A DNA stretch of 64,000 bases from Vandammella animalimorsus (GTDB lineage: Bacteria > Pseudomonadota > Gammaproteobacteria > Burkholderiales > Burkholderiaceae_C). Under the pieces are notes generated by a model, which was not told where the DNA came from, did not search any database, and saw nothing but the letters and a program-made list of their open reading frames with translations. The stretch covers positions 1 to 64,000 of the forward strand of contig NZ_NSJB01000005.1 in the NCBI RefSeq assembly GCF_002285265.1, written 5' to 3'. Below are positions 1 through 64,000 of this stretch, piece by piece (position 1 is the stretch's first letter; each line of letters begins with the position of its first letter). The translations under genes were made by a program, and so were the position numbers.

Positions 1-2
1 TC

Positions 3-170
3 AGCCTGGCGAGCATCAGCCCGGGATTGCTGCCCAAGCACTTGCTGCGGTTACGCCAGCGTCTGGGTGAGCAACTGCTGCCCAAACAACGACGGGGGCG
101 ACAATGCCCCCGTGTTGTGAAGAAGCCTCCTGCTCGCTATCCGCTCAAGCAGGTTCGTGCTGTTAAGTGA
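3..170 (+). CDS. IS4-type transposase, C-terminal end (partial, 5' part outside the window)
   Basis: The only open frame reaching the left edge ends with TGA at 168-170 and encodes about 55 residues. They are rich in Lys and Arg and include PRVVKK followed by PARYPLK, which resembles the basic C-terminus of IS4-family transposases (usual pattern YPRVVKR followed by a Tyr-Pro-Lys segment). The body with the DDE catalytic residues lies before base 1. The stop sits only 63 bp before obg, where rplU-rpmA is the common neighbour, so an insertion sequence seems to have landed just upstream of obg. I could not define the terminal inverted repeat. The family call rests on the C-terminus alone. Confidence 0.6.
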   Translation, partial: SLASISPGLLPKHLLRLRQRLGEQLLPKQRRGRQCPRVVKKPPARYPLKQVRAVK

Positions 171-1298
<1,128 letters not shown>

Positions 1299-1332
1299 GC
1301 AGCCTGTGCAAAGTCCCTGAAGGCCGCACACG

Positions 1333-2472
1333 TCACGGCGCGGCGTCCTCGCCCGGCGGGCGCGAGGCGCGCCAGCGCATGTAGGCCGGCACCTTGAAGC
1401 GCACGATGGTGATGTAGGCAAAGGTGTAGAGGCTGGCAAACAGCACGCAACAGACCAGCAGCACCCAGGTGGTGTGCCAGAACAAAATGGCCGGCAGCAC
1501 CGTCAGCATGGTAAAGCCCCACAGATAGGGCGAGGTGCGGTTGTTGCGCATCAGCATGTCGCGCGCCTCGTTGTCGCCATCGAAGACGCGGTGCACGATG
1601 CGGCGGTAGATCAGCTGGTGGATGTGCAGCGCATCGGCCACGCCCGGCGAGCTGCCGCGCACCCATTTGCGGTACATGGAAAACAGCGTCTCCCACACCG
1701 GGTAGATCAGCAGCAGCAGCGGAAACCAGGGCGAGACCATCGGGTGGCGCTGCACCAGCAAAATGCTGCCGATGGACAGCACGCTGCCCCACAGGTAGGC
1801 GCCGCCGTCGCCCGCAAACAGCAGCCCGCGCGGGTAGTTCCAGATCAAAAAACCGCCGCTGGCCGCGGCCGTGACCAGAAACACCACGGCCAGCGTGCGG
1901 TCCTGCACCTGGATGCTCACGTGCGCCAGCGCCAGCGCCACGATGATGGCCACCATGCCGGCCAGGCCGTTGTAGCCGTCGATGATGTTGAAGGCGTGCG
2001 GCAGGCCGGCAATGGCCAGCAGCGCAATGGCCACGCCCAGCCAGGGCCACAGCCCGGGCATGGCGTCCAGCCAGGCGATGTCCAGCCGCGGCACGCTCAC
2101 CCCCAGCCAGGCCACGGCCAGCAGGGCGCTGGCCAGGGTCAGCGCAAAGCGCCAGCGCACGGCCATGCGCTGGCTCAGGTCTTCGAGCACGCCGCCCAAC
2201 ACCGCCGGCACCATGCACAGGCCCCAGCACAGCACCCACCAGCCCAGCTGCAGGCCAGCGGCGTCGCCGCGCAGGGTTTGCAGCACGCCTGCGCCAACGG
2301 CCACGCCCATGCCCGCGGCCAGCGCCACGCCGCCCAGGCGCGGCACATCGCCCATGTGAAAGCGCTGCGGCATGTCGCCCGGATAACGCCTGGCGTGGCG
2401 GCGCGCGCTGCGCACCAGCAAACCGGCGGTGATGGCGGCGACAAAGAACGCCCAGACGCACAGCAGCAGCAT
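1333..2472 (-). CDS. MraY/WecA-family undecaprenyl-phosphate sugar-1-phosphate transferase
   Basis: This polytopic membrane enzyme probably transfers an N-acetylhexosamine-1-phosphate from a UDP-sugar to undecaprenyl phosphate, starting O-antigen or other surface-glycan synthesis. The 379 residues carry the family motifs: an early GDVPRLGG segment, NIIDGYNGLAG (magnesium-binding Asp), GDGGAYLWG, and a cytosolic HIHQLIYRR histidine motif. About ten hydrophobic segments are visible. The start was placed at 2472 (MLLLCVWAFF), where a membrane helix begins; an upstream in-frame extension is Pro/Ala-rich and not membrane-like. The GT2 gene lies 23 bp upstream on the same strand, so the two probably form one operon. 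WecA and TagO cannot be separated by sequence alone. Confidence 0.88.
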   Translation of the reverse strand: MLLLCVWAFFVAAITAGLLVRSARRHARRYPGDMPQRFHMGDVPRLGGVALAAGMGVAVGAGVLQTLRGDAAGLQLGWWVLCWGLCMVPAVLGGVLEDLSQRMAVRWRFALTLASALLAVAWLGVSVPRLDIAWLDAMPGLWPWLGVAIALLAIAGLPHAFNIIDGYNGLAGMVAIIVALALAHVSIQVQDRTLAVVFLVTAAASGGFLIWNYPRGLLFAGDGGAYLWGSVLSIGSILLVQRHPMVSPWFPLLLLIYPVWETLFSMYRKWVRGSSPGVADALHIHQLIYRRIVHRVFDGDNEARDMLMRNNRTSPYLWGFTMLTVLPAILFWHTTWVLLVCCVLFASLYTFAYITIVRFKVPAYMRWRASRPPGEDAAP

Positions 2473-2495
2473 CGATTGGCCCTTGTTGAAAAAAA

Positions 2496-3359
2496 TCACT
2501 GCAAATCGCGGCGCTGGGCGCTGGGGTGGCGGCGCGCCCAGCGGAAGCTGGGCAGGCACCACAGCCGCAGCAGGCTGTGCACATGCCACAGCAGCGGCCG
2601 CAGCTGGCGGCGGCTGGCGCGCTGCGCCAGATGCTGCATGCGGGTCTGGGCGCGCACCAGGGCGCCGATGTCGCGCCGCACGCGCAGGCTCAGGTCCACG
2701 TCCTCGCAGTACATGTGAAAGCCTTCGTCAAAACCGCCCAGGCGCTGCCAATCGCGCAGCCGCAGCACCATGCAGGCGCCGCTGACCCAGTCCACCACCT
2801 GTTCCTGACGCCCCAGCACGCGCCGGCGCCACAGATTGCCCAGGCTGGGCAGGGCGCGCTCGTTGTCCTGCACCTGGCCCTGGGCATCGAGCAGGCGCGG
2901 ATAGGCCAGGCCAGTGCCCGGCGCGCGCAGCGCTGCCAGCAGCTGCGCCAGCGGCTGGGCATCGAGCAGCTGCACGTCGGGGTTGAGGATGCAAATGTGC
3001 GTGGGCATGTCGGCGCAGGCAGCGAGAGTGGCAATGGCGGCATTGTGATTGCGGCCAAAGCCGGCGGGCGCGCCATTACAAACGATTTCCAGTGTGAAGG
3101 GCAGCGCGCCCTGGGCCTGCAGGGCCTGCAGGGCCTGCTGCAGCGCCGGCTCCGGGACATTCAGTGTCACAATCACGCGGCCCAGGCAGGGCTCGGCCTG
3201 CTGCTGCAATTGCCGCAGCAGCGCCTCGATCCACTGACCGTGGCCGTGGCTGACGATGGACACGGCCACGCACTCGCGCCCCGGGGCGGGCGCAGCCGCA
3301 GCCGGCGGCTGAGCGGCAGGCTGCTGCGCAGCGGCAAACACCGCGTTCGAATCAGGCAT
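2496..3359 (-). CDS. GT2-family glycosyltransferase (rhamnosyltransferase-like)
   Basis: A 287-residue GT-A fold glycosyltransferase. After an Ala/Pro/Gln-rich stretch of about 30 residues comes VAVSIVSHGHG, which begins the nucleotide-binding fold, then the GFGRNHN segment, ILNPDVQLL (the DXD-like position appears as NPD), and FHMYCEDVDLSLRV, the acceptor-side ED motif typical of rhamnosyl and galactofuranosyl transferases. The C-terminus is basic (LRLWCLPSFRWARRH) and may contact the membrane. It lies just upstream of the wecA-like gene and diverges from the large glycan gene over 54 bp, which suggests a role in the same surface polysaccharide. The sugar transferred cannot be told. Confidence 0.85.
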   Translation of the reverse strand: MPDSNAVFAAAQQPAAQPPAAAAPAPGRECVAVSIVSHGHGQWIEALLRQLQQQAEPCLGRVIVTLNVPEPALQQALQALQAQGALPFTLEIVCNGAPAGFGRNHNAAIATLAACADMPTHICILNPDVQLLDAQPLAQLLAALRAPGTGLAYPRLLDAQGQVQDNERALPSLGNLWRRRVLGRQEQVVDWVSGACMVLRLRDWQRLGGFDEGFHMYCEDVDLSLRVRRDIGALVRAQTRMQHLAQRASRRQLRPLLWHVHSLLRLWCLPSFRWARRHPSAQRRDLQ

Positions 3360-3413
3360 GGGCAGTTGCAGAGCTGGCCCGGCAATGCCCAGGCCAATGG
3401 TTGACAAGAGACG

Positions 3414-6400
3414 ATGACACTTTCCACGAACGAACTGCACATCTACCTGCGCAATATCGACGACGACGAGCGCACTTCCCTGTCCGTGGTGGTGCAGGAA
3501 ATCGCCCCGGGCAGCCAGGTGCTGGACCTGGGCTGCGGCAGCGGCGCACTGGGCCAGTACCTGCACACGAAAAAGCAATGCACCGTCGATGGCGTGACGT
3601 TCAACGATGCCGAGGCGGATCTGGCCAGGCCCTATTATCGTCAGGTCGCCGTGGCCAATCTGGAGCTGACGCTGCCCAGCGCACTGTTTGGCGCGCAGCG
3701 CTACGACGCCATCGTCTGCGCCGACATCCTGGAGCACCTGCGCCAGCCCGAGGCGGTGCTGGCCGATCTGCGCCAGCTGCTGGCGCCAAGCGGCCGGCTG
3801 CTGATCTCCATTCCCAACAGCAGCTACGCCGGGCTGGTCGCCGAGCTGGTCGAGGGCGAGTTCCGCTACCGCGAAGAAGGTCTGCTGGACGCCACGCACG
3901 TGCGCCACTTCACGCGCCGCTCGCTGCTGCGCCTGCTGCAAGAGCAAGGCTGGCAGGTGCAGCAATTGCAGGCCATTGAGCGGCCGCTGCAGGAGTCGGA
4001 GTTCCAGCAGGCCTTCGACGCCCTGCCGCCCGCCGCGGCGCGCTACCTGTTGGCCGCGCCCGATGCGCTGACCTACCAGTTCATCGTCAGCGCCTCGGTG
4101 CACGAAGGCCAGGCGCCGGACAATACGCGCTGGCTGCTGCCACAGGCCCAGGCCCTGCCCGGCCAGACGCTGGCGCGCCAGGCCCATTTCTCGGCCCAGC
4201 TGTACTGGGACGAGGGCCAGGGCTTTGCCGAAGAGCGCAAGCTGGTGCAGCCCGGCGCCATCGGCCAGCAGCGGCAAACCCTGCGCTTTGCACTGCCCGT
4301 GCCGGCGGCGCAGCTGCGCGGCCTGCGGCTGGATCCTGCCGACCGGCCCGGCATCCTCTACCTGCACGCGCTGCGCCTGCTCGATGCGCAGCAGCGCCCG
4401 CTGTGGCAGTGGCAGGCCGATGCCGATGGCCAGCCGCTGCTGCAGTCCGCGCCCTCGCAACAAATCGCCTGGGGCGGCGCCCTGCTGGGCCAGGCGCAGG
4501 CCATGCCGCTGATACTGACCGGTGACGACCCCTGGCTGCAGCTGCCGCTGGATCTGGCCCGGCTGCAGCAGGACGAATCCCCAGGCCCGCTGACGCTGGA
4601 AGTGGAGCTGGGCTGGCCCATGTCGGCCGACTACCTCAGCCTGGTGGGCCAGGTGCAGCCGCTGGAGCGCGCGCAGCGCCAGCTGCATGAGCAATTGCAG
4701 GCCCAGGGCGAGCGCCTGGCGCAGATCTGGCGCGACCACGAGCAACTGGCCCAGGCCCACGCCCAGCTGCAGGGCGAGCACGCCCAACTGCAGAGCGAGC
4801 GCGCCCAGTTGCACACCACGCACGAGGCGCTGCAGGCCCAGTGGCACCGCACCGAACAGGAGGCGCGGCAATTGTTTGCCGAGCGCGCCCAGGCCCAGGC
4901 CGAAGTGGCCGACCTGCACCAGCAACTGCGCGGCATGGCCGAGCACCTGCAGAACATGCGCAATTCGCGCCCGTTTCGCTACACGCGGCCGCTGGTGCGC
5001 ATGCGCGACTGGGGCCGGCAGCTGCTGCAAGGCCCAGCCCAGGCCAGCCCGGCATCGCCCGCGCCGAGCCCATCGGCCGGCCAGGCCGCCACAGCGCCGG
5101 GCGCCCCGGCCCAGGACCCCAACCACAACCTGGCCGCCCAAGCGCCCGTGCCCGCGCCGCTGGGCGAGACCGTGGACATCGTCGTGCCGGTCTACCGCGG
5201 CCTGGCCGACACCCGGCTGTGCGTCGAATCGGTGCTGGCCAGCCCGGTGCGCGTGCCCTACCGGCTGATCGTCATCAACGACTGCAGCCCCGAGCCCGAG
5301 GTCACCGAGTGGCTGCGCCAGAAGGCCGCGGCCGAGCCGCGCATCACGCTGCTGGAAAACGAGCACAACCTGGGCTTCGTGGGCACCGTCAACCGGGGCA
5401 TGCAGGCCTCGCAAAGCCACGACGTGCTGCTGCTCAACAGCGACACCGAAGTGGCCAACGACTGGCTGGACCGGCTGCGCCGCACGGCCTACGCCGCCGC
5501 GCGCGTGGGCACGGTCACGCCCTTTTCCAGCAATGCGACGATCTGCAGCTACCCGGTGTTCTGCGCCGCCAACCCGCTGCCGCCGGGGCAGACCACGGCC
5601 TCGCTGGACCAGCTCTTTGCCCAGGCCAATGCCGGCGCCCATGTGGACGTACCCACCGGCGTGGGCTTTTGCATGTACATCCGCCGCGACTGCCTGCAGG
5701 ACGTGGGCCTGTTCGACGAGGAGCACTTCGGCAAGGGCTATGGCGAGGAAAACGACTTTTGCCAACGCGCCATCGCCAAGGGCTGGCGCAACCTGCATGC
5801 GCTGGACACCTACGTGCTGCACACCGGCGGCGTGAGCTTTGGCCAGAGCAAAAGCCCGCGCGAGCAGGCCGCCATGCAAACCCTGCGCCAGCTGCACCCC
5901 AGCTACGAGCTGCAGGTGCATGAATTCCTGGCACGCGACCCGGCCCGGCCCGCGCGGCTGGCCGTGGACTGGCTGCGCCACACCGACGCAGGGCGCAAGC
6001 CCATCGTGCTGGCCGTGCAGCACCAGCGCGGCGGCGGCACCGAGCGCCACGTGCTGGAGCTGGCGCAAAGCCTGGCCGGGCAGGCCGTGTTCCTGTCGCT
6101 GCGCCCAGCTGGCGCGCAGCGCGTGCAGCTGCAGCTCATCGAATGCGCCCCGGCGGCGCAGGCAAAGGCAGAAACAGAGGCCGACGCCAGTACCGATACC
6201 CACATCAGCGCCACCGCCCAGCCACAGGCCAGGCTCTCCGAACAATGGTCGCTGCTGTTCGACCTGGAGGCGCAGCGCGATGAATTGCTGCAATGGCTCA
6301 AGGCCCTGCCCGTGGCCCACATCCACTACCACCACCTGCTGGGCCACGAACGCCTGATCTGGGAGCTGCCGCAGTTGCTGGGCCTGGAGTACGACTTCAC

Positions 6401-7526
6401 CGTGCACGACTACTACAGCTTCTGCACCAACATCAGCATGACCGGGCGCAGCGGCCGCTACGAAGTCGATGCCCAGGGCGAATGCTGCGGCGGCCAGCAC
6501 CCGGCGCCCATCCCCGCCGTCGAGCAGGACATCGCCAGCTGGCGCCTGCGCCACCGGCTGCTGCTCGAAAGCGCGCGCCAGGTGCTGGCCCCCAGCCTGG
6601 ACGCGGCCGTGCGCATCCAGCGCTTTGCGCCCCAGGCACGGGTGCGCTTTGCGCCGCACACCGATGTGCAGGCCAGCGCCCTGCCCCAGCCCGCACCGTG
6701 CCCCCTGCCGGCCCAGCGGCCGCTGCGCATCGCCGTCATCGGCGCGCTCAGCGTCATCAAGGGCGCCGACGTGCTCGAAGCCGTGGCGCGCCTGGCCAAG
6801 CAGCAAGGCGCGGCGCTGGAGTTTCACCTCATCGGCTTTGCCTACCGCCACCTGCAGACCGCCCCGGCCAGCGCGCTGCAGGTGCACGGCCAGTACGACG
6901 AGCAAGACCTGCCGGCCATCCTGCAGCGCCTGGCGCCCGATCTGGTCTGGCTGCCCGCGCAGTGGCCCGAGACCTACAGCTACACCCTCAGCGCCGCACT
7001 GCAGCAAGGCCTGCCCGTGCTCGTGCCCGACCTGGGCGCCTTTGCCGAGCGCGTCGCAGGCCGGCCCTGGAGCTGGGTGCTGCCCTGGGACTGCACGCCC
7101 GCGCAATGGCTGCAGCACCTGCTGGCCCTGCGCGAGCAGCACTTCCTCACCGGCACCGCGCCCACGCCGCCCGAGCTGCCAGCGGCACTGGCGCAATACC
7201 AGGCCCAGGAAGTGGCCAAGCACGTGCCAAGCTGGGACTATGCGCAGCACTACCTGCCTCACCAGGCCAGCGACGGCGCACCCGCTGCGACTGCCAATGC
7301 CCAGGCGATAACCGCCCAAGCCGTGGCCGGCGCCCATGCCTTCGCGCGGGCCTTGCAGCAGGCCCCAGCCCACCAGCAAACAGGCTTGCATGGCGGCGCG
7401 CAGGGCCTGCGCAGCACCCTCCTGACGCAACTGGTGCGGCTGCGCGCCATGCCTGCACTGCGCCCCATAGCCCGCGCCATCCCGCCCCGGCTGCAAGCCC
7501 GCGTCAAGAGTTGGCTGCAGCGCTGA
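3414..7526 (+). CDS. multidomain methyltransferase / coiled coil / GT2 / GT4-like glycan protein
   Basis: A 1370-residue protein with at least four parts. Residues 1-200 form a class I SAM-dependent methyltransferase (VLDLGCGSG at about 36-44, ADILEHL later). A region of unclear fold follows, then a Gln/Ala/His/Glu-rich coiled coil at about 422-520. Residues about 585-850 are a GT2 glycosyltransferase (VDIVVPVYRG, LLNSDTEVANDWL, GYGEENDFC). Residues about 860-1290 resemble a GT4-type C-terminal half (PLRIAVIGALSVIKGADVLE near 1102, and a late Pro/Glu region). A methyltransferase joined through a coiled coil to polymerising glycosyltransferases recalls the WbdD-type chain-terminator and length-control arrangement for O-antigen, but that role is inferred. 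It starts 54 bp from the divergent GT2 gene. Confidence 0.85.
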   Translation: MTLSTNELHIYLRNIDDDERTSLSVVVQEIAPGSQVLDLGCGSGALGQYLHTKKQCTVDGVTFNDAEADLARPYYRQVAVANLELTLPSALFGAQRYDAIVCADILEHLRQPEAVLADLRQLLAPSGRLLISIPNSSYAGLVAELVEGEFRYREEGLLDATHVRHFTRRSLLRLLQEQGWQVQQLQAIERPLQESEFQQAFDALPPAAARYLLAAPDALTYQFIVSASVHEGQAPDNTRWLLPQAQALPGQTLARQAHFSAQLYWDEGQGFAEERKLVQPGAIGQQRQTLRFALPVPAAQLRGLRLDPADRPGILYLHALRLLDAQQRPLWQWQADADGQPLLQSAPSQQIAWGGALLGQAQAMPLILTGDDPWLQLPLDLARLQQDESPGPLTLEVELGWPMSADYLSLVGQVQPLERAQRQLHEQLQAQGERLAQIWRDHEQLAQAHAQLQGEHAQLQSERAQLHTTHEALQAQWHRTEQEARQLFAERAQAQAEVADLHQQLRGMAEHLQNMRNSRPFRYTRPLVRMRDWGRQLLQGPAQASPASPAPSPSAGQAATAPGAPAQDPNHNLAAQAPVPAPLGETVDIVVPVYRGLADTRLCVESVLASPVRVPYRLIVINDCSPEPEVTEWLRQKAAAEPRITLLENEHNLGFVGTVNRGMQASQSHDVLLLNSDTEVANDWLDRLRRTAYAAARVGTVTPFSSNATICSYPVFCAANPLPPGQTTASLDQLFAQANAGAHVDVPTGVGFCMYIRRDCLQDVGLFDEEHFGKGYGEENDFCQRAIAKGWRNLHALDTYVLHTGGVSFGQSKSPREQAAMQTLRQLHPSYELQVHEFLARDPARPARLAVDWLRHTDAGRKPIVLAVQHQRGGGTERHVLELAQSLAGQAVFLSLRPAGAQRVQLQLIECAPAAQAKAETEADASTDTHISATAQPQARLSEQWSLLFDLEAQRDELLQWLKALPVAHIHYHHLLGHERLIWELPQLLGLEYDFTVHDYYSFCTNISMTGRSGRYEVDAQGECCGGQHPAPIPAVEQDIASWRLRHRLLLESARQVLAPSLDAAVRIQRFAPQARVRFAPHTDVQASALPQPAPCPLPAQRPLRIAVIGALSVIKGADVLEAVARLAKQQGAALEFHLIGFAYRHLQTAPASALQVHGQYDEQDLPAILQRLAPDLVWLPAQWPETYSYTLSAALQQGLPVLVPDLGAFAERVAGRPWSWVLPWDCTPAQWLQHLLALREQHFLTGTAPTPPELPAALAQYQAQEVAKHVPSWDYAQHYLPHQASDGAPAATANAQAITAQAVAGAHAFARALQQAPAHQQTGLHGGAQGLRSTLLTQLVRLRAMPALRPIARAIPPRLQARVKSWLQR

Positions 7527-7539
7527 AAGCCGAGACTCG

Positions 7540-7573
7540 AAGCCTGTTCACGATTTCGGTGCGAATAGGCCAC
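7540..7573 (+). repeat. degenerate left end of the 21.5-kb MITE-like repeat
   Basis: This stretch matches the left end of the element at 21478-21638. Both share CCTGTTCA, then a short divergent spacer, then TCGGTGCGA and a following GG-rich segment. The right-hand inverted repeat and central hairpin are missing, so this looks like a truncated relic. It lies between the glycan gene and a bidirectional terminator. Confidence 0.55.
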
Positions 7574-7587
7574 AGATGGACGCAATG

Positions 7588-7620
7588 AAAGCCCGCTCCT
7601 TTGCAGGAAGCGGGCTTTTC
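7588..7620. terminator. bidirectional rho-independent terminator
   Basis: A perfect ten-base stem, AAAGCCCGCT pairing with AGCGGGCTTT, encloses an 11-base loop and has T runs on both strands. It separates the convergent glycan gene and glcB, so it can end both transcripts. Confidence 0.85.
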
Positions 7621-7646
7621 ACAGCGCGGTGCGGCAGACCGCTGCC

Positions 7647-9845
7647 TCAGGCGGCCGCCTTGCGGCGCAGGCGCCAGGCGTGCAGCAGGGGCTCGGTGTA
7701 GCCGCTGGGCTGCTGCTCCCCTTTGAACACCAGGTCGGTGGCGGCGCGGTAGGCGTAGGAGTCGGCAAAGCGCCCGGCCATGTTCTGGTAGAGCGGGTCG
7801 CCCGCGTTTTGCGCGTCAACGACGGCGGCCATGCGCTCGAAGGTCTCGCGCACCTGCTGCTCGCTGACCACGCCATGGGCCAGCCAGTTGGCGATGTGCT
7901 GGCTGGAGATGCGCAGCGTGGCGCGGTCTTCCATCAGGCCGACGTTGTTGATGTCGGGCACCTTGGAGCAGCCCACGCCCTGGTCGATCCAGCGCACCAC
8001 GTAGCCGAGGATGCCCTGGATGTTGTTGTCCAGCTCCTGCTGCTTTTCCTCCTCGCTCCACTTGGCCGCCTGCACCACGGGGATGTGCAGCAAATCGGCC
8101 AGCAGGCCATCGCGCACGCTTTCGTAGTCGGTCTGGCCCAGCTCGGCCTGGATGCTGGGCACGTCCACCTGGTGGTAGTGCAACGCGTGCAGGGTAGCGG
8201 CCGTGGGCGATGGCACCCAGGCGGTGTTGGCGCCGGCCTTGGGGTGGCCGATTTTCTGCTCCAGCATCTGCGCCATCAAATCGGGCATGGCCCACATGCC
8301 CTTGCCGATCTGCGCGCGGCCGCGCAGCCCGCAGGACAGGCCCACCAGCACGTTGTTCTTCTCGTAGGCGGCGATCCAGGCGCTGGTTTTCATATCGCCC
8401 TTGCGGAACACCGCGCCGGCCTGCATGACGCTGTGGATTTCATCGCCGGTGCGGTCCAGAAAGCCGGTGTTGATGAAGGCCACGCGCGCTGGCGCGGCGG
8501 CGATGCAGGCCTTGAGGTTGACGGAGGTGCGGCGCTCCTCGTCCATGATGCCGAGCTTGACGGTGTGCTCGGGCAGGCCCAGCAACTTTTCCACGGCGCC
8601 AAACAAGGCGTTGGCAAAGGCCACTTCGGCCGGGCCATGCATCTTGGGCTTGACGATGTAGACCGAGCCCTTGCGCGAGTTGCGGATGCCGTTCTGGCCG
8701 TGGCCTTGCAGGTCGTGCATGGCAATGGCCGTGGTGATGGCCGCGTCCATGATGCCCTCGGGGATTTCCTGGCCCTGCTCGCCCCAGAGGATGGCCGGGT
8801 TGGTCATCAGGTGGCCAACGTTGCGCACGAACATCAGCGAGCGGCCATGCAGGCGCAGGGGCTGGCCATCGACGCCGGTGTATTCGCGGTCCGGGTTCAG
8901 GCGCCGCGTGAAGCTGCGCCCGCCCTTGCTGACCTGCTCGGTCAGCGTGCCCTTGAGGATGCCCAGCCAGTTGGCGTAGCCGGCGATCTTGTCCTCGGCA
9001 TCGACGGCGGCCACGGAGTCCTCCAGATCGAGGATGGTGGACAGCGCCGCCTCCAACACCACGTCGCTGATGCCGGCCGCGTCGCCCTGCCCGATGGGCG
9101 TGCTGCGATCGATCTGGATGTCGATGTGCAGGCCGTTGTGCACCAGCAGCACCGACGAGGGCGCCTCGGCCTGGCCCTGGTAGCCCACCAGCTGCGCCGC
9201 ATCCTGCAGGCCGGTGCTCAGGCCATTGCCCAGCGAGACCACCAGCTTGCCGCCCTCGATGGCCAGGCCCGTGGCCTGCTGGTAGGAGCCATTGGCCAGC
9301 GGCGCGGCCGCATCCAGGAACTGGCGCACATAGGCAATCACCTTGGCGCCGCGCACCGGGTTGTAGCCCGCGCCGGCCTCGGCGCCGCCATCGCTGGGGA
9401 TGGCGTCCGTGCCGTACAGCGCGTCGTACAGCGAGCCCCAACGCGCGTTAGCGGCGTTGAGCGCATAGCGCGCGTTCAGAATGGGCACCACCAGCTGCGG
9501 CCCGGCCAGCTTGGCCAGCTCATCGTCCACCTGCTCGGTGCGGGCCTGGGCATCGGCCGGGTTGGGCACGATGTAGCCAATGCCTTCCAAAAAGCTGCGG
9601 TAGGCGGCAATGTCCTGGATCGGGCCGGGATGGGCGCGGTGCCACTTGTCCAGCTCGGCCTGCAGCCGCTCGCGCTCGGCCAGCAAGGCGGCGTTCTTGG
9701 GCGCGAACTCATGCACGATGGCGGCAAAGCCCTTCCAGAACGCCTCGCTGTCGATGCCGGTGCCGGGCAGCACCTGCTCGTCCACAAAGGACTTCAGCGC
9801 CGGGGCCACTTGCAGGCCATGCACGGGGGTGCGGGTGGAACTCAT
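7647..9845 (-). CDS. glcB: malate synthase G
   Basis: Malate synthase G condenses glyoxylate with acetyl-CoA to malate in the glyoxylate and glycolate pathways, and needs magnesium. The 732 residues are close to the usual length of about 723 and include family segments such as [16 protein letters not shown] (acidic metal-binding cluster), [21 protein letters not shown] and [12 protein letters not shown]. The start at 9845 ([13 protein letters not shown]) has CCGGAGTG upstream. The A form found in glyoxylate-bypass operons is shorter, so G is preferred. It diverges from a LysR regulator across 193 bp holding an inverted repeat at 9876-9903; regulation by that LysR is likely but inferred. Confidence 0.97.
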
Positions 9846-9875
9846 GAAAACACTCCGGTAAAAATGATCGAGAGG

Positions 9876-9903
9876 GCGTACTGTATGCAATCTTTCAGTA
9901 CGC
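9876..9903. promoter_or_regulatory. inverted repeat in the glcB-lysR divergent region (candidate operator)
   Basis: GCGTACTG and CAGTACGC form perfect eight-base arms 12 bases apart, 31 bp before the glcB start. The size and dyad symmetry suit a dimeric regulator such as the divergent LysR protein or a GntR-type glycolate regulator. A second hairpin (GCCCGC/GCGGGC, 9952-9968) lies nearer the lysR side. Confidence 0.5.
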
Positions 9904-10038
9904 ATCAGACAAGCAAAAATACAATCGCCATTGACGAAAAGTAAAAAATGCGCCCGCGCAAGGCGGGCATGCCAGGCAAAGCAGTAGCCAAAGAGGCCGC
10001 CCAGAAAAAGCGGCCAAGCCCCAGCGCAGCCTCACCCC

Positions 10039-11094
10039 ATGGACAAGTTCAAAGCCATCGAAACCTTTGTGCGCGTGGCCAGCCAGGGCAGCCTCAGCGC
10101 TGCGGCCAGGTCGGAGCAGGTGGTGCCGGCCATTGTCGGCCGCCGGCTCGATGCGCTGGAGGCGCACCTGGGCGTCAAGCTGCTGGTGCGCACCACGCGC
10201 CGCATCACCCTGACGCGCGAAGGCGCGGCCTTTTTAGAAGACTGCCAGCGCCTGCTGGCCGACTGGGCGGACGCCGAGGCCAGCGTCTCGGCCGGCAACG
10301 TGCGCGCCAGCGGCTCGCTGCGCATCACCGCCCCGGCCGGCTTCGGCCGCCGCCACGTGGCGCCGCTGGTGCCCAAGTTCCAGGCCTTGCACCCGCAGCT
10401 GCGCATCTCGCTGAACCTCAGCGACCGCCTGGTGGACCTGACCGGCGAAGGCTACGACTGCGCGGTGCGCGTGGGCGACCTGCCCGACTCCAGCCTGGTG
10501 AGCATCCGACTGGCCGACAACCGCCGCCTGTGCGTGGCCGCGCCCAGCTACATCGCGCAGCACGGCCAGCCGCGCCACCCGGCCGAGCTGGCGCAGCACA
10601 ACTGCCTGAGCCTGTCCAGCGAGGCCTCGCAAAGCCGGGGCTGGGCCTTTTCCGTACCGGATGAGCCAGCCCCGCCCGCCAGCGCCGCCACGGCCAGCGG
10701 CCAGGGGCGGCCGCGCCAACCGGGCGCGCGGCGCGAGCCGGCGCGGCACATCCTCTACATCAAGCCGCGCGGCGGGCTGGACTGCAGCGACGGCCAAGTG
10801 CTGCACGACTGGTGCCTGGCCGGCCACGGCGTGGCCTGGCGCAGCCTCTGGGAGGTGCAGGACGACCTGGCGCAGGGCCGCCTGGTGCAGCTGCTCGAGG
10901 CCTTTGCCGCGCCGCCCAACGGCATCTACGCCGTACTGCCCGAGCGCCGCCACGTGCCGCTGCGCGTGCGGCTGTGGATCGACTTCCTGCGCCAGCACTA
11001 CGGCCAGCCGCACTTCTGGCTGCGCCCCAAAGACGCGCCCAATGCCCCTGCAAGCCACAACGGCGGCGCTGGCGAAATTGTCAAGCAATCCTGA
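10039..11094 (+). CDS. LysR-family transcriptional regulator
   Basis: A 351-residue LysR-type regulator. The N-terminal helix-turn-helix is clear: MDKFKAIETFVRVASQGSLS, an AAAR segment, then LDALEAHLGVKLLVRTTRRI. The effector domain follows (SLRITAPAGFGRRHVAPLV and a GEGYDCAVRVG segment). Length exceeds the usual 300 because of an Ala/Pro/Arg-rich insert at about residues 210-235 (PASAATASGQGRPRQPG) and a long C-terminal tail. It is divergent from glcB, the normal arrangement for a LysR regulator and its target. The effector is unknown. Confidence 0.9.
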   Translation: MDKFKAIETFVRVASQGSLSAAARSEQVVPAIVGRRLDALEAHLGVKLLVRTTRRITLTREGAAFLEDCQRLLADWADAEASVSAGNVRASGSLRITAPAGFGRRHVAPLVPKFQALHPQLRISLNLSDRLVDLTGEGYDCAVRVGDLPDSSLVSIRLADNRRLCVAAPSYIAQHGQPRHPAELAQHNCLSLSSEASQSRGWAFSVPDEPAPPASAATASGQGRPRQPGARREPARHILYIKPRGGLDCSDGQVLHDWCLAGHGVAWRSLWEVQDDLAQGRLVQLLEAFAAPPNGIYAVLPERRHVPLRVRLWIDFLRQHYGQPHFWLRPKDAPNAPASHNGGAGEIVKQS

Positions 11095-11104
11095 GGCGGC
11101 ATTT

Positions 11105-11113
11105 TGCGATAAT
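11105..11113 (+). promoter_or_regulatory. extended -10 promoter candidate for gltI
   Basis: TGCGATAAT fits an extended -10 element (TGn plus GATAAT), 76 bp before the gltI start. No convincing -35 lies at 17 bp, which extended -10 promoters can tolerate. Confidence 0.4.
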
Positions 11114-11189
11114 GCCCCGTCTTGGCCCGCCCCCCATGCACTGCTGGTGCACGCGGCAGGCTCTATTCATTCCATCAAAGGAGCACGTG

Positions 11190-12083
11190 ATGAAAAAACA
11201 AGTTTTTGCCCTGGCACTGCTGGCCGCCGCTGCCACGGCCACCGTGGCCCAGGCCGATACGCTGGAGAAGATCAAGAACTCCGGCGAGGTGACGCTGGGC
11301 GTGCGTGAGTCCTCCGGCCTGGGCTATACGCTGGGCAATGGCGTGTACGTGGGCTTTCACACCGAGATGGCCGAGAACATCATCAAGGATCTGGAAAAAG
11401 ACCTGGGCAAGCCGCTGAAGATCAAGTACCAGCCCATCACTTCGCAAAACCGCATCCCGCTGATGACCAACGGCACCATCGATTTCGAATGCGGCTCGAC
11501 CACCAACAACCGCGCCCGCCAGAAGGAAGTGGACTTTGCCCACACCACCTACGTGGAAGAAGTGCGCATGGCCACCAAGAAGGACTCGGGCATCCAGTCC
11601 GTGGCCGATCTGAACAACAAGACCATTGCCGTGACCACCGGCACGACTTCGGTGCAAACGCTGCGCAAGCACCGCCGCGCCGAGGGCGTGAGCTTCAAGG
11701 AAGTCATGGGCAAGGACCACGCCGACAGCTTCCTGCTGCTGGAGACTGGCCGCGCCGATGTGTTCGTGATGGACGGCTCCATCCTGGCGGCCAACATCTC
11801 CAAGTCGCGCACGCCGGACAACTACCGTATCGTCGGTGAAGTCCTCAGCGTCGAGCCCATCGCCTGCATGCTGCGCAAGGACGACGACGCCTTCAAGGCC
11901 GCGATCAACAAGAGCATCGAGCGCCAGATGAAGGACGGCACGCTGGAAAAACTGTGGGACAAGTGGTTCCTGCAGCCCACACCGCCGGCCAACACCGTGG
12001 TGAACCTGCCGCTGTCGGAAAGCACCAAGAAGGCCTGGGCCAACCCCAACAGCAAGCCGATGGAAGACTACCAGGTGGAATAA
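11190..12083 (+). CDS. gltI: glutamate/aspartate ABC transporter substrate-binding protein
   Basis: The periplasmic binding protein of a type 3 (SBP_bac_3) amino-acid uptake system. The 297 residues begin with a Sec signal peptide (MKKQVFALALLAAAATATVAQA, apparent cleavage before DTL). The mature part has the family features LEKIKNSGEVTLGVRESSG, MTNGTIDFECGSTTNN, VAVTTGTTSVQTLR-like and GRADVFVMDG. This FECGSTTNN segment is typical of GltI-type glutamate/aspartate binders. AAAGGAGC at about 11178 gives a strong ribosome site. A terminator between it and gltJ probably makes the binding protein more abundant than the membrane parts. Confidence 0.93.
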   Translation: MKKQVFALALLAAAATATVAQADTLEKIKNSGEVTLGVRESSGLGYTLGNGVYVGFHTEMAENIIKDLEKDLGKPLKIKYQPITSQNRIPLMTNGTIDFECGSTTNNRARQKEVDFAHTTYVEEVRMATKKDSGIQSVADLNNKTIAVTTGTTSVQTLRKHRRAEGVSFKEVMGKDHADSFLLLETGRADVFVMDGSILAANISKSRTPDNYRIVGEVLSVEPIACMLRKDDDAFKAAINKSIERQMKDGTLEKLWDKWFLQPTPPANTVVNLPLSESTKKAWANPNSKPMEDYQVE

Positions 12084-12128
12084 GGCCTGGCATCAATAGC
12101 CCGGGGCCGCTGGCCTGCTGCCCCGTCA

Positions 12129-12173
12129 AACGCTCCGTTGGCAGGACGCCGCTCCCGCCGACGGAGCGTTTTT
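12129..12173 (+). terminator. intercistronic terminator between gltI and gltJ
   Basis: A ten-base stem, AACGCTCCGT with ACGGAGCGTT, encloses a 22-base loop and runs into TTTTT. It lies in the 212-bp gltI-gltJ gap and should lower read-through into the permease and ATPase genes. Confidence 0.75.
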
Positions 12174-12295
12174 GAATCTGGCTGCGCTAGGGATTGTTGG
12201 GATTGGGTTCGCGAAGCGGTTTTTCGAGGCAAAAACCGCAGATGCACGCGACGCTGCAATGGGTGCAGACCTGACTTGGTCATCAGGAGGACGCA

Positions 12296-13051
12296 ATGAA
12301 TTGGGATTGGCAAGTCTTTTGCCAGGACAACATCAGCAACGAGGTGGTGCAAGGCTGCTTTGGCAAGGGCGGGGACATCACCTATCTGGACTGGATGCTC
12401 TCGGCCTGGGGCTGGACCCTGGCCGTGGCCGGGCCGTCGCTGCTGCTGGCGCTGCTGGTGGGCTCGGTCATCGGCACCATCCGCACGCTGCCCAACAGCC
12501 CTTGGCTGGTGCGCCTGGGCAATGCCTGGGTGGAGCTGTTTCGCAACATCCCGCTGCTGGTGCAGATCTTCCTGTGGTACCACGTCGTGCCCAGCCTGTT
12601 TCCCGCCATGCGAGAGCTGCCCGGCTTCGTGCTGGTGGTGCTGGCGCTGGGCTTTTTCACCTCGGCGCGCATTGCCGAGCAGGTGCGCGCCGGCATCCAA
12701 TCGCTGCCGCGCGGCCAGCGCTATGCCGGCATGGCACTGGGCCTGACCACGCTGCAGTGCTACCGCTACGTGCTGCTGCCCATGGCCTTTCGCATCATCA
12801 TCCCGCCGCTGACCAGCGAGACGATGAACATCCTCAAGAACACCTCGGTGGCCTTTGCCGTCTCCATCACCGAGCTGACCATGTTCGCCATGCAGGCGCA
12901 GGAGGAAACCGCCCGCGGCGTGGAAATCTACCTGGCGGTCACGGCGCTCTATGCCGTCTCGGCCTTTGCCGTCAACCGCATCATGGCATTCATCGAACAG
13001 CGCGTGCGCGTGCCCGGCTTCATCGCCGGCGGCGCTGCAGGGGGGCATTGA
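12296..13051 (+). CDS. gltJ: glutamate/aspartate ABC transporter permease GltJ
   Basis: An inner-membrane permease of the HisMQ/GltJ family, 251 residues with about five membrane segments. The cytoplasmic EAA loop that contacts the ATPase is visible as EQVRAGIQSLPRGQRYAGMALG. The longer N-terminal lead (MNWDWQVFCQDN) is normal for GltJ. AGGAGG at about 12285 precedes the ATG. The stop lies one base before gltK, indicating tight coupling. Confidence 0.93.
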   Translation: MNWDWQVFCQDNISNEVVQGCFGKGGDITYLDWMLSAWGWTLAVAGPSLLLALLVGSVIGTIRTLPNSPWLVRLGNAWVELFRNIPLLVQIFLWYHVVPSLFPAMRELPGFVLVVLALGFFTSARIAEQVRAGIQSLPRGQRYAGMALGLTTLQCYRYVLLPMAFRIIIPPLTSETMNILKNTSVAFAVSITELTMFAMQAQEETARGVEIYLAVTALYAVSAFAVNRIMAFIEQRVRVPGFIAGGAAGGH

Positions 13052-13052
13052 A

Positions 13053-13718
13053 ATGGGTTTGGACTGGAGCTTCTTCAACTGGGACATCGTCAGCCAGTAC
13101 GTGCTCAAGGGGCTGTACTTCAGCCTGTACCTGACGGCCATTGCCACCCTGGGCGGCATCTTCTTTGGCACGCTGCTGGCCATGATGCGCCTGTCGGGCA
13201 GCAAATGGCTGCAAGTGCCCGCCACCATCTACGTCAACGGCATGCGCTCCATCCCGCTGGTGATGGTCATCCTGTGGTTCTTCCTGCTCGTGCCGCTGAT
13301 CACCGGCCGCTCCGTCGGGGCCGAGCTCTCGGCCATCGTCACCTTCATCGCCTTTGAGGCGGCGTACTTCAGCGAAATCATGCGCGCGGGCATCCAGTCG
13401 ATCCCGCGCGGGCAAGTCTATGCCGGCCAGGCGCTGGGCATGAGCTACGCGCAAAACATGCGCCTGGTGATCCTGCCGCAGGCCTTTCGCAACATGCTGC
13501 CGGTGCTGCTGACGCAGACCATCATCCTGTTTCAGGACACCTCGCTGGTCTACGCCATCGGCGCCTACGACATGCTCAAGGGCTTCGAGACCGCCGGGCG
13601 CAACTTTGGCCGCCCGGTCGAGGCCTACATCGGCGCGGCCGTGGTGTACTTCATCATCTGCTTCACCCTCTCCCGGCTGGTCAAACGCCTGAACCAGAAA
13701 ATCGCCATCATCCGCTGA
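13053..13718 (+). CDS. gltK: glutamate/aspartate ABC transporter permease GltK
   Basis: The second permease subunit, 221 residues, pairing with GltJ in the membrane. It carries the EAA loop [20 protein letters not shown] and five hydrophobic helices, starting [13 protein letters not shown]. The ATG was chosen two bases past the gltJ stop, with GGGGGC upstream; an earlier in-frame start would run deep into gltJ. GltL follows after 41 bp. Confidence 0.93.
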
Positions 13719-13759
13719 GGCGCGCTCACCGCGCGGCTCAGCCCCAGCAAAGGTTTTCC

Positions 13760-14497
13760 ATGATCGAACTGAAAAACGTCTCCAAATGGTATGGCGAGGT
13801 GCAAGTGCTCAACAACTGCACCACGCGCATCGAGAAAAGCGAAGTGGTCGTCGTGGCCGGGCCCTCAGGCTCGGGCAAATCCACCCTCATCAAAACCATC
13901 AACGCGCTCGAACCCTTCCAGAAAGGGGAGATCTGGGTGGACGGCGTGCCCGTGCACGACCCAAAGACCGACCTGCCCAAGCTGCGCAGCCGCGTGGGCA
14001 TGGTGTTCCAGCACTTCGAGCTGTTTCCGCACCTGTCCGTGCAGGACAACCTGACCCTGGCGCAAATCAAGGTGCTGGGGCGCAACCCCAGCGACGCCAA
14101 GGCCCACGGCCTCAAATACCTCGACCGCGTGGGCCTGATGGCGCACAAGGACAAATTCCCCGGCCAGCTCTCGGGCGGTCAGCAACAGCGCGTGGCCATT
14201 GCGCGCGCCCTGTCCATGGACCCCATCGTCATGCTGTTTGACGAGCCCACCTCGGCGCTGGATCCGGAAATGGTCGGCGAAGTGCTCGACGTCATGGTCG
14301 GCCTGGCCAACGAAGGCATGACCATGATGGTCGTGACCCACGAAATGGGCTTTGCCCGCAAAGTCGGCAGCCGCGTGATCTTCATGGACGTGGGCGGCAA
14401 AATCCTCGAAGACTGCAGCACCCAGGAATTCTTTGGCAACCCCGAAGCGCGCCAGCCCCGCACCAAGGACTTCCTGCAAAAAATCCTGTCGCACTGA
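13760..14497 (+). CDS. gltL: glutamate/aspartate ABC transporter ATPase GltL
   Basis: The ATP-hydrolysing subunit of the uptake system. The 245 residues contain Walker [10 protein letters not shown] (about 34-42), a Q-loop in [11 protein letters not shown], the signature LSGGQQQR, Walker [15 protein letters not shown] and the H-loop THEMGFA. Length and motifs match polar amino-acid transporter ATPases such as GlnQ and GltL. It is the last gene of the operon, followed by a GC-rich hairpin at 14504-14523. Confidence 0.95.
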
Positions 14498-14503
14498 CGG
14501 CCA

Positions 14504-14523
14504 GGGCTGGCCTGGGCCAGCCC
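14504..14523 (+). terminator. GC-rich hairpin after gltL
   Basis: GGGCTGGCC and GGCCAGCCC are perfect nine-base arms with a two-base loop, seven bases past the gltL stop. No T run follows, so it may act as a transcript-end stabiliser or a rho-assisted end. Confidence 0.5.
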
Positions 14524-14629
14524 ACCTCATGCTGGGGCGGCAATCGGGTAACCGTAAAAGCCATGCCACCGTTCCCCCGTGAAGAAGGGTTGCCGCCCAC
14601 AGCCATCGACCAAGGCAAAAAATGCATTG

Positions 14630-14932
14630 ATGAAGCTCCCCAGACAAACACACTGTTTATTTGCCCTGCCCATTTTGATTTCTGGCTGCGCCCTTCACTC
14701 GCAAGAACCAGCAAGCCACGCCCAAGATCATGCGATCAATCGCGTGAAAATGCACTTGAGATCAAACGGTTGGAATGATGAGTCCGCAGCTCTTTCGTGC
14801 AATGCGATGACGGAAGGCGGGCACCACTATGTTTTATGCAGATTCAACAACCCCCCAAATGAATGGGGCAATCACTCGATTTATGTATTGAATAAGAATT
14901 TTGAAGTGATTGCAATCATTCCCGGCAGATGA
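14630..14932 (+). CDS. small putative lipoprotein (tandem paralogue 1)
   Basis: A 100-residue protein I do not recognise. It begins MKLPRQTHCLFALPILISGC, a lipoprotein signal with lipobox ISGC, so the mature form should start at that Cys. The mature part has two cysteines separated by 12 residues (ending HHYVLC), then a Trp and a YVLNKNFEVIAI segment near the end. The frame opens earlier at 14579, but the internal ATG at 14630 gives the clean signal peptide. Codon use is visibly AT-richer than the flanking genes. Its neighbour at 14982 shares size, lipobox and cysteine spacing, so both probably came from one duplication. Function unknown. Confidence 0.6.
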   Translation: MKLPRQTHCLFALPILISGCALHSQEPASHAQDHAINRVKMHLRSNGWNDESAALSCNAMTEGGHHYVLCRFNNPPNEWGNHSIYVLNKNFEVIAIIPGR

Positions 14933-14981
14933 AGCAGAGTCCAAACCCATCAAAAACCAAAATACAATCGAGATATTTTCT

Positions 14982-15296
14982 ATGATGATTCATAAGTTGA
15001 TTTTGTCTGCAACGCCATTTCTTGTGGCTGCCTGCAGTGTTTGGGAACAACCCGGTATCGAGACGTGGGATATCGACAGCGAGACTACAGATCATCTAAA
15101 AGTCAGGATCGTAGAGATATTCAACTCCCGCCCTGAATTTAAAGTATGGAACCCGGAGGGCTGCTACTATCGAATGGACAAGCATTTTTACTATGTCGCA
15201 TGCAAAAAGATCATTGAGGGAAAAGATTTTTTTTGGGATGATGTAAATATCTTACTGACCTTCGACAAAGATTTTAATTTAATAGAAATGAACTAA
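14982..15296 (+). CDS. small putative lipoprotein (tandem paralogue 2)
   Basis: A 104-residue unrecognised protein. MMIHKLILSATPFLVAAC forms a lipoprotein signal with lipobox VAAC. As in the preceding gene, the mature part has two cysteines 12 residues apart (ending FYYVAC) and a C-terminal TFDKDFNLIEM segment matching the partner's NKNFEVIAI. The sequence is AT-rich (many Lys, Ile, Phe, Asp), unlike the GC-rich chromosome, which suggests acquisition from elsewhere. The start at 14982 was preferred over the frame's earlier opening because it begins the signal. It may be a surface or immunity-type lipoprotein, but nothing in the sequence settles this. Confidence 0.6.
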   Translation: MMIHKLILSATPFLVAACSVWEQPGIETWDIDSETTDHLKVRIVEIFNSRPEFKVWNPEGCYYRMDKHFYYVACKKIIEGKDFFWDDVNILLTFDKDFNLIEMN

Positions 15297-15471
15297 ACAA
15301 AACATCAATTGAAGCAACATAAAAACAACGATCAGCCAAAAATAAAACCCAATCAATTCGAAAATTATTGATTTCATATCCACAAGAGATAAATTCACAA
15401 AAATTATCCTTACTGGCTTAAATCAGACTATCAAAACAAGCGCCTAAAAATTGCACAGAACGTTGCACAAC
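15297..15471. other. AT-rich non-coding stretch
   Basis: This 175-bp gap between the second lipoprotein and comM is the most AT-rich part of the window, with A-runs and no reading frame. I see no clear hairpin or repeat. It extends the base-composition anomaly of the lipoprotein pair. Confidence 0.5.
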
Positions 15472-17094
15472 TCAATCCTTCTGCGTCGGCAGCGCGCGGC
15501 GGTATTGCACGGCTTCGGCCACGTGGGCGGGCTCGATGGGGCCGGACGGCGTTGGCGCGTTGGCTTCGGCCTGGTTGGCCTGCTGCAGATCGGCGATGGT
15601 GCGCGCCACGCGCAGTACGCGGTGCATGGCGCGGGCCGACCATTGCATTTGCTGCGCGGCCGCCTGCAGCAGCTGGCGCGCGGCATCGCTCAGTGGGGCG
15701 TGTTGTTGCAGAGCCTTGCCTTCCAGCGCCTGGTTGGTGTGGCCTTGCCGGGCCTGGGCGTACTGCACGGCGCGCACCACGCGCTGCTGGATGGCGGCGC
15801 TGGGCTCGCCGCCGCCGGCCTGCATCAGCTCTTGCACAGGCAGGGCCTGCACTTCGATGTGCAGGTCGATGCGATCCAGCAAGGGGCCGCTGAGCCGCCC
15901 CTGGTAGCGCGCCACCTGCTCGGGCGTGCAGCGGCAGGCGCGCGCCGTGGAGCCCCAATGGCCGCAGGGGCAGGGGTTCATCGCGGCGATGAGCTGAAAG
16001 CGCGCCGGGAATTGGGCGTGGCGCCCGGCGCGGGCGATGTGGATGGTGCCAGTCTCCAGCGGCTCGCGCAGCGCCTCCAGCGCCGCGCGCGGGAATTCCG
16101 GCAATTCATCGAGGAACAGCACGCCCTGGTGCGCCAGGGAGATTTCCCCAGGCTTGGGGGGCGAGCCGCCGCCCACCAGCGCCACGGCGCTGGCCGTGTG
16201 GTGCGGGCTGCGCACTGGGCGCACGCCCCATTGCTCCCAGCGCAATGGCCCGGCCAGGCTGGCCATGGCGGCGCTTTGCAACGCATCGGCCGGCGTCAGC
16301 GGCGGCAGCAGGCCGGCCAGGCGCTGCGCCAGCATGGATTTGCCTGCCCCTGGCGGCCCGACCATGAGCAGGTGATGGCCGCCAGCGGCGGCAATTTCCA
16401 GCGCGCGGCGCGCGGCCAGCTGGCCTTTGACATCGGCCATGTCCGGGTAGCGCGGCGGCCGGTGGCGGGCATCGCCGGGTTGCAGGCGCACCAGGCCGTG
16501 GCCGGGCTCGGCATCGGCTGCGTCCGGCCCGGGGCCGCCCTGGCGGAAGAAGGCCACCGCATCGAGCAGGTGCGCAGCGCGGTAGACGGTGCAATCGGGG
16601 GCCAGCACGGCTTCCTCGGCGCTGCCCGGCGGCAGCACCCATTGCAGGGGCGCGGGGGCCTCTGCCGCCGCGGCTGCATCTGCGCCTGGGCTGGGCACCG
16701 CTGACCGCGCCAGCACCATGGGCAGGGCGCCGCGCACCGGCCGCAACGCGCCTGAGAGCGAGAGCTCCCCGGCAAACGCAAAACCTGCCAGGCGCTGCGC
16801 ATCGAGCAGGCCGCTGGCGGCCAGAATGCCCAGTGCAATGGGCAGATCGAAGCGGCCCGAATCCTTGGGCAGATCGGCCGGCGCCAGGTTGACGGTGATG
16901 CGCTTGTTGCTGGGAAACTCCAGCCCGCTGTTGAGGATGGCCGAGCGCACGCGCTCGCGCGCCTCGCGCACTTCCACATCCGCCAGCCCGACCAGCGTGA
17001 AGCTGGGCAGGCCATTGGCCAGGTGCACTTCCACCGTCACGCCCGGGGCCTCCAGGCCCAGCAGCGCGCGGCTTTGCAGTTGCGCCAATCCCAT
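15472..17094 (-). CDS. comM: YifB/ComM-family Mg-chelatase-like AAA+ ATPase
   Basis: ComM is a hexameric helicase that helps branch migration during natural transformation. The 540 residues show the three family parts: an N-terminal Lon-like/ChlI domain (QSRALLGLEAPGVTVEVHL, SNKRITVNLAPADLPK), the AAA+ core with Walker A GPPGAGKSM and Walker B GVLFLDELPEF, and a C-terminal domain with the CPCG cysteine cluster. The start at 17094 (MGLAQLQSRALL) has AAGGAG upstream; the longer frame runs into the maf region and lacks family sequence. An Ala/Pro insert lies between the Lon-like and AAA+ domains. It diverges from maf. Confidence 0.93.
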   Translation of the reverse strand: MGLAQLQSRALLGLEAPGVTVEVHLANGLPSFTLVGLADVEVREARERVRSAILNSGLEFPSNKRITVNLAPADLPKDSGRFDLPIALGILAASGLLDAQRLAGFAFAGELSLSGALRPVRGALPMVLARSAVPSPGADAAAAAEAPAPLQWVLPPGSAEEAVLAPDCTVYRAAHLLDAVAFFRQGGPGPDAADAEPGHGLVRLQPGDARHRPPRYPDMADVKGQLAARRALEIAAAGGHHLLMVGPPGAGKSMLAQRLAGLLPPLTPADALQSAAMASLAGPLRWEQWGVRPVRSPHHTASAVALVGGGSPPKPGEISLAHQGVLFLDELPEFPRAALEALREPLETGTIHIARAGRHAQFPARFQLIAAMNPCPCGHWGSTARACRCTPEQVARYQGRLSGPLLDRIDLHIEVQALPVQELMQAGGGEPSAAIQQRVVRAVQYAQARQGHTNQALEGKALQQHAPLSDAARQLLQAAAQQMQWSARAMHRVLRVARTIADLQQANQAEANAPTPSGPIEPAHVAEAVQYRRALPTQKD

Positions 17095-17278
17095 GTGTTC
17101 TCCTTCTTGCCGGCTTGCCCCGCTTGCCCCTCTGCCCGCCAGCCTGCCCCCGCCAAAACGCTGGATGCAGGATGGCCCAATGCGGAAAATTATCCTGCCC
17201 TTGGCAGTACTCAGCCAGCACGCGGCCAGTGTGCAAGCCATGCGCGGCGGGCGCACTGCGCCGGGCGACAATCACGCC

Positions 17279-17905
17279 ATGAACCTCCCGATTCCCTCCC
17301 CCTCATCCCCCGGCCAGCAGGGCGCTGCCCTACGGCTGATCCTGGCCTCGACCTCACGCTACCGGCAAGAGTTGCTCGCCCGCCTGGGCCTGCCCTTCGA
17401 GGCCATCGCCCCGGACGTGGACGAAACCCCGCTGCCGGGTGAGGCCCCGCAGGCGCTGGCCCAGCGCCTGGCGCTGGCCAAGGCGCGCAGCGTGGCCGCG
17501 CGCCACCCCCAGGCGCTGGTCATTGGCTCCGACCAGGTGGCCGAGCTCGACGGCCAGGCGCTGGGCAAGCCGCTGCAGCACGCGCGCGCCGTGGCCCAGC
17601 TCACGCAGATGAGCGGCCGCACCGTGGTGTTCCACACCGCCGTGGCCGTGGTCTGCCAGGCGCGCGGCCTGGCGCTGCAGGAGCTGGCGCCGGTGCGCAC
17701 GCGCTTTCGCCCGCTGGATGCGGCCACCATCGAGCGCTACCTGCGCGCCGAACAGCCCTACGACTGCGCCGGCAGCGCCAAGAGCGAGGGCCTGGGCATT
17801 GCGCTGCTGGACGAAATCGCCAGCGACGACCCCACGGCCCTGATCGGCCTGCCGCTGATCCGCACCTGCCGCCTGCTGCGCCAGGCCGGGCTGGACATCC
17901 CATGA
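17279..17905 (+). CDS. maf: Maf/YceF-family nucleotide pyrophosphatase
   Basis: Maf proteins hydrolyse non-canonical nucleoside triphosphates; the YceF branch prefers 7-methyl-GTP. The 208 residues contain LILASTSRYRQELLARLGLPF, the EAIAPDVDETPLPGE stretch, IGSDQVAELDGQALGKPL and CAGSAKSEGLGIALL. The GSDQV and CAGSAKSEG segments match YceF more closely than YhdE. About 17 residues before the conserved start are variable. Its stop overlaps the next gene's start by four bases (ATGA), so the two are translationally coupled. Confidence 0.92.
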   Translation: MNLPIPSPSSPGQQGAALRLILASTSRYRQELLARLGLPFEAIAPDVDETPLPGEAPQALAQRLALAKARSVAARHPQALVIGSDQVAELDGQALGKPLQHARAVAQLTQMSGRTVVFHTAVAVVCQARGLALQELAPVRTRFRPLDAATIERYLRAEQPYDCAGSAKSEGLGIALLDEIASDDPTALIGLPLIRTCRLLRQAGLDIP

Positions 17906-18789
17906 GCGCGCCGGCCGCCCCCACCGCAGCCACCGCGCCGCGCGGGCGCCTGCTGCTGGTGCCCGCGCCGCTGGACTTCGGTTGCGCCGAACAAGTGCCG
18001 CTGGAGCAGGTGCTGCCCGCGCACACGCTGCGCGAGGCGGCGCGGCTGCGCCATTGGATTGCCGAAAGCGCCAAGAGCGCGCGCGCCTACCTCAAGCGCA
18101 TCGACGCGCTGTACCCGCTGGCAGCGCCCTTGCAGGAGCTGCACATCGCCGAGCTGCCGCGCCACATCCACAAGCTGGGCGACCACGCCGGCGCCGCACG
18201 GCCCGGGGCCGGCCGCAGCGCGGCAGCCCGCCAGCGGCCAGGGCGCCACGGCGCCCAGCACAGCAGCGATGGCGGCGCTGCGCCCTTCGAGCCGCGCGCG
18301 CTGCTGCAACCGGCACTGGCCGGGCACGACATCGGCCTGGTCAGCGAGGCGGGCATGCCCGGCGTGGCCGACCCGGGCTCCTCCATCGTGCGCGCCGCGC
18401 ACCAGCTCGGGCTGGGCGTGCTGCCCTTGGTCGGCCCGGTGTCGCTGCTGTTGGCGCTGGCTGCCTCGGGCCTCAATGGCCAGAGCTTTGCCTTCGTCGG
18501 CTACCTGCCGCAGGACGGCGCGGCCCGCGCCGCCGCCATCGGCCAGCTCGAAGCCCAGGCCCGCCGCAGCGGCCAGGCGCAAATCCTGATCGAAACGCCC
18601 TACCGCAACGCGCGCCTGTGGCAGGCGCTGCTGCAACACCTGCGGCCCGAGACCTGGCTGTCCATCAGCGCCGGGCTGAGCCTGCCGGGCGCCATCAGCC
18701 AAAGCCGCCCGGTGCAGCAATGGCGCAGCCTGGGCAGCGCCTGCCCGGTCGATGGCAAGACCCCGGCGGTGTTCACGCTGGGCTGCTGA
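17902..18789 (+). CDS. RsmI/tetrapyrrole-methylase-like SAM-dependent methyltransferase
   Basis: A 295-residue protein of the uroporphyrin-III C/tetrapyrrole methylase superfamily, closest in look to RsmI-type 16S rRNA 2'-O-methyltransferases. Recognisable segments are GLVSEAGMPGVADPGS (the SAM-side motif), VLPLVGPVSLLLALAASGL, FAFVGYLPQDG and ILIETPYRN. The N-terminal half is divergent, and an Ala/Gly/Arg/His-rich insert at about residues 95-130 interrupts the usual fold, so it is probably a side branch (the YabN/YraL-like group), not RsmI itself. It is coupled to maf by the ATGA overlap and converges with the flavin monooxygenase gene. Confidence 0.75.
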   Translation: MSAPAAPTAATAPRGRLLLVPAPLDFGCAEQVPLEQVLPAHTLREAARLRHWIAESAKSARAYLKRIDALYPLAAPLQELHIAELPRHIHKLGDHAGAARPGAGRSAAARQRPGRHGAQHSSDGGAAPFEPRALLQPALAGHDIGLVSEAGMPGVADPGSSIVRAAHQLGLGVLPLVGPVSLLLALAASGLNGQSFAFVGYLPQDGAARAAAIGQLEAQARRSGQAQILIETPYRNARLWQALLQHLRPETWLSISAGLSLPGAISQSRPVQQWRSLGSACPVDGKTPAVFTLGC

Positions 18790-18816
18790 AGGGGCGCTGC
18801 AAGAGGACTGCGCCCG

Positions 18817-19851
<1,035 letters not shown>

Positions 19852-19872
19852 GGGGGCCTTTCTGGCAGGTTC

Positions 19873-21423
19873 TTACACCGTGCCGCCAACGGTCAGGCCT
19901 TCGATGCGGAAGGTGGGCTGGCCCACGCCCACGGGCACGCTCTGGCCTTCCTTGCCGCACACGCCCACGCCGCTGTCCAGGCGCACGTCGTTGCCGATCA
20001 TGCTCACGCGCTTGAGGGCCTCGGGGCCGTTGCCGACGATGGTGGCGCCCTTGACGGGGTAGAGCAGCTTGCCTTTCTCGACCCACCAGGCCTGGCTGGC
20101 GCTGAAGACGAATTTGCCCGAGGTGATGTCCACCTGGCCGCCGCCGAAGTTGGTGGCGTACAGGCCGCGCTCGATGCTGGCGATGACTTCGGCGCTCTCG
20201 TAGGGGCCGCCGAGCATGTAGGTGTTGGTCATGCGCGGCATGGGGATGTGGGCGTAGCTTTCGCGCCGGCCGTTGCCGGTGGGCGCGGTGTTCATCAGGC
20301 GCGCGTTCATGGCGTCCTGCAGGTAGCCCACCAGGATGCCGTCCTCGATCAGCACGTTGCGCTGCGTGGCATGGCCTTCGTCGTCGATGTTGAGCGAGCC
20401 GCGGCGCTGGGCGATGGTGCCGTCGTCCAGCACGGTCACGCCCTTGGCCGCCACGCGCTGGCCGATGCGGCCGCTGAAGGCGCTGGAGCCCTTGCGGTTG
20501 AAGTCGCCCTCCAGCCCGTGGCCCACGGCCTCGTGCAGCAGCACGCCGGGCCAGCCCGGGCCGAGCACCACGGTCATCTCGCCTGCCGGCGCGGGGCGCG
20601 CCTGCAGGTTGGTCAGCGCGGCATCGACGGCCTTGTCCACATATTCCTGCACCAATTCGGTGTCGAAATAGGCCAGGCCAAACCGCCCGCCGCCGCCGGC
20701 CGTGCCGACTTCGCGGCGCTGGCCCTGCTGGGCGATGACGGTGACCGACAGCCGCACCAGTGGCCGCACATCGGCCGCCAGCGTGCCATCGGCGCGGGCA
20801 ATGAGCACCACGTCCCATTCGCTGGCCAGCCCGGCCATGACCTGCACGATGCGCGGATCGCGCGCGCGCGCCAATTGCTCAACCTGGCCCAGCAGCGCCA
20901 CCTTTTGCTCGCTGCCCAGCGTGCCGATCGGGTCCAGCGCCGGGTACAGCGCGCGGCTGGGGGCGATGCGGCGCGCGCCCACGCGCGCGCGCGCGCCGCT
21001 GGCGCGGCCAGCGCCGATGGCGCGCACCGTGGCGGCGGCGTCCATCAACGCGGCGGGCGAGAGGTCGTCAGAGTAGGCAAAGGCGGTTTTCTCGCCAGCC
21101 ACGGCGCGCACGCCCACGCCCTGGTCGATGCTGAAGGAGCCGGTCTTGACGATGCCTTCCTCCAGGCTCCAGCCTTCGTGGCGGGTGTATTGGAAGTACA
21201 GGTCGGCGTCGTCCACCTGGCGCTGGCGGATGTGCGCCAGGGCTTCATGCAGATGGCGCTCCTGCAGGCCGTAGGGCTCCAGCAGCCATTGCTGCGCCAG
21301 CGCCAGGCGCTCTTCGGTGCTGGTGGGCTCGGGCAGGCCGGCCTGTGCAAATGGATTGGCCGCTGCGGCGGCAGGCACGCTGGCCGCCGTGTGCAGCGCG
21401 GGGGAGGCGAGTACAGAGTTCAT
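19873..21423 (-). CDS. tldD: metalloprotease TldD
   Basis: TldD with TldE/PmbA forms a zinc protease that processes small modified peptides and degrades the CcdA antitoxin. The 516 residues carry the zinc motif HEAVGH at 297-302, and other TldD segments such as [39 protein letters not shown] and [13 protein letters not shown]. coli TldD has 481 residues; the extra is an Ala/Pro-rich N-terminus (residues 1-35). The start at 21423 is the first ATG and no closer one fits. The tldE/pmbA partner is not in the window. Upstream is the 161-bp MITE-like repeat. Confidence 0.95.
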
Positions 21424-21477
21424 GGCGCCAGATTGTAGGAGGGCTGGCGCGCCGCTGCCGAGCCCCCTGGCGCCCAG

Positions 21478-21638
21478 AACCTGTTCAAAATCTCGGTGCG
21501 AGTGGGCAGGAAACGGTTTGGGATGGGCAGCAAGGCGCAAAACGCAGCCATAGCCGAAGCTATGGCGAGGCTTTGTAACGCAGCAGACCGCCCAAATCCG
21601 CTTCGTGCACACCGTGCAGAGATTTTGAACAGAGGTTC
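21478..21638. repeat. 161-bp MITE-like element with terminal inverted repeats
   Basis: The ends are inverted copies: GAACCTGTTCAAAATCTC at 21478-21495 and its complement with a two-base insertion at 21619-21638. Inside, GCCATAGC and GCTATGGC (21547-21566) form a perfect eight-base hairpin with a CGAA loop. There is no coding frame. It fills most of the tldD-rsfS gap. A truncated copy of the left end occurs at 7540-7573, so it is a dispersed family. Confidence 0.65.
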
Positions 21639-21645
21639 TCAGGGC

Positions 21646-22404
21646 TTATGCGCCAGCCTTGCGGGCAGCGGTTTTTTTCGCTGCGGCAGCGGGGCTTTTC
21701 TTGGCGGCGGCCTTGGTGGTCTTGACGGTGAGCTTTTTCACCGGGGCCTTGGCGGCGGGGGTTTTGGCTGCCGTCTTGGCAGGGGTTTTCACTGCGGTTT
21801 TTGCCGCGGCTTTTGTCGCGGTTTTGGCGGGCACCTTGGCTGCGCTTTTCGCAGTGGTTTTTGCCGTGGTCTTTGCTGCAGTTTTTGCGGCGGTCTTGGT
21901 GGTGGCCTTTGCGGCGGTCTTGGCGGCCGTTTTTTTCACTGCGGCCTTCTTGGCGGCGAGCGGGCGCTTGGCCGGGGCCTTGGCATCGCCTGCGGCGGCG
22001 TCCTCGGCAGCGGCGGCGGCGGGCTGGGCCTTGGGCTTGGCCTTTTTGACGGGCTTGTCGCCCCAGATTTCTTCCAGGCGGTAGTACTGCCGAATGGCCG
22101 GCTGCATGATGTGCGCGACGATGCTGCCGCAATCGACGATGACCCATTCGCCGTTGTCCTCGCCTTCAACGCGCGGCTTGTCAAAGCCGGCTTCGCGCAC
22201 CTTGTCGCGCACGCTGGCCGCCAGCGCCTTGGTCTGGCGCGAGGAGGTGGCGGTGGCGACGATGACGCGCTCGAACAGGGGCGAGAGGTGCGCCGTGTCG
22301 AACACCTGAATGTCCTGCGCCTTGACGTCTTCCAGGCCATCGACGATGGCGGCCTGCAGCTTGCTCAGATGGCGTTTGGCGGTGGTCTCACTGAGGATTT
22401 TCAT
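21646..22404 (-). CDS. rsfS: ribosomal silencing factor RsfS with histone-H1-like Lys/Ala tail
   Basis: RsfS binds L14 on the large subunit and blocks subunit joining when nutrients are scarce. Residues 1-118 are a normal RsfS domain (KLQAAIVDGLEDVKAQDIQVFD, FERVIVATATSSRQTKALA, GEWVIVDCGSIVAHIMQP and RQYYRLEEIWG). Residues about 119-252 are a continuous tail of AAK, TAAK and PAAK repeats with many Lys and almost no acidic residues, like the nucleoid proteins AlgP/HctB or histone H1. No stop or start separates the parts. E. coli RsfS has about 105 residues. The usual neighbours nadD and rlmH are absent: hemF lies 99 bp upstream and the MITE-like element 8 bp past the stop. Confidence 0.93.
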   Translation of the reverse strand: MKILSETTAKRHLSKLQAAIVDGLEDVKAQDIQVFDTAHLSPLFERVIVATATSSRQTKALAASVRDKVREAGFDKPRVEGEDNGEWVIVDCGSIVAHIMQPAIRQYYRLEEIWGDKPVKKAKPKAQPAAAAAEDAAAGDAKAPAKRPLAAKKAAVKKTAAKTAAKATTKTAAKTAAKTTAKTTAKSAAKVPAKTATKAAAKTAVKTPAKTAAKTPAAKAPVKKLTVKTTKAAAKKSPAAAAKKTAARKAGA

Positions 22405-22503
22405 GCGGTGTGCGGTGTGCGAATCAATGCGGTCAAGGGCCTGGAGAAGGCCTGGCGCGCCAGTGTACCGCAGCCCTTTGCGGCGATCGCCTCGGGCAGG
22501 CGC

Positions 22504-23451
22504 TCAGCCCTGCCCCAGCCAGTCGCGGCGCACGAGGAATTTCTGCGTCAGCTCGGCCTCGGGCGAGCCGGGCTCAAAGCGCTGCTGATAGGCCCAGCTG
22601 GCCAGCGGCGGCATGGACAGCAAAATCGATTCGGTGCGCCCGCCCGATTGCAGGCCGAAGTGCGTGCCACGGTCGAAGACCAGGTTGAACTCCACGTAGC
22701 GCCCGCGGCGGTAGAGCTGGAAGGCGCGCTCGCGCTCGCCCCAGGGCTGGTGCATGCGCCGCTCGACGATGGGCAGGTAGGCCTGCAGAAAATGCTCGCC
22801 CACGGACTGCATCAGCGCAAAGCCGCCGTCAAAGCCCAACTCGGACAGATCGTCATAGAAGATGCCGCCGATGCCGCGCTGCTCAGCGCGGTGCTTGAGG
22901 CAGAAGTAGTCGTCGCACCAGGCCTTGAAGCGCGGGTATTTGTCGGCGCCGAAGGGCGCGAGGCTGGCCTGGCAGACGCGGTGAAAGTGCTGCGCGTCCT
23001 CCTCATAGGCGTAGTAGGGCGTCAAGTCCATGCCGCCGCCAAACCAGCTCACCGCCTGGCCCTGCGCGGGTTGGGCCGAAAGCATGCGCACGTTCATGTG
23101 CACCGTGGGCACGTAGGGGTTGCGCGGGTGGAACACCAGCGACACGCCCAGCGCCTCGAAGGGGGCGCCGGCCAGCTCGGGGCGCTTTTGCGTGGCCGAT
23201 GGCGGCAGCGCCGCGCCGCGCACGTGCGAGAAGCCGCAGCCGGCGCGCTCGAACACCTGGCCGCCTTCGATGATGCAGGTGATGCCATCGCCCTGCAGCG
23301 GCTCGTCGGCCGATTTCTGCCAGGGCTCGCGCACGAACTGCACGCCGCTGCCGGCCTGGTCTTCGATGTGCTGCAAGGCATCGACGATGGTTTTCTGCAA
23401 GGCGATCAGCCACGGCCGCACTTGCTGGGCCGAGGCGTTGGGCTGGGACAT
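22504..23451 (-). CDS. hemF: oxygen-dependent coproporphyrinogen III oxidase
   Basis: HemF oxidatively decarboxylates coproporphyrinogen III to protoporphyrinogen IX using oxygen in haem synthesis. The 315 residues include the family stretches [58 protein letters not shown] and [12 protein letters not shown], with the conserved histidines. Length is close to E. coli HemF (299). The start at 23451 ([10 protein letters not shown]) follows an AGGAG ribosome site; an in-frame ATG 51 bases earlier adds a non-conserved Pro/Cys-rich lead. The 127-bp gap to the sensor kinase gene holds a GATAAT-like -10 on this strand at 23524-23529. Confidence 0.97.
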
Positions 23452-23578
23452 GGATGAAGACTCCTGAAGGCGGGCCGCGCAAGGCAACGATGGCATGCGC
23501 ACCCGGCGAAAAACGAAGCGCGCATTATCTTCACGCGGGCTGCGGCCGCGGCCTGAACCCGAGCAAATCGCCCTGGGT

Positions 23579-24841
23579 TCACTTCAGCCCAAAGCCTACG
23601 GCTGGGGCGGCGGGCTGGGCCATGCGCGGCAGGGTCAGCGTGAAGCTGCTGCCACCGCCTGGGCGCGCTGCGCAGCGCACGCTGCCGCCGTGGCGCTGCG
23701 CAATGGTCTTGACCAGCGCCAGGCCCAGGCCCACGCCGCCGCTGCGCTCGCTGGCGCCGGGGGCGCGGTAGAAGGGCTCGAAGATGCGCTCGCGCAGCGC
23801 CTCGGGCACGCCGGGGCCGCGGTCGTGCACGTGGATGGCGATGTGCGCGCCCTGCTCCTGCAGCACCAGCTCGATCGGCCCCTGGCTGTAGCGGCGCGCG
23901 TTTTCCAGCAGGTTGCGCAGCGCGCGCCGCAGCAGCTTGGCGTCGCCCAGGATGTCCATGTCCGGCGCGGCGGCGTCGCTGGCGGTGGTGTCGATGTCCA
24001 TCTCCGCGCCGATGCGGGCGCTTTCCTCGGCCGCCAGGCCGATGAGGTCCACGGCTTCGAGCGCCAGCGCCGAGTCTTCGGCCAAGTCCAGGCGGCTGGC
24101 CAGCAGGATTTCGTCGATGAGCTGGTCCAGCTCGGCGATGTTGCGCTGGATTTCCTGGCGCGCCGCGCCCGAGGGCCGGCCGTGCTCGGCCAGCTCCAGG
24201 CCCATGCGGATGCGCGCCAGCGGCGAGCGCAGCTCGTGCGAGGCATTGGCCAGCAGCGCCTTGTGCGAGCGCACCAGGGTCTGGATGCGCGCGGCGGCGG
24301 CGTTGAACTGGCCGGCCAGCTCGGCCACCTCGTCCTGGCCATCGACGGGGATGCGCACGCTGAGGTCGCCCTCGCCGAATTTCTGCACACCCAGGCGCAG
24401 CGTCTCCAGGCGCTTCATCAGGTGGCGGATGATGGGGAACACGCCGATGATCACCGACAGGCCCACCAGGCCCAGCAGCCACAGGTAGCCAAAGGGCGGC
24501 AGCGCCCAGAAGGCCCAGCCGTTTTGCGGCGGGCGCGGCGGGCGGTCGTTGCGCGGCGCGAAGCTGGCGATGTATTCGCGCCCTTGCTCAGTGGTGATGC
24601 CGAGCTTGAAGCCCGGCTCGTCGCTGGGGATGAAGACCGAAACGCCGCGGATGGGCGGCTCGCTGCGGTCCACGCGGCTGATGACCACCTCGCGCGGCGC
24701 GATCACGCGCGCCTGTTCGCGGCGCTCCTCGGCCACGCGCCAGCCCCAGCCCACGGCCAGCATGAGCACGGCCACGCAGCCAACCACGGCCAACCAGATG
24801 CGCAGGTACATGCGCTGGGAAAAGGGGTTGCGAAGCGGCAT
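23579..24841 (-). CDS. two-component sensor histidine kinase (CpxA/RstB-like)
   Basis: A 420-residue inner-membrane kinase. Two membrane segments (about 15-34 and 117-138) flank a short periplasmic domain, followed by a HAMP linker ([17 protein letters not shown]), then the HisKA box [16 protein letters not shown] with the phosphorylated His at 202, and the ATP-binding domain with [24 protein letters not shown] and [10 protein letters not shown]. The Arg-rich periplasmic loop has no recognisable ligand site. The response regulator gene lies 60 bp upstream on the same strand, so they form a pair in one operon (regulator first). The stimulus is unknown. Confidence 0.92.
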
Positions 24842-24901
24842 GGGCAGTGCAAAAACCAGTGCTGGGAAAACGGGGCGCGGCCGCCGCAGGCGGGGGGCAG
24901 C

Positions 24902-25624
24902 TCAGTCCTGCTGCTTGGCGAACACGTAGCCCACGCCGCGCACGGTGAGGATGCGGCGCGGGTTCTTCAGATCGCTTTCGATGGCGGCGCGGATGCGGCC
25001 GATGTGCACGTCGATGGAGCGGTCAAAGGCTTCGAGCTCACGGCCGCGCACGGCCTCCATGATTTGATCGCGCGTGAGCACGCGCCCGGCGCGCTCGGCC
25101 AGCGTCACCAGCAGGTCGAACTGGTAGGAGGTCAGCTCCACGGGCTGCGCGGCAATCGTCACCGTGCGCGCGCTGCGGTCGATCTCCAGCGAGCCAAAGC
25201 GCATGGTCTCGGGCACGGCCTGCTGCACGGCGCCGGCCTGGCGGCGGCGCAGCAGGGCGCGGATGCGCGCCAGCAGCTCGCGCGGCTCGAAGGGCTTGGG
25301 CAGGTAATCATCCGCGCCGATCTCCAGGCCGATGACGCGATCCATGGGGTCGCCCTTGGCCGTGAGCATCAGCACCGGCAGCTGCGCAGCCGCGCCAGGC
25401 AGCGCGCGCAGCCTGCGGCAGACTTCCAGCCCGTCCATGTCCGGCAGCATCAAATCCAGCACCACCAGCTCGGGCGCAGGCCCCGCGCCACGCCCCTGCA
25501 GGGCGGCCAGGCCAGTGTGGGCATCGGGCGCGTGCTCGACACAGTAGCCCGATTGCGCCAGGTACTCCGACACCATGGCCGCCAGGCGCGCATCGTCTTC
25601 GATCATCAAAACAGGGGTGGTCAT
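24902..25624 (-). CDS. OmpR/PhoB-family response regulator
   Basis: A 240-residue regulator. The receiver domain (MTTPVLMIEDDARLAAMVSE) has the acidic pocket and phosphoacceptor Asp57 in LVVLDLMLPD, plus the switch Thr in MLTAKG and Lys in LPKPFEPRELLARI. The C-terminal winged helix (FGSLEIDRSARTVTIAAQPVEL, RAGRVLTRDQIMEAVRG, SIDVHIGRIRAAIE, RILTVRGVGYVF) binds DNA. The start at 25624 was chosen since a nine-residue upstream extension is not conserved. It is 60 bp before its kinase partner. RstA/OmpR-like; the target genes are unknown. Confidence 0.95.
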   Translation of the reverse strand: MTTPVLMIEDDARLAAMVSEYLAQSGYCVEHAPDAHTGLAALQGRGAGPAPELVVLDLMLPDMDGLEVCRRLRALPGAAAQLPVLMLTAKGDPMDRVIGLEIGADDYLPKPFEPRELLARIRALLRRRQAGAVQQAVPETMRFGSLEIDRSARTVTIAAQPVELTSYQFDLLVTLAERAGRVLTRDQIMEAVRGRELEAFDRSIDVHIGRIRAAIESDLKNPRRILTVRGVGYVFAKQQD

Positions 25625-25765
25625 GGCAGGTGCTTTCCAGTCAGTGGGCATTGGCGCAGCCGGGCACTATCGCCCGGCTTGCCGCGCGGCGTTTGTCCTG
25701 CGGGTAAAGGCGGCGTAAAGCCGGCCAGGGCCAGGGCGCGCCATCGACATGCCATCAGCGCACCA

Positions 25766-26581
25766 TCAGTGAGCCTGCGCGCGCCGCCCGGCCCAAATCC
25801 ACACGCCCGCGCCGGCGGCAATCATCGGCACGCACAGCCATTGGCCCATGCTCATGCCCAGCGGCAGCAGGCCCAGGAAGGCATCGGGCTCGCGGAAGAA
25901 CTCGGCCACGAAGCGCAGGCTGCCATAGCCCATCAGGAACAGCGCCGCCACCCGGCCCTGGGCGTGCTCCCTGCGGGCGAACAGCCACAGGATCACGAAC
26001 AGCAACACGCCTTCGAGCAGGAACTGGTACAGCTGCGAGGGATGGCGCGGCTGCATGCTGCCGCTGTGCGGGAACACCATGCCCCAGGGCAGATCGGGCG
26101 GGGCCAGCCGGCCCCAGAGCTCGCCATTGATGAAATTGCCGATGCGCCCGGCGGCAAAGCCCAGCGGCACGCACGGCGCGACGAAATCGGCCACCTGCCA
26201 GAACGGCCGCCGGCGCGTCACGGCAAACCACACCATGGCCACGATGGAGCCCAGCAGCGCGCCGTGAAAGGCCATGCCGCCCTTGTTGATCAGCGGGATC
26301 TCCAGCGGGTGGGCCAGGTAATAGCCCGGCTTGTAGAACAGCACATAGCCCAGGCGCCCGCCGATGATGATGCAAAGCACGCCGATGAAGAGCAAATCCT
26401 CCACATCGCGCACCTGCCACTGGCCCTGCTGCACCAGCTGCGCATACGGCGGGTGCCGCAACCGCAGGCGGCCCAGCACGACGAACAGCACAAAGCCCAC
26501 CAGATAGGTCAGCCCGTACCAGTGCACGGACAGGGGCCCGAGGGAAAACGCAACAGGATCGATGTTCGGATAGGTCAGCAT
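25766..26581 (-). CDS. lgt: prolipoprotein diacylglyceryl transferase
   Basis: Lgt adds a diacylglyceryl group to the lipobox Cys of prelipoproteins in the inner membrane, the first step in lipoprotein maturation. The 271 residues contain about seven membrane helices and the Lgt signature [14 protein letters not shown], together with [15 protein letters not shown] and [12 protein letters not shown]. The start at 26581 ([16 protein letters not shown]) matches family N-termini, and the four preceding residues of the frame are not conserved. It is a single gene between the regulator gene and htpX, all on the minus strand. Confidence 0.96.
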
Positions 26582-26664
26582 GGTGTGGCGCAATCAGTGC
26601 GCGCCGCAGGGGCGGCGCAGCGCGCATCCTAAAGGAAGGGCGCCGCGCCCAGCGCCAAACGGCG

Positions 26665-26709
26665 CCAGGCCCGCTGGCCCAACGCACATGGCTGGGGCAG
26701 CGGGCCTGG
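26665..26709 (-). terminator. long GC-rich inverted repeat after htpX
   Basis: CCAGGCCCGCTG and CAGCGGGCCTGG are perfect 12-base arms 21 bases apart. They lie in the htpX-lgt gap beside a second small hairpin (GCGCC/GGCGC, 26652-26666). No T run follows, so this is a likely but not standard terminator for htpX. Confidence 0.5.
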
Positions 26710-26774
26710 GAAGGACAGGGGCAGGGACGGCCAGCGCCGTGGCAGCACCGCCCCAAAGAGCCATCATTGCAGCA

Positions 26775-27635
26775 TCACTGCAGCTGTTGCAGCGCCATGA
26801 TGCGCTCCTCCAGTGGCGGATGCGAGCTGAACAGCTTGCCCATGGCGCCGGAGATGCCCATCGACGCCAAGCCCTTGGGCAAATCCTGCGTGTTGATATT
26901 GCCCAGCCGCGCCAGCGCGCGCTGCATCGACACAGGCTGGCCCATCATCTGCGCCGCGCCCGCATCGGCGCGGAACTCGCGCCGGCGGCTGAACCAGGCC
27001 ACGATGATCGCCGCCAGCACGCCCAGCAGCGCATCCATGACGAACACCGTCAGGTAGTAGCCCGGCCCCATGCCCGCCTGGCCGCCGCGCTCATTGCCGC
27101 GCTGCAAAAAGGCATCGACCAGCGCGCCCACCACCCGCGAGATGTAGATCACGAAGGTGTTCATCACGCCCTGGATCAGCGCCATCGTCACCATGTCGCC
27201 ATTGGCCACGTGGGCCACCTCGTGGCCGATGACGGCCTCGACCTCCTCGTGCGTCATGCTTTGCAGCAACCCGGTGGAGACGGCCACCAACGCCGCATCG
27301 CGACGCGCGCCCGTGGCAAAGGCATTGGCCGGCCCATCGTAAATGCCCACGTCCGGCATCTGGATGCCGGCCTTGTCGGCAAAGCGGCGCACGGTCTCGA
27401 CGATCCAGGCCTCATCGCGGTTGCTGGGCTCATTGATCAGGCGCACGCCCATGCCACGAATGGCCATGGTCTTGGACAACATCAGCGAAATCAACGAACC
27501 GCCAAAGCCCATGACCAAGGCCATGACCAGCAGGCCACCCTGGCTGCCGCGATCCAGCCCGAGCAGGCTGGTGACCACCCCCAGCACCAGCACGACGGCC
27601 AGGTTGGTGGCAACAAAAAGAAGAATGCGTTGCAT
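26775..27635 (-). CDS. htpX: membrane zinc metalloprotease HtpX
   Basis: HtpX degrades misfolded inner-membrane proteins together with FtsH. The 286 residues show two N-terminal membrane segments, the zinc motif HEVAH with His138 and His142, and the downstream Glu in [14 protein letters not shown]. Family segments [23 protein letters not shown]-like and [22 protein letters not shown] are present. AAGGAGG just before the ATG is a near-perfect ribosome site. In E. coli it is induced by CpxR; here a CpxA-like kinase pair is nearby but a link is only inferred. Confidence 0.96.
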
Positions 27636-27733
27636 GGTGGGGAACCTCCTTGGTCAAAATGGCCACGGCGCCTGCGCGCCATGCGAACACTGGCAGATGG
27701 TGGCCCGCCAGCGGTTTTCAAGTAGGCCCGGCA

Positions 27734-28705
27734 TCATCGCCTGGGCGGGCGGAAGACCTGGGGGTCTTCGTAGAAGGCGCGCTGGGTGTTGGCGGGCCAC
27801 CAGCCGGGCAGGCCCAGCACGGGCAGCGGCGTCAGCGGCTTGTGCGCCAGGGCCTCGGGTTGCAGGGCCTGGCTCAGGGCCTGGTCCCAGGCGGCCAGCA
27901 AGGGGGCTGGGCATTGGGGCAGCGCGCAGGCTGCGGGTTCAGGGGCGGCCTGGGCGGGCGCCGTGGCCGGGCCCAGCGCGGCCTGCCATGCGGCGGCCAG
28001 CGCCGCGTCGCTGGCCAGTGGCAGTGTCAGCACATGGGCGCACAGGGGCTTGCGCGGGGCGCACAGTTGCTCCAGCAGCGCGTGGCCAAACAGCACGACA
28101 AAGGCCTGCCGCCACAGCGGGCGCAAGGTCCAGAACAGGGCCAGCCAATCGCGCGCCAACAGGGCTTGCCACAGCGGCTCGGGGGCCAGCAGCAGCGCGC
28201 CGTTTTCGTCGAACAGGGTGCAGGCATCGCGCACCGGGCCGCGCCGGCCCTGGATGCCGTGCTGGCGGATCTGCTCGGTCTGGATGGCGTTCAGGCGCGC
28301 CTTGCTGCGCGGCAAGTGCAGCCAGATCAGGCCGTTGAAGAAGTCGTGCGCGTGGTCGCGCGTGGGCACGGCCCAGTGGGCGTGGATGAAGGCTTCGTAG
28401 CTGGCGCCCGCCGGCAATTGCTGCTGCGCGACGAAACGCGGCGCGCCGCGGCGGCCAGGCGCAAGGCCCGTGCCATCGCCCGCGCCCGAGGCCGTGGCCG
28501 CAAGCTCTGGATGCGCCACTTGATCGAGGGCCTGGTGCACAGGCAGGCCGTGCGCGAGCACGGCCTGGGCCAATGGCACGCCATGGGGTTGGGCGAAGGG
28601 GGCGAGCCAGGGCTGGGCCCAATCCAAGCGTTGCAGCGGGGCGCAGCCGGGCCGCTCTGGCGGGGCGTGGCACTGTGCGGGCGTTTCATTCGACATGGGC
28701 GACAT
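27734..28705 (-). CDS. DUF3025-type hypothetical protein
   Basis: A 323-residue cytoplasmic protein that resembles the uncharacterised DUF3025 family of betaproteobacteria. The conserved block is YEAFIHAHWAVPTR, HDFFNGLIWLHLPRSKARLN, RRGPVRDACTLFDENGALLL and TLRPLWRQAFVVLFGHALLEQL. The N- and C-terminal thirds are Ala/Pro/Gln-rich. Two starts are possible (28705, MSPMSNE, or 28696, MSNETPA); the first has a GGCGG-like site. Its function is unknown. It diverges from tesB over 99 bp. Confidence 0.75.
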   Translation of the reverse strand: MSPMSNETPAQCHAPPERPGCAPLQRLDWAQPWLAPFAQPHGVPLAQAVLAHGLPVHQALDQVAHPELAATASGAGDGTGLAPGRRGAPRFVAQQQLPAGASYEAFIHAHWAVPTRDHAHDFFNGLIWLHLPRSKARLNAIQTEQIRQHGIQGRRGPVRDACTLFDENGALLLAPEPLWQALLARDWLALFWTLRPLWRQAFVVLFGHALLEQLCAPRKPLCAHVLTLPLASDAALAAAWQAALGPATAPAQAAPEPAACALPQCPAPLLAAWDQALSQALQPEALAHKPLTPLPVLGLPGWWPANTQRAFYEDPQVFRPPRR

Positions 28706-28804
28706 TGTCGCCGCCCGCGCGCAGCAGGCTTTCTGGATAATGCGCCTGCCGGGTGCGCCGATGCGCCCCTGAATGTAAATAGTGAGCACGAGTTTTCTTC
28801 CCCC

Positions 28805-29677
28805 ATGGCTTCCGACATTGACACCGCCCCCCCCAACGATGCGCAGCGGCGCCAGGCGCTGACGCAGTTGATTGCGCAATTGCAGCTCGAACAGCTGGAG
28901 AAGCGTTTGTTTCGCGGCCTGAGCAATGACATTGGCGCACCAGCGGTGTTCGGCGGCCAGGTGTTGGGCCAGGCGCTGATGGCGGCAGCGCGCACGGTGC
29001 AGTCGCACCGGCTGCATTCGCTGCATGGCTATTTCCTGTTGCCGGGCGACAAACAGGCCCCGATCGTCTATGAGGTCGATCCGGTGCGCGATGGCCAGGG
29101 TTTTACTTCGCGCCGAGTAGTGGGCGTGCAGCACGGGCGCGCCATCTTCCACATGTCGGCCTCGTTCCAGCGCGAGGAGCCCGGCGCCGACCACCAAAGC
29201 CCGATGCCGGCAGCGCCAGCGCCGCAGGACACGCACCCGCGCCACCCGCCAGTCAGCGTGCTGCAGCGGCCGTTCGAGATTCGCTTCGTCGATCCGCGCA
29301 CCACCAAGTCGCATGGCCCGCTGCCGCCGAACAATCAGGTCTGGTTGCGCACCTGTGCGCCCGTGCCGGACGATCCGCTGATCCACCAGGCGCTGCTGGC
29401 CTATATCTCTGATTTCAGCCTGTTGGGCGTGGCGCTGCGCCCGCATGGCCTGCACTTTGGCATGCCGGGGCTCAAGACCGTGAGCCTGGATCACGCCATG
29501 TGGTTCCACCGCCCATTTCGCTGCGACGAGTGGCTGCTCTACGACATGGATTCGCCTTCGGCCAGCGGCGCACGCGGCTTTGCGCGTGGCGCGCTGTACA
29601 ACCAGCAGGGGCAGTTGGTGGCCTCCGTGGCGCAGGAGGGCCTGATGCGCTATCGGCCACCTGCAGCGCAGCAGTGA
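28805..29677 (+). CDS. tesB: acyl-CoA thioesterase II
   Basis: TesB cleaves medium- and long-chain acyl-CoA to free acid and CoA. The 290 residues form the double hotdog fold: RGLSNDIGAPAVFGGQVLGQAL, LHGYFLLPGDKQAPIVYEVDPVRDG, GFTSRRVVGVQHGRAIFHM and, in the second half, SLDHAMWFHRPFRCDEWLLYDM and RGALYNQQGQLVASVAQEGLMR. Length matches E. coli TesB (286). The ATG at 28805 follows a C-run and a weak ribosome site. It is a single gene, followed by the convergent Roadblock gene. Confidence 0.95.
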   Translation: MASDIDTAPPNDAQRRQALTQLIAQLQLEQLEKRLFRGLSNDIGAPAVFGGQVLGQALMAAARTVQSHRLHSLHGYFLLPGDKQAPIVYEVDPVRDGQGFTSRRVVGVQHGRAIFHMSASFQREEPGADHQSPMPAAPAPQDTHPRHPPVSVLQRPFEIRFVDPRTTKSHGPLPPNNQVWLRTCAPVPDDPLIHQALLAYISDFSLLGVALRPHGLHFGMPGLKTVSLDHAMWFHRPFRCDEWLLYDMDSPSASGARGFARGALYNQQGQLVASVAQEGLMRYRPPAAQQ

Positions 29678-29728
29678 TGGATGGCGGGCAACCGGCCCGC
29701 CAGATGCAGATACAGATGCAATGCAAAA

Positions 29729-29756
29729 AACACAACGGCCCGCAGATGCGGGCCGT
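29729..29756 (-). terminator. terminator downstream of the Roadblock genes
   Basis: ACGGCCCGC and GCGGGCCGT pair with a four-base loop. Read on the minus strand, the stem is followed after a few bases by six Ts. It lies between tesB and the last Roadblock gene and could end both transcripts. Confidence 0.6.
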
Positions 29757-29782
29757 ATGCATTGGCAGAGCGCACAGCGCCC

Positions 29783-30160
29783 TCAACCGCCCAGCTCCGC
29801 CAGACGCATGGCGGCCTTGCGGGCATCGAGCAGGATGCGCCCCAGGTTGGCGCTGCTCTCGGCCGAGAGCGTCAGCGCGCGGCCCGTGCCAGCTTCGATC
29901 AGCAGCATGATGCCGCTGCTGCCGCCCAGAATGATCTGCTTGAGCTCGCCCACGTCGATTTCCTTGGTGGCGCGCCGCGACAAGGCCAGCAACGAGGCGC
30001 ACATGGCGCCGATGCGGTCGGCATTGACGTTGGCCTCAGTGGCTGCGGCCAGCACGAAGCCGTCAAATGACACCCACGCCGTCAGCTCTATTTGCGCCGA
30101 ACCTGCACGAAGCTCGCGCAAGATGCTTCGCGCCTGCGATTGCATTACTGGTGACAGCAT
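29783..30160 (-). CDS. Roadblock/LC7-domain protein (second copy)
   Basis: A 125-residue protein of the Roadblock/LC7 fold, which in bacteria (MglB, CvnB) dimerises and acts as an activator or partner of small GTPases. Segments fitting the fold are ITAWVSFDGFVLAAATEANVN-like, IGAMCASLLALSRRATKEI, LKQIILGGSSGIMLLIEAG and ANLGRILLDARKAAMRL. The frame starts upstream at 30199; I took 30160 (MLSPVMQSQARS) because the longer lead is hydrophobic and not conserved. It lies 124 bp downstream of the first Roadblock gene, and is the last gene of the signalling module that begins at 33233. Confidence 0.8.
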   Translation of the reverse strand: MLSPVMQSQARSILRELRAGSAQIELTAWVSFDGFVLAAATEANVNADRIGAMCASLLALSRRATKEIDVGELKQIILGGSSGIMLLIEAGTGRALTLSAESSANLGRILLDARKAAMRLAELGG

Positions 30161-30248
30161 GGTGAGGAAACAAAAATAACCGCAAACGGCCAGCGCCATT
30201 GAATCTCATGGTCTCAACAGGCCCTGGCCAACAGCCGCTGAAACCAAC

Positions 30249-30268
30249 GCGCGCTGCATGCAGCGCGC
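30249..30268. promoter_or_regulatory. perfect 20-bp palindrome between the Roadblock genes
   Basis: GCGCGCTGCATGCAGCGCGC is its own reverse complement. It lies in the 124-bp gap between the two Roadblock genes. As RNA it could fold into an eight-base stem with a TGCA-type loop, but no T run follows. It could be an operator or a transcript-processing hairpin. Confidence 0.45.
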
Positions 30269-30284
30269 GACACAAGGACTTTGC

Positions 30285-30686
30285 TTACAGCGAAGACTCG
30301 ATCAAGGGCATCGCCATGCGGGCCTTGGTCAGCACCATGCCCAGGTTGGCGCCCTTGCGGCACACGAAAGTGGCCACTTGCGATTGGTTCTTGCCGCGCA
30401 GAAAGACGTGCAGCAGGTTGTCGCTGTTGACGATGATTTCCTGGAAGTAGTGACGGCCATCTTCCTGCACGCCGCGCACGCGGCGGAAGATTTTCTCGAT
30501 CGCCTGCACGTTGGGGCCCTGGAACAGGTCGGCCGTGGCGGCAGCGAGCAGGTCAATCACTTCCTGGGCGTGGGAGTCAACGGTTTTGATCGCCAGCAGC
30601 ATGCCGGAGTCGAGATCCACATAGCCTGCGGCGACGCAATCGGGGATGGAGGTGACGGCTTTCTCAAGGCTGGAATCCAGGGACAT
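30285..30686 (-). CDS. Roadblock/LC7-like protein (first copy)
   Basis: A 133-residue protein, probably a Roadblock/LC7 relative. It starts MSLDSSLEKAVTSIPDCVAAGYVDLDSG, continues with QEVIDLLAAATADLFQGPNV, IEKIFRRVRGVQ, a YFQEIIVNSDNLLHVFLRG strand pair and LGMVLTKARMAM, the usual beta-alpha-beta-alpha order. It differs from its neighbour at 29783, so these are not recent duplicates. GAAAGGTC sits before the ATG. The 104-bp gap from the ABC-phosphatase gene holds its own TACAAT -10, so it may be expressed apart from the upstream genes. Likely a GTPase partner for the gene at 32128; the function is inferred from the family. Confidence 0.72.
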   Translation of the reverse strand: MSLDSSLEKAVTSIPDCVAAGYVDLDSGMLLAIKTVDSHAQEVIDLLAAATADLFQGPNVQAIEKIFRRVRGVQEDGRHYFQEIIVNSDNLLHVFLRGKNQSQVATFVCRKGANLGMVLTKARMAMPLIESSL

Positions 30687-30723
30687 CGTAGGGACCTTTC
30701 ACGATCAAGTAAGAATAAATATT

Positions 30724-30762
30724 GTTACATCAGTAACGCGCTCGAACGAAGCCGCGATTGTA
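30724..30762 (-). promoter_or_regulatory. promoter and dyad upstream of the first Roadblock gene
   Basis: On the minus strand TACAAT (30757-30762) is a close match to a -10 box; no strong -35 is seen. Between it and the start lies GTTACATCAGTAAC (30724-30737), a dyad with five-base arms that could be an operator. The region is also AT-richer than its surroundings. Confidence 0.5.
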
Positions 30763-30790
30763 AGGAAATTCTGTCTGGCGCGCAGCGCTT

Positions 30791-32131
30791 TTATGTAAAC
30801 GTCACGTTTCTGCGAATGAATTGCTCGAACGCAGACAGAAACACCTCTTGCGAGGCCGACTGGATCCAGCCTGGGTCGATGCGGCGCATGGCCTTGACCG
30901 AATCCTCGCCGCTCCACTGCCCTTTGGCGCGCCACATCAGATACAGCGCCAGCACTGTGCCCGTGCGCCCCTGGCCGGCCTTGCAGTGCACGGCCACGCA
31001 GCGGCCTTGGGCCATTTGCTTGTCCAGCAGCGCGCACAAATCCACGGCCTGCGCCAGGGTCGGCGGGGTCATGTCGGGAATGGGCATGAACAGGCAGTCA
31101 ATGCCAAATTCCGCCGCCAGCTCCCGGTCAAAAGGGGTTTCCGTCAGGTTCAGCAAGGTGTCGATGCCGGCGCCCTGCAAGCCGGCCAAGTCCTGGCGCG
31201 CCTCGCGCAGCAGGCCGGGGATGGACACGCCAGCGAGCCGGTCGGGCACCACCCAGCGGAACCTGGCCGGCAGCAAGGGGTTGATCTTGCCGTTGCGCGG
31301 CACGCGGCCTGCGCTGAGGGTTTCGATGGTTTCCTCAATCAGGCTGGCCGTCAGCGCGGTTTCTCCATCGCCGCTTTCACTGCGCTCGGGCAGCGTGCCA
31401 TTGGCCAGGTAGTGTTGCCCGGCGGCCGTGCCTGGCGCAGCGAAGAATTGCCCTGCGGGCCCGGCCTCCAGCACCCGGCCATTGCCCAGCAGCACCACGT
31501 GCTGCGCCAGCGCCCTGGCCTGCTGCACATGGTGGGTGATGATGACGATGGCGCGCGTTTGCGCCAGACGCTCGATGAGCGCCACGACGCGCGCCGCATC
31601 GGCATCTGCCAGGCCGGCGGTGGGCTCGTCCAGCATGAGCAAGTCCGGCGCGCGCTGGGCCGCGCGCAGAATGCAAAACAGCGCCCATTCCACATCGCTG
31701 AGCTCGGCCACGTTGGCAAACAGCCGCGTCAGCAAATCGCCTTCCTGCAGCTGCGCGAACAGCCCGCGCAGCGCTTGCATGACGCTGGGCGCACTCTGGC
31801 CCTGGCCTTCGACGAAGAATTGCAGCCCCGTCATGCCCGCAGGGCGCTGGGCTTTTTGCTGCACCCGCATGCGCGCCAGCGGCGCGTGCGGGACGCTGCC
31901 CTGCTGGTAGCTGGCGCGCCAGCTGCCTTCCTGCAACTGACGCTCTTCGGTTTGGCTGAAGGCATCGATGCAGCGCATCAAGGTGGATTTGCCCGTGCCC
32001 GATGGCCCCAGCAAGGCCGTGCAGCCGCGCGCCGGCAGCGTCACATCGATGCCGTGCAGCACCTGCTTGTCGCCGTACCAGGCATCCAGGCCCGTCAATT
32101 GCATCAATACCGTGGCGGCCATGGCGCTCAT
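30791..32131 (-). CDS. ABC ATPase (PstB-like) fused to a dual-specificity phosphatase
   Basis: A 446-residue fusion. Residues 1-235 resemble PstB: YGDKQVLHGIDVTLPARG, Walker A GPSGTGKST (42-50), Walker B LLMLDE (164-169) and H-loop ITHH (198-201). The ABC signature, normally LSGGQ, reads LSDVE (144-148), so ATP-driven dimer closure may be altered. Residues about 285-446 form a cysteine-based phosphatase: HCKAGQGRT (382-390) holds nucleophile Cys383 and Arg389, with a candidate general acid Asp353 in PIPDM. No membrane or permease gene is adjacent, so this is not a usual transporter. The ATG at 32131 overlaps the GTPase stop (ATGA), which fixes the start and couples their translation. The pairing suggests nucleotide-gated dephosphorylation in the GTPase pathway. 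Confidence 0.85.
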   Translation of the reverse strand: MSAMAATVLMQLTGLDAWYGDKQVLHGIDVTLPARGCTALLGPSGTGKSTLMRCIDAFSQTEERQLQEGSWRASYQQGSVPHAPLARMRVQQKAQRPAGMTGLQFFVEGQGQSAPSVMQALRGLFAQLQEGDLLTRLFANVAELSDVEWALFCILRAAQRAPDLLMLDEPTAGLADADAARVVALIERLAQTRAIVIITHHVQQARALAQHVVLLGNGRVLEAGPAGQFFAAPGTAAGQHYLANGTLPERSESGDGETALTASLIEETIETLSAGRVPRNGKINPLLPARFRWVVPDRLAGVSIPGLLREARQDLAGLQGAGIDTLLNLTETPFDRELAAEFGIDCLFMPIPDMTPPTLAQAVDLCALLDKQMAQGRCVAVHCKAGQGRTGTVLALYLMWRAKGQWSGEDSVKAMRRIDPGWIQSASQEVFLSAFEQFIRRNVTFT

Positions 32132-32736
32132 GCCCTCACTTGCAAGCTGCTCATGCGCTCGTGCAGAACGGATTCGGGATAGGCGTGGAACGACTCCAGC
32201 AGCGCCGCCATGACGACCATCAGCAAAGCCACGTCGCGCTGCTCGCGCGCATCGCACCACATCACGGGGGGCTGGCAAATGCTGCAGGTACAGCTGCTGC
32301 GCTGGCTGAAAAAGCGCCGGTATTCGTCCAGATTGCGGCGCTCGTCGGCCTCGGCATGGGTCACGGCAACGATCAGCGGCGCATCGCCATGGGGCTTTTG
32401 CGCGCGGATGGCATCCAGGTAGGTGCTCAGGTCATCGAAACGCTCGGCCCGCGTGTGGTCCACGAACAGTACCGCGCCCTTGGCCTGCTCCAGCAGGATT
32501 TCCCACATGAAGTCAAAGCGGTCCTGGCCCGGCGCGCCGTACAGGCGCAGGCGGTCGCCGCTGCCCAGCTCCATGACGCCCATGTCCATGGCCACGGTGG
32601 TCGTGTCCTTCAGGGCCAGGGTGTCCTCATCGGTAGGCTTGACGTCGGTGTCCACCACCTCGATGTCGCTGATGGCGCGAATGGCCGTCGTCTTGCCCGA
32701 ACCCACCGAGCCCAATACCGCAATATTCCAATCCAT
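32128..32736 (-). CDS. small Ras-like GTPase (COG2229/MglA-CvnD-like)
   Basis: A 202-residue GTPase. The P-loop GSVGSGKTT is at 9-17, a threonine-rich switch I is in KDTTTVAMDMG (43-53), and switch II is LYGAPGQDRF (65-74), the APGQ form of Arf/MglA-type enzymes. The G4 position reads VTHAEAD (125-131), not NKxD, so guanine recognition may differ. Unusually, four cysteines cluster at 149, 151, 154 and 161 (CTCSIC, then WCDA), a possible metal or redox site just before the G5 region. It is coupled by ATGA overlap to the ABC-phosphatase gene. Family members of this type work with Roadblock proteins, two of which lie downstream. Confidence 0.85.
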   Translation of the reverse strand: MDWNIAVLGSVGSGKTTAIRAISDIEVVDTDVKPTDEDTLALKDTTTVAMDMGVMELGSGDRLRLYGAPGQDRFDFMWEILLEQAKGAVLFVDHTRAERFDDLSTYLDAIRAQKPHGDAPLIVAVTHAEADERRNLDEYRRFFSQRSSCTCSICQPPVMWCDAREQRDVALLMVVMAALLESFHAYPESVLHERMSSLQVRA

Positions 32737-32807
32737 AGTTTTTCATCCGAAGCGCATGCTGCGCCATGTTCGCCCTGCCATCGGTCGTCGGTCGAGGGCG
32801 GTGGGCA

Positions 32808-33233
32808 TCAAGACAAGAGTTTTTTCCAGAGCCGCTTGAGAAAGGAGCCCGCCGGCGTCGGCATGGCCGGTGGAGCGGCCTCTTCCTGCGTCGCGACGAC
32901 GTCGGGCGCCACATCGCCGGCGTCGGAGAGGATCTCGCCCATGGTCTGAATCTGAACCTTCAATGCATCGCGCCCAGTCTGGAACACGTCCACGCAACCG
33001 GACTCCTGCAACTGGCGCAGCACTTTTTCCACCTTGTGGCTGGGCATGTCCACCGAGCGATGCACCAAAAACCCCACCGTCGGCTTGCGCGCCAGCAGCG
33101 CGCAAATGCGCGCGATGTCGCCTACGCGAACCAAATCGTATTCCTTGGAAAAATCAGGCCACTGCTTGAGGTACAACAGCTTGGAGCGGATGTCCTCTTG
33201 CGTTTCATGGCTTGAAGGATCTGGACTTGTCAT
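32808..33233 (-). CDS. winged-helix-like protein starting the GTPase/Roadblock operon
   Basis: A 141-residue protein I cannot assign to a named family. Residues 1-95 are helical with a winged-helix look: DIRSKLLYLKQWPDF, VGDIARICALLARKPTVGF, then DMPSHKVEKVLRQLQESGCV (recognition-like helix) and a wing at DVFQTGRDALKVQI. Residues 96-141 are acidic then Pro/Ala-rich, ending in a basic amphipathic tail, FLKRLWKKLLS, which could touch the membrane. It lies 71 bp upstream of the GTPase gene. Its position and size resemble CvnC (DUF742) of actinobacterial conservons, also a winged-helix-type protein; homology is not shown. Confidence 0.65.
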   Translation of the reverse strand: MTSPDPSSHETQEDIRSKLLYLKQWPDFSKEYDLVRVGDIARICALLARKPTVGFLVHRSVDMPSHKVEKVLRQLQESGCVDVFQTGRDALKVQIQTMGEILSDAGDVAPDVVATQEEAAPPAMPTPAGSFLKRLWKKLLS

Positions 33234-33731
33234 GTCATTGAACTATTGATCGAAAGCTGGCTTTGGGCGCCAGGGGAATTCTTTGCGCAACAGCCCTTGC
33301 GGACTTTGCCCGCCACAGTGGCCTGTGCACCTTTCACCACGGGGCGCGGCGCGGTCGTTCTTTTTCAGGCGCGGCCCCTGAGCTTGCCCGCGCGCGGCTA
33401 CAAACCCCTTGGCCATGGCGCATCGAGACCATCAAAACCCGGCGGCATGGGCCATGCATACGGTCGCGACGCGCCAACAAGGCGCCGGCTGCCCCCAGGC
33501 AATCCCCAATGGCGACCAGCCACTGGCGCGGCAGGCGCTCCCGCTCAGCGCCTGCCTATTGTGCTTCGCAACATTTTCCAAACTTGCCATTATCGCCGCG
33601 TTTTCAGGCTTGAAAACCATCGCCCGCACCATACGGGCCTGCATGGCAACAAAATCCGACCGCTTGGGGAGCGGCGATGCAGGCGCCCAGGCGCCTACAG
33701 GCAGGCCGTACAGGGGGATTCGAGCGAGCGC
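33234..33731. other. 498-bp intergenic region upstream of the signalling operon
   Basis: No plausible gene is seen on either strand. It holds the promoter and dyad at 33589-33616 and, next to the aroG stop, a stretch of short GC-rich inverted repeats (for example GGCGCC elements near 33684-33700) that may end aroG transcription. Otherwise nothing was recognised. Confidence 0.5.
33589..33616 (-). promoter_or_regulatory. candidate promoter (GATAAT) overlapped by a TTTTCA/TGAAAA dyad
   Basis: On the minus strand GATAAT (33589-33594) is a good -10. Immediately upstream lies TTTTCAGGCTTGAAAA (33601-33616), a dyad with six-base arms that falls in the -35 to -10 spacer and so could bind a repressor. 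It is about 355 bp from the winged-helix gene, leaving a long leader. Confidence 0.4.
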
Positions 33732-34853
33732 TCAATTCTTGCGGCGCTGCTGCACCGCGTCCGCCAGGCGCTGCAGGATTTGCGTAGATTCCTCCCAGCC
33801 CACGCAGGCATCGGTGATGCTCTTGCCATATTCGAGCTGTTGCGGATCGTCCACGCCAGGGGTGAATTTCTGCGCGCCAGGCTGCAAGTGGCTTTCGATC
33901 ATCACTCCGAAGATGGCCCGCGAGCCAGCGGCGATCTGCTGGGCGATGTCGCTGGCCACCGTCATTTGCAGCTCGTGCTTTTTGCTGCTGTTGGCGTGCG
34001 AGCAGTCCACCATCAGCGATGGCGGCAGATTGGCCTTCTCCAGATCGGCGCAGGCCGCCTGCACGTCTTGCGCCTGGTAATTGGGCGTCTTGCCGCCGCG
34101 CAGGATGACGTGGCAATCGTCATTGCCCTCGGTGGTGACGATGGCCACCTGCCCGGTCTTGTGCACCGAGAGGAAATGGTGCGGGCGGCTGGCGGACATG
34201 ATCGCATCCGTGGCAATGCGGATGTTGCCATCGGTGCCGTTTTTGAAGCCAATGGGCGCCGACAGGCCGCTGGCCAGCTCGCGGTGTACCTGGCTTTCGG
34301 TGGTGCGCGCGCCGATGGCGCCCCAGGCGATCAGATCGCCGATGTACTGCGGGGAAATCACGTCCAGAAATTCGCTGCCTGCGGGCAGGCCAATGCGGTT
34401 GATGTCGATCAGCAATTGGCGCGCAATGCGCAGCCCTTCGTCGATGCGATAGCTCTGGTCCATATAAGGATCATTGATCAGGCCCTTCCAGCCCACCGTG
34501 GTGCGCGGCTTCTCGAAATACACGCGCATGACGATCTCCAGGCGGTCTTGCAGCTGCTCGCGCAGCGGCTTGAGGCGCCGCGCGTATTCGAGCGCCGCCT
34601 CCGGATCGTGGATGCTGCACGGGCCGATGACCACCAGCAGGCGGTCGTCCTGGCCGTGCATGATGTGGCGGATGCGCTGGCGCGTCTGCAGCACCTGGCG
34701 CTCCACCGGGGTGCCCTGAATGGGAAAGAAACGAATCAAATGCTCTGGCGGCGGCAACACTGTGATTTCCCGAATGCGCTGATTGTCTGTCTGACCGGTT
34801 TTTTCAACAGCGCCTGGCCAGGCTGCGGTGCCTTGTGTTGCGATAGCGTTCAT
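33732..34853 (-). CDS. aroG: 3-deoxy-7-phosphoheptulonate synthase (class I DAHP synthase)
   Basis: This enzyme condenses phosphoenolpyruvate and erythrose-4-phosphate, the first step of aromatic amino-acid synthesis. The 373 residues have class I features: LLVVIGPCSIHDPEAALEYA, IVMRVYFEKPRTTVGWKGLI, RQLLIDINRIGLPAGSEFLD, IGFKNGTDGNIRIATDA, MVDCSHANSSK and GVMIESHL. The start at 34853 (MNAIATQGTAA) is about 20 residues longer at the N-terminus than E. coli AroG. A Phe-rich leader peptide (35003-35062) and a terminator (34929-34965) lie upstream in the right order for ribosome-mediated attenuation, so expression should fall when aromatic amino acids are plentiful. Which allosteric inhibitor applies was not determined. 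Confidence 0.95.
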   Translation of the reverse strand: MNAIATQGTAAWPGAVEKTGQTDNQRIREITVLPPPEHLIRFFPIQGTPVERQVLQTRQRIRHIMHGQDDRLLVVIGPCSIHDPEAALEYARRLKPLREQLQDRLEIVMRVYFEKPRTTVGWKGLINDPYMDQSYRIDEGLRIARQLLIDINRIGLPAGSEFLDVISPQYIGDLIAWGAIGARTTESQVHRELASGLSAPIGFKNGTDGNIRIATDAIMSASRPHHFLSVHKTGQVAIVTTEGNDDCHVILRGGKTPNYQAQDVQAACADLEKANLPPSLMVDCSHANSSKKHELQMTVASDIAQQIAAGSRAIFGVMIESHLQPGAQKFTPGVDDPQQLEYGKSITDACVGWEESTQILQRLADAVQQRRKN

Positions 34854-34928
34854 GGGTGCCCTCGTGTAAGTGGTCGGATGGTCAAGAAAAAAACAGCAAG
34901 AGAAAAAGGCGCAAGACGCCATGCCATG

Positions 34929-34965
34929 AAAAAACCGCCGGAGCTGCTGGGCTGCGGCGGTTTTT
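34929..34965 (-). terminator. attenuator terminator of the aroG leader
   Basis: On the minus strand CCGCCG (34955-34960) pairs with CGGCGG (34935-34940) across a 14-base loop, followed by six Ts, 76 bp before aroG. The A and T runs extend the stem. The CCGCC arm can also pair with GGCGG at the end of the leader peptide (35006-35011), which would act as the antiterminator. Confidence 0.8.
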
Positions 34966-35002
34966 AGAGCTTGGGCGCTTTACAGGTTTGCGACTGGGCC
35001 TC

Positions 35003-35062
35003 TCATCCGCCTTGGACAGAGAAATCAAAGCCAAAAAATGCAAACCAAGTGGTGTATGCCAT
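35003..35062 (-). CDS. aromatic-rich leader peptide controlling aroG
   Basis: A 19-residue frame, MAYTTWFAFFGFDFSVQGG, with five Phe, one Tyr and one Trp, ends 149 bp before aroG and ahead of its terminator. The composition matches leader peptides that sense charged tRNA-Phe (pheL, pheM). The GGCGG of its last two codons and stop region is complementary to the first terminator arm: stalling at the Phe codons would leave it free to form an antiterminator, while a ribosome reaching the stop would cover it. A TGCTACATT extended -10 lies just upstream (35072-35080). Confidence 0.75.
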   Translation of the reverse strand: MAYTTWFAFFGFDFSVQGG

Positions 35063-35071
35063 GGCGGCGCA

Positions 35072-35080
35072 ATGTAGCAC
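35072..35080 (-). promoter_or_regulatory. extended -10 of the aroG leader transcript
   Basis: Minus-strand TGCTACATT fits TGn plus TACATT. It is only 9 bp before the leader ATG, so the leader would have a very short or no 5' untranslated part. No -35 at the right distance is convincing. Confidence 0.35.
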
Positions 35081-35190
35081 AGATTTCCAGGCCGCCCCGG
35101 CGGGGTCAAGGATTTGCCTGATGCAGGCTTTGCGGCCAGCGCTACACTTGCCCGCCATATTTTTGACTGCACTTGTGGAGTACACAGACC

Positions 35191-36033
35191 ATGCGTTGGG
35201 AAGGCAATCGGCAATCGCGCAACGTGGAAGATCGCCGCGGCGCTGGCGGGCGGCGCGGCGGCGGCCTCAATCTGGGCATTGGCTCGATCATCGTCGCCGT
35301 CGTCGCCGGCTGGATTTTTGGCGTCAACCCCTTGACGATTCTGGGCCTGATGCAGGGCCTGCCCAGCCCGCAGGTGCAGCAGGCGCCCGCGCCAGGGCCG
35401 GACGACCGCTCCAGCCAGTTTGCCAAGGTCGTGCTGGCCGATACCGAGGACGTCTGGAACAGCATTTACCGCAATTACCAAGAGCCGCGCATGGTGCTGT
35501 TTCGCGGCGCCACGCCCACCAGCTGCGGCATGGGGCAGGCGGCCACCGGGCCGTTTTACTGCCCGGCCGACCAGACCATCTACCTGGATTTGAGCTTCTT
35601 CGACGAGCTCAAGCACCGCCTGGGCGCGCCGGGCGAGTTCGCCCAGGCCTACGTGATTGCGCACGAAGTGGGCCACCACCTGCAGCGGCTGCAGGGCACG
35701 ACGCACAAGCTCGAACGGCTGCGCGGCCAGATCAGCCAGGCCGAGTACAACCAGCTGAGCGTGCGCCTGGAGCTGCAGGCCGATTGCTATGCCGGCGTCT
35801 GGGGCCACCATGCCGACCGCCAGCGCCAAATCCTGGAGAAGGGCGACATCGAGGCGGCCATGAACGCCGCCGCGCGCATTGGCGACGATGCGCTGCAGCG
35901 CGGCGCCGGCCGCGTCGTGCGGCCCGAGAGCTTCACCCACGGCAGCAGCGCGCAGCGCCAGCGCTGGTTCCACATCGGCCTGAAGACGGGCGACCCCAAC
36001 GCCTGCGACACCTTCAACGCCCAGCAGCTGTAA
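35191..36033 (+). CDS. ypfJ: YpfJ-family neutral zinc metallopeptidase
   Basis: A 280-residue membrane-anchored putative zinc protease. After a basic N-terminus (MRWEGNRQSRNVEDRRG) comes one membrane segment at about 27-45, then a Pro/Gln linker and the catalytic domain with HEVGHH at 158-163, preceded by GPFYCPADQTIYLDLSFFDEL and followed by RLELQADCYAGVWGHH, which supplies the third zinc ligand region. Length and motifs match YpfJ/KPN_02809 proteins. The ATG at 35191 was chosen over an in-frame start 18 bases upstream because it gives the conserved MRWEG start, with GTGGAG upstream. Substrates are unknown. Confidence 0.93.
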   Translation: MRWEGNRQSRNVEDRRGAGGRRGGGLNLGIGSIIVAVVAGWIFGVNPLTILGLMQGLPSPQVQQAPAPGPDDRSSQFAKVVLADTEDVWNSIYRNYQEPRMVLFRGATPTSCGMGQAATGPFYCPADQTIYLDLSFFDELKHRLGAPGEFAQAYVIAHEVGHHLQRLQGTTHKLERLRGQISQAEYNQLSVRLELQADCYAGVWGHHADRQRQILEKGDIEAAMNAAARIGDDALQRGAGRVVRPESFTHGSSAQRQRWFHIGLKTGDPNACDTFNAQQL

Positions 36034-36070
36034 CCCCAGCCCACCTTGTGTGGAGAGAGCGAGCTTTCGC

Positions 36071-36853
36071 ATGAGCATCCTGGCCCGCTTCAGCGCCGCC
36101 GCCATCACCGGCGCGGCCAAGGCCTTGACCGGGGCGCGCAGCCTGTGGCTGGGCTGCGCACCCGTGCCGCAGCAGCGCATTTACTACGCCAACCACACCA
36201 GCCACAGCGATTTCGTGCTGCTGTGGGCCTCGCTACCGCCACTGCTGCGCAAGCGCACCCGGCCCGTGGCCGGGGCCGACTACTGGCTGCAGGGGCGGCT
36301 GCGCCGCTACATCATTGACCGGGTGTTCCATGGCGTGCTGGTCGAGCGCAACGGCAACGGCGCAGGCCATGGCGGCAACGGGGGCCACGACGGCCATGGC
36401 GCTGCAGCCGCGCCAGCCGAGGCCGCCGCTGCGCCACGGCCCGATGCGCTGCAGCCGCTCAAGGCCGCGCTGGAGGCGGGCGATTCGCTCATTCTCTTTC
36501 CCGAAGGCACGCGCAACATGGGCGAAGGCCTGCTGCCCTTCAAAAGCGGGCTCTACCACCTGGCCCAGGCCTACCCGGAGGTGGAGATCGTGCCCGTCTG
36601 GCTGGGCAACCTCAACCGCGTCATGCCCAAGGGCGCGCTGATCCCGCTGCCGCTGCTGTGCACGGTGCACTTCGGCGCGCCGCTGCAGCTCTTGCCCGGC
36701 GAGGAGAAACAGGACTTTTTGCTGCGCGCCCGCCAGGCCCTGCTGCATCTGGCCGGCGGCGAAAGCGCCGACGGGCCACGCGGCGATGGGCCAGCGCCGG
36801 CCGCAGAGCCCATGCCGACACCGGCGCCCGCGCCAGAAGGGGGCCAGCCATGA
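36071..36853 (+). CDS. 1-acyl-glycerol-3-phosphate acyltransferase-like protein
   Basis: A 260-residue PlsC-type acyltransferase. The catalytic NHTSHSD (HX4D) motif is near residue 46 and the phosphate-binding FPEGTR motif near 152, followed by KSGLYHLAQ and IVPVWL. A Gly/His/Ala-rich insert (about residues 95-125) separates them, and the C-terminus is Pro/Ala-rich. It directly overlaps cdsA by four bases, so it probably makes phosphatidic acid for CdsA. A GTG at 36050 could extend it by seven residues; the ATG at 36071 is preferred. Confidence 0.88.
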   Translation: MSILARFSAAAITGAAKALTGARSLWLGCAPVPQQRIYYANHTSHSDFVLLWASLPPLLRKRTRPVAGADYWLQGRLRRYIIDRVFHGVLVERNGNGAGHGGNGGHDGHGAAAAPAEAAAAPRPDALQPLKAALEAGDSLILFPEGTRNMGEGLLPFKSGLYHLAQAYPEVEIVPVWLGNLNRVMPKGALIPLPLLCTVHFGAPLQLLPGEEKQDFLLRARQALLHLAGGESADGPRGDGPAPAAEPMPTPAPAPEGGQP

Positions 36854-37791
36854 GCCGTGAGACCTTCTTGCTCTCGGCCCTGGTGCTGGGCCTGATGCTG
36901 CTGGCCTCGGCCGTGGGCTTTGCGCTCAAGCTGCGCGCGGGCTGGCAGCCCCATGCGGTGATCGACAACCTCAACGCCCGCATCAAGGCCTGGTGGGTCA
37001 TGATCCTGGTGCTGGGCCTGGCCTTTGCGCTGGGGCGCGTGGCCGTGGTGCTGCTGTTTCTGGGCATTTCGTTCTATGCGCTGCGCGAGTTCATCACGCT
37101 CACGCCCACGCGCCGCGCGGACTACTTTGCGCTGCTGGCGGCCTTTTACGTGGCCCTGCCGCTGCAGTACTTCTTCATCCTCACCGGCTGGTACGGCATG
37201 ATGGCCATCTTCCTGCCGGTGTACGGCTTCTTGCTGCTGCCGATCTTTGCCGCGCTCGGCGGCGACACCACGCGCTTTCTGGAGCGCGCCTCCAGCGTGC
37301 AATGGGGGGTGATGATCGCGATCTACTGCATCTCGGCCGTGCCCGCGCTGCTGCTCATCAGCATCCCCGGCTACGAGGGGCGCAACCTGCTGCTGATCGC
37401 CTGGCTGGTGCTGGTGGTGCAGGGCTCGGACATCCTGCAATACGTCTGCGGCAAGCTGCTGGGCCGGCGCAAGATCGCCCCGGCGCTGTCGCCGTCCAAG
37501 ACGGTGGAGGGCTTCGCAGGCGGCGTGCTGCTGGCCTCGCTGCTGGGCGCGGCCCTGCACTGGATCACGCCCTTTGGCCCGCTGCATGCGCTGCTGATGG
37601 CGCTGGTCGTCACCCTGCTGGGCTTTGCCGGCGGGCTGGTGATGTCGGCCATCAAGCGCGATCGCGGCGTCAAGGACTGGGGCAGCATGATCGAAGGCCA
37701 CGGCGGCATGCTCGACCGGCTCGATTCGATCTGCTTTGCCGCGCCGATCTTCTTTCACCTGGTGCGCTACATCTGGGGCGTGCCCGTTTGA
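36850..37791 (+). CDS. cdsA: phosphatidate cytidylyltransferase
   Basis: CdsA makes CDP-diacylglycerol from CTP and phosphatidate in the inner membrane. The 313 residues have about eight hydrophobic segments and the full CTP-transferase signature at the C-terminus: SAIKRDRGVKDWGSMIEGHGG then MLDRLDS, with SKTVEGFAGG earlier. The start ATG overlaps the acyltransferase stop (ATGA). The TTG start of the CWC gene overlaps its own stop, so four genes are chained. The presence of a coupled acyltransferase suggests a phospholipid branch besides the housekeeping one. Confidence 0.93.
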   Translation: MSRETFLLSALVLGLMLLASAVGFALKLRAGWQPHAVIDNLNARIKAWWVMILVLGLAFALGRVAVVLLFLGISFYALREFITLTPTRRADYFALLAAFYVALPLQYFFILTGWYGMMAIFLPVYGFLLLPIFAALGGDTTRFLERASSVQWGVMIAIYCISAVPALLLISIPGYEGRNLLLIAWLVLVVQGSDILQYVCGKLLGRRKIAPALSPSKTVEGFAGGVLLASLLGAALHWITPFGPLHALLMALVVTLLGFAGGLVMSAIKRDRGVKDWGSMIEGHGGMLDRLDSICFAAPIFFHLVRYIWGVPV

Positions 37792-38054
37792 GCCCGCGCC
37801 CCGTGCCGCCCGCCCCGCCCGCCAGCCCCGCCGGTCTTTGCCCGCTGTGCGGCGCGCCCAATGGCTGCGCCATGGCGCCCCGGCCTGGCGCCGCGCCTGC
37901 GGCCGCCCACCCTTTTGATTGCTGGTGCCTGCACACCCACATCGCCCCCGCCGCCCTGGCGCGCGCGCGGCAGGCCCAGCCCCAGCAATGCCTGTGCCGC
38001 GCCTGCGCCACGGGCCATCAGCCACAAGCCATCAGCCACAAGGAGACCCCATGA
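37788..38054 (+). CDS. small cysteine-rich CWC-family protein
   Basis: A protein of about 88 residues with the CWC-family pattern: CPLCGAPNGC, then DCWC, then P-ALARARQ and CLCRACATG, giving nine cysteines likely to bind a metal. The frame has no ATG at its head; TTG at 37788 overlaps the cdsA stop, and GTG at 37803 is another option. It overlaps the thioredoxin start by four bases. Family function is unknown. Its place between cdsA and a thioredoxin suggests a redox-linked role, which is a guess. Confidence 0.6.
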   Translation: MSPRPVPPAPPASPAGLCPLCGAPNGCAMAPRPGAAPAAAHPFDCWCLHTHIAPAALARARQAQPQQCLCRACATGHQPQAISHKETP

Positions 38055-38386
38055 GCCAGGACTACCAACCCGAGACCATGACCCGCGCCCAGGCCGAGCA
38101 GCTGCCCGGCACGGTGCTGCTGGATTTCGGCGCCAACTGGTGCAGCATCTGCAACGCCGCGCGCGCCCATGTGGAGGCGGCGCTGGCCGAGCACCCGCAG
38201 GTGCGCCACATCCGCATCGAGGACGGCAAGGGCCGCCCGCTGGGGCGGGAGTTCGGCGTCAAGCTCTGGCCCTCGCTGTTCCTGCTGCGCGATGGGCAGG
38301 TGCAGGCCCAGCTGGTGCGGCCCGAATCGACCGAGGCCGTGCGCGCCGCGCTGGCCGCAGCGCTGCCCGGCTCGCCCGCCGCCTGA
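38051..38386 (+). CDS. thioredoxin-family protein
   Basis: A 111-residue protein with the thioredoxin fold. The active site is WCSIC (Cys31 and Cys34), unlike the WCGPC of classical thioredoxin, after VLLDFGANW; the cis-Pro region is LWPSLFLLRDG. AAGGAGA precedes the ATG. It is the last gene of the acyltransferase-cdsA-CWC-thioredoxin chain, and has no signal peptide so it should be cytoplasmic. The altered dipeptide between the cysteines suggests a different redox potential. Confidence 0.88.
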   Translation: MSQDYQPETMTRAQAEQLPGTVLLDFGANWCSICNAARAHVEAALAEHPQVRHIRIEDGKGRPLGREFGVKLWPSLFLLRDGQVQAQLVRPESTEAVRAALAAALPGSPAA

Positions 38387-38547
38387 ATACCTGGCCGCAA
38401 AAAACCGCGCGCCGCGCCCATCCCCAGGATCGGGCGGCCTGCTGCGCCAGCAAACCAGCCAAGCGCCAGCAAGCCAATGCAATGGCACGCGCGATCGGCT
38501 GCGTCTTGCGCCTTGCAGCCCCCCGACCTGGCGCGCGCGGTGCGCGG

Positions 38548-38564
38548 CAAATCTTTGAGATTTG
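38548..38564. promoter_or_regulatory. CAAATCT/AGATTTG palindrome (candidate operator)
   Basis: Perfect seven-base arms with a three-base spacer lie about 70 bp upstream of the acyl-CoA synthetase promoter. AT-rich arms in a GC-rich region suggest a regulator site, for example of the TetR type used for fatty-acid genes. Confidence 0.45.
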
Positions 38565-38565
38565 A

Positions 38566-38599
38566 GGGCAGGTCCTGATCTGCGCCCTGCCCGGGTTTT
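38566..38599 (+). terminator. candidate terminator in the thioredoxin-acyl-CoA synthetase gap
   Basis: GGGCAGG and CCTGCCC form a seven-base stem with a 13-base loop, followed by GGG and four Ts. It could end the cdsA-thioredoxin transcript. The 374-bp gap otherwise holds only the palindrome at 38548 and the promoter at 38635. Confidence 0.5.
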
Positions 38600-38634
38600 C
38601 CCGCAGCGGCGGCCCCCCCCCGTGTTCCTGCCAA

Positions 38635-38663
38635 TTGCCAAGCCCTGCGCGGCACAGTACAAG
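38635..38663 (+). promoter_or_regulatory. sigma-70-like promoter for the acyl-CoA synthetase
   Basis: TTGCCA (five of six match to TTGACA) and TACAAG (four of six match to TATAAT) are separated by exactly 17 bp, with about 97 bp from the -10 to the start codon. Confidence 0.55.
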
Positions 38664-38760
38664 CCTGTGTCGCCGCTTGGCGCGCCCCCTGCTGCCTTGC
38701 CGGCATGCGGTGCGGGCTTTTGCGCCAGCACTTCCATCATCCAAGAAAGACCTGTACACC

Positions 38761-40407
38761 ATGAGCGCCTACGACCAACACCTGGACCGCAACGCCGCCA
38801 ACTTCACCGCCATCACCCCGCTGGACTACATCCGGCGCAGCGCCGAGGTCTACCCCGGCCGCCTGGCCGTGGTGCATGGCGAGATCCGCCGCAACTGGCG
38901 CGAGACCTACGCGCGCTGCCGCCAGCTCGCCAGCGCATTGCAGCAAGCGGGCATCGGCAAGAACGACACCGTGGCCGTGATCCTGCCCAACACCCCGCCG
39001 ATGGTGGAGGCGCACTTTGGCGTGCCCATGGCCGGGGGCGTGCTCAACACGCTCAACACCCGGCTGGACCCTGAAACCATCGCCTTCATGCTCGACCACG
39101 GCGAGGCCAAGGCGCTGATCGTCGACCCGGAGTTCGCCGGACTGATCCACAAAGCCCTGCCGCTGCGCAAGAGCGAGCACCTGACGACCATCATCACCGT
39201 GCAGGACGCGCTCTACGGCCCCGCGCCCGTGCAGCTCGACGGCGCGATCGACTATGAGGACTTCCTCGCCGGCGGCGACCCCGAATTCAACTGGCAGCGC
39301 CCCGAGGACGAGTGGGACGCCATCGCCCTGAACTACACCAGCGGCACCACGGGCGATCCCAAGGGCGTGGTCTACCACCACCGCGGCGCGGCGCTCAACG
39401 CCGTTTCGGCCATCCTGGAATGGGACATGCCCAAGCACCCGGTCTATCTGTGGACGCTGCCCATGTTCCACTGCAACGGCTGGTGCTTCCCCTGGGCCGT
39501 GGCCGCGCGCGCGGGCGTGAACGTGTGCCTGCGCCGCGTCGATCCGGCCGCCATCTTCGACGCCATGCGCGAACACGGCGTGACGCACTACTGCGGCGCG
39601 CCCATCGTGCACGGCATGCTGGTCAACGCCCCGGCCTCCATGAAGGCCGGCCTGCCCAGCGGCGTCAAGGCCATGGTCGCCGGCGCCGCGCCGCCGGCCT
39701 CGATGATCGAGGGCATGGAGGAAATGGGCTTTGATCTCACCCACGTCTATGGCCTGACCGAGGTCTATGGCCCGGCCACCGTGTGCGCCAAGCACGAGGA
39801 CTGGCAAACCCTGGACATCGGCGAGCGCGCCCAGCTCAACGCGCGCCAGGGCGTGCGCTACCACCTGGAGCAAGACGCCTGCGTGCTCGACCCCGACACC
39901 ATGCAGCCCGTGCCCTGGGACGGCGAGACCATGGGCGAGATCATGTTCCGCGGCAACATCGCCATGAAGGGCTATCTGAAAAACCCGCAGGCCACGCAAA
40001 AGGCCTTTGCCGGCGGGTGGTTTCACTCCGGCGACCTGGCCGTGCAATACCCGGACGGCTACATCAAGATCAAGGACCGCAGCAAGGACATCATCATCTC
40101 CGGCGGCGAGAACATCTCCTCCATCGAGGTTGAGGACACGCTCTACCGCCACCCGGCCGTGCTGGCCGCCGCCGTGGTGGCCAAGCCCGACCCGAAATGG
40201 GGCGAGACGCCCTGCGCCTTCATCGAGCTCAAGGAAGGCGCCACCACCACGGTGGAGGACATCGTGGCGCACTGCAAGAAGCACCTGGCAGGCTTCAAGG
40301 TGCCCAAGGCCGTGGTCTTCGGCCCGCTGCCCAAGACCAGCACCGGCAAGATCCAGAAGTTCGAGCTGCGCAAGCAGGTGGGCTCGGCCCAGGCCATCGA
40401 TGTCTAG
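38761..40407 (+). CDS. acyl-CoA synthetase (AMP-forming)
   Basis: A 548-residue ANL-superfamily ligase that activates an acid with ATP and CoA. It carries the AMP-binding P-loop YTSGTTGDPKG at about 192-202, GLTEVYGPATVC, the GWFHSGDLA segment, and the C-terminal catalytic Lys in KTSTGKIQKFELR. Overall it resembles medium-chain, short-chain or methylmalonate-type acyl-CoA synthetases annotated in Burkholderiales as AcsA-like or FadD-like; the 4-coumarate:CoA type is also possible. The substrate cannot be read from sequence. It is monocistronic, with a promoter at 38635 and a palindrome upstream. The PilR-like gene follows by 47 bp. Confidence 0.9.
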   Translation: MSAYDQHLDRNAANFTAITPLDYIRRSAEVYPGRLAVVHGEIRRNWRETYARCRQLASALQQAGIGKNDTVAVILPNTPPMVEAHFGVPMAGGVLNTLNTRLDPETIAFMLDHGEAKALIVDPEFAGLIHKALPLRKSEHLTTIITVQDALYGPAPVQLDGAIDYEDFLAGGDPEFNWQRPEDEWDAIALNYTSGTTGDPKGVVYHHRGAALNAVSAILEWDMPKHPVYLWTLPMFHCNGWCFPWAVAARAGVNVCLRRVDPAAIFDAMREHGVTHYCGAPIVHGMLVNAPASMKAGLPSGVKAMVAGAAPPASMIEGMEEMGFDLTHVYGLTEVYGPATVCAKHEDWQTLDIGERAQLNARQGVRYHLEQDACVLDPDTMQPVPWDGETMGEIMFRGNIAMKGYLKNPQATQKAFAGGWFHSGDLAVQYPDGYIKIKDRSKDIIISGGENISSIEVEDTLYRHPAVLAAAVVAKPDPKWGETPCAFIELKEGATTTVEDIVAHCKKHLAGFKVPKAVVFGPLPKTSTGKIQKFELRKQVGSAQAIDV

Positions 40408-40454
40408 AGAATGTGATGCCCTAACCCCGCAGGCACACGCCGCATAATCGGGCC

Positions 40455-42380
<1,926 letters not shown>

Positions 42381-42490
42381 AGACCTGTTCCCAAGCCAGC
42401 TGCGCTGCTGGCACGCGCCATCGGGGCTGCATGGCACACACACCACGGGACGGCCCACGTCAGGCGCGACCACATCCGCCACCACGCCCC

Positions 42491-43087
42491 ATGCCCCAAC
42501 TGCCCCCCACCGACAACACCGCCCAGGTCCAGGATTGGCAGGGCGGCCGCTACCTGCCTGCGCAGTGGATCGCCTCGCCCAATTGCGACGCCCGCCCCGA
42601 CGCCGCCCAGATCGACCTGATCGTGCTGCACTCCATCAGCCTGCCGCCGGGCGTGTTCGAGGGCCAGGCCGTGCAGCAGCTGTTCACCAACACCCTGGAC
42701 TGGGACGCGCACCCCTACTTCCAGGGCATTCGCGGGCTGCGCGTCTCGGCGCACTTCTTCATCCGCCGCGATGGCCGCCTGATCCAGTTCGTCGACGCCG
42801 ACGCGCGCGCCTGGCACGCCGGCCAATCCTGCTACGACGGCCGCCGCGCCCGCAACGACGACTCCATCGGCATCGAGCTCGAAGGCCTGGAAGGCGGCCT
42901 GTTCACCAGCCAGCAATACCAGGCGCTGACGCCGCTGTGCCAGGCCCTGCGCGCACGCTACCCCATCGCCCACATCGCCGGCCACGAACACATCGCCCCA
43001 GGGCGCAAGCACGACCCCGGCCCCGGCTTTGACTGGGCCCGGCTGCAGCAACAACTGCAATGGCCGCCGGCCATGTTCCCCACATGA
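42491..43087 (+). CDS. ampD: 1,6-anhydro-N-acetylmuramyl-L-alanine amidase AmpD
   Basis: AmpD is the cytoplasmic zinc amidase that removes the peptide from anhydro-muropeptides in cell-wall recycling and controls AmpC induction. The 198 residues show DLIVLHSISLPPGVFEGQAV, the middle His in LRVSAHFFIRRDG, SIGIELEGLEG, and the third ligand region AGHEHIAPGRKHDPGPGFDW. Length fits E. coli AmpD (183). The start at 42491 (MPQLPPTDN) was chosen, as the frame's earlier 20 residues are Pro/Arg-rich. It is followed by a strong terminator at 43090. Confidence 0.95.
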   Translation: MPQLPPTDNTAQVQDWQGGRYLPAQWIASPNCDARPDAAQIDLIVLHSISLPPGVFEGQAVQQLFTNTLDWDAHPYFQGIRGLRVSAHFFIRRDGRLIQFVDADARAWHAGQSCYDGRRARNDDSIGIELEGLEGGLFTSQQYQALTPLCQALRARYPIAHIAGHEHIAPGRKHDPGPGFDWARLQQQLQWPPAMFPT

Positions 43088-43089
43088 AA

Positions 43090-43123
43090 AAACGGCCTGC
43101 CACCCAAGGGCGGCAGGCCGTTT
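43090..43123 (+). terminator. rho-independent terminator after ampD
   Basis: AAACGGCCTGCC and GGCAGGCCGTTT are perfect 12-base arms with a ten-base loop, ending in TTT. It closes the ampD transcript before the type I restriction island. Confidence 0.85.
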
Positions 43124-43301
43124 GAACACGCGCTGTCGGCCATCCACACCATCATTCAGCTGCTCAATTGCCCAGATTGCACCAGCGTTGACACAGAATC
43201 CCATTTGGCCAAGCCAGAAAAATGCCATTCAGTGACAGCGATGCGCAGCGCCAGAGCTGCCAGTTGCGCGACAGCCTTCCACCAATTCCCGCCATCTGCC
43301 C

Positions 43302-46079
43302 ATGACCCCCGAAGCCCTCGCCCGCCAACACATCGACCACAAACTCGAACAAGCCGGCTGGATCATTCAGGACATGCGCGCGCTCAACCTGGGCGCTGGC
43401 CTCGGCGTGGCCGTGCGCGAATACCCTACCGACACCGGCCCGGCCGACTACGTGCTGTTCGTCAACCGTGAAGCCGTGGGTGTGATCGAGGCCAAGAAAG
43501 ACAGCGCCGGCGCCACCCTCACAGTGGCCGAGAGCCAGACCGCCCGTTATGCCAGCGCCGCCCTCAAATGGCGGCAGGGCAATCAAGCACTGCGCTTTTT
43601 GTTCGAGGCTACCGGGCAGATCATCCGTTTTACCGACGGCGCCGACCCCGCCCCGCGCTCGCGTGAAATCTTCCACTTCTTCCGCCCGCAAACCCTGGCC
43701 GACTGGCTGGCGCAACCTGCAACCCTGCGCCGCCGTCTGGCCGAACAGATGCCGCCCTTGCCTGAGAGCGGCTTGCGTGACTGCCAGATCAACGCCATTA
43801 CCGGGCTGGAGGCCTCGCTGGCGCACAACAAGCCGCGGGCGCTGGTGCACATGGCCACCGGCTCGGGCAAAACCTATACCGCCATCACCGCTGTCTATCG
43901 TCTGCTCAAGTTCGGCGGCGCCAGGCGCGTACTGTTTCTGGTCGATACCCGCAACCTCGGCAAACAGGCGCATCAGGAATTCATGGCCTACACCCCGCCC
44001 GATGATGGCCGCAAATTCACCGAGCTCTACAACGTGCAGCGCCTGACGTCCTCGCATATCGACCCGCACGCGCAGGTGTGCATCAGCACCATCCAGCGCA
44101 TGTATTCCATCCTCTCGGGCGAGGCCATCGACGAATCGGCGGAGGACATCTCGCTCAACGAAGTGCAGCAAAGCGCCGGGCAGGAAAAATTCGTGCGCTA
44201 CAACAGCGCCGTGCCGGTGGAAAGCTTTGACTTCATCGTCATCGACGAATGCCACCGCAGCATCTACAACCTGTGGAAGCAGGTGCTGGATTACTTCGAC
44301 GCCAGCCTGATTGGCCTCACCGCCACGCCGGACAAGCGCACCTACGGCTTTTTCAACGAAAACATCGTCGCCGAATACAGCTACGAAGCTTCCGTGGCCG
44401 ATGGCGTCAACGTCGGCTACGACGTGTACGAGATCGAAACCGAAATCACCCACAAGGGTGCAGAACTCAAGGCTCAAGAGTGGGTGGATCACCGCGACCG
44501 CGACACCCGCAAAAAACGCTGGGCGCAAACCGAAGAAGACACCGCCTACAGCGCCAAGGCGCTGGATCGCTCCGTGGTCAACCCCAGCCAGATCCGGCAG
44601 GTGATTCAGGCCATGAAAACCGCGGTGGAAACGCAAATCTTTCCCGCCCGCAAGGAAACGCCCAAAACCCTGATCTTTGCCAAGACCGACAGCCACGCCG
44701 ATGACATCATCCAGATCGTGCGCGAAGTCTATGGCCAGGGCAACGACTTCTGCCGCAAAGTCACCTATTCGGAAAAAGACGCCGACGGCATCCTCGCCAG
44801 CTTTCGCAACGACTACCACCCGCGCATCGCCGTCACCGTGGACATGATCGCCACCGGCACCGATGTCAAACCGCTGGAAGTGCTGCTGTTCATGCGCGAT
44901 GTGCGCAGCCGTGGCTATTACGAACAGATGAAAGGCCGCGGCGTGCGCAGCCTGGATGCCGATGGCCTCAAGCGCGTCAGCGCCAGCGCCGAAGGCGCCA
45001 AGACCCGCTTCGTGCTGATCGACGCCGTGGGCGTGGAAAAATCGCTCAAGACCGAAAGCCGCCCGCTGGAGAAAAAGCCCGGCATCGCCCTGAAAGACCT
45101 GCTGCAAGGCGTGGCGCTGGGCAGCCGCGACGACGACACCGTGCTCAGCCTGGGCAACCGCCTGGTGCGCCTGGCCAAACAGCTCGACGGCAAGGCCCAG
45201 GCGCGCATTGAAAAGATCAGCGGCGGCACCCCCGTGGGCGAACTGGGCAAGGCGCTGATCACCGCGCTCGACCCCGACGCCATCGTGCAAACCGCGCTGG
45301 CCAGCGCCCGAACCCAAGGCATCACCCGCAGCGAAGACACCCTCACACCCGAAGAACTCGACGCCGCCCGCGCCCAGCGCGTGGCTGCCGCCTGCGCGCC
45401 TTTCGATAGCCCCGAACTGCGCGAAGCGCTCGAAACCGCCCGCCGCGAGCGCGAACAAATCATCGACCATATCAATCTGGATCAAGTCACCCACGCCGGC
45501 TTCAGCGAACAGGCCCAAGCCCAGGCCGAGGCCACCATCGCCCGCTTTGCCGACTACCTTGAGCAGCACAAGGACGACATCGCCGCGCTCGGCTTTTTCT
45601 ACCAGCAGCCCTACCAGCGTCGCGCGCTCACCTTCGAGATGATCGAAGAACTGCACCAGCGCCTCGCCCAACCGCCGCTGCTGCTCACCACCGAAAAACT
45701 CTGGAGCGCCTATGCCCGCGTGCGCGGCAACCAGGTCAAAGGCGTCAGCCGCCAGCGCCAGCTCACCGACCTCATTTCCCTGCTGCGCTTTGCCCTGGGG
45801 CTGGATGGCGAACTCAAACCCTTTGCCGACGAAGTGGACAAGCGCTTCCAGGCCTGGGTCTTCCGCCACAACGCCCAGCGCCGCAGCGCCTTTACCCCGG
45901 AACAAATGGACTGGCTGCGCCTGATGAAAGACCACATCGCCAGCAGTTGCAGCATCCAGCGCGACGACTTCGACTACGCCGAACTCGCCGGCCACGGCGG
46001 CCTGCAAAAAGCCTGGCAGTTGTTTGGCCTGGAACTGGACAGCCTGATGGATGAAATGAATGAGGAGCTGGTGGCGTGA
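43302..46079 (+). CDS. hsdR: type I restriction enzyme R subunit (EcoEI-like)
   Basis: HsdR supplies the DNA translocase and nuclease of a type I restriction system. The 925 residues start with the nuclease core: Asp49 in GPADYVLF, then Glu63 and Lys65 in VGVIEAKK, the PD-(D/E)xK triad. The SF2 motor follows with ATGSGKT near 187, DECHRS near 315, TATPDKRTYGFF and a QMKGRGVRS helicase VI-type Arg region. The C-terminal third resembles EcoEI_R_C. The stop overlaps the hsdS start (GTGA). It begins 215 bp after the ampD stop with a TTGACA -35-like box at 43188, but no clear -10. Confidence 0.95.
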   Translation: MTPEALARQHIDHKLEQAGWIIQDMRALNLGAGLGVAVREYPTDTGPADYVLFVNREAVGVIEAKKDSAGATLTVAESQTARYASAALKWRQGNQALRFLFEATGQIIRFTDGADPAPRSREIFHFFRPQTLADWLAQPATLRRRLAEQMPPLPESGLRDCQINAITGLEASLAHNKPRALVHMATGSGKTYTAITAVYRLLKFGGARRVLFLVDTRNLGKQAHQEFMAYTPPDDGRKFTELYNVQRLTSSHIDPHAQVCISTIQRMYSILSGEAIDESAEDISLNEVQQSAGQEKFVRYNSAVPVESFDFIVIDECHRSIYNLWKQVLDYFDASLIGLTATPDKRTYGFFNENIVAEYSYEASVADGVNVGYDVYEIETEITHKGAELKAQEWVDHRDRDTRKKRWAQTEEDTAYSAKALDRSVVNPSQIRQVIQAMKTAVETQIFPARKETPKTLIFAKTDSHADDIIQIVREVYGQGNDFCRKVTYSEKDADGILASFRNDYHPRIAVTVDMIATGTDVKPLEVLLFMRDVRSRGYYEQMKGRGVRSLDADGLKRVSASAEGAKTRFVLIDAVGVEKSLKTESRPLEKKPGIALKDLLQGVALGSRDDDTVLSLGNRLVRLAKQLDGKAQARIEKISGGTPVGELGKALITALDPDAIVQTALASARTQGITRSEDTLTPEELDAARAQRVAAACAPFDSPELREALETARREREQIIDHINLDQVTHAGFSEQAQAQAEATIARFADYLEQHKDDIAALGFFYQQPYQRRALTFEMIEELHQRLAQPPLLLTTEKLWSAYARVRGNQVKGVSRQRQLTDLISLLRFALGLDGELKPFADEVDKRFQAWVFRHNAQRRSAFTPEQMDWLRLMKDHIASSCSIQRDDFDYAELAGHGGLQKAWQLFGLELDSLMDEMNEELVA

Positions 46080-47623
46080 GAGAGAAGGAAGAAATGCAGA
46101 CTACACAAAATGGTGGGCTGCCTAAAGGGTGGGTTAACGTAAAGTTGGCAGATATCTCATCAATTGAAATGGGACAATCGCCCGAGTCCTCCTCTTACAA
46201 CAGTATTGGAGAGGGTTTGCCATTCTTTCAGGGCAAAGCTGAGTTTCGGTCTGTGTTCCCTGAAATCAGGAAGTGGTGTACAGCACCAACTAAAGTAGTT
46301 GAAGCTAGCGATATCTTGCTTTCCATTCGCGCCCCTGTTGGCCCCACCAATATCGCCCCTCAAAAAAGCTGCATTGGTCGCGGCCTGGCCGGGATACGGG
46401 GAGAAGCTGGAGTTAATCAGCATTATCTTTATTATTTTTTCAAGCACATTGAGCCTTGGCTATCAGGACAAGGTACAGGCTCTACGTTTGCGGCAATAAG
46501 TGGGCAATTTGTTCGTGAAATCTCTTGTCCAGTAGCTCCCACCGCCGAACAAACCCGCATCGTTGAAAAGCTCGAAGAACTGCTTGCCGACCTCGATGCC
46601 GGGGTGGCTGAGCTGAAAGCCGCACAAAAAAAACTGGCGCAATACCGCCAATCCCTGCTCAAAGCCGCGGTCGAAGGCGATTTGACCGCTGACTGGCGCC
46701 GCCAGCACACCCCCACCGAAACCGGCGCCGAACTGCTCTCGCGCATCCTCAAAGAACGCCGCGCCCGTTGGGAAGCCAAACAACGGGAAAAATTCGCAAG
46801 CCAAGGCAAAACCCCGCCCAAAAACTGGCAAAGCAAATACCCTGAACCTGTTGCGCCAGATACCCAGAATCTACCCAAGCTGCCTGAAGGTTGGGAATGG
46901 GCGAGCCTTGATCAGCTCGTTGCCGAGTCATCCTACGGCACCTCCGTCAAATGCAGCTATGAAAGGAATGGCACTCCAACTCTACGAATTCCCAATGTAA
47001 GCCAAGGCCAACTTGTTCTTCAGGATATGAAGTATTCAACAGTCGAATTGAATCTTCATAAAGATGAATATTTATCTATTGGAGATGTTCTTGTTATTAG
47101 AACAAATGGCTCCATAGGCTTGGTTGGGCGTGCTGCTGCGGTGGTTTCTGAGCTCCCATCGCCGCATTACTTTGCTTCATATCTGCTTCGTCTGCGATGT
47201 GTGGAGGTAACGTGCGTCCACCGCTGGATATTGACTGCACTCACAGCCCATTCCGGGCGACAATGGTTAGAAAAGCGGGCAGCCTCATCTGCTGGGCAGC
47301 ACAACATCAGCCTTTCTACACTGCTGACTATGCCAATACCGCTCCCCCCGATATCGGAGCAATTTCATGCTCTGAGGGAAATAGAAGAGGGTGAGTATTC
47401 AATTCAGCAGCAACAAGAAGCGCTGAAGCAGTCTCTCAAACAATCCACCGCTCAACGCCAAAACATCCTGCGCACCGCCTTTGCCGGTGAACTGGTGCCG
47501 CAAGACCCCAACGACGAGCCCGCCAGCGCCTTGCTGGAGCGCATCCGCGCCCAACGCGCCGCGCAAACCCCAGCCAAAAAACCGCGCAAGAGCAGAAAGC
47601 CCCAGGAGACCAGCAAGCCATGA
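46076..47623 (+). CDS. hsdS: type I restriction-modification specificity subunit
   Basis: HsdS holds two target-recognition domains (TRDs) that select the bipartite DNA site. Of 515 residues, TRD1 spans about 15-155 and a central coiled-coil helix follows (EEQTRIVEKLEELLADLDAGVAEL-like). TRD2 spans about 275-455, and the last part is again helical (QQEALKQSLKQS). Both TRD-coding stretches (about 46130-46530 and 46930-47400) are visibly AT-richer than the helices between them, consistent with domain exchange. Start: GTG at 46076 overlaps the hsdR stop and follows GAGGAG; ATG at 46094 is the alternative. The stop overlaps fic (ATGA). Confidence 0.93.
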   Translation: MREKEEMQTTQNGGLPKGWVNVKLADISSIEMGQSPESSSYNSIGEGLPFFQGKAEFRSVFPEIRKWCTAPTKVVEASDILLSIRAPVGPTNIAPQKSCIGRGLAGIRGEAGVNQHYLYYFFKHIEPWLSGQGTGSTFAAISGQFVREISCPVAPTAEQTRIVEKLEELLADLDAGVAELKAAQKKLAQYRQSLLKAAVEGDLTADWRRQHTPTETGAELLSRILKERRARWEAKQREKFASQGKTPPKNWQSKYPEPVAPDTQNLPKLPEGWEWASLDQLVAESSYGTSVKCSYERNGTPTLRIPNVSQGQLVLQDMKYSTVELNLHKDEYLSIGDVLVIRTNGSIGLVGRAAAVVSELPSPHYFASYLLRLRCVEVTCVHRWILTALTAHSGRQWLEKRAASSAGQHNISLSTLLTMPIPLPPISEQFHALREIEEGEYSIQQQQEALKQSLKQSTAQRQNILRTAFAGELVPQDPNDEPASALLERIRAQRAAQTPAKKPRKSRKPQETSKP

Positions 47624-48723
47624 AACCTTATGTTCCATCCAGTTTGCCGCTGATTGACCTTGATCTGGGGCAGCTGTTGCCCAAGATTGGTCCTGCCAAT
47701 GCGGCGCTCGCACGTTACGACGGTTTGTTGCAGTCCGTGGTCAACCCCTCCATCCTGCTGTCTCCGCTGACACAGCGTGAAGCTGTGCTTTCTTCCAAGA
47801 TCGAAGGCACTCAGGCCACCGTGGACGAGGTGCTGGAGTACGAGGCCGGTCTATCGTTTGATGCCGAGAAAACCAAAGACATTCAGGAGATCGTCAACTA
47901 TCGCAAAGCATTGGCAATGGCTGCGCAAGAGCTTGTCCATCGCCCGATCAGCCTGAGCTTGCTGCGGCAAACACATGCTGTGCTCATGGATAGTGTGCGT
48001 GGCGCCAACAAGATGCCGGGCGAGTTTCGTCGCGATCAGAATTGGATTGGCAGTGCCGGTTGTGCTGTGGAGCAAGCCACCTTCGTGCCACCTTCGCCTT
48101 TGCAGCTTCAAGATCATTTGCAGGCATGGGAAGCCTATCTGGCCGATAACGATGTGGACGTTTTGTTGCAATGTGCCGTAGTACATGCGCAGTTTGAGCT
48201 GATCCACCCCTTTAAGGACGGCAATGGTCGGATCGGGCGCCTGTTGATCCCACTGTTTCTTTTTCAAAAGCGGGCGCTGGCCAGCCCGATGTTCTATTTG
48301 TCGGAGTACTTGGAGAGCCACCGCGACCTCTACTACGCACGTTTGCAGGCCATAAGCCGCGAAGGTGACTGGACGGGCTGGATTGCATTCTTTCTGGATG
48401 CAGTGACGCAGCAGGCGCAGGAAAACAGCGCCCGAGTGAAGGCCATCATGGCTTTGTATGAAGACATGAAGCGCCGCATCGTTGACTTGACTCGCTCACA
48501 ACATGCCATTGCGGTGCTGGACACCCTGTTTGACCGTCCGATCTTTCAGGCAAGCGACTTTGCCCAACGATCAGGCATTGCCAAGCAGTCGGTTGCCCCT
48601 TTGCTGCGCACGCTGCGAGAAGCGGGCATTCTGCAAGTGCTGCGCGAGGCCAGCGGGCGTCGCTCAGCCGTTTTGGCCTTTGGCGAGTTGCTCAATTGCG
48701 CCGAAGGTCGAAAACTGCTTTGA
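47620..48723 (+). CDS. Fic-domain protein with intramolecular inhibitory helix
   Basis: Fic proteins usually transfer AMP from ATP onto a target protein. The 367 residues have the catalytic HPFKDGNGRIGR motif at about 196-207, and near the N-terminus SSKIEGTQ (about 57-64), matching the (S/T)xxxE(G/N) inhibitory helix, so this looks like a self-inhibited class II Fic. The C-terminal 90 residues (AIAVLDTLFDRPIFQASDFAQRS) form a winged helix. The start overlaps the hsdS stop by ATGA, so Fic is translated with the restriction system. A regulatory role, for example controlling the hsd genes, is inferred only from this placement. Confidence 0.9.
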   Translation: MKPYVPSSLPLIDLDLGQLLPKIGPANAALARYDGLLQSVVNPSILLSPLTQREAVLSSKIEGTQATVDEVLEYEAGLSFDAEKTKDIQEIVNYRKALAMAAQELVHRPISLSLLRQTHAVLMDSVRGANKMPGEFRRDQNWIGSAGCAVEQATFVPPSPLQLQDHLQAWEAYLADNDVDVLLQCAVVHAQFELIHPFKDGNGRIGRLLIPLFLFQKRALASPMFYLSEYLESHRDLYYARLQAISREGDWTGWIAFFLDAVTQQAQENSARVKAIMALYEDMKRRIVDLTRSQHAIAVLDTLFDRPIFQASDFAQRSGIAKQSVAPLLRTLREAGILQVLREASGRRSAVLAFGELLNCAEGRKLL

Positions 48724-48734
48724 GTCTCGTGCGG

Positions 48735-48798
48735 CATACACAAACAAATTTGCGTCCGAAAGAATCAGGGTTTCGGGACACAAATCTCTTTGTGTATG
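48735..48798. repeat. inverted repeats with ACACAAA core downstream of fic
   Basis: CATACACAAA (48735-48744) and TTTGTGTATG (48789-48798) are a perfect ten-base inverted pair 44 bp apart. The second arm also pairs locally with ACACAAA (48778-48784) around a TCTC loop. A further ACACAAA-like copy follows at about 48809. It lies 11 bp past the fic stop; a terminator or a multi-site operator could look like this. Confidence 0.6.
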
Positions 48799-48843
48799 AC
48801 ACGCCAGACACAAAGCAAGCAGTCGCACCCAGCCCAGCTTGGG

Positions 48844-48953
48844 TTTACTTGATGGGTACTTGATGGAACCGGCCTGCTCAAGCTTTCTTTTGTCTCAGTC
48901 CGTTTTAAATCAAATATTTGCAAAGCATTCTTTTACTTGATGGGTACTTGATG
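48844..48953 (+). repeat. two 22-bp direct repeats, each a double TACTTGATG, ending in the hsdM start codon
   Basis: TTTACTTGATGGGTACTTGATG occurs at 48844-48865 and 48932-48953, 88 bp apart, so TACTTGATG is present four times at 11-bp spacing within pairs. The last ATG of copy two is the hsdM start. Each copy also contains ATG GGT ACT TGA, a three-codon frame whose stop overlaps the next ATG (TGATG). From the last ATG of copy one a 25-codon frame reads to a stop in copy two (48863-48940). A clear Shine-Dalgarno is missing. Confidence 0.7.
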
Positions 48954-50432
48954 AACACCTCCACCCTCGTCCAAAAAGTCTGGAACTTCTGCCACACCCT
49001 GCGCGATGACGGCGTGGGCTATGGCGACTATCTGGAGCAGCTCACCTATCTGCTCTTTTTGAAGCTGGCGCATGAGTACGCGCAGGCACCGTACAACCGC
49101 GACACGCGCATCCCCAAGGGCTACGACTGGCCTAGCCTCAGAGCCAAGGTGGGCGAGCCGCTGGAGGCGCACTATCTGGCGGTGTTGCAGCGGCTGGCGC
49201 AGGAAGGGGGCATGTTGGGTGCCATCTTCTTCAAGGCGCAGAACAAGATTCAGGACCCGGCCAAGCTCTCGCGCCTGGTGCAGATGATCGACGCCGAAAG
49301 CTGGATCAGCCTGGATGCCGACACCAAGGGCGATCTATACGAGGGTCTGCTGCAAAAGAACGCCGAAGACACCAAGAGCGGCGCGGGGCAGTACTTCACT
49401 CCACGCGCCTTGATCGAAGCCATGGTGGCCTGCGTGCGCCCCGAGCCGATGAAGACCATTGCCGACCCGGCCTGCGGCACAGGCGGTTTCTTTCTGGGCG
49501 CCTATAGCTGGCTGACGCGCCCCGGCGCGCGGCTGAACAAGCGACAAAAGGAGTTCCTGCGCGATGAGACCTTTTACGGCAACGAGATCGTGCCGGGCAC
49601 CCGCCGCCTGTGCCTGATGAATTTGTTTTTGCACAACATCGGCGAACTGGACGGCGAGCCTGCGGTGGAGCGCTCCGACGCGCTGATTGCCGAGCCGCGC
49701 GTCAAGGTCGATTACGTGCTGGCCAATCCGCCCTTTGGCAAGAAAAGCAGCATGACCATCACCAATGCCGAGGGCGAGGAAGACCGCGAGGCGCTGACCT
49801 ACGAACGCCAGGACTTCTGGGAAACCACCTCCAACAAGCAGCTCAACTTCTTGCAACACATCGTCAACTTGCTGAAAGTCGACGGCCAGGCCGCCGTGGT
49901 GCTGCCGGACAACGTGCTGTTTGAAGGCGGCGCGGGCGAGCGCATCCGCCGCAAGCTGCTGCAAACCTGCGATGTGCACACCATCCTGCGCCTGCCTACC
50001 GGCATCTTCTACGCGCAAGGGGTCAAGGCCAATGTGCTGTTCTTCGACAACGCGCCCAAGGATGGCCGCATCCATACCCGGGGCGTATGGTTTTATGACC
50101 TGCGCACCAACCAGCACTTCACCCTGAAAACCCGCCCGCTGAAACTGGATGATTTGCAGGACTTCATCGCCTGTTATCACCCGGAAAACCGCCACGAACG
50201 TAAAGAAACCGAGCGCTTCAAATACTTCAGCTACGACGAGTTGATGGCGCGCGACAAGGCCAGCCTGGATATCTTCTGGTTGAAAGACGACAGCCTGGAC
50301 AAACTGGACGACCTGCCGCCACCGGAGGTGCTGCAACAGGAGATCATCGAGCACCTGGAAGCGGCGCTGGCGGCATTCCGGGATGTGGCGAACGGCCTGC
50401 AGAGCGCCTGCCAGGGGGTAGCGCTTGCCTGA
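48951..50432 (+). CDS. hsdM: type I restriction-modification DNA methyltransferase subunit
   Basis: HsdM methylates adenine in the recognition site and, with HsdS, forms the methyltransferase core. The 493 residues start with a HsdM N-terminal helix bundle (MNTSTLVQKVWNFCHTLRDDG), then the SAM-binding motif DPACGTGGFF at about 173-182 and the catalytic NPPF at about 259-262. The C-terminus (EIIEHLEAALAAFRDV) is helical. The first ATG of the frame is at 48918, but MNTSTL at 48951 matches the family. It lies last in hsdR-hsdS-fic-hsdM, an unusual order, 227 bp after fic, with its own upstream repeats and probably its own promoter. Confidence 0.95.
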   Translation: MNTSTLVQKVWNFCHTLRDDGVGYGDYLEQLTYLLFLKLAHEYAQAPYNRDTRIPKGYDWPSLRAKVGEPLEAHYLAVLQRLAQEGGMLGAIFFKAQNKIQDPAKLSRLVQMIDAESWISLDADTKGDLYEGLLQKNAEDTKSGAGQYFTPRALIEAMVACVRPEPMKTIADPACGTGGFFLGAYSWLTRPGARLNKRQKEFLRDETFYGNEIVPGTRRLCLMNLFLHNIGELDGEPAVERSDALIAEPRVKVDYVLANPPFGKKSSMTITNAEGEEDREALTYERQDFWETTSNKQLNFLQHIVNLLKVDGQAAVVLPDNVLFEGGAGERIRRKLLQTCDVHTILRLPTGIFYAQGVKANVLFFDNAPKDGRIHTRGVWFYDLRTNQHFTLKTRPLKLDDLQDFIACYHPENRHERKETERFKYFSYDELMARDKASLDIFWLKDDSLDKLDDLPPPEVLQQEIIEHLEAALAAFRDVANGLQSACQGVALA

Positions 50433-50463
50433 CGGCATTCACCGCCCGGCCTGCACATACAAG

Positions 50464-50489
50464 GGGCGCTGACTGGCTTCGCAGCGCCC
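50464..50489. terminator. hairpin between convergent hsdM and betT-like genes
   Basis: GGGCGCTG and CAGCGCCC form an eight-base stem with a ten-base loop. No T run follows. Its position between two convergent genes suits a bidirectional end. Confidence 0.5.
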
Positions 50490-50538
50490 AAGCAGCGTGG
50501 CAGCGTGAACAAAGCCCGGTGGGCGGCGCTATGCCTCT

Positions 50539-52548
50539 TCAGCGCAGGCTGTGCAGCAGGTGCATGTGCTTGTGGTACTGGTCGATGATGTCGTTGATCA
50601 CGCCGTCCTTGCTCCAGCCCATGATGTCGTAATCCTGCCCGCCCTGGGCCAGATGCACCTCGGCGCGGTAGTACTGCGGCGCATCGGCGGCGGCCGGGCT
50701 GGCATCGCCCTGCACGAAGGCCGGCTGCGCGTGAGCGGTGGCGACGACGCGGTAGGTGAAGTCGATCTCGCTGCCGTGGTTGGTGGTCAGCAGCACCTGG
50801 CCGGGCGCGGGTTGGCTGACCTGCGCCTGCACGCCCAGGGCGCCCAGCTCCTCAGCCACTTCGCGGCAGGCCTCGGCCACCGTGCCGTCGACGAAGCGGT
50901 GCACGGCCTTCTGGTCAGGAAAGTCCATGATGACGTGCAGGCGCTCGCGCCAGGCGCCGCGCGCGCGCATCATGGGCGCGGCGGTGGGCGCGGCCAGTTG
51001 CTGCACGAGCTGCTTTTGCATGTCCACGCGCAGCGCCTTGAACAGGCCGTACATGGCCACCATCAGCACGGTGACGAAGGGCAGGGCGCTGGCGATGGCC
51101 ATGGTCTGCAAGGCGCCCAGGCCGCCGGCCAGCAGCAGCACGATGGCCACCACGCCCGAGCCGATGGCCCAGTACAGGCGGTAGCCCAGATGGTCACTGG
51201 TCTTGCCGTGGGCACACAGCATGTCCATCACCAGCGCGCCGGAGTCGGCCGAGGTGACGAAGAACACCACCACCATGAACAGCGCCACGTAGATGAACAG
51301 GCTGGAAAACGGCAGCCGCTCCAGAAAGGAAAACAGCGCCAGCGACACGTCCTGCGAGACGATCTGGCCCAGCTCGGCCATGCCCTGGTTGAGGATCATG
51401 TCGATGGCCGAGTTGCCAAAGAAGCTCATCCACATGAAGGTAAAGCCCGTGGGCACCAGCAGCACGCCGATGACGAACTCGCGGATGGTGCGCCCGCGCG
51501 AGACGCGCGCGATGAACAGGCCCACGAAGGGCGCCCAGCTCAGCCACCAGCCCCAGTAGAGGATGGTCCAGCCGCCGATCCAGTCGGTCTTCTGGTAGGC
51601 GAACAGGTTGAAGGTCATGTTCACGATGTTGGAGGCGTAGTAGCCCACGTTCTGCACCAGCGCCTGCAGCAGCAGCACGGTGGAGCCGGCCAGCAGCACG
51701 AACAGCAGCAGCAGCGCCGCCAGCCCGAGGTTGAGCTCCGAGAGCAGCTTCACCCCGCGATCCAGGCCCGTGGCCACCGACACCGTGGCCAGCGCGGTGA
51801 TGGCCACGATCAGCACGATCTGCGTGGTCACCGACACCGGGATCGAAGGGAAGACGTGGTTCAGCCCGGCATTGACCTGCAGCACGCCATAGCCCAGCGA
51901 GGTGGCCACGCCAAAGAGCGTGCCGACCACGGCGAACACGTCCACCGCGTGGCCGATGGGGCCATTGATCTTGTCGCCAATCAGCGGATAGAGGGCCGAG
52001 CGCAGCGTCAGCGGCAGGCCGTGGCGGTAGCTGAAGAAGGCCAGCACCAGCGCCACGATGGCGTAGATGGCCCAGGCATGCACGCCCCAGTGGAAGAAGG
52101 TCAGGCGCATGGCCTCGCGCGCGGCCTGCACCGTGCCGCCCTCGCCCAGCGGCGGGGCCAGAAAGTGCATCACCGGCTCGGCCACGCCGAAGAACATCAG
52201 GCCAATGCCCATGCCGGCGGAAAACAGCATCGCAAACCACGAGGCGTTGCTGTAATCGGGCTTGGCGTGGTCAGGCCCCAGGCGGATGCTGCCGTAGCGC
52301 GAGGCGCCCAGGTAAATGACGGCCAGCAAGATGATGGCCACCGTCAGCACGTAATACCAGCTGCCATTGGCAACGATGGCCGCCTGCACCGCCTTGAAGG
52401 CCTGGTCGGCCGCCTGCGGCGCGATGGTGGCAAAAGCGATGATGGAGACGATGATGGCCGAGGCCGTGTAGAACACGGGCCGGTTGATGCCGCTGCCGCC
52501 GCGGGCGGCAACTGACTGGGCGGGGGAAGGCGAGGCGGGATGGCTCAA
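50539..52548 (-). CDS. BCCT-family glycine-betaine/choline transporter (BetT-like)
   Basis: A secondary transporter of quaternary ammonium compounds such as choline or glycine betaine. The 669 residues have 12 hydrophobic segments, a glycine-rich GMGIGLMFFGVAEPV stretch in the TM3 region and WTILYWGWWLSWAPFVGLF, the aromatic-rich TM8 substrate region. The C-terminal cytoplasmic domain of about 150 residues is BetT-like in length. No ATG fits the N-terminus well; TTG at 52548 (reading LSHPASPSP) follows an AAAGGAA ribosome site and is preferred, with ATG at 52596 an alternative. The gene has no betaine-synthesis neighbours. Confidence 0.85.
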   Translation of the reverse strand: MSHPASPSPAQSVAARGGSGINRPVFYTASAIIVSIIAFATIAPQAADQAFKAVQAAIVANGSWYYVLTVAIILLAVIYLGASRYGSIRLGPDHAKPDYSNASWFAMLFSAGMGIGLMFFGVAEPVMHFLAPPLGEGGTVQAAREAMRLTFFHWGVHAWAIYAIVALVLAFFSYRHGLPLTLRSALYPLIGDKINGPIGHAVDVFAVVGTLFGVATSLGYGVLQVNAGLNHVFPSIPVSVTTQIVLIVAITALATVSVATGLDRGVKLLSELNLGLAALLLLFVLLAGSTVLLLQALVQNVGYYASNIVNMTFNLFAYQKTDWIGGWTILYWGWWLSWAPFVGLFIARVSRGRTIREFVIGVLLVPTGFTFMWMSFFGNSAIDMILNQGMAELGQIVSQDVSLALFSFLERLPFSSLFIYVALFMVVVFFVTSADSGALVMDMLCAHGKTSDHLGYRLYWAIGSGVVAIVLLLAGGLGALQTMAIASALPFVTVLMVAMYGLFKALRVDMQKQLVQQLAAPTAAPMMRARGAWRERLHVIMDFPDQKAVHRFVDGTVAEACREVAEELGALGVQAQVSQPAPGQVLLTTNHGSEIDFTYRVVATAHAQPAFVQGDASPAAADAPQYYRAEVHLAQGGQDYDIMGWSKDGVINDIIDQYHKHMHLLHSLR

Positions 52549-53047
52549 AAGTGCGTTCCTTTCCTGTGTGATGGGGTCCAAAGACAGGGCTGCCATGGCA
52601 AGCATGGTCTGGCCCGCCATGCACATGCGGCAGCGCAGGCCAAGGGCCATGGTTGGCAGATGGATGGATGCAGTGCAGACCTTCCCAAGAGGAATTCCAG
52701 GAAGTGCCCTGCATGAAAAGCCGCCGATGGCGGCAACAGGCGGGCGCGAGGCCTGCCTGCAAGGCCCGAGGGGCCCATGAGAAAAGGGTGTGCGGCAATG
52801 CACAACCGGCGAGCGCCATGATGGCGCGCCCTAACGTTCTATGACATGACGCTTGATGACGCTCTATGGCGCTGCATGGGGACAAGCGCCAGCGGCACTG
52901 ACACTGGCGCTGGCCCGCCCAGTGGGCGCTGCCAAGAAAAGGGCGGGCCAAGTGTACCCCGTCAACGCCAAGCTCGGGCGCTGGCGCTGATGGGCCGCTG
53001 CCGCCTCAAGGGCCTCTGCCCCCCGATGGGCAGCGTGAGCAGGTGGT
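52549..53047. other. 499-bp intergenic region between mlaB and the BCCT gene
   Basis: No gene is convincing here. On the minus strand TACACT (52951-52956) with a GG start is a probable -10 for the BCCT gene, similar to those before ypfJ and the DUF4124 gene. Short GC-rich repeats near mlaB may end the mla transcript. A series of ATGACATGACGCTTGATGACGC-type short repeats lies at about 52838-52862. Nothing else was recognised. Confidence 0.4.
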
Positions 53048-53401
53048 TCAGGGCCGTGCGTCGCCGCCGACGCCGCCCGCGGTCGCGTCGGGCGCTGCCG
53101 GGGGCAGCAGCTCTTCGATGCCGTAAACATCGGCCAGCGACAGCAAGGTGGCCGACATGCCGGCCACGCCGGCAAATTGCATGCCCTGCGCGAGGATTTC
53201 GCGGCGCAGCGCCAGCAGCGCGGCCAGGGCCGAGGAGTCGAACTGCCGCAGCGCCGAGGCATCGAGCAGCACGGCATGGCCGGCGCTGCGCGCGGCCTGC
53301 AGCTGCGGCTGGATGCTGCGCACCCACTGCGTCACCTCATCGCGGGTCAGGCGGGTGGGCAGTGGCACGATGGCGGGCTGGTCGGCAGGCTGCGCGGTCA
53401 T
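53048..53401 (-). CDS. mlaB: STAS-domain protein MlaB
   Basis: MlaB is the cytosolic STAS-domain subunit that stabilises the MlaF ATPase in the phospholipid-transport complex. The 117 residues show the STAS fold: LTRDEVTQWVRSIQPQLQ, VLLDASALRQFDSSALAALLAL (conserved Asp and the DSSALA turn) and GMQFAGVAGMSATLLSLADVYGIEELL. Length is near that of E. coli MlaB (97). It is the last of six mla genes here, 13 bp after the mlaC stop. Confidence 0.9.
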   Translation of the reverse strand: MTAQPADQPAIVPLPTRLTRDEVTQWVRSIQPQLQAARSAGHAVLLDASALRQFDSSALAALLALRREILAQGMQFAGVAGMSATLLSLADVYGIEELLPPAAPDATAGGVGGDARP

Positions 53402-53414
53402 GGTCGGGGCAGGT

Positions 53415-54053
53415 TCAAGAGGGTTTGCGGTTGTGGTTGCGCAGCGACTGTATCAGGCCTTCGATGCCGCCGGCGCTGATTTCCTTCTGGAACTGGCTGC
53501 GGTAGGAATCGACGATCCACGCGCCCATGACGTTGACGTTGTAGACCTTCCAGCCCATGCCCTGGCCAGGGGTCTTTTGCAGGCGGTAGTCGAGCTGGAT
53601 GGGCTGCTCGCCGCCGCGCACCTCGGAGCGCACCAGCACATCGTTGGCATCGGCCTGGGCGCGCATGGGCAGCACGACGACTTGCAGATCGCCAACCTGA
53701 TCGAGCGAGCCGGCGTAGGTGCGGATCAGCATGGCCTTGAATTCGGCGATGACCTGCTGGCGCTGCTCGGGCGTGGCATTGCGCCAGGCCGGGCCGACGG
53801 CGGCGGCGGTCATGCGCGGGAAGTTGATGTGCGGCATCACCACGCGGTCCACGGCTTCGGTGGCCGCGGCAATGTTGCCGGCCTGCACGCCGCGGTTGCT
53901 GCGGATTTCGCCCAGCACGTCCTGGGTGACTTTTTCGATCATGGCGTTGGGGGCCAGGTCCTGCGCCTGCACGGCCGCTGGCGCGGCGGCCAGCAGCGCC
54001 GCTGCGCCCAGCAGGGCCGCGCCCAGGCGACGGTAAATGGATTGCATCAGCAT
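53415..54053 (-). CDS. mlaC: periplasmic phospholipid-binding protein MlaC
   Basis: MlaC carries phospholipid across the periplasm between MlaA and MlaD. The 212 residues start with a signal peptide (MLMQSIYRRLGAALLGAAAL and following, cleavage near AVQAQ), then family segments NAMIEKVTQDVLGEIRSNRGV, AVDRVVMPHINFPRMTAAAVG, GWKVYNVNVMGAWIVDSYRSQF and GIEGLIQSL. Length matches E. coli MlaC (211). It lies between mlaA and mlaB, 60 bp after the mlaA stop. Confidence 0.95.
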   Translation of the reverse strand: MLMQSIYRRLGAALLGAAALLAAAPAAVQAQDLAPNAMIEKVTQDVLGEIRSNRGVQAGNIAAATEAVDRVVMPHINFPRMTAAAVGPAWRNATPEQRQQVIAEFKAMLIRTYAGSLDQVGDLQVVVLPMRAQADANDVLVRSEVRGGEQPIQLDYRLQKTPGQGMGWKVYNVNVMGAWIVDSYRSQFQKEISAGGIEGLIQSLRNHNRKPS

Positions 54054-54113
54054 GCGGTCATTCCTTTCTCGGTTTCAAGCGCGCCCAGGCGCGCTCGGCT
54101 GCGGCCTGCGCGC

Positions 54114-54896
54114 TCACTGCGCGGCAGGGGCGGGGGTGTCGCCGTAGTCTTCTGGCGGGATGTAGCCATCGCTGGCCTCGTCGGCGATGCGGCCATCGCT
54201 GCCAGCGGCCTGGCCACGGCGGCTGAAGTAGAAGTCGCGCACCATCAGGTAAGGATCCAGCGCGGCATCGCCCAGCGTATCGCTGGCGCGCAGCAGCCGC
54301 GCGCGCGTGTCCACGATGTCCAGCGCGCGCAGCCCGTAGCGGTGCGCGGCCGGCTTGAGCTGGCCCAGCGGATGGCCGTAGATGTCCACCGGCAGCGCGG
54401 CCGCATCGCGCAGCGACGATGCGCCCAGCAGCGGCAGCACGACGTAGGGCCCGGTGGGCACGCCCCAGTGGCCCAGCGTCAGGCCAAAGTCGCTCTTGTA
54501 GCGCTGCAGGCGCATCTCCGAGGCCACGTCCAGCAGGCCGCCCAGGCCAAAGGTGGTGTTGACGGCCACGCGAAAGAAGCTGCTCATGGCCGCCTCACCC
54601 TTGAGCTGCAGGCCGTTGTTGACGAAGGACCAGGCATCGCCCAGGTTGCCGAAGAAGTTGCCCACGCCAGTGCGCGCCGGGCCGGGCACGATCTTCTGGT
54701 AGCCGGTGGCCACGGGGCGCAGCACGGCGCGATCGAGCCCTTCGTTGAACTGGTACATGCGGCGGTTGAAACCCTCGAAGGGGTCGCGCGGGTCCTGCCC
54801 GGCGCCCTGCGAACCGGTCGTGGCGCAGCCAGCCAGCAGCGCGGCGGCCAGTGCCAGGGCCAGCGGGGTTCGGGCGCGAAGTATTGGGTTTGGCAT
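54114..54896 (-). CDS. mlaA: outer-membrane lipoprotein MlaA/VacJ
   Basis: MlaA sits in the outer membrane with porins and removes misplaced phospholipid from the outer leaflet. The 260 residues start with a lipoprotein signal (MPNPILRARTPLALALAAAL, lipobox LAGC), then DPRDPFEGFNRRMYQFNEGLDR, NFFGNLGDAWSFVNNGLQL, SDFGLTLGHWGVPTGPYVVL and VDTRARLLRASDTLG. The C-terminus after about 235 is acidic and Pro/Ala-rich. In E. coli mlaA is encoded away from the mlaFEDCB genes; here it is inside the operon between mlaD and mlaC. The start at 54896 follows AGGGGG; further in-frame ATGs upstream lie in this ribosome-site region. Confidence 0.95.
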   Translation of the reverse strand: MPNPILRARTPLALALAAALLAGCATTGSQGAGQDPRDPFEGFNRRMYQFNEGLDRAVLRPVATGYQKIVPGPARTGVGNFFGNLGDAWSFVNNGLQLKGEAAMSSFFRVAVNTTFGLGGLLDVASEMRLQRYKSDFGLTLGHWGVPTGPYVVLPLLGASSLRDAAALPVDIYGHPLGQLKPAAHRYGLRALDIVDTRARLLRASDTLGDAALDPYLMVRDFYFSRRGQAAGSDGRIADEASDGYIPPEDYGDTPAPAAQ

Positions 54897-54934
54897 GGTT
54901 CGGTGCCCCCTCATCGGGATTGCGGTGGTCGGCG

Positions 54935-55462
54935 TCACTGGCTGCCGTCAGAGCCGGCGCTGGGCGCGGGGCTGGCGGCCTGGCCGCTGCCGGCGCCGCC
55001 AGCGGGCTCGGCCGCCTTGCTGAACATGAAGGCCGAGATCAGGTTTTCCAGCACGATGGCCGACTGGGTGGCGGCGATGGTGTCGCCCTGGCGCAGGTAT
55101 TCGTCCTCGTAACCGGGCTCGATGCCGATGTACTGGTCGCCCAGCAGGCCGCTGGTGAGGATTTTGAGTGCGCTGTCGCGCGAGAATTTGTAACTTTCGT
55201 CCAATTCCAATACCACCTTGGCGCGGTAGAGCGTGTCGTCGTAGCCGATGGACAGCACCCGGCCCACGACCACGCCGCTGCTGCGCACGGCCGCGCGCGG
55301 CTTGAGCCCGCCGACGTTGTCGAAGTGCGCCTGCACCTGATAGCTGCGGCTGTGCCAGTTGATGCTCAGCAAATTGGCCGCCTGCAGCGCCAGGAACACC
55401 AGCGCCGCAAAGCCGGCCATGACGAACAGGCCGACCCAAACATCCACTTTCGATTTCTGCAT
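54935..55462 (-). CDS. mlaD: MCE-domain protein MlaD
   Basis: MlaD forms the hexameric ring of the inner-membrane complex and receives phospholipid from or passes it to MlaC. The 175 residues begin with one membrane helix (VDVWVGLFVMAGFAALVFLAL), then the MCE domain with YQVQAHFDNVGGLKPRAAV and LLGDQYIGIEPGYED, and an Ala/Gly/Pro/Ser-rich tail. E. coli MlaD has 183 residues. It is third in mlaFEDACB. Confidence 0.95.
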   Translation of the reverse strand: MQKSKVDVWVGLFVMAGFAALVFLALQAANLLSINWHSRSYQVQAHFDNVGGLKPRAAVRSSGVVVGRVLSIGYDDTLYRAKVVLELDESYKFSRDSALKILTSGLLGDQYIGIEPGYEDEYLRQGDTIAATQSAIVLENLISAFMFSKAAEPAGGAGSGQAASPAPSAGSDGSQ

Positions 55463-55506
55463 AGCTGTTGTGCTTTCCTCTCAATGCGCCGCGCAGCGGC
55501 CCGGAC

Positions 55507-56304
55507 TCAATCGGCGGGCGTGAACATCACGGCCGTGAGCAAAAAGTTCAGTGCCAGCACCGCGCCGACCGAGGCCAGCACCACGGTGCGCGTGGTGGCG
55601 CGCGAGACGCCCTCGGGCGTGGGCCGCGCGACGTAGCCTTGCAGCAGGGCCACGAAGGTCACGGCAATGCCGAACACCACGCTTTTGACCAGGCCCTGGC
55701 GCAGATCGGTGAAGACGCCGACATTGCTTTGCATCTGCCCCCAGAACGCGCCTGCGTCCACGCCCAGCATCACCACGCCGATCAGCCAGCTGCCCAGAAT
55801 GCCCACCGCGTTGAAGATGGCCACCAGCAGCGGCATGACGATGACCCCTGCCCAAAAGCGCGGCACCAGAATGCGCTGCACGGGATCGACGGCCATCATC
55901 TCCATGGCGCTGAGCTGCTCGCCCGCGCGCATCAGGCCGATCTCCGCCGTCAGCGAAGTGCCCGCGCGCCCGGCAAACAGCAGCGCCGTGACCACCGGCC
56001 CCAGCTCGCGGATCAGCGCCAGCGCCACCACCATGCCCAGGGTCTGGGCCGAGCCAAAGCTTTGCAGGATGTAGTACAGCTGCAGGCTGAGCACGCTGCC
56101 GACGAACAGGCCCGAGACGGCAATGATGGTCAGCGAGCGGTTGCCCAGGAAAAACACCTGGTCGCGCACCAGCGAAAACCGCCGCAGCGACCACAGGCCC
56201 GGCAACCACAGGCGCACGAACAGGCGCGCCGCATAGCCCCAGTTGGCCATCAGCTGGCGCACGCGCGCGCCCAGCTCGGCCGGGTGCCACCAACGCTGCA
56301 TCAT
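55507..56304 (-). CDS. mlaE: phospholipid ABC transporter permease MlaE
   Basis: MlaE is the dimeric transmembrane core. The 265 residues have five to six membrane helices and MlaE-family segments: [62 protein letters not shown] and [20 protein letters not shown]. The start overlaps the mlaF stop by four bases (ATGA). It has normal length. Confidence 0.96.
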
Positions 56305-57167
56305 GGCCGCCCTCCTGCTGCGCGTTCTGCACGCCCGCTCAATCGCGGCAAGCCAAAGTCCTCCTCCAGCCCCGGGCCGGGGTAGTGGAACTGCACCGGC
56401 CCATCGAAAGCGCCCTGCACGAACTGCTGCACCAACGGATCGCGGCTTTGGCGGATTTGCGCCGGCGCACCCTGCTCGGCAATGGCGCCATTGGCCAGGA
56501 TCACCACGTGATCGGCGATGGCGAAGGTCTCATCCAGATCGTGCGAGACCAGGATGCTGGTCGTGCCCAGCGCATCGTTGAGGCGGCGGATCAGCCGCGC
56601 CGTCGTGCCCAGCGCAATCGGGTCCAGGCCGGCAAAGGGCTCGTCGTACATGATCAGCTCCGGGTCCAGCGCAATGGCCCGCGCCAGCGCCACGCGCCGC
56701 GCCATGCCGCCGGAGATCTCGCTCGGGTACAGCTCGCGCGCGCCGCGCAGGCCCACGGCATTGAGCTTCATCAGCACCACGTCGCGCAGCACGGCCTCGG
56801 GCAGGCGCGAGTGCTCGCGCAGCGGGAAGGCCACGTTCTCGAACACCGTCATGTCGGTAAACAGCGCACCGAACTGGAACAGCATGCCCATGCGCCGGCG
56901 CAGCGCATACAGACCCTTGTGCGTTTGCGCGCCCACGTCCACGCCATCGAAGAGCACACTGCCCACAGGCGGCAGGTGCTGGCCGCTGATGAGCCGCAGC
57001 AGCGTGGTCTTGCCGCCGCCCGAGGCCCCCATGATGGCCGTGACCTTGCCGCGCGGCACCTGCAGGCTCACGTCGCGCAGGATGGGGCGCTGGCCATAGC
57101 CGAAATGCAGATTGCGGATCTGCACCAGCGGCGCGGCGGCGCCGGCTTCGTTGGGTTGGAATGTCAT
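56301..57167 (-). CDS. mlaF: phospholipid ABC transporter ATPase MlaF
   Basis: The ATPase powering phospholipid transport. The 288 residues have Walker [10 protein letters not shown] (47-55), a Q-loop in [17 protein letters not shown], the signature ISGGMARR, Walker [14 protein letters not shown] and H-loop SHDLDE. Some 15 extra N-terminal and 25 C-terminal residues exceed E. coli MlaF (269). The start at 57167 (MTFQPNEAG) was chosen at the last ATG before the ABC fold; an upstream frame extension is not ABC-like. It is first in mlaFEDACB and preceded by a TAGAAT -10 at 57214. Confidence 0.96.
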
Positions 57168-57213
57168 ACAAATCAAAGAGCGCCCACGCCGCCCGGGCGC
57201 GGGCAAGCGGGCC

Positions 57214-57219
57214 ATTCTA
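57214..57219 (-). promoter_or_regulatory. -10 box of the mla operon
   Basis: Minus-strand TAGAAT is one base off TATAAT and 47 bp before the mlaF start. No strong -35 was found. Confidence 0.5.
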
Positions 57220-57317
57220 GCGAAGTGATGTCTCAGCCGCTTTGCCCGCGCCAGCGCCGCCCTGGCTGCGCAAATGCCATCGCGCGCGCATTCCCCGCCC
57301 CCTACCGGGCGGCCCGC

Positions 57318-57323
57318 TACACT
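57318..57323 (+). promoter_or_regulatory. -10 box of the DUF4124 gene
   Basis: TACACT in GCTACACTTGGCCC lies 103 bp before the DUF4124 start. The same core occurs before ypfJ (35143-35148) and, on the minus strand, before the BCCT gene (52951-52956), which suggests a local promoter consensus. Confidence 0.4.
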
Positions 57324-57425
57324 TGGCCCCTTGCTGCGAAAAGTGCCCGCGCCCACGCCCGGCACTGCGCGCCGGCGCGCCGCAGCCCAAGAGCCTGTTC
57401 ATTCAAAGAGAGAGGGACCCGATCT

Positions 57426-58010
57426 ATGCGCAAGACTTCACTTCAGATGATGCTGGCCGCCGCGCTGGCCCTGGGCGCCCTGGGCGCCGTGCAGGCCCAG
57501 CCCCAGTGGCAATGGCTCGATGCCAGCGGCCGCAAGGTCTACAGCGACCGCCCGCCCCCGCCGGACGTGCCGCAAAACCGCATCCTCAAGGCGCCGCGCG
57601 ATGCTGCCCCGGCTGCGCCCGCAGCGGCCGCGCCGGCCGGCGCCGAGGACGGCGATGGCGCCCAAGCCCAGAGCAGCGCCGGCGAGGACGCCGAGCTCAA
57701 GGCCCGCGTCGACGCGCAAGCCAAGGCCAAGGCCGAAGCCCAGGCGCGCGAGCAGACGGCGCAAGACGAGGAGAACGCCAAGATCAAGCAAGAAAACGAG
57801 CGCATCGCCCAGGAAAACGAGCGCATCCGGCGCGAGAACGCCGAAAAGCGCAAGGCCCAGTGCGCCGCCGCCCAGGCCACGCTCAAGCGCCTGGAGCCTG
57901 GCCGCCGCGTCATGACCACCGACGCCAAGGGCAACGCCGGCTACATGGACGACGCCACGCGCGAGGCCCAGCGCCAGCGCGCCCAGACCATCGTGCGCGA
58001 GAACTGCTGA
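57426..58010 (+). CDS. DUF4124 periplasmic protein with coiled coil
   Basis: A 194-residue secreted protein. It starts with a signal peptide (MRKTSLQMMLAAALALGALG, cleavage near VQA), then the DUF4124 block QWQWLDASGRKVYSDRPPPPDVPQNRIL. An Ala-rich part leads to a long Lys/Glu/Ala/Gln coiled coil (about 90-150, KAEAQAREQTAQDEENAKIK), and the protein ends with CAAAQATLKRLEPGRRVM and a final Cys. DUF4124 is common in Burkholderiales and its function is unknown. It is monocistronic, divergent from mlaF, and ends 43 bp before recB. Confidence 0.85.
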   Translation: MRKTSLQMMLAAALALGALGAVQAQPQWQWLDASGRKVYSDRPPPPDVPQNRILKAPRDAAPAAPAAAAPAGAEDGDGAQAQSSAGEDAELKARVDAQAKAKAEAQAREQTAQDEENAKIKQENERIAQENERIRRENAEKRKAQCAAAQATLKRLEPGRRVMTTDAKGNAGYMDDATREAQRQRAQTIVRENC

Positions 58011-58053
58011 TGCACCACCGCCGCCAGGCCGCAACGCGCGCCACCACATCGGC

Positions 58054-61000
58054 ATGACGGCCGCTGCCGATGCCGCTGCCCCGCCGCTGGCCCTGCGCCT
58101 GCCGCTGCAGGGCAGCCGCCTGATCGAGGCCAGCGCCGGCACGGGCAAGACCTGGACGATTGCCGCGCTGTACCTGCGGCTGGTGCTGGGCCACGGCGGC
58201 GCGGCCCATGCCCCCTGCGATGCGCCGCCCTTCGGGCCGCTGACGCCGCCGCAAATCCTGGTGCTGACCTTCACCCGCGCCGCCACCCAGGAGCTCAGCG
58301 CCCGCATCCGCGAGCTCCTGCACGAGGCCACGCGCTTTTTTCGCGGCCAGCTCGACCAGGCCGACGCGCTGCTGCAGGCGCTGCGCGCGCATTACCCGCC
58401 CGGCGCGCAGCGCGAGCTGGCCGCCTGGCGGCTGGAGCTGGCCGCCCAGAGCATGGACGAGGCGGCCATCCACACCATCGACGCCTGGTGCCACAAAGTC
58501 CTGCAAGACCACGCCGCGCTCACCGGCCAGCTCGGCCAGGCCCAGCTGGGCAGCGACAGCGCCCAGCTGTGGGACGTGGCGGCGCTGGACATCTGGCGCA
58601 ACCACGTCTATCCGTTGCAGGGCGAGACGCTGCAGTACGTGCAGGCCCTCTGGCCTGACGCCCAGCATTGGCTGGCACAAAGCCGCCGCCAGCAAAAAGC
58701 CCCCCTGCCCCCGGCGCCCCCATACCAGCCCGCTGCCAACGCCGCGCTGGCCAGCCAGGCCCTGGGCGACTGGCTGGCGCAGGCCCTGCAAGAGCAGCAG
58801 GCGCTGCTGACGCAATGGGCCGCCGGCTGGGACGAAAAAGCCGATCGGCTGCAGGAATGGCTGGACGCGCAAATCGCTGCGGGCAGCCCCCACAAAAGCC
58901 ACTGGGATGGCCGCAAGCTGCAGGCGCGCTTTTACCAGCCCTGGCTGCAAGCGCTGCGCCAATGGGCGCGGCAGCAGCCACCGCCGCCGCACATTGCCGG
59001 CCTGAGCGACTCCGCCGCTGCCCGGTATCGCCTGAGCCTCGAAGGCTTGCAGCAGGCGCGCCGCCCGCAGGCCCCGCCGCTGACACCGCAAGAGCTGCCC
59101 GAGGAAATCGCGCAATTGCAAGCCCTGCTGCAGCGCCTGGAGCAACTGCCCAAACTGGACTTGGCCACGCAAACCTTTGCGCTGGCGGCCACGCACCAGC
59201 GCTGGCAGCAGCTCAAGGCCCAGCAGGGCGTGATGGATTTTGACGACCTGCTGCTGCGCGTGCAGCAGGCCCTGGACAGCGCGCATGGCGCGGCGCTGCG
59301 CGCGCAACTGCTGGCGCAGTACCCGGCGGCCATGATCGATGAGTTCCAGGACACCTCGCCCGGCCAGTACCAGATCTTCAACACCCTCTACCAGCCCGAG
59401 CGCGACCTGGCCGAGCACGCCCTGCTGCTGATTGGCGACCCCAAGCAATCCATCTACGGCTTTCGCGGCGCCGACATCCACAGCTACCTGGCGGCCAAGC
59501 GCCAGACCCAGGGCCGCCACGACGCGCTGGACACCAACTTCCGCTCCAGCCAGGCGCTGGTGCAGGCCGTCAACCACGTCTTCAGCCAGGCCGAGCAGCG
59601 CCCCGGGCCGGGCGCATTTCGCTTTCGCGACCATGAGGGCGACCCGCCCAGCCCGCTGCCGTTCGAGCCCGTGCAGGCCCAGGGCCTTGCCCAGTGGCTG
59701 GGGCCGCAGCAGAGCGCAGGCGCGCAGGCGCTCGCCGCGATGACGCTGTGCGCGCCCGAGCAGGCCCTGCCCAAGGACGAGGCCTGGGAGCACTTCGCCC
59801 AGCTCTGCGCCGAGCAAATCGTCACCTGGCTGCAACGCGAGCGGCTGACGCTGTACGAGGCCGGCGCTGACGGCCCCCCCCGCGCCGTGCGCCGCCTGCA
59901 GCCCGGCGACATCGCCATCCTGGTGCACAACCAGAAGGACGCGGCGCTGCTGCAGCGCGCCTTGCGCCAGCGCCAGCTGCATGCGGTGTACCTCTCCGGG
60001 CGCGAATCGGTCTATGCCAGCGCCCAGGCGCGCGACCTGCTGCTGTGGCTGCAAGCCGTGGCCCAGCCCGGCGACGTGGCCCGCGCGCGCGCGGCCTTTG
60101 CCACGGCCCTGCTGGGCTGGCCCCTGCCCAGCCTGCTGGCCGGCGCCGAGCAGGAGGCGCTGCTGGACGCGCAACTGCAATTGCTGCAGCAGCTGCAGCA
60201 CATCTGGCGCCGCCAGGGCGTGCTGCCCATGCTGCGCCACAGCATCCACCAGCTGGGCCTGGCGCGCCAATGGCTGGCCGCCGAGGACGGCCGCGGCGAG
60301 CGCACCCTCACCAACGTGCTGCACCTGGCCGAGCTGCTGCAGCAGGCCAGCGCCGGCTGCGAGACCGAGCACCAGCTCATCCGCCACTTCACGCAGCAAA
60401 TCCAGCAGGCGCAGCAGGGCGCGAGCGGCGCCATGCAGGCCGAAGAGCAAATCGTGCGGCTCGAAAGCGATGCCCAGCTGATCCAGATCGTCACCATCCA
60501 CAAAAGCAAGGGGCTGGAGTACCCGGTGGTCATGCTGCCCTTTGCCTCGCACGGCGAACGCGCGCCCAGCGCCTCCAGCGCCCGCACGCCCGCCGCGCCC
60601 GGCCCCGCCGGGCAGGACGCGGGCGAAGAAGAACGCCGCGAGGCGCTGCGCCTGCTGTACGTGGCGCTGACGCGGGCGCGCCACGCGCTGTGGCTGGGCG
60701 TGCCCATCTACCCCGGCACGCGCGCCAAGGTCAACGCCTTGCACCGCAGCGCCCTGGGCTATCTGGTGCACGGCGACAGCGAGCTGGATGACGCGCAATG
60801 GCTGCCGCAGCTGCGCGCCTGGGCCGCGCCCTGCGCCGCCATCCAGGTGCAGGCCGCCGCCGCGCAGGCGGACTGCACGCGCTACCAGCCCGAGCAGCCC
60901 CAGCGGCACTGGCGCGCGCCGCAGCCCTACCCCGGCCACACCGACCAGCACTTCGCCATCGCCAGCTTCAGCGCGCTGGTGCGCGAGCTGCAGCCGCCAG

Positions 61001-61926
61001 GGCCTGCCGCCGCCGAGGCAAAAGCGCAGGCTCAGACACAAGCACAGGCCGGGGCGGAGGCAGCGCCACATGCCCCGGCCGACACCCTGGCCCTGCTGGC
61101 ACCGCCGGCCATCCCAGGCGCCCAGGACGAATGGCCCGCCATGCCGTCCAACCCTGCATGGGCCGCGCCAGCGCAGCCTACCGCCCCAGCCTGGCATGCA
61201 CTGCGCGGCAGCGCCCAGCTGGGCACCTGGATGCACGAGGCGCTGCAATGGCTGCAGGCCGAGGGCTTTGCCGCGCAGCTGAGCCCGGCCCAGGCCGCGC
61301 GCCTGCAGCGCCAGGCCACGCTGGCGGGCATGCCGCAGCACTGGCCGGCGCTGCAGCAATGGCTCAACCGCCTGTTGGCCACGCCGCTGCCGCTGCAGGC
61401 CGCGGCCGCGCCGCGCCTGTGCGAGCTGGAGCACAGCCTGCCGGAAATGGAGTTCTGGCTGCCCGTGGCGCAACCGCCGCAGCTGGCCAGCGCCCAGGCC
61501 ATCGACGCCATTTGCCGCACCCACCTCTGGCCCGGGCTGGATCGCCCCGCGCTGCAGCCACGCCAATGGCACGGCATGCTGATGGGCGCGGCCGACCTGG
61601 TGCTGCAACACCGCCAGCGCTTTTGGGTGCTGGACTACAAGAGCAACCGGCTCGGCCCCGGCCCGGCCAGCTACCACGCCGCGGCACTGCGCGAGGCCAT
61701 GCTGGCGCACCGCTACGACGTGCAGGCCCTGATCTACGGCCATGCGCTGCACCGGCTGCTGCGCCAGCGCCTGCCCGGCTACGACAGCAGCCAGCACCTG
61801 GGCGGCCTGCTGTACTGGTTTCTGCGCGGCGCCGACCACGCCGATGGCGGGCTGCTGCACCTGCCGCTGCCAGCTGCGGCGCTGGCCGAGATGGACGCCC
61901 TGCTGGCCGCGCCCGAGTCGGTCTGA
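58054..61926 (+). CDS. recB: exodeoxyribonuclease V beta subunit RecB
   Basis: RecB is the 3'-5' helicase and nuclease of RecBCD, which resects double-strand breaks. The 1290 residues carry Walker A ASAGTGKTW (26-34), LVLTFTRAATQEL, the DEFQDTSPGQY motif II near 428, GDPKQSIYGFRGAD motif III, IVTIHKSKGLEYPVVMLP motif V and LYVALTRARHALWLG motif VI. The C-terminal nuclease has the LDYKSN catalytic motif near 1193. Length is close to E. coli RecB (1180). Neither recC nor recD flanks it in this window: upstream is the DUF4124 gene and downstream a hydrolase-methyltransferase. The stop is inside a 10-bp tandem repeat. Confidence 0.95.
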   Translation: MTAAADAAAPPLALRLPLQGSRLIEASAGTGKTWTIAALYLRLVLGHGGAAHAPCDAPPFGPLTPPQILVLTFTRAATQELSARIRELLHEATRFFRGQLDQADALLQALRAHYPPGAQRELAAWRLELAAQSMDEAAIHTIDAWCHKVLQDHAALTGQLGQAQLGSDSAQLWDVAALDIWRNHVYPLQGETLQYVQALWPDAQHWLAQSRRQQKAPLPPAPPYQPAANAALASQALGDWLAQALQEQQALLTQWAAGWDEKADRLQEWLDAQIAAGSPHKSHWDGRKLQARFYQPWLQALRQWARQQPPPPHIAGLSDSAAARYRLSLEGLQQARRPQAPPLTPQELPEEIAQLQALLQRLEQLPKLDLATQTFALAATHQRWQQLKAQQGVMDFDDLLLRVQQALDSAHGAALRAQLLAQYPAAMIDEFQDTSPGQYQIFNTLYQPERDLAEHALLLIGDPKQSIYGFRGADIHSYLAAKRQTQGRHDALDTNFRSSQALVQAVNHVFSQAEQRPGPGAFRFRDHEGDPPSPLPFEPVQAQGLAQWLGPQQSAGAQALAAMTLCAPEQALPKDEAWEHFAQLCAEQIVTWLQRERLTLYEAGADGPPRAVRRLQPGDIAILVHNQKDAALLQRALRQRQLHAVYLSGRESVYASAQARDLLLWLQAVAQPGDVARARAAFATALLGWPLPSLLAGAEQEALLDAQLQLLQQLQHIWRRQGVLPMLRHSIHQLGLARQWLAAEDGRGERTLTNVLHLAELLQQASAGCETEHQLIRHFTQQIQQAQQGASGAMQAEEQIVRLESDAQLIQIVTIHKSKGLEYPVVMLPFASHGERAPSASSARTPAAPGPAGQDAGEEERREALRLLYVALTRARHALWLGVPIYPGTRAKVNALHRSALGYLVHGDSELDDAQWLPQLRAWAAPCAAIQVQAAAAQADCTRYQPEQPQRHWRAPQPYPGHTDQHFAIASFSALVRELQPPGPAAAEAKAQAQTQAQAGAEAAPHAPADTLALLAPPAIPGAQDEWPAMPSNPAWAAPAQPTAPAWHALRGSAQLGTWMHEALQWLQAEGFAAQLSPAQAARLQRQATLAGMPQHWPALQQWLNRLLATPLPLQAAAAPRLCELEHSLPEMEFWLPVAQPPQLASAQAIDAICRTHLWPGLDRPALQPRQWHGMLMGAADLVLQHRQRFWVLDYKSNRLGPGPASYHAAALREAMLAHRYDVQALIYGHALHRLLRQRLPGYDSSQHLGGLLYWFLRGADHADGGLLHLPLPAAALAEMDALLAAPESV

Positions 61927-61960
61927 ATCAGTCCGAATCAGTCCGAATCAGTCCGAATCG
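61921..61960 (+). repeat. four 10-bp tandem repeats at the recB stop codon
   Basis: The unit GTCCGAATCA occurs four times in a row, with a C-to-T change in copy one that creates the recB stop (gtcTGAatca) and a final G in copy four. The unit is ten bases, so slippage changes the frame. Confidence 0.7.
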
Positions 61961-62155
61961 GCCTGGGCAGGCCTTGCCCCAAGGGAGCTCTGCCGCCTCC
62001 GGCGGTAGCACGGCGTGATACGCCCCGGGCCTGGCCGCGCCGCGCCGGGGCAGCTCTGCGATAAACCCCTCATTGACGCACAGGCGGCGCCCTGGGCACC
62101 ATGCCCTGCGCCGCCTGCCTGCAAACTCAGCAAAACAGCCAAGAGGGCCAACGCC

Positions 62156-64000
62156 ATGCAGCACCAGCTACCGCAGCAACCACAACCGGACCTGCCCCAC
62201 CTGCCCAGCGACCCGGCGCAACACGATGCCCGCCCGACGGCGCGGCCCGTGCAGGAGCGGCGCTTTACCACGCACGACGGGCTGTCGCTGTTCTACCGGC
62301 ACTGGCCGGCCGTGCAGCCTGCCGCGCCCGTGGCACAGGGCGATGCGGCCTACGGCGTGCAGGCCGCGGCGCCCACGCCCACCATCGTGCTGCTGCACCG
62401 CGGCCATGAGCATTCGGGGCGCATGGCGCACCTGGTCGAGGAGCTGGCGCTGCCGCAGTTCCAGTTCTTCGCCTGGGATGCGCGCGGCCATGGCCTGTCA
62501 GGCGGCGAGCGCGGCGACAGCCCGGGCTTTGCCACCAATGTGCGCGACCTGCAGGACTTTGCCCAGCACCTGCAGCAGCAGCACGGCGTGGCCCCGCAGG
62601 ACATGGCCCTGGTGGCGCAAAGCGTGGGCGCGGTGCTGGCCGCCACCTGGGTGCACGACTACGCGCCGCCGATCCGCGCCCAGGTGCTGGCCGCGCCGGC
62701 CTTCGACATCAAGCTGTACGTGCCCTTTGCGCGCCCCGCGCTGAAGCTGCTGCACAGGCTGCGCGGCAAGTTCTTCGTCAACAGCTACGTCAAGCCGCGC
62801 TTTCTGACGCATGACCGCGAGCGCGCTGCCAGCTACGCCAGCGATGCGCTGATCACCCGGCCCATTGCCGTGAACGTGCTGCTGGATTTGTACGACACGG
62901 CCGAGCGCATCGTCGCCGACGCCCAGGCCATCCGCGCGCCCACGCAATTGCTCGTCTCGGGCAGCGACTTCGTGGTGCGCACCGGCGTGCAGCAGCGTTT
63001 TTTCGAGCGCCTGGGCGCCAGCCTCAAAGAGCACATCGTGCTGCCGGGCTTCTACCACGACACCCTGGGCGAGCGCGACCGCGCCCACGCTGTGGCCCAG
63101 GCGCGGCGCTTCATCCTCGCCGCCTGGGATGCGCCCGCGCCGCCCAGCCTGCGCCAGGCCGACCGCGCCGGCCCCGGCTGCGCCCAGGCCCAGGCGCTGG
63201 CCGCGCCGCTGCCGCCAGGCTCGCTGGCGCAGCGCTACTGGCAGCTGCAGCGCGCCGCGCTGCGCTGGGGCAGCCGCTTCTCCAACGGGCTGAAGCTGGG
63301 CTTCGAGACTGGCTTCGACTCCGGCAGCACGCTGGATTACGTGTACCGCAACCGGGCCGACAGCCCCAGCGCGCTGGGCCGCCTCATGGATCGCAACTAC
63401 CTGAACTCCATCGGCTGGCGCGGCATCCGCCAGCGCAAGCGCCACCTCGAAGAGCTGCTGCACCTGGCCATGCAGCGGCTGCACGAGGCCGGCCAGCCGC
63501 TGCGCATGGTGGACATCGCCGCAGGCCACGGCCGCTACATGCTCGAAGCCATTGCCCAGCGCCCGGCCGGGATCGCGCTGCCCGAGCAGGTGCTGCTGCG
63601 CGACTACAGCGACATCAACGTGCGCGACGGCCAGGCCCTGATCGCCGCCAAGGGCTTGGCGGACGTGGCGCGCTTTGCCAAGGGCGACGCCTTCGACGAG
63701 CAGGACCTGGCCCAGCTGCAGCCGCGCCCCACGCTGGCCGTGGTCTCCGGCCTGTACGAGCTGTTTGACGACAACGCGCTGGTGGCGCGCTCGCTGGCCG
63801 GGCTGGCCCAGGCCGTGCCCCCAGGCGGCTACCTGATCTACACCGGCCAGCCCTGGCACCCGCAGCAGGAGCTCATCGCCCGGGCCCTGAGCAGCCACCG
63901 CGGCGGCCAGCCCTGGGTGATGCGCCTGCGCAGCCAGGCCGAGATGGACGAGCTGGTGGCCGCCGCCGGCTTTCGCAAGCTGACCCAGCGCATCGACCGC
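62156..64000 (+). CDS. alpha/beta-hydrolase and SAM-methyltransferase fusion (partial, runs off the window)
   Basis: A fusion protein open for 615 codons to the edge. Residues about 35-330 are an alpha/beta hydrolase resembling monoglyceride lipases: FFAWDARGHGLSGG, the nucleophile elbow VAQSVGAV (Ser), LLVSGSDFVV (Asp) and PGFYHDTLGE (His). A Pro/Ala/Gln linker leads from about 355 to a class I methyltransferase (RMVDIAAGHGRYMLEAIA near 455, LRDYSDINVRDGQALI). Burkholderiales genomes have such two-domain proteins beside phospholipid genes. The ATG follows AAGAGGG. Position after recB is probably independent: 229 bp separate them. Confidence 0.8.
   Translation, partial: MQHQLPQQPQPDLPHLPSDPAQHDARPTARPVQERRFTTHDGLSLFYRHWPAVQPAAPVAQGDAAYGVQAAAPTPTIVLLHRGHEHSGRMAHLVEELALPQFQFFAWDARGHGLSGGERGDSPGFATNVRDLQDFAQHLQQQHGVAPQDMALVAQSVGAVLAATWVHDYAPPIRAQVLAAPAFDIKLYVPFARPALKLLHRLRGKFFVNSYVKPRFLTHDRERAASYASDALITRPIAVNVLLDLYDTAERIVADAQAIRAPTQLLVSGSDFVVRTGVQQRFFERLGASLKEHIVLPGFYHDTLGERDRAHAVAQARRFILAAWDAPAPPSLRQADRAGPGCAQAQALAAPLPPGSLAQRYWQLQRAALRWGSRFSNGLKLGFETGFDSGSTLDYVYRNRADSPSALGRLMDRNYLNSIGWRGIRQRKRHLEELLHLAMQRLHEAGQPLRMVDIAAGHGRYMLEAIAQRPAGIALPEQVLLRDYSDINVRDGQALIAAKGLADVARFAKGDAFDEQDLAQLQPRPTLAVVSGLYELFDDNALVARSLAGLAQAVPPGGYLIYTGQPWHPQQELIARALSSHRGGQPWVMRLRSQAEMDELVAAAGFRKLTQRIDR

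Follow-up and report, generated by a model that had tools for sequence, protein, structure and literature searches.

The window, that is the whole stretch of 64,000 nucleotides analysed here, carries on its minus strand a run of five neighbouring genes in the order P0001-P0002-P0003-P0004-P0005 (Table 1), which is a genuine and widely conserved signalling unit. Our preferred reading, held tentatively and as nearly evenly balanced when taken as a whole, is that the run is an MglA-type GTPase locus, made up of a winged-helix-like protein, the GTPase and the Roadblock protein P0005, with a separable cassette of P0003 and P0004 placed between the GTPase and P0005; this cassette would encode an ATP-gated phosphatase controlled by the Roadblock protein P0004 (family P4), probably with a redox or gas input and with the Group-3-type GTPase as an optional addition. 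The five genes listed in the first-pass annotation are confirmed, as is the ATGA overlap between the gene of the GTPase and that of the fusion protein. The conserved GTPase/Roadblock module suggested there is also found in relatives: 38 of 80 related loci of beta- and gammaproteobacteria carry all five genes. These loci are the best 80 of 169 obtained with P4, a sample biased towards close P4 relatives and partly located on short contigs.

Table 1. Features of the five-gene run and its surroundings.
Feature	Position	Strand	Remark
Five-gene run	29783..33233	-	Winged-helix-like protein, GTPase, fusion protein and two Roadblock proteins
P0001	32808..33233	-	141 aa, winged-helix-like
P0002	32128..32736	-	202 aa, small MglA-type GTPase
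ATGA stop/start overlap	32128..32131	-	P0002/P0003 genes
P0003	30791..32131	-	446 aa, fusion of an ABC ATPase (residues ~10-243) with a cysteine phosphatase of dual-specificity type (residues ~288-434)
Degenerate ABC signature	31688..31702	-	LSDVE in place of LSGGQ
Phosphatase P-loop	30959..30988	-	HCKAGQGRTG (CX5R)
P0004	30285..30686	-	133 aa, new Roadblock family (P4), MglB-like predicted fold
GC-rich inverted repeat	30248..30269	-	In the P0004/P0005 gap; consensus match, may act as attenuator or terminator
P0005	29783..30199	-	Up to 138 aa, Roadblock/LC7 (Pfam Robl_LC7); true start may be downstream of 30199
Terminator-like hairpin and T-run	29735..29756	-	3' of P0005

Gene order in related loci

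Consensus matches like that of the inverted repeat are found at 10 sites in the region, against 3.9 expected, and do not by themselves prove a function. The P0003-type fusion (P3) and P4 occur without a GTPase in 33 of the best 80 of 169 loci, within up to 9 kb on each side and less on short contigs, and in the P3 tree the fusion proteins of these pairs constitute a single clade of 32 plus Saezia. Likewise, a P0002-type GTPase has no match at E up to 0.001 in 9 of the 27 P4-bearing genomes of the family, and in view of both observations control of the phosphatase by the GTPase is conjectural. GTPase matches are enriched in the P4-bearing genomes (18/27 compared with 33/372 without P4, Fisher 8.6e-12).

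P4 is present without P3 in the stretches around L096/L184, L176 and L182, and in two distant loci, L216 and L222. Five of seven loci with distant P4 relatives have a calcineurin-like protein, unrelated to the P3 phosphatase, beside P4, which supports a recurring neighbourhood of this Roadblock type with phosphatases by evidence beyond that of the first-pass annotation. In 5/5 cases the gene of the calcineurin-like protein points towards P4 from the opposite strand and so does not share its operon, and in Ruegeria a PP2C gene follows P4 only in sixth place, at a distance of about 8 kb, so the phosphatase link in these lineages is looser than for P3. An MglA-like GTPase is also found in four of the seven distant loci.

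The fusion protein P0003

The best solved structures for P0003 by sequence are a dual-specificity phosphatase family protein, DUSP23 and PstB; its halves resemble PstB-type ABC ATPases and DUSP23-type phosphatases, but here they are fused and the signature glycines are lost in all 74 aligned P3 proteins (residue counts and tree leave out 9 of the 82 proteins in the family, each no longer than 400 aa). In the P-loop of the phosphatase domain H, C, the two G, R, T and the final G are invariant, and the HCX5R(T) loop and an Asp are each kept in 74/74; from the role of this residue in the dual-specificity/PTP family we take it to be the general acid. The ABC-phosphatase fusion recognized in the first-pass annotation accordingly stands, with the phosphatase residues intact in all 74. 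The domain matches Pfam Tc-R-P, a family named for polymorphic toxins. A Hanks-type kinase gene is present in the genome, unlinked to the module.

In the ABC domain Walker A, Walker B and the H-loop are each kept in 74/74, while the signature GG is found in 0/74 and one G in 13. As a control, 23 of 24 other ABC proteins carry an intact-type signature motif, where the ORF scored was the longest P-loop ORF per locus, from 24 of 25 loci, and the one miss (L021) shows LSGGE. Since the ATP-binding and H-loop residues are kept and the signature glycines lost, we propose that P0003 would run no normal transport cycle. The lineage nearest the window in the P3 tree (L090-L094) is a long branch (length 1.02); its signature region is accordingly eroded further than in most others, and its behaviour may differ. 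The ABC part of P0003 matches 300 of 300 genomes, and presence and absence were therefore scored with P0002, P0004 and P0006 (see below) instead.

The GTPase, the winged-helix-like protein and P0005

P0002 has GxxGxGKT at G1, TT without an Arg finger at G2, GAPGQ at G3 and DAR at G5, and [NT]KxD is absent at G4. TT and GxPGQ are present in 26/26 GTPase sequences, x being Ala in P0002 and Thr in the paralogue, as is D-[A/G/T]-R at G5, and one relative among the 26 (L156) has NKFD. The best PDB matches by sequence are Rab and Ras proteins. Group 3 MglA proteins, in the available part of PMC4316618 (Wuichet and Sogaard-Andersen 2014), lack the Arg beside the G2 Thr and the Lys of [NT]KxD at G4 and show G[T]PGQ at G3 and DAR at G5, a pattern that P0002 matches with Ala at the bracketed position. 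The typical composition given in that part names no kinase, and as partner only an uncharacterized winged-helix-type protein with a receiver-like N-terminal and a winged-helix-like C-terminal region; the winged-helix-like region of this partner (putative in P0001), one or two MglB-like proteins and the bacterial groups concerned are shared with the locus described here. Judged from their sequences, the P0002 motifs and the winged-helix-like partner fit the Group 3 systems of beta- and gammaproteobacteria, from whose description in the same part of the paper the locus differs by the ABC-phosphatase fusion, the P4-type Roadblock protein, the iron-sulfur-globin protein and the shortened partner P0001. 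Unlike MglA/MglB of Myxococcus and Thermus, P0002 has no Arg finger beside the G2 Thr, and in the 33 GTPase-less loci of the best 80 of 169 P4 has a phosphatase but no GTPase beside it.

By alignment, P0001 resembles the C-terminal part of larger proteins at the same place in relatives, with 17–20% identity to that part of proteins of 354–393 aa. Its relatives are 124–393 aa long and 17–53% identical, and W25 and P26 of a 'WP' motif are invariant in 32 rows. Residues 21–80 of the AlphaFold model are above pLDDT 90, the winged-helix assignment is weak, and no DUF742 (CvnC) match was obtained at E up to 1. The protein ends in an amphipathic helix, GSFLKRLWKKLLS, which the first-pass annotation had suggested as a membrane anchor. 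A similar C-terminal motif, RRGFFKSLLDKLF, ends a protein of the genome's other GTPase locus that by reading resembles P0001's family, and a role of such tails in partner binding therefore fits equally well. P0005 is a Roadblock protein of the MglB type found in conservons (CvnB); among solved structures its sequence matches two archaeal Roadblock proteins, which score best, and then Rv3364c (1.5e-5) and CvnB5 (3.4e-5).

The P4 family and its iron-sulfur-globin partner

No Pfam match to P0004, including Roadblock/LC7 (PF03259), was found at E up to 1, but the predicted model has both a Roadblock topology and a structural match, and P4 aligns to MglB of Myxococcus/Thermus with 13–20% identity. 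From this predicted MglB-like fold P0004 is probably a dimer. C17, H79, H93 and C109 are near-invariant, and Cys17 and Cys109 are presumably close to each other, going by the strand order of the fold. In the Ruegeria relatives His79 is lost and His93 variable, and a distant relative from L219 has lost both Cys positions, so a redox function would hold only for the close P4 family. One P4 copy sits on an IMG/VR contig.

A third partner, a protein with a [2Fe-2S] domain and a truncated globin (P0006 in this genome), is found in 37 of the best 80 of 169 loci. Searches with P0006 were swamped by ferredoxins (397/399 genomes match), and only best hits of at least 180 bits were counted; best hits drop from 181.8 to 50.1 bits with nothing between. 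Scored in this way, and with genomes G473 and G307 counted from split or partial matches, the protein is present in 11 of 399 genomes of the family, all of them P4-bearing (11/27 compared with 0/372 without P4). Its gene is unlinked to P4 in eight of the 11, including this genome. The other 16 of the 27 are without the protein, and it can therefore not be needed everywhere. The Pfam content rests on three scanned proteins (L150, P0006 and L126), and other loci were assigned by BLAST. Globin and Roadblock domains are also coupled in HGbRL of Methylacidiphilum, for which a sensor role is proposed by its authors; in the available part of that paper (PMC4476040) HGbRL is a single protein and no phosphatase is mentioned, whereas here the [2Fe-2S]-truncated globin is a co-occurring protein.

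Alternative explanations

Like the Streptomyces conservons (CvnA-D), the locus has a GTPase, a Roadblock protein and a winged-helix-like protein, but it contains no histidine kinase (CvnA) among the five genes and no DUF742 match, and has the ABC-phosphatase and P4 in addition. The first-pass annotation had derived it from a conservon by kinase loss; this descent was rejected on the missing kinase and DUF742 match, and the motifs and partner fit MglA Group 3, for which the part of PMC4316618 at hand names no kinase. It seems improbable that the module is a conservon relative in which a nucleotide-gated, GTPase-controlled phosphatase replaced the kinase: the GTPase and Roadblock assignments hold, and the enrichment of the GTPase in P4 genomes and its presence in the distant loci are in agreement with it, as are a histidine kinase gene near the module in L106 (L106:3802-5706, with an ANTAR regulator) and a hybrid kinase in L155, but these kinases are at no conserved place, the P0002 motifs suit Group 3 no less than Group 2 (same part of PMC4316618), and the many cassettes without GTPase, with their near-single clade, argue against it. 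Rather unlikely, too, is that the module controls type IV pili or polarity like MglA/MglB, the phosphatase acting on a pilus or chemosensory protein. In Snodgrassella the behaviour of the colony edge changed on mutation of an orphan mglB of Group 3, an effect that is attributed to pili by the authors in the available part of PMC11112851. The genome has three PilT-family matches over the cut-off, a presence that decides nothing on this question, and MCP proteins are encoded near L118 and L106. Against it, pili are common in these bacteria, neighbourhoods vary by lineage, and of the 8 loci with a pilT-like family (named by reading) close to the cassette, seven are from Stenotrophomonas.

That the ABC domain serves, or once served, as an ATPase of nutrient import, bringing the phosphatase to a transporter, is quite unlikely. 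PstB is its best NCBIfam match (108 bits, far under the 343-bit cut-off) and among the best PDB matches, and a BPD_transp_1 permease gene lies directly upstream of P3 on the same strand in five Comamonas loci (L139, L144, L160, L162 and L165) and, as the same family (24, scanned in L165), one gene away in Acidovorax L140; but this amounts to 6 of the best 80 of 169 loci, where the permease is already accompanied by an ABC ATPase gene of its own (family 11), no permease is among the five window genes, and the signature motif is lost in 74/74. A conflict system, either anti-phage or toxin, is most improbable, although it could account for the Tc-R-P match, a PADLOC mad3 match at 1e-19 and the P4 copy on the IMG/VR contig. 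All PADLOC matches fall in the ABC part of P0003, the best mad3 stretch being residues 139–218, the other proteins (P0001, P0002, P0004, P0005 and P0006) have no PADLOC match at 0.001, and the iron-sulfur-globin partnership does not point to defence.

Proposed mechanism and significance

In the preferred reading P0003 would be an ATP-switched phosphatase, whose ABC domain binds ATP, changes shape or dimerises and so gates the cysteine phosphatase, and P0004 would be its regulator or scaffold. The near-invariant Cys17/Cys109 and His79/His93 of P0004 and the partnership with the [2Fe-2S]-globin protein suggest oxygen, NO or redox state as the input signal. The GTPase, P0005 and the winged-helix-like protein would be an optional layer that may link the cassette to polarity, pili or transcription; a link from GTPase to phosphatase is, like the gating itself, something we infer. 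A broader reading, possible but distinctly doubtful, is that P4 is an undescribed phosphatase-coupled Roadblock family of Proteobacteria, which would be joined to unrelated phosphatases by lineage (a signature-less ABC-dual-specificity fusion, a calcineurin-like protein, or a PP2C/FHA/kinase set with dynamin-family proteins), and repeatedly to haem or iron sensors and an MglA-type GTPase, the main form being an ATP-gated, gas- or redox-switched phosphatase. Searches of the open-access literature, judged from titles and the opening lines of abstracts, gave nothing on the ABC-phosphatase fusion, P4 or the iron-sulfur-globin link, which is weak evidence of absence.

If the broader reading is true, the searchable literature holds no description of such a signalling chemistry in small-GTPase/Roadblock systems, and the P4 copy on a virus contig would imply that the regulator serves phages as well. 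A signature-less ABC domain that keeps its ATP-binding residues and is joined to a cysteine phosphatase would represent a new coupling of ATP binding to dephosphorylation. The cassette and the iron-sulfur-globin protein are concrete, testable candidates for what Group 3 MglA systems of beta- and gammaproteobacteria sense and act on, and the tight phylogenetic link of globin and Roadblock protein, even where their genes lie apart on the chromosome, could serve to test in general whether Roadblock proteins relay gas signals.

Organization of the five-gene run

As the first-pass annotation had claimed, five ORFs lie in a row on the minus strand, from 33233 to 29783, and an ATGA overlap joins the genes of the GTPase (P0002) and of the fusion protein (P0003, whose family is called P3). 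A GC-rich hairpin is located between the P0004 and P0005 genes, and a terminator-like hairpin lies 3' of P0005. Two of the products had been called Roadblock-type, which a Pfam search bears out for P0005; P0004 (family P4) matches no Pfam family. Among the named relatives found, Vandammella animalimorsus is the nearest, with an identical P0004 and a 95% identical P0003. P0001 has weak Foldseek matches (E 0.18-1.3) to components of SEA/GATOR1-KICSTOR, partners of Rag GTPases and Ragulator; the likeness probably reflects no more than a winged helix in common.

Genes of the run and their predicted products
Gene	Position	Strand	Product
P0001	32808-33233	minus	141 aa; weakly winged-helix-like
P0002		minus	202 aa; small GTPase
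P0003		minus	446 aa; ABC ATPase domain and dual-specificity-type cysteine phosphatase in one protein
P0004		minus	133 aa
P0005		minus	Robl_LC7 match

Gene order in relatives

Scanning with P4 yielded 169 relatives, and gene order was counted in the best 80 of them. All five genes recur together in 38 loci, as the proposal of a conserved module had it, and four genes with P0005 missing are found in 4. The ABC-phosphatase and P4 alone are present in 33 (pair-only loci), P4 alone in 3, of which two sit at the end of a contig, and the remaining 2 are partial with P4 at a contig start. Hosts were found among Comamonadaceae, Oxalobacteraceae, Rhodocyclaceae, Gallionellaceae and Thiobacillaceae as well as Moraxellaceae, Alcanivoracaceae, Wenzhouxiangellaceae and Stenotrophomonas. 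When 73 P3 proteins were placed in a tree, the 33 pair-only rows fell into a single clade of 32 plus Saezia, whose position, adjoining a long branch, is unsure. The pair-only loci and the tree together indicate that what stays stable is the pair of P3 and P4, with the GTPase set as a layer gained or lost around it.

Tandem duplicate P4 genes occur in L105, L106, L124 and L152. The ABC-phosphatase gene is broken into two or three ORFs in L107, L121 and L152 (hosts Diaphorobacter aerolatus, Acinetobacter junii and a Nitrosomonadales MAG), through either sequencing error or decay.

The ABC-phosphatase fusion

Residues were counted in 74 P3 proteins, namely that of the window and the 73 of 82 family members longer than 400 aa. 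All 74 have the Walker A Lys, the Walker B Asp-Glu and the H-loop His, together with the HCX5RTG loop of the phosphatase and a candidate general-acid Asp. The ABC signature glycine pair is present in none, with one of the two glycines kept in 13; as a control, an intact-type signature is found in 23 of the 24 other ABC proteins that could be scored in 25 loci retrieved with the same query. The ATP-binding and phosphatase residues are therefore kept, and a normal ABC cycle is doubtful.

Immediately upstream of P3 in five Comamonas loci (L139, L144, L160, L162, L165), and one gene away in an Acidovorax locus (L140), there is a transport permease gene, of the same family throughout; the L165 protein, which was scanned, is of the BPD_transp_1 type. 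These neighbours count against a purely soluble role of the fusion, and they favour a reading of the ABC domain as a PstB-like nutrient-import ATPase that recruits the phosphatase to a transporter. All six loci are pair-only, each with a separate ABC ATPase gene, and we consider this role very unlikely beside an ATP-gated phosphatase regulated by P4.

The iron-sulfur-globin partner

A gene near the cassette encodes a [2Fe-2S] ferredoxin domain fused to a truncated globin in 37 of the 80 loci, 32 with the GTPase and 5 without (one of the 5 cut at the contig start), and in some lineages an FAD/NAD reductase part is inserted between the two domains. Three proteins were domain-scanned and the remaining loci assigned by BLAST. 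The window's genome encodes such a protein, P0006, unlinked to the window on another contig (L173 8388-9530, G000:C12:186387-187529). In an alignment of 35 family rows the four cluster cysteines are intact in 34/34, the likely proximal His is found in 34/35, and the C-terminal CxxC...CxxC pair, also seen in P0006, in 35/35.

Among 399 family genomes, P4 is present in 27, a match to the P0002 GTPase in 51 and a strong P0006 relative in 11. All of the latter are among the P4-bearing genomes (11/27 vs 0/372, Fisher 1.5e-14; by genus 7/17 vs 0/124, 1e-7). In eight of the 11 (G000, G480, G438, G522, G317, G651, G419, G473) over 45 kb separates the P0006 relative from P4, or the two lie on separate contigs; in three (G591, G500, G307) they adjoin. 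Matches to the GTPase are likewise enriched in P4-bearing genomes (18/27 vs 33/372, 8.6e-12), with no match in 9 of the 27. Since all 11 genomes carry P4 and one of them, G419, has no match to the P0002 GTPase, the partner tracks the P3-P4 pair and not the GTPase. Just upstream of one pair-only cassette (L118:4072-7576) are a protoglobin-GGDEF-EAL protein and a PAS-MCP, again repeating the gas or redox theme.

Distant relatives of P4

When 98 genomes of the phylum, including that of the window, were searched with a P4 profile, 10 gave a match; three of these belong to the close family (the window, G093, G873) and seven to other classes. Eight stretches around matches were fetched, leaving out the matching genome G805, and L220 is the sole one with an ABC-phosphatase. 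Five of the other seven (L215, L217, L218, L219, L221) have, immediately beside the P4 relative, a gene for a protein of 500-530 aa with a calcineurin-like phosphatase C-terminal half and an unknown N-terminal half; it is convergent with P4 in all five, and there is therefore no shared operon. An MglA-like GTPase is found in 4 of the 7, a double globin in one, and in one an ODP-family protein, an oxygen-binding diiron protein. Of the four Cys/His positions of P4 (Cys17, Cys109, His79, His93), both cysteines are missing in the L219 relative.

On Ruegeria plasmids (three viewed of five found, L204-L206) the P4 relative is 39-41% identical and has kept Cys17 and Cys109 and lost His79. Its gene run also holds genes for an FHA protein, a protein kinase and four dynamin-family proteins, and a PP2C gene comes sixth after that of P4, about 8 kb distant; the relative itself, flanked by dynamin-family genes, is annotated 'hypothetical protein'. 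An unrelated phosphatase near a P4-type Roadblock protein is the strongest argument for dephosphorylation as output, and falls short of showing it.

Another P4 relative, which shares 64% identity and keeps all four positions, is encoded at L170:4995-5402 (IMG/VR UViG_3300033513_000003), a 71.5 kb contig, viral by IMG/VR class. Its neighbours are HNH-, vWA- and EAL-like by reading, and an ABC-phosphatase was not found within the 10.4 kb examined around it.

Comparison with known systems and proposed mechanism

The proposed kinship with conservons is not supported by the features tested, the run differing in having no kinase gene and no DUF742. The window GTPase fits the motifs of the Group 3 MglA GTPases as described in PMC4316618. 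Methylacidiphilum has a protein in which a globin is fused to a Roadblock domain (PMC4476040). A second GTPase/Roadblock locus in the same genome (L063, G000:C1:676000-692000) encodes a Roadblock protein, a PAS protein, a phosphonate-binding-type protein, a GTPase and, by reading, a protein resembling the P0001 family. A search of the open-access literature brought up no paper that treats the fusion, P4 or the link with the iron-sulfur-globin protein.

Every regulatory step of the following mechanism is one that we infer. P4 dimers would bind or control P3, and the ABC part would bind ATP, perhaps without hydrolysis, and so gate the phosphatase. The input would be a redox or gas state sensed by the iron-sulfur-globin protein and perhaps also by P4, and where present the GTPase, P0005 and the winged-helix-like protein might connect the cassette to another layer. 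As a whole, this P4-regulated, ATP-gated phosphatase with redox or gas input and an optional GTPase layer is our best explanation, held tentatively. It may also be, though this is less likely than not, that P4 is an undescribed Roadblock family coupled to unrelated phosphatases and switched by gas or redox state in its main form. The module itself is real and conserved; its kind is partly known, and the cassette is undescribed.
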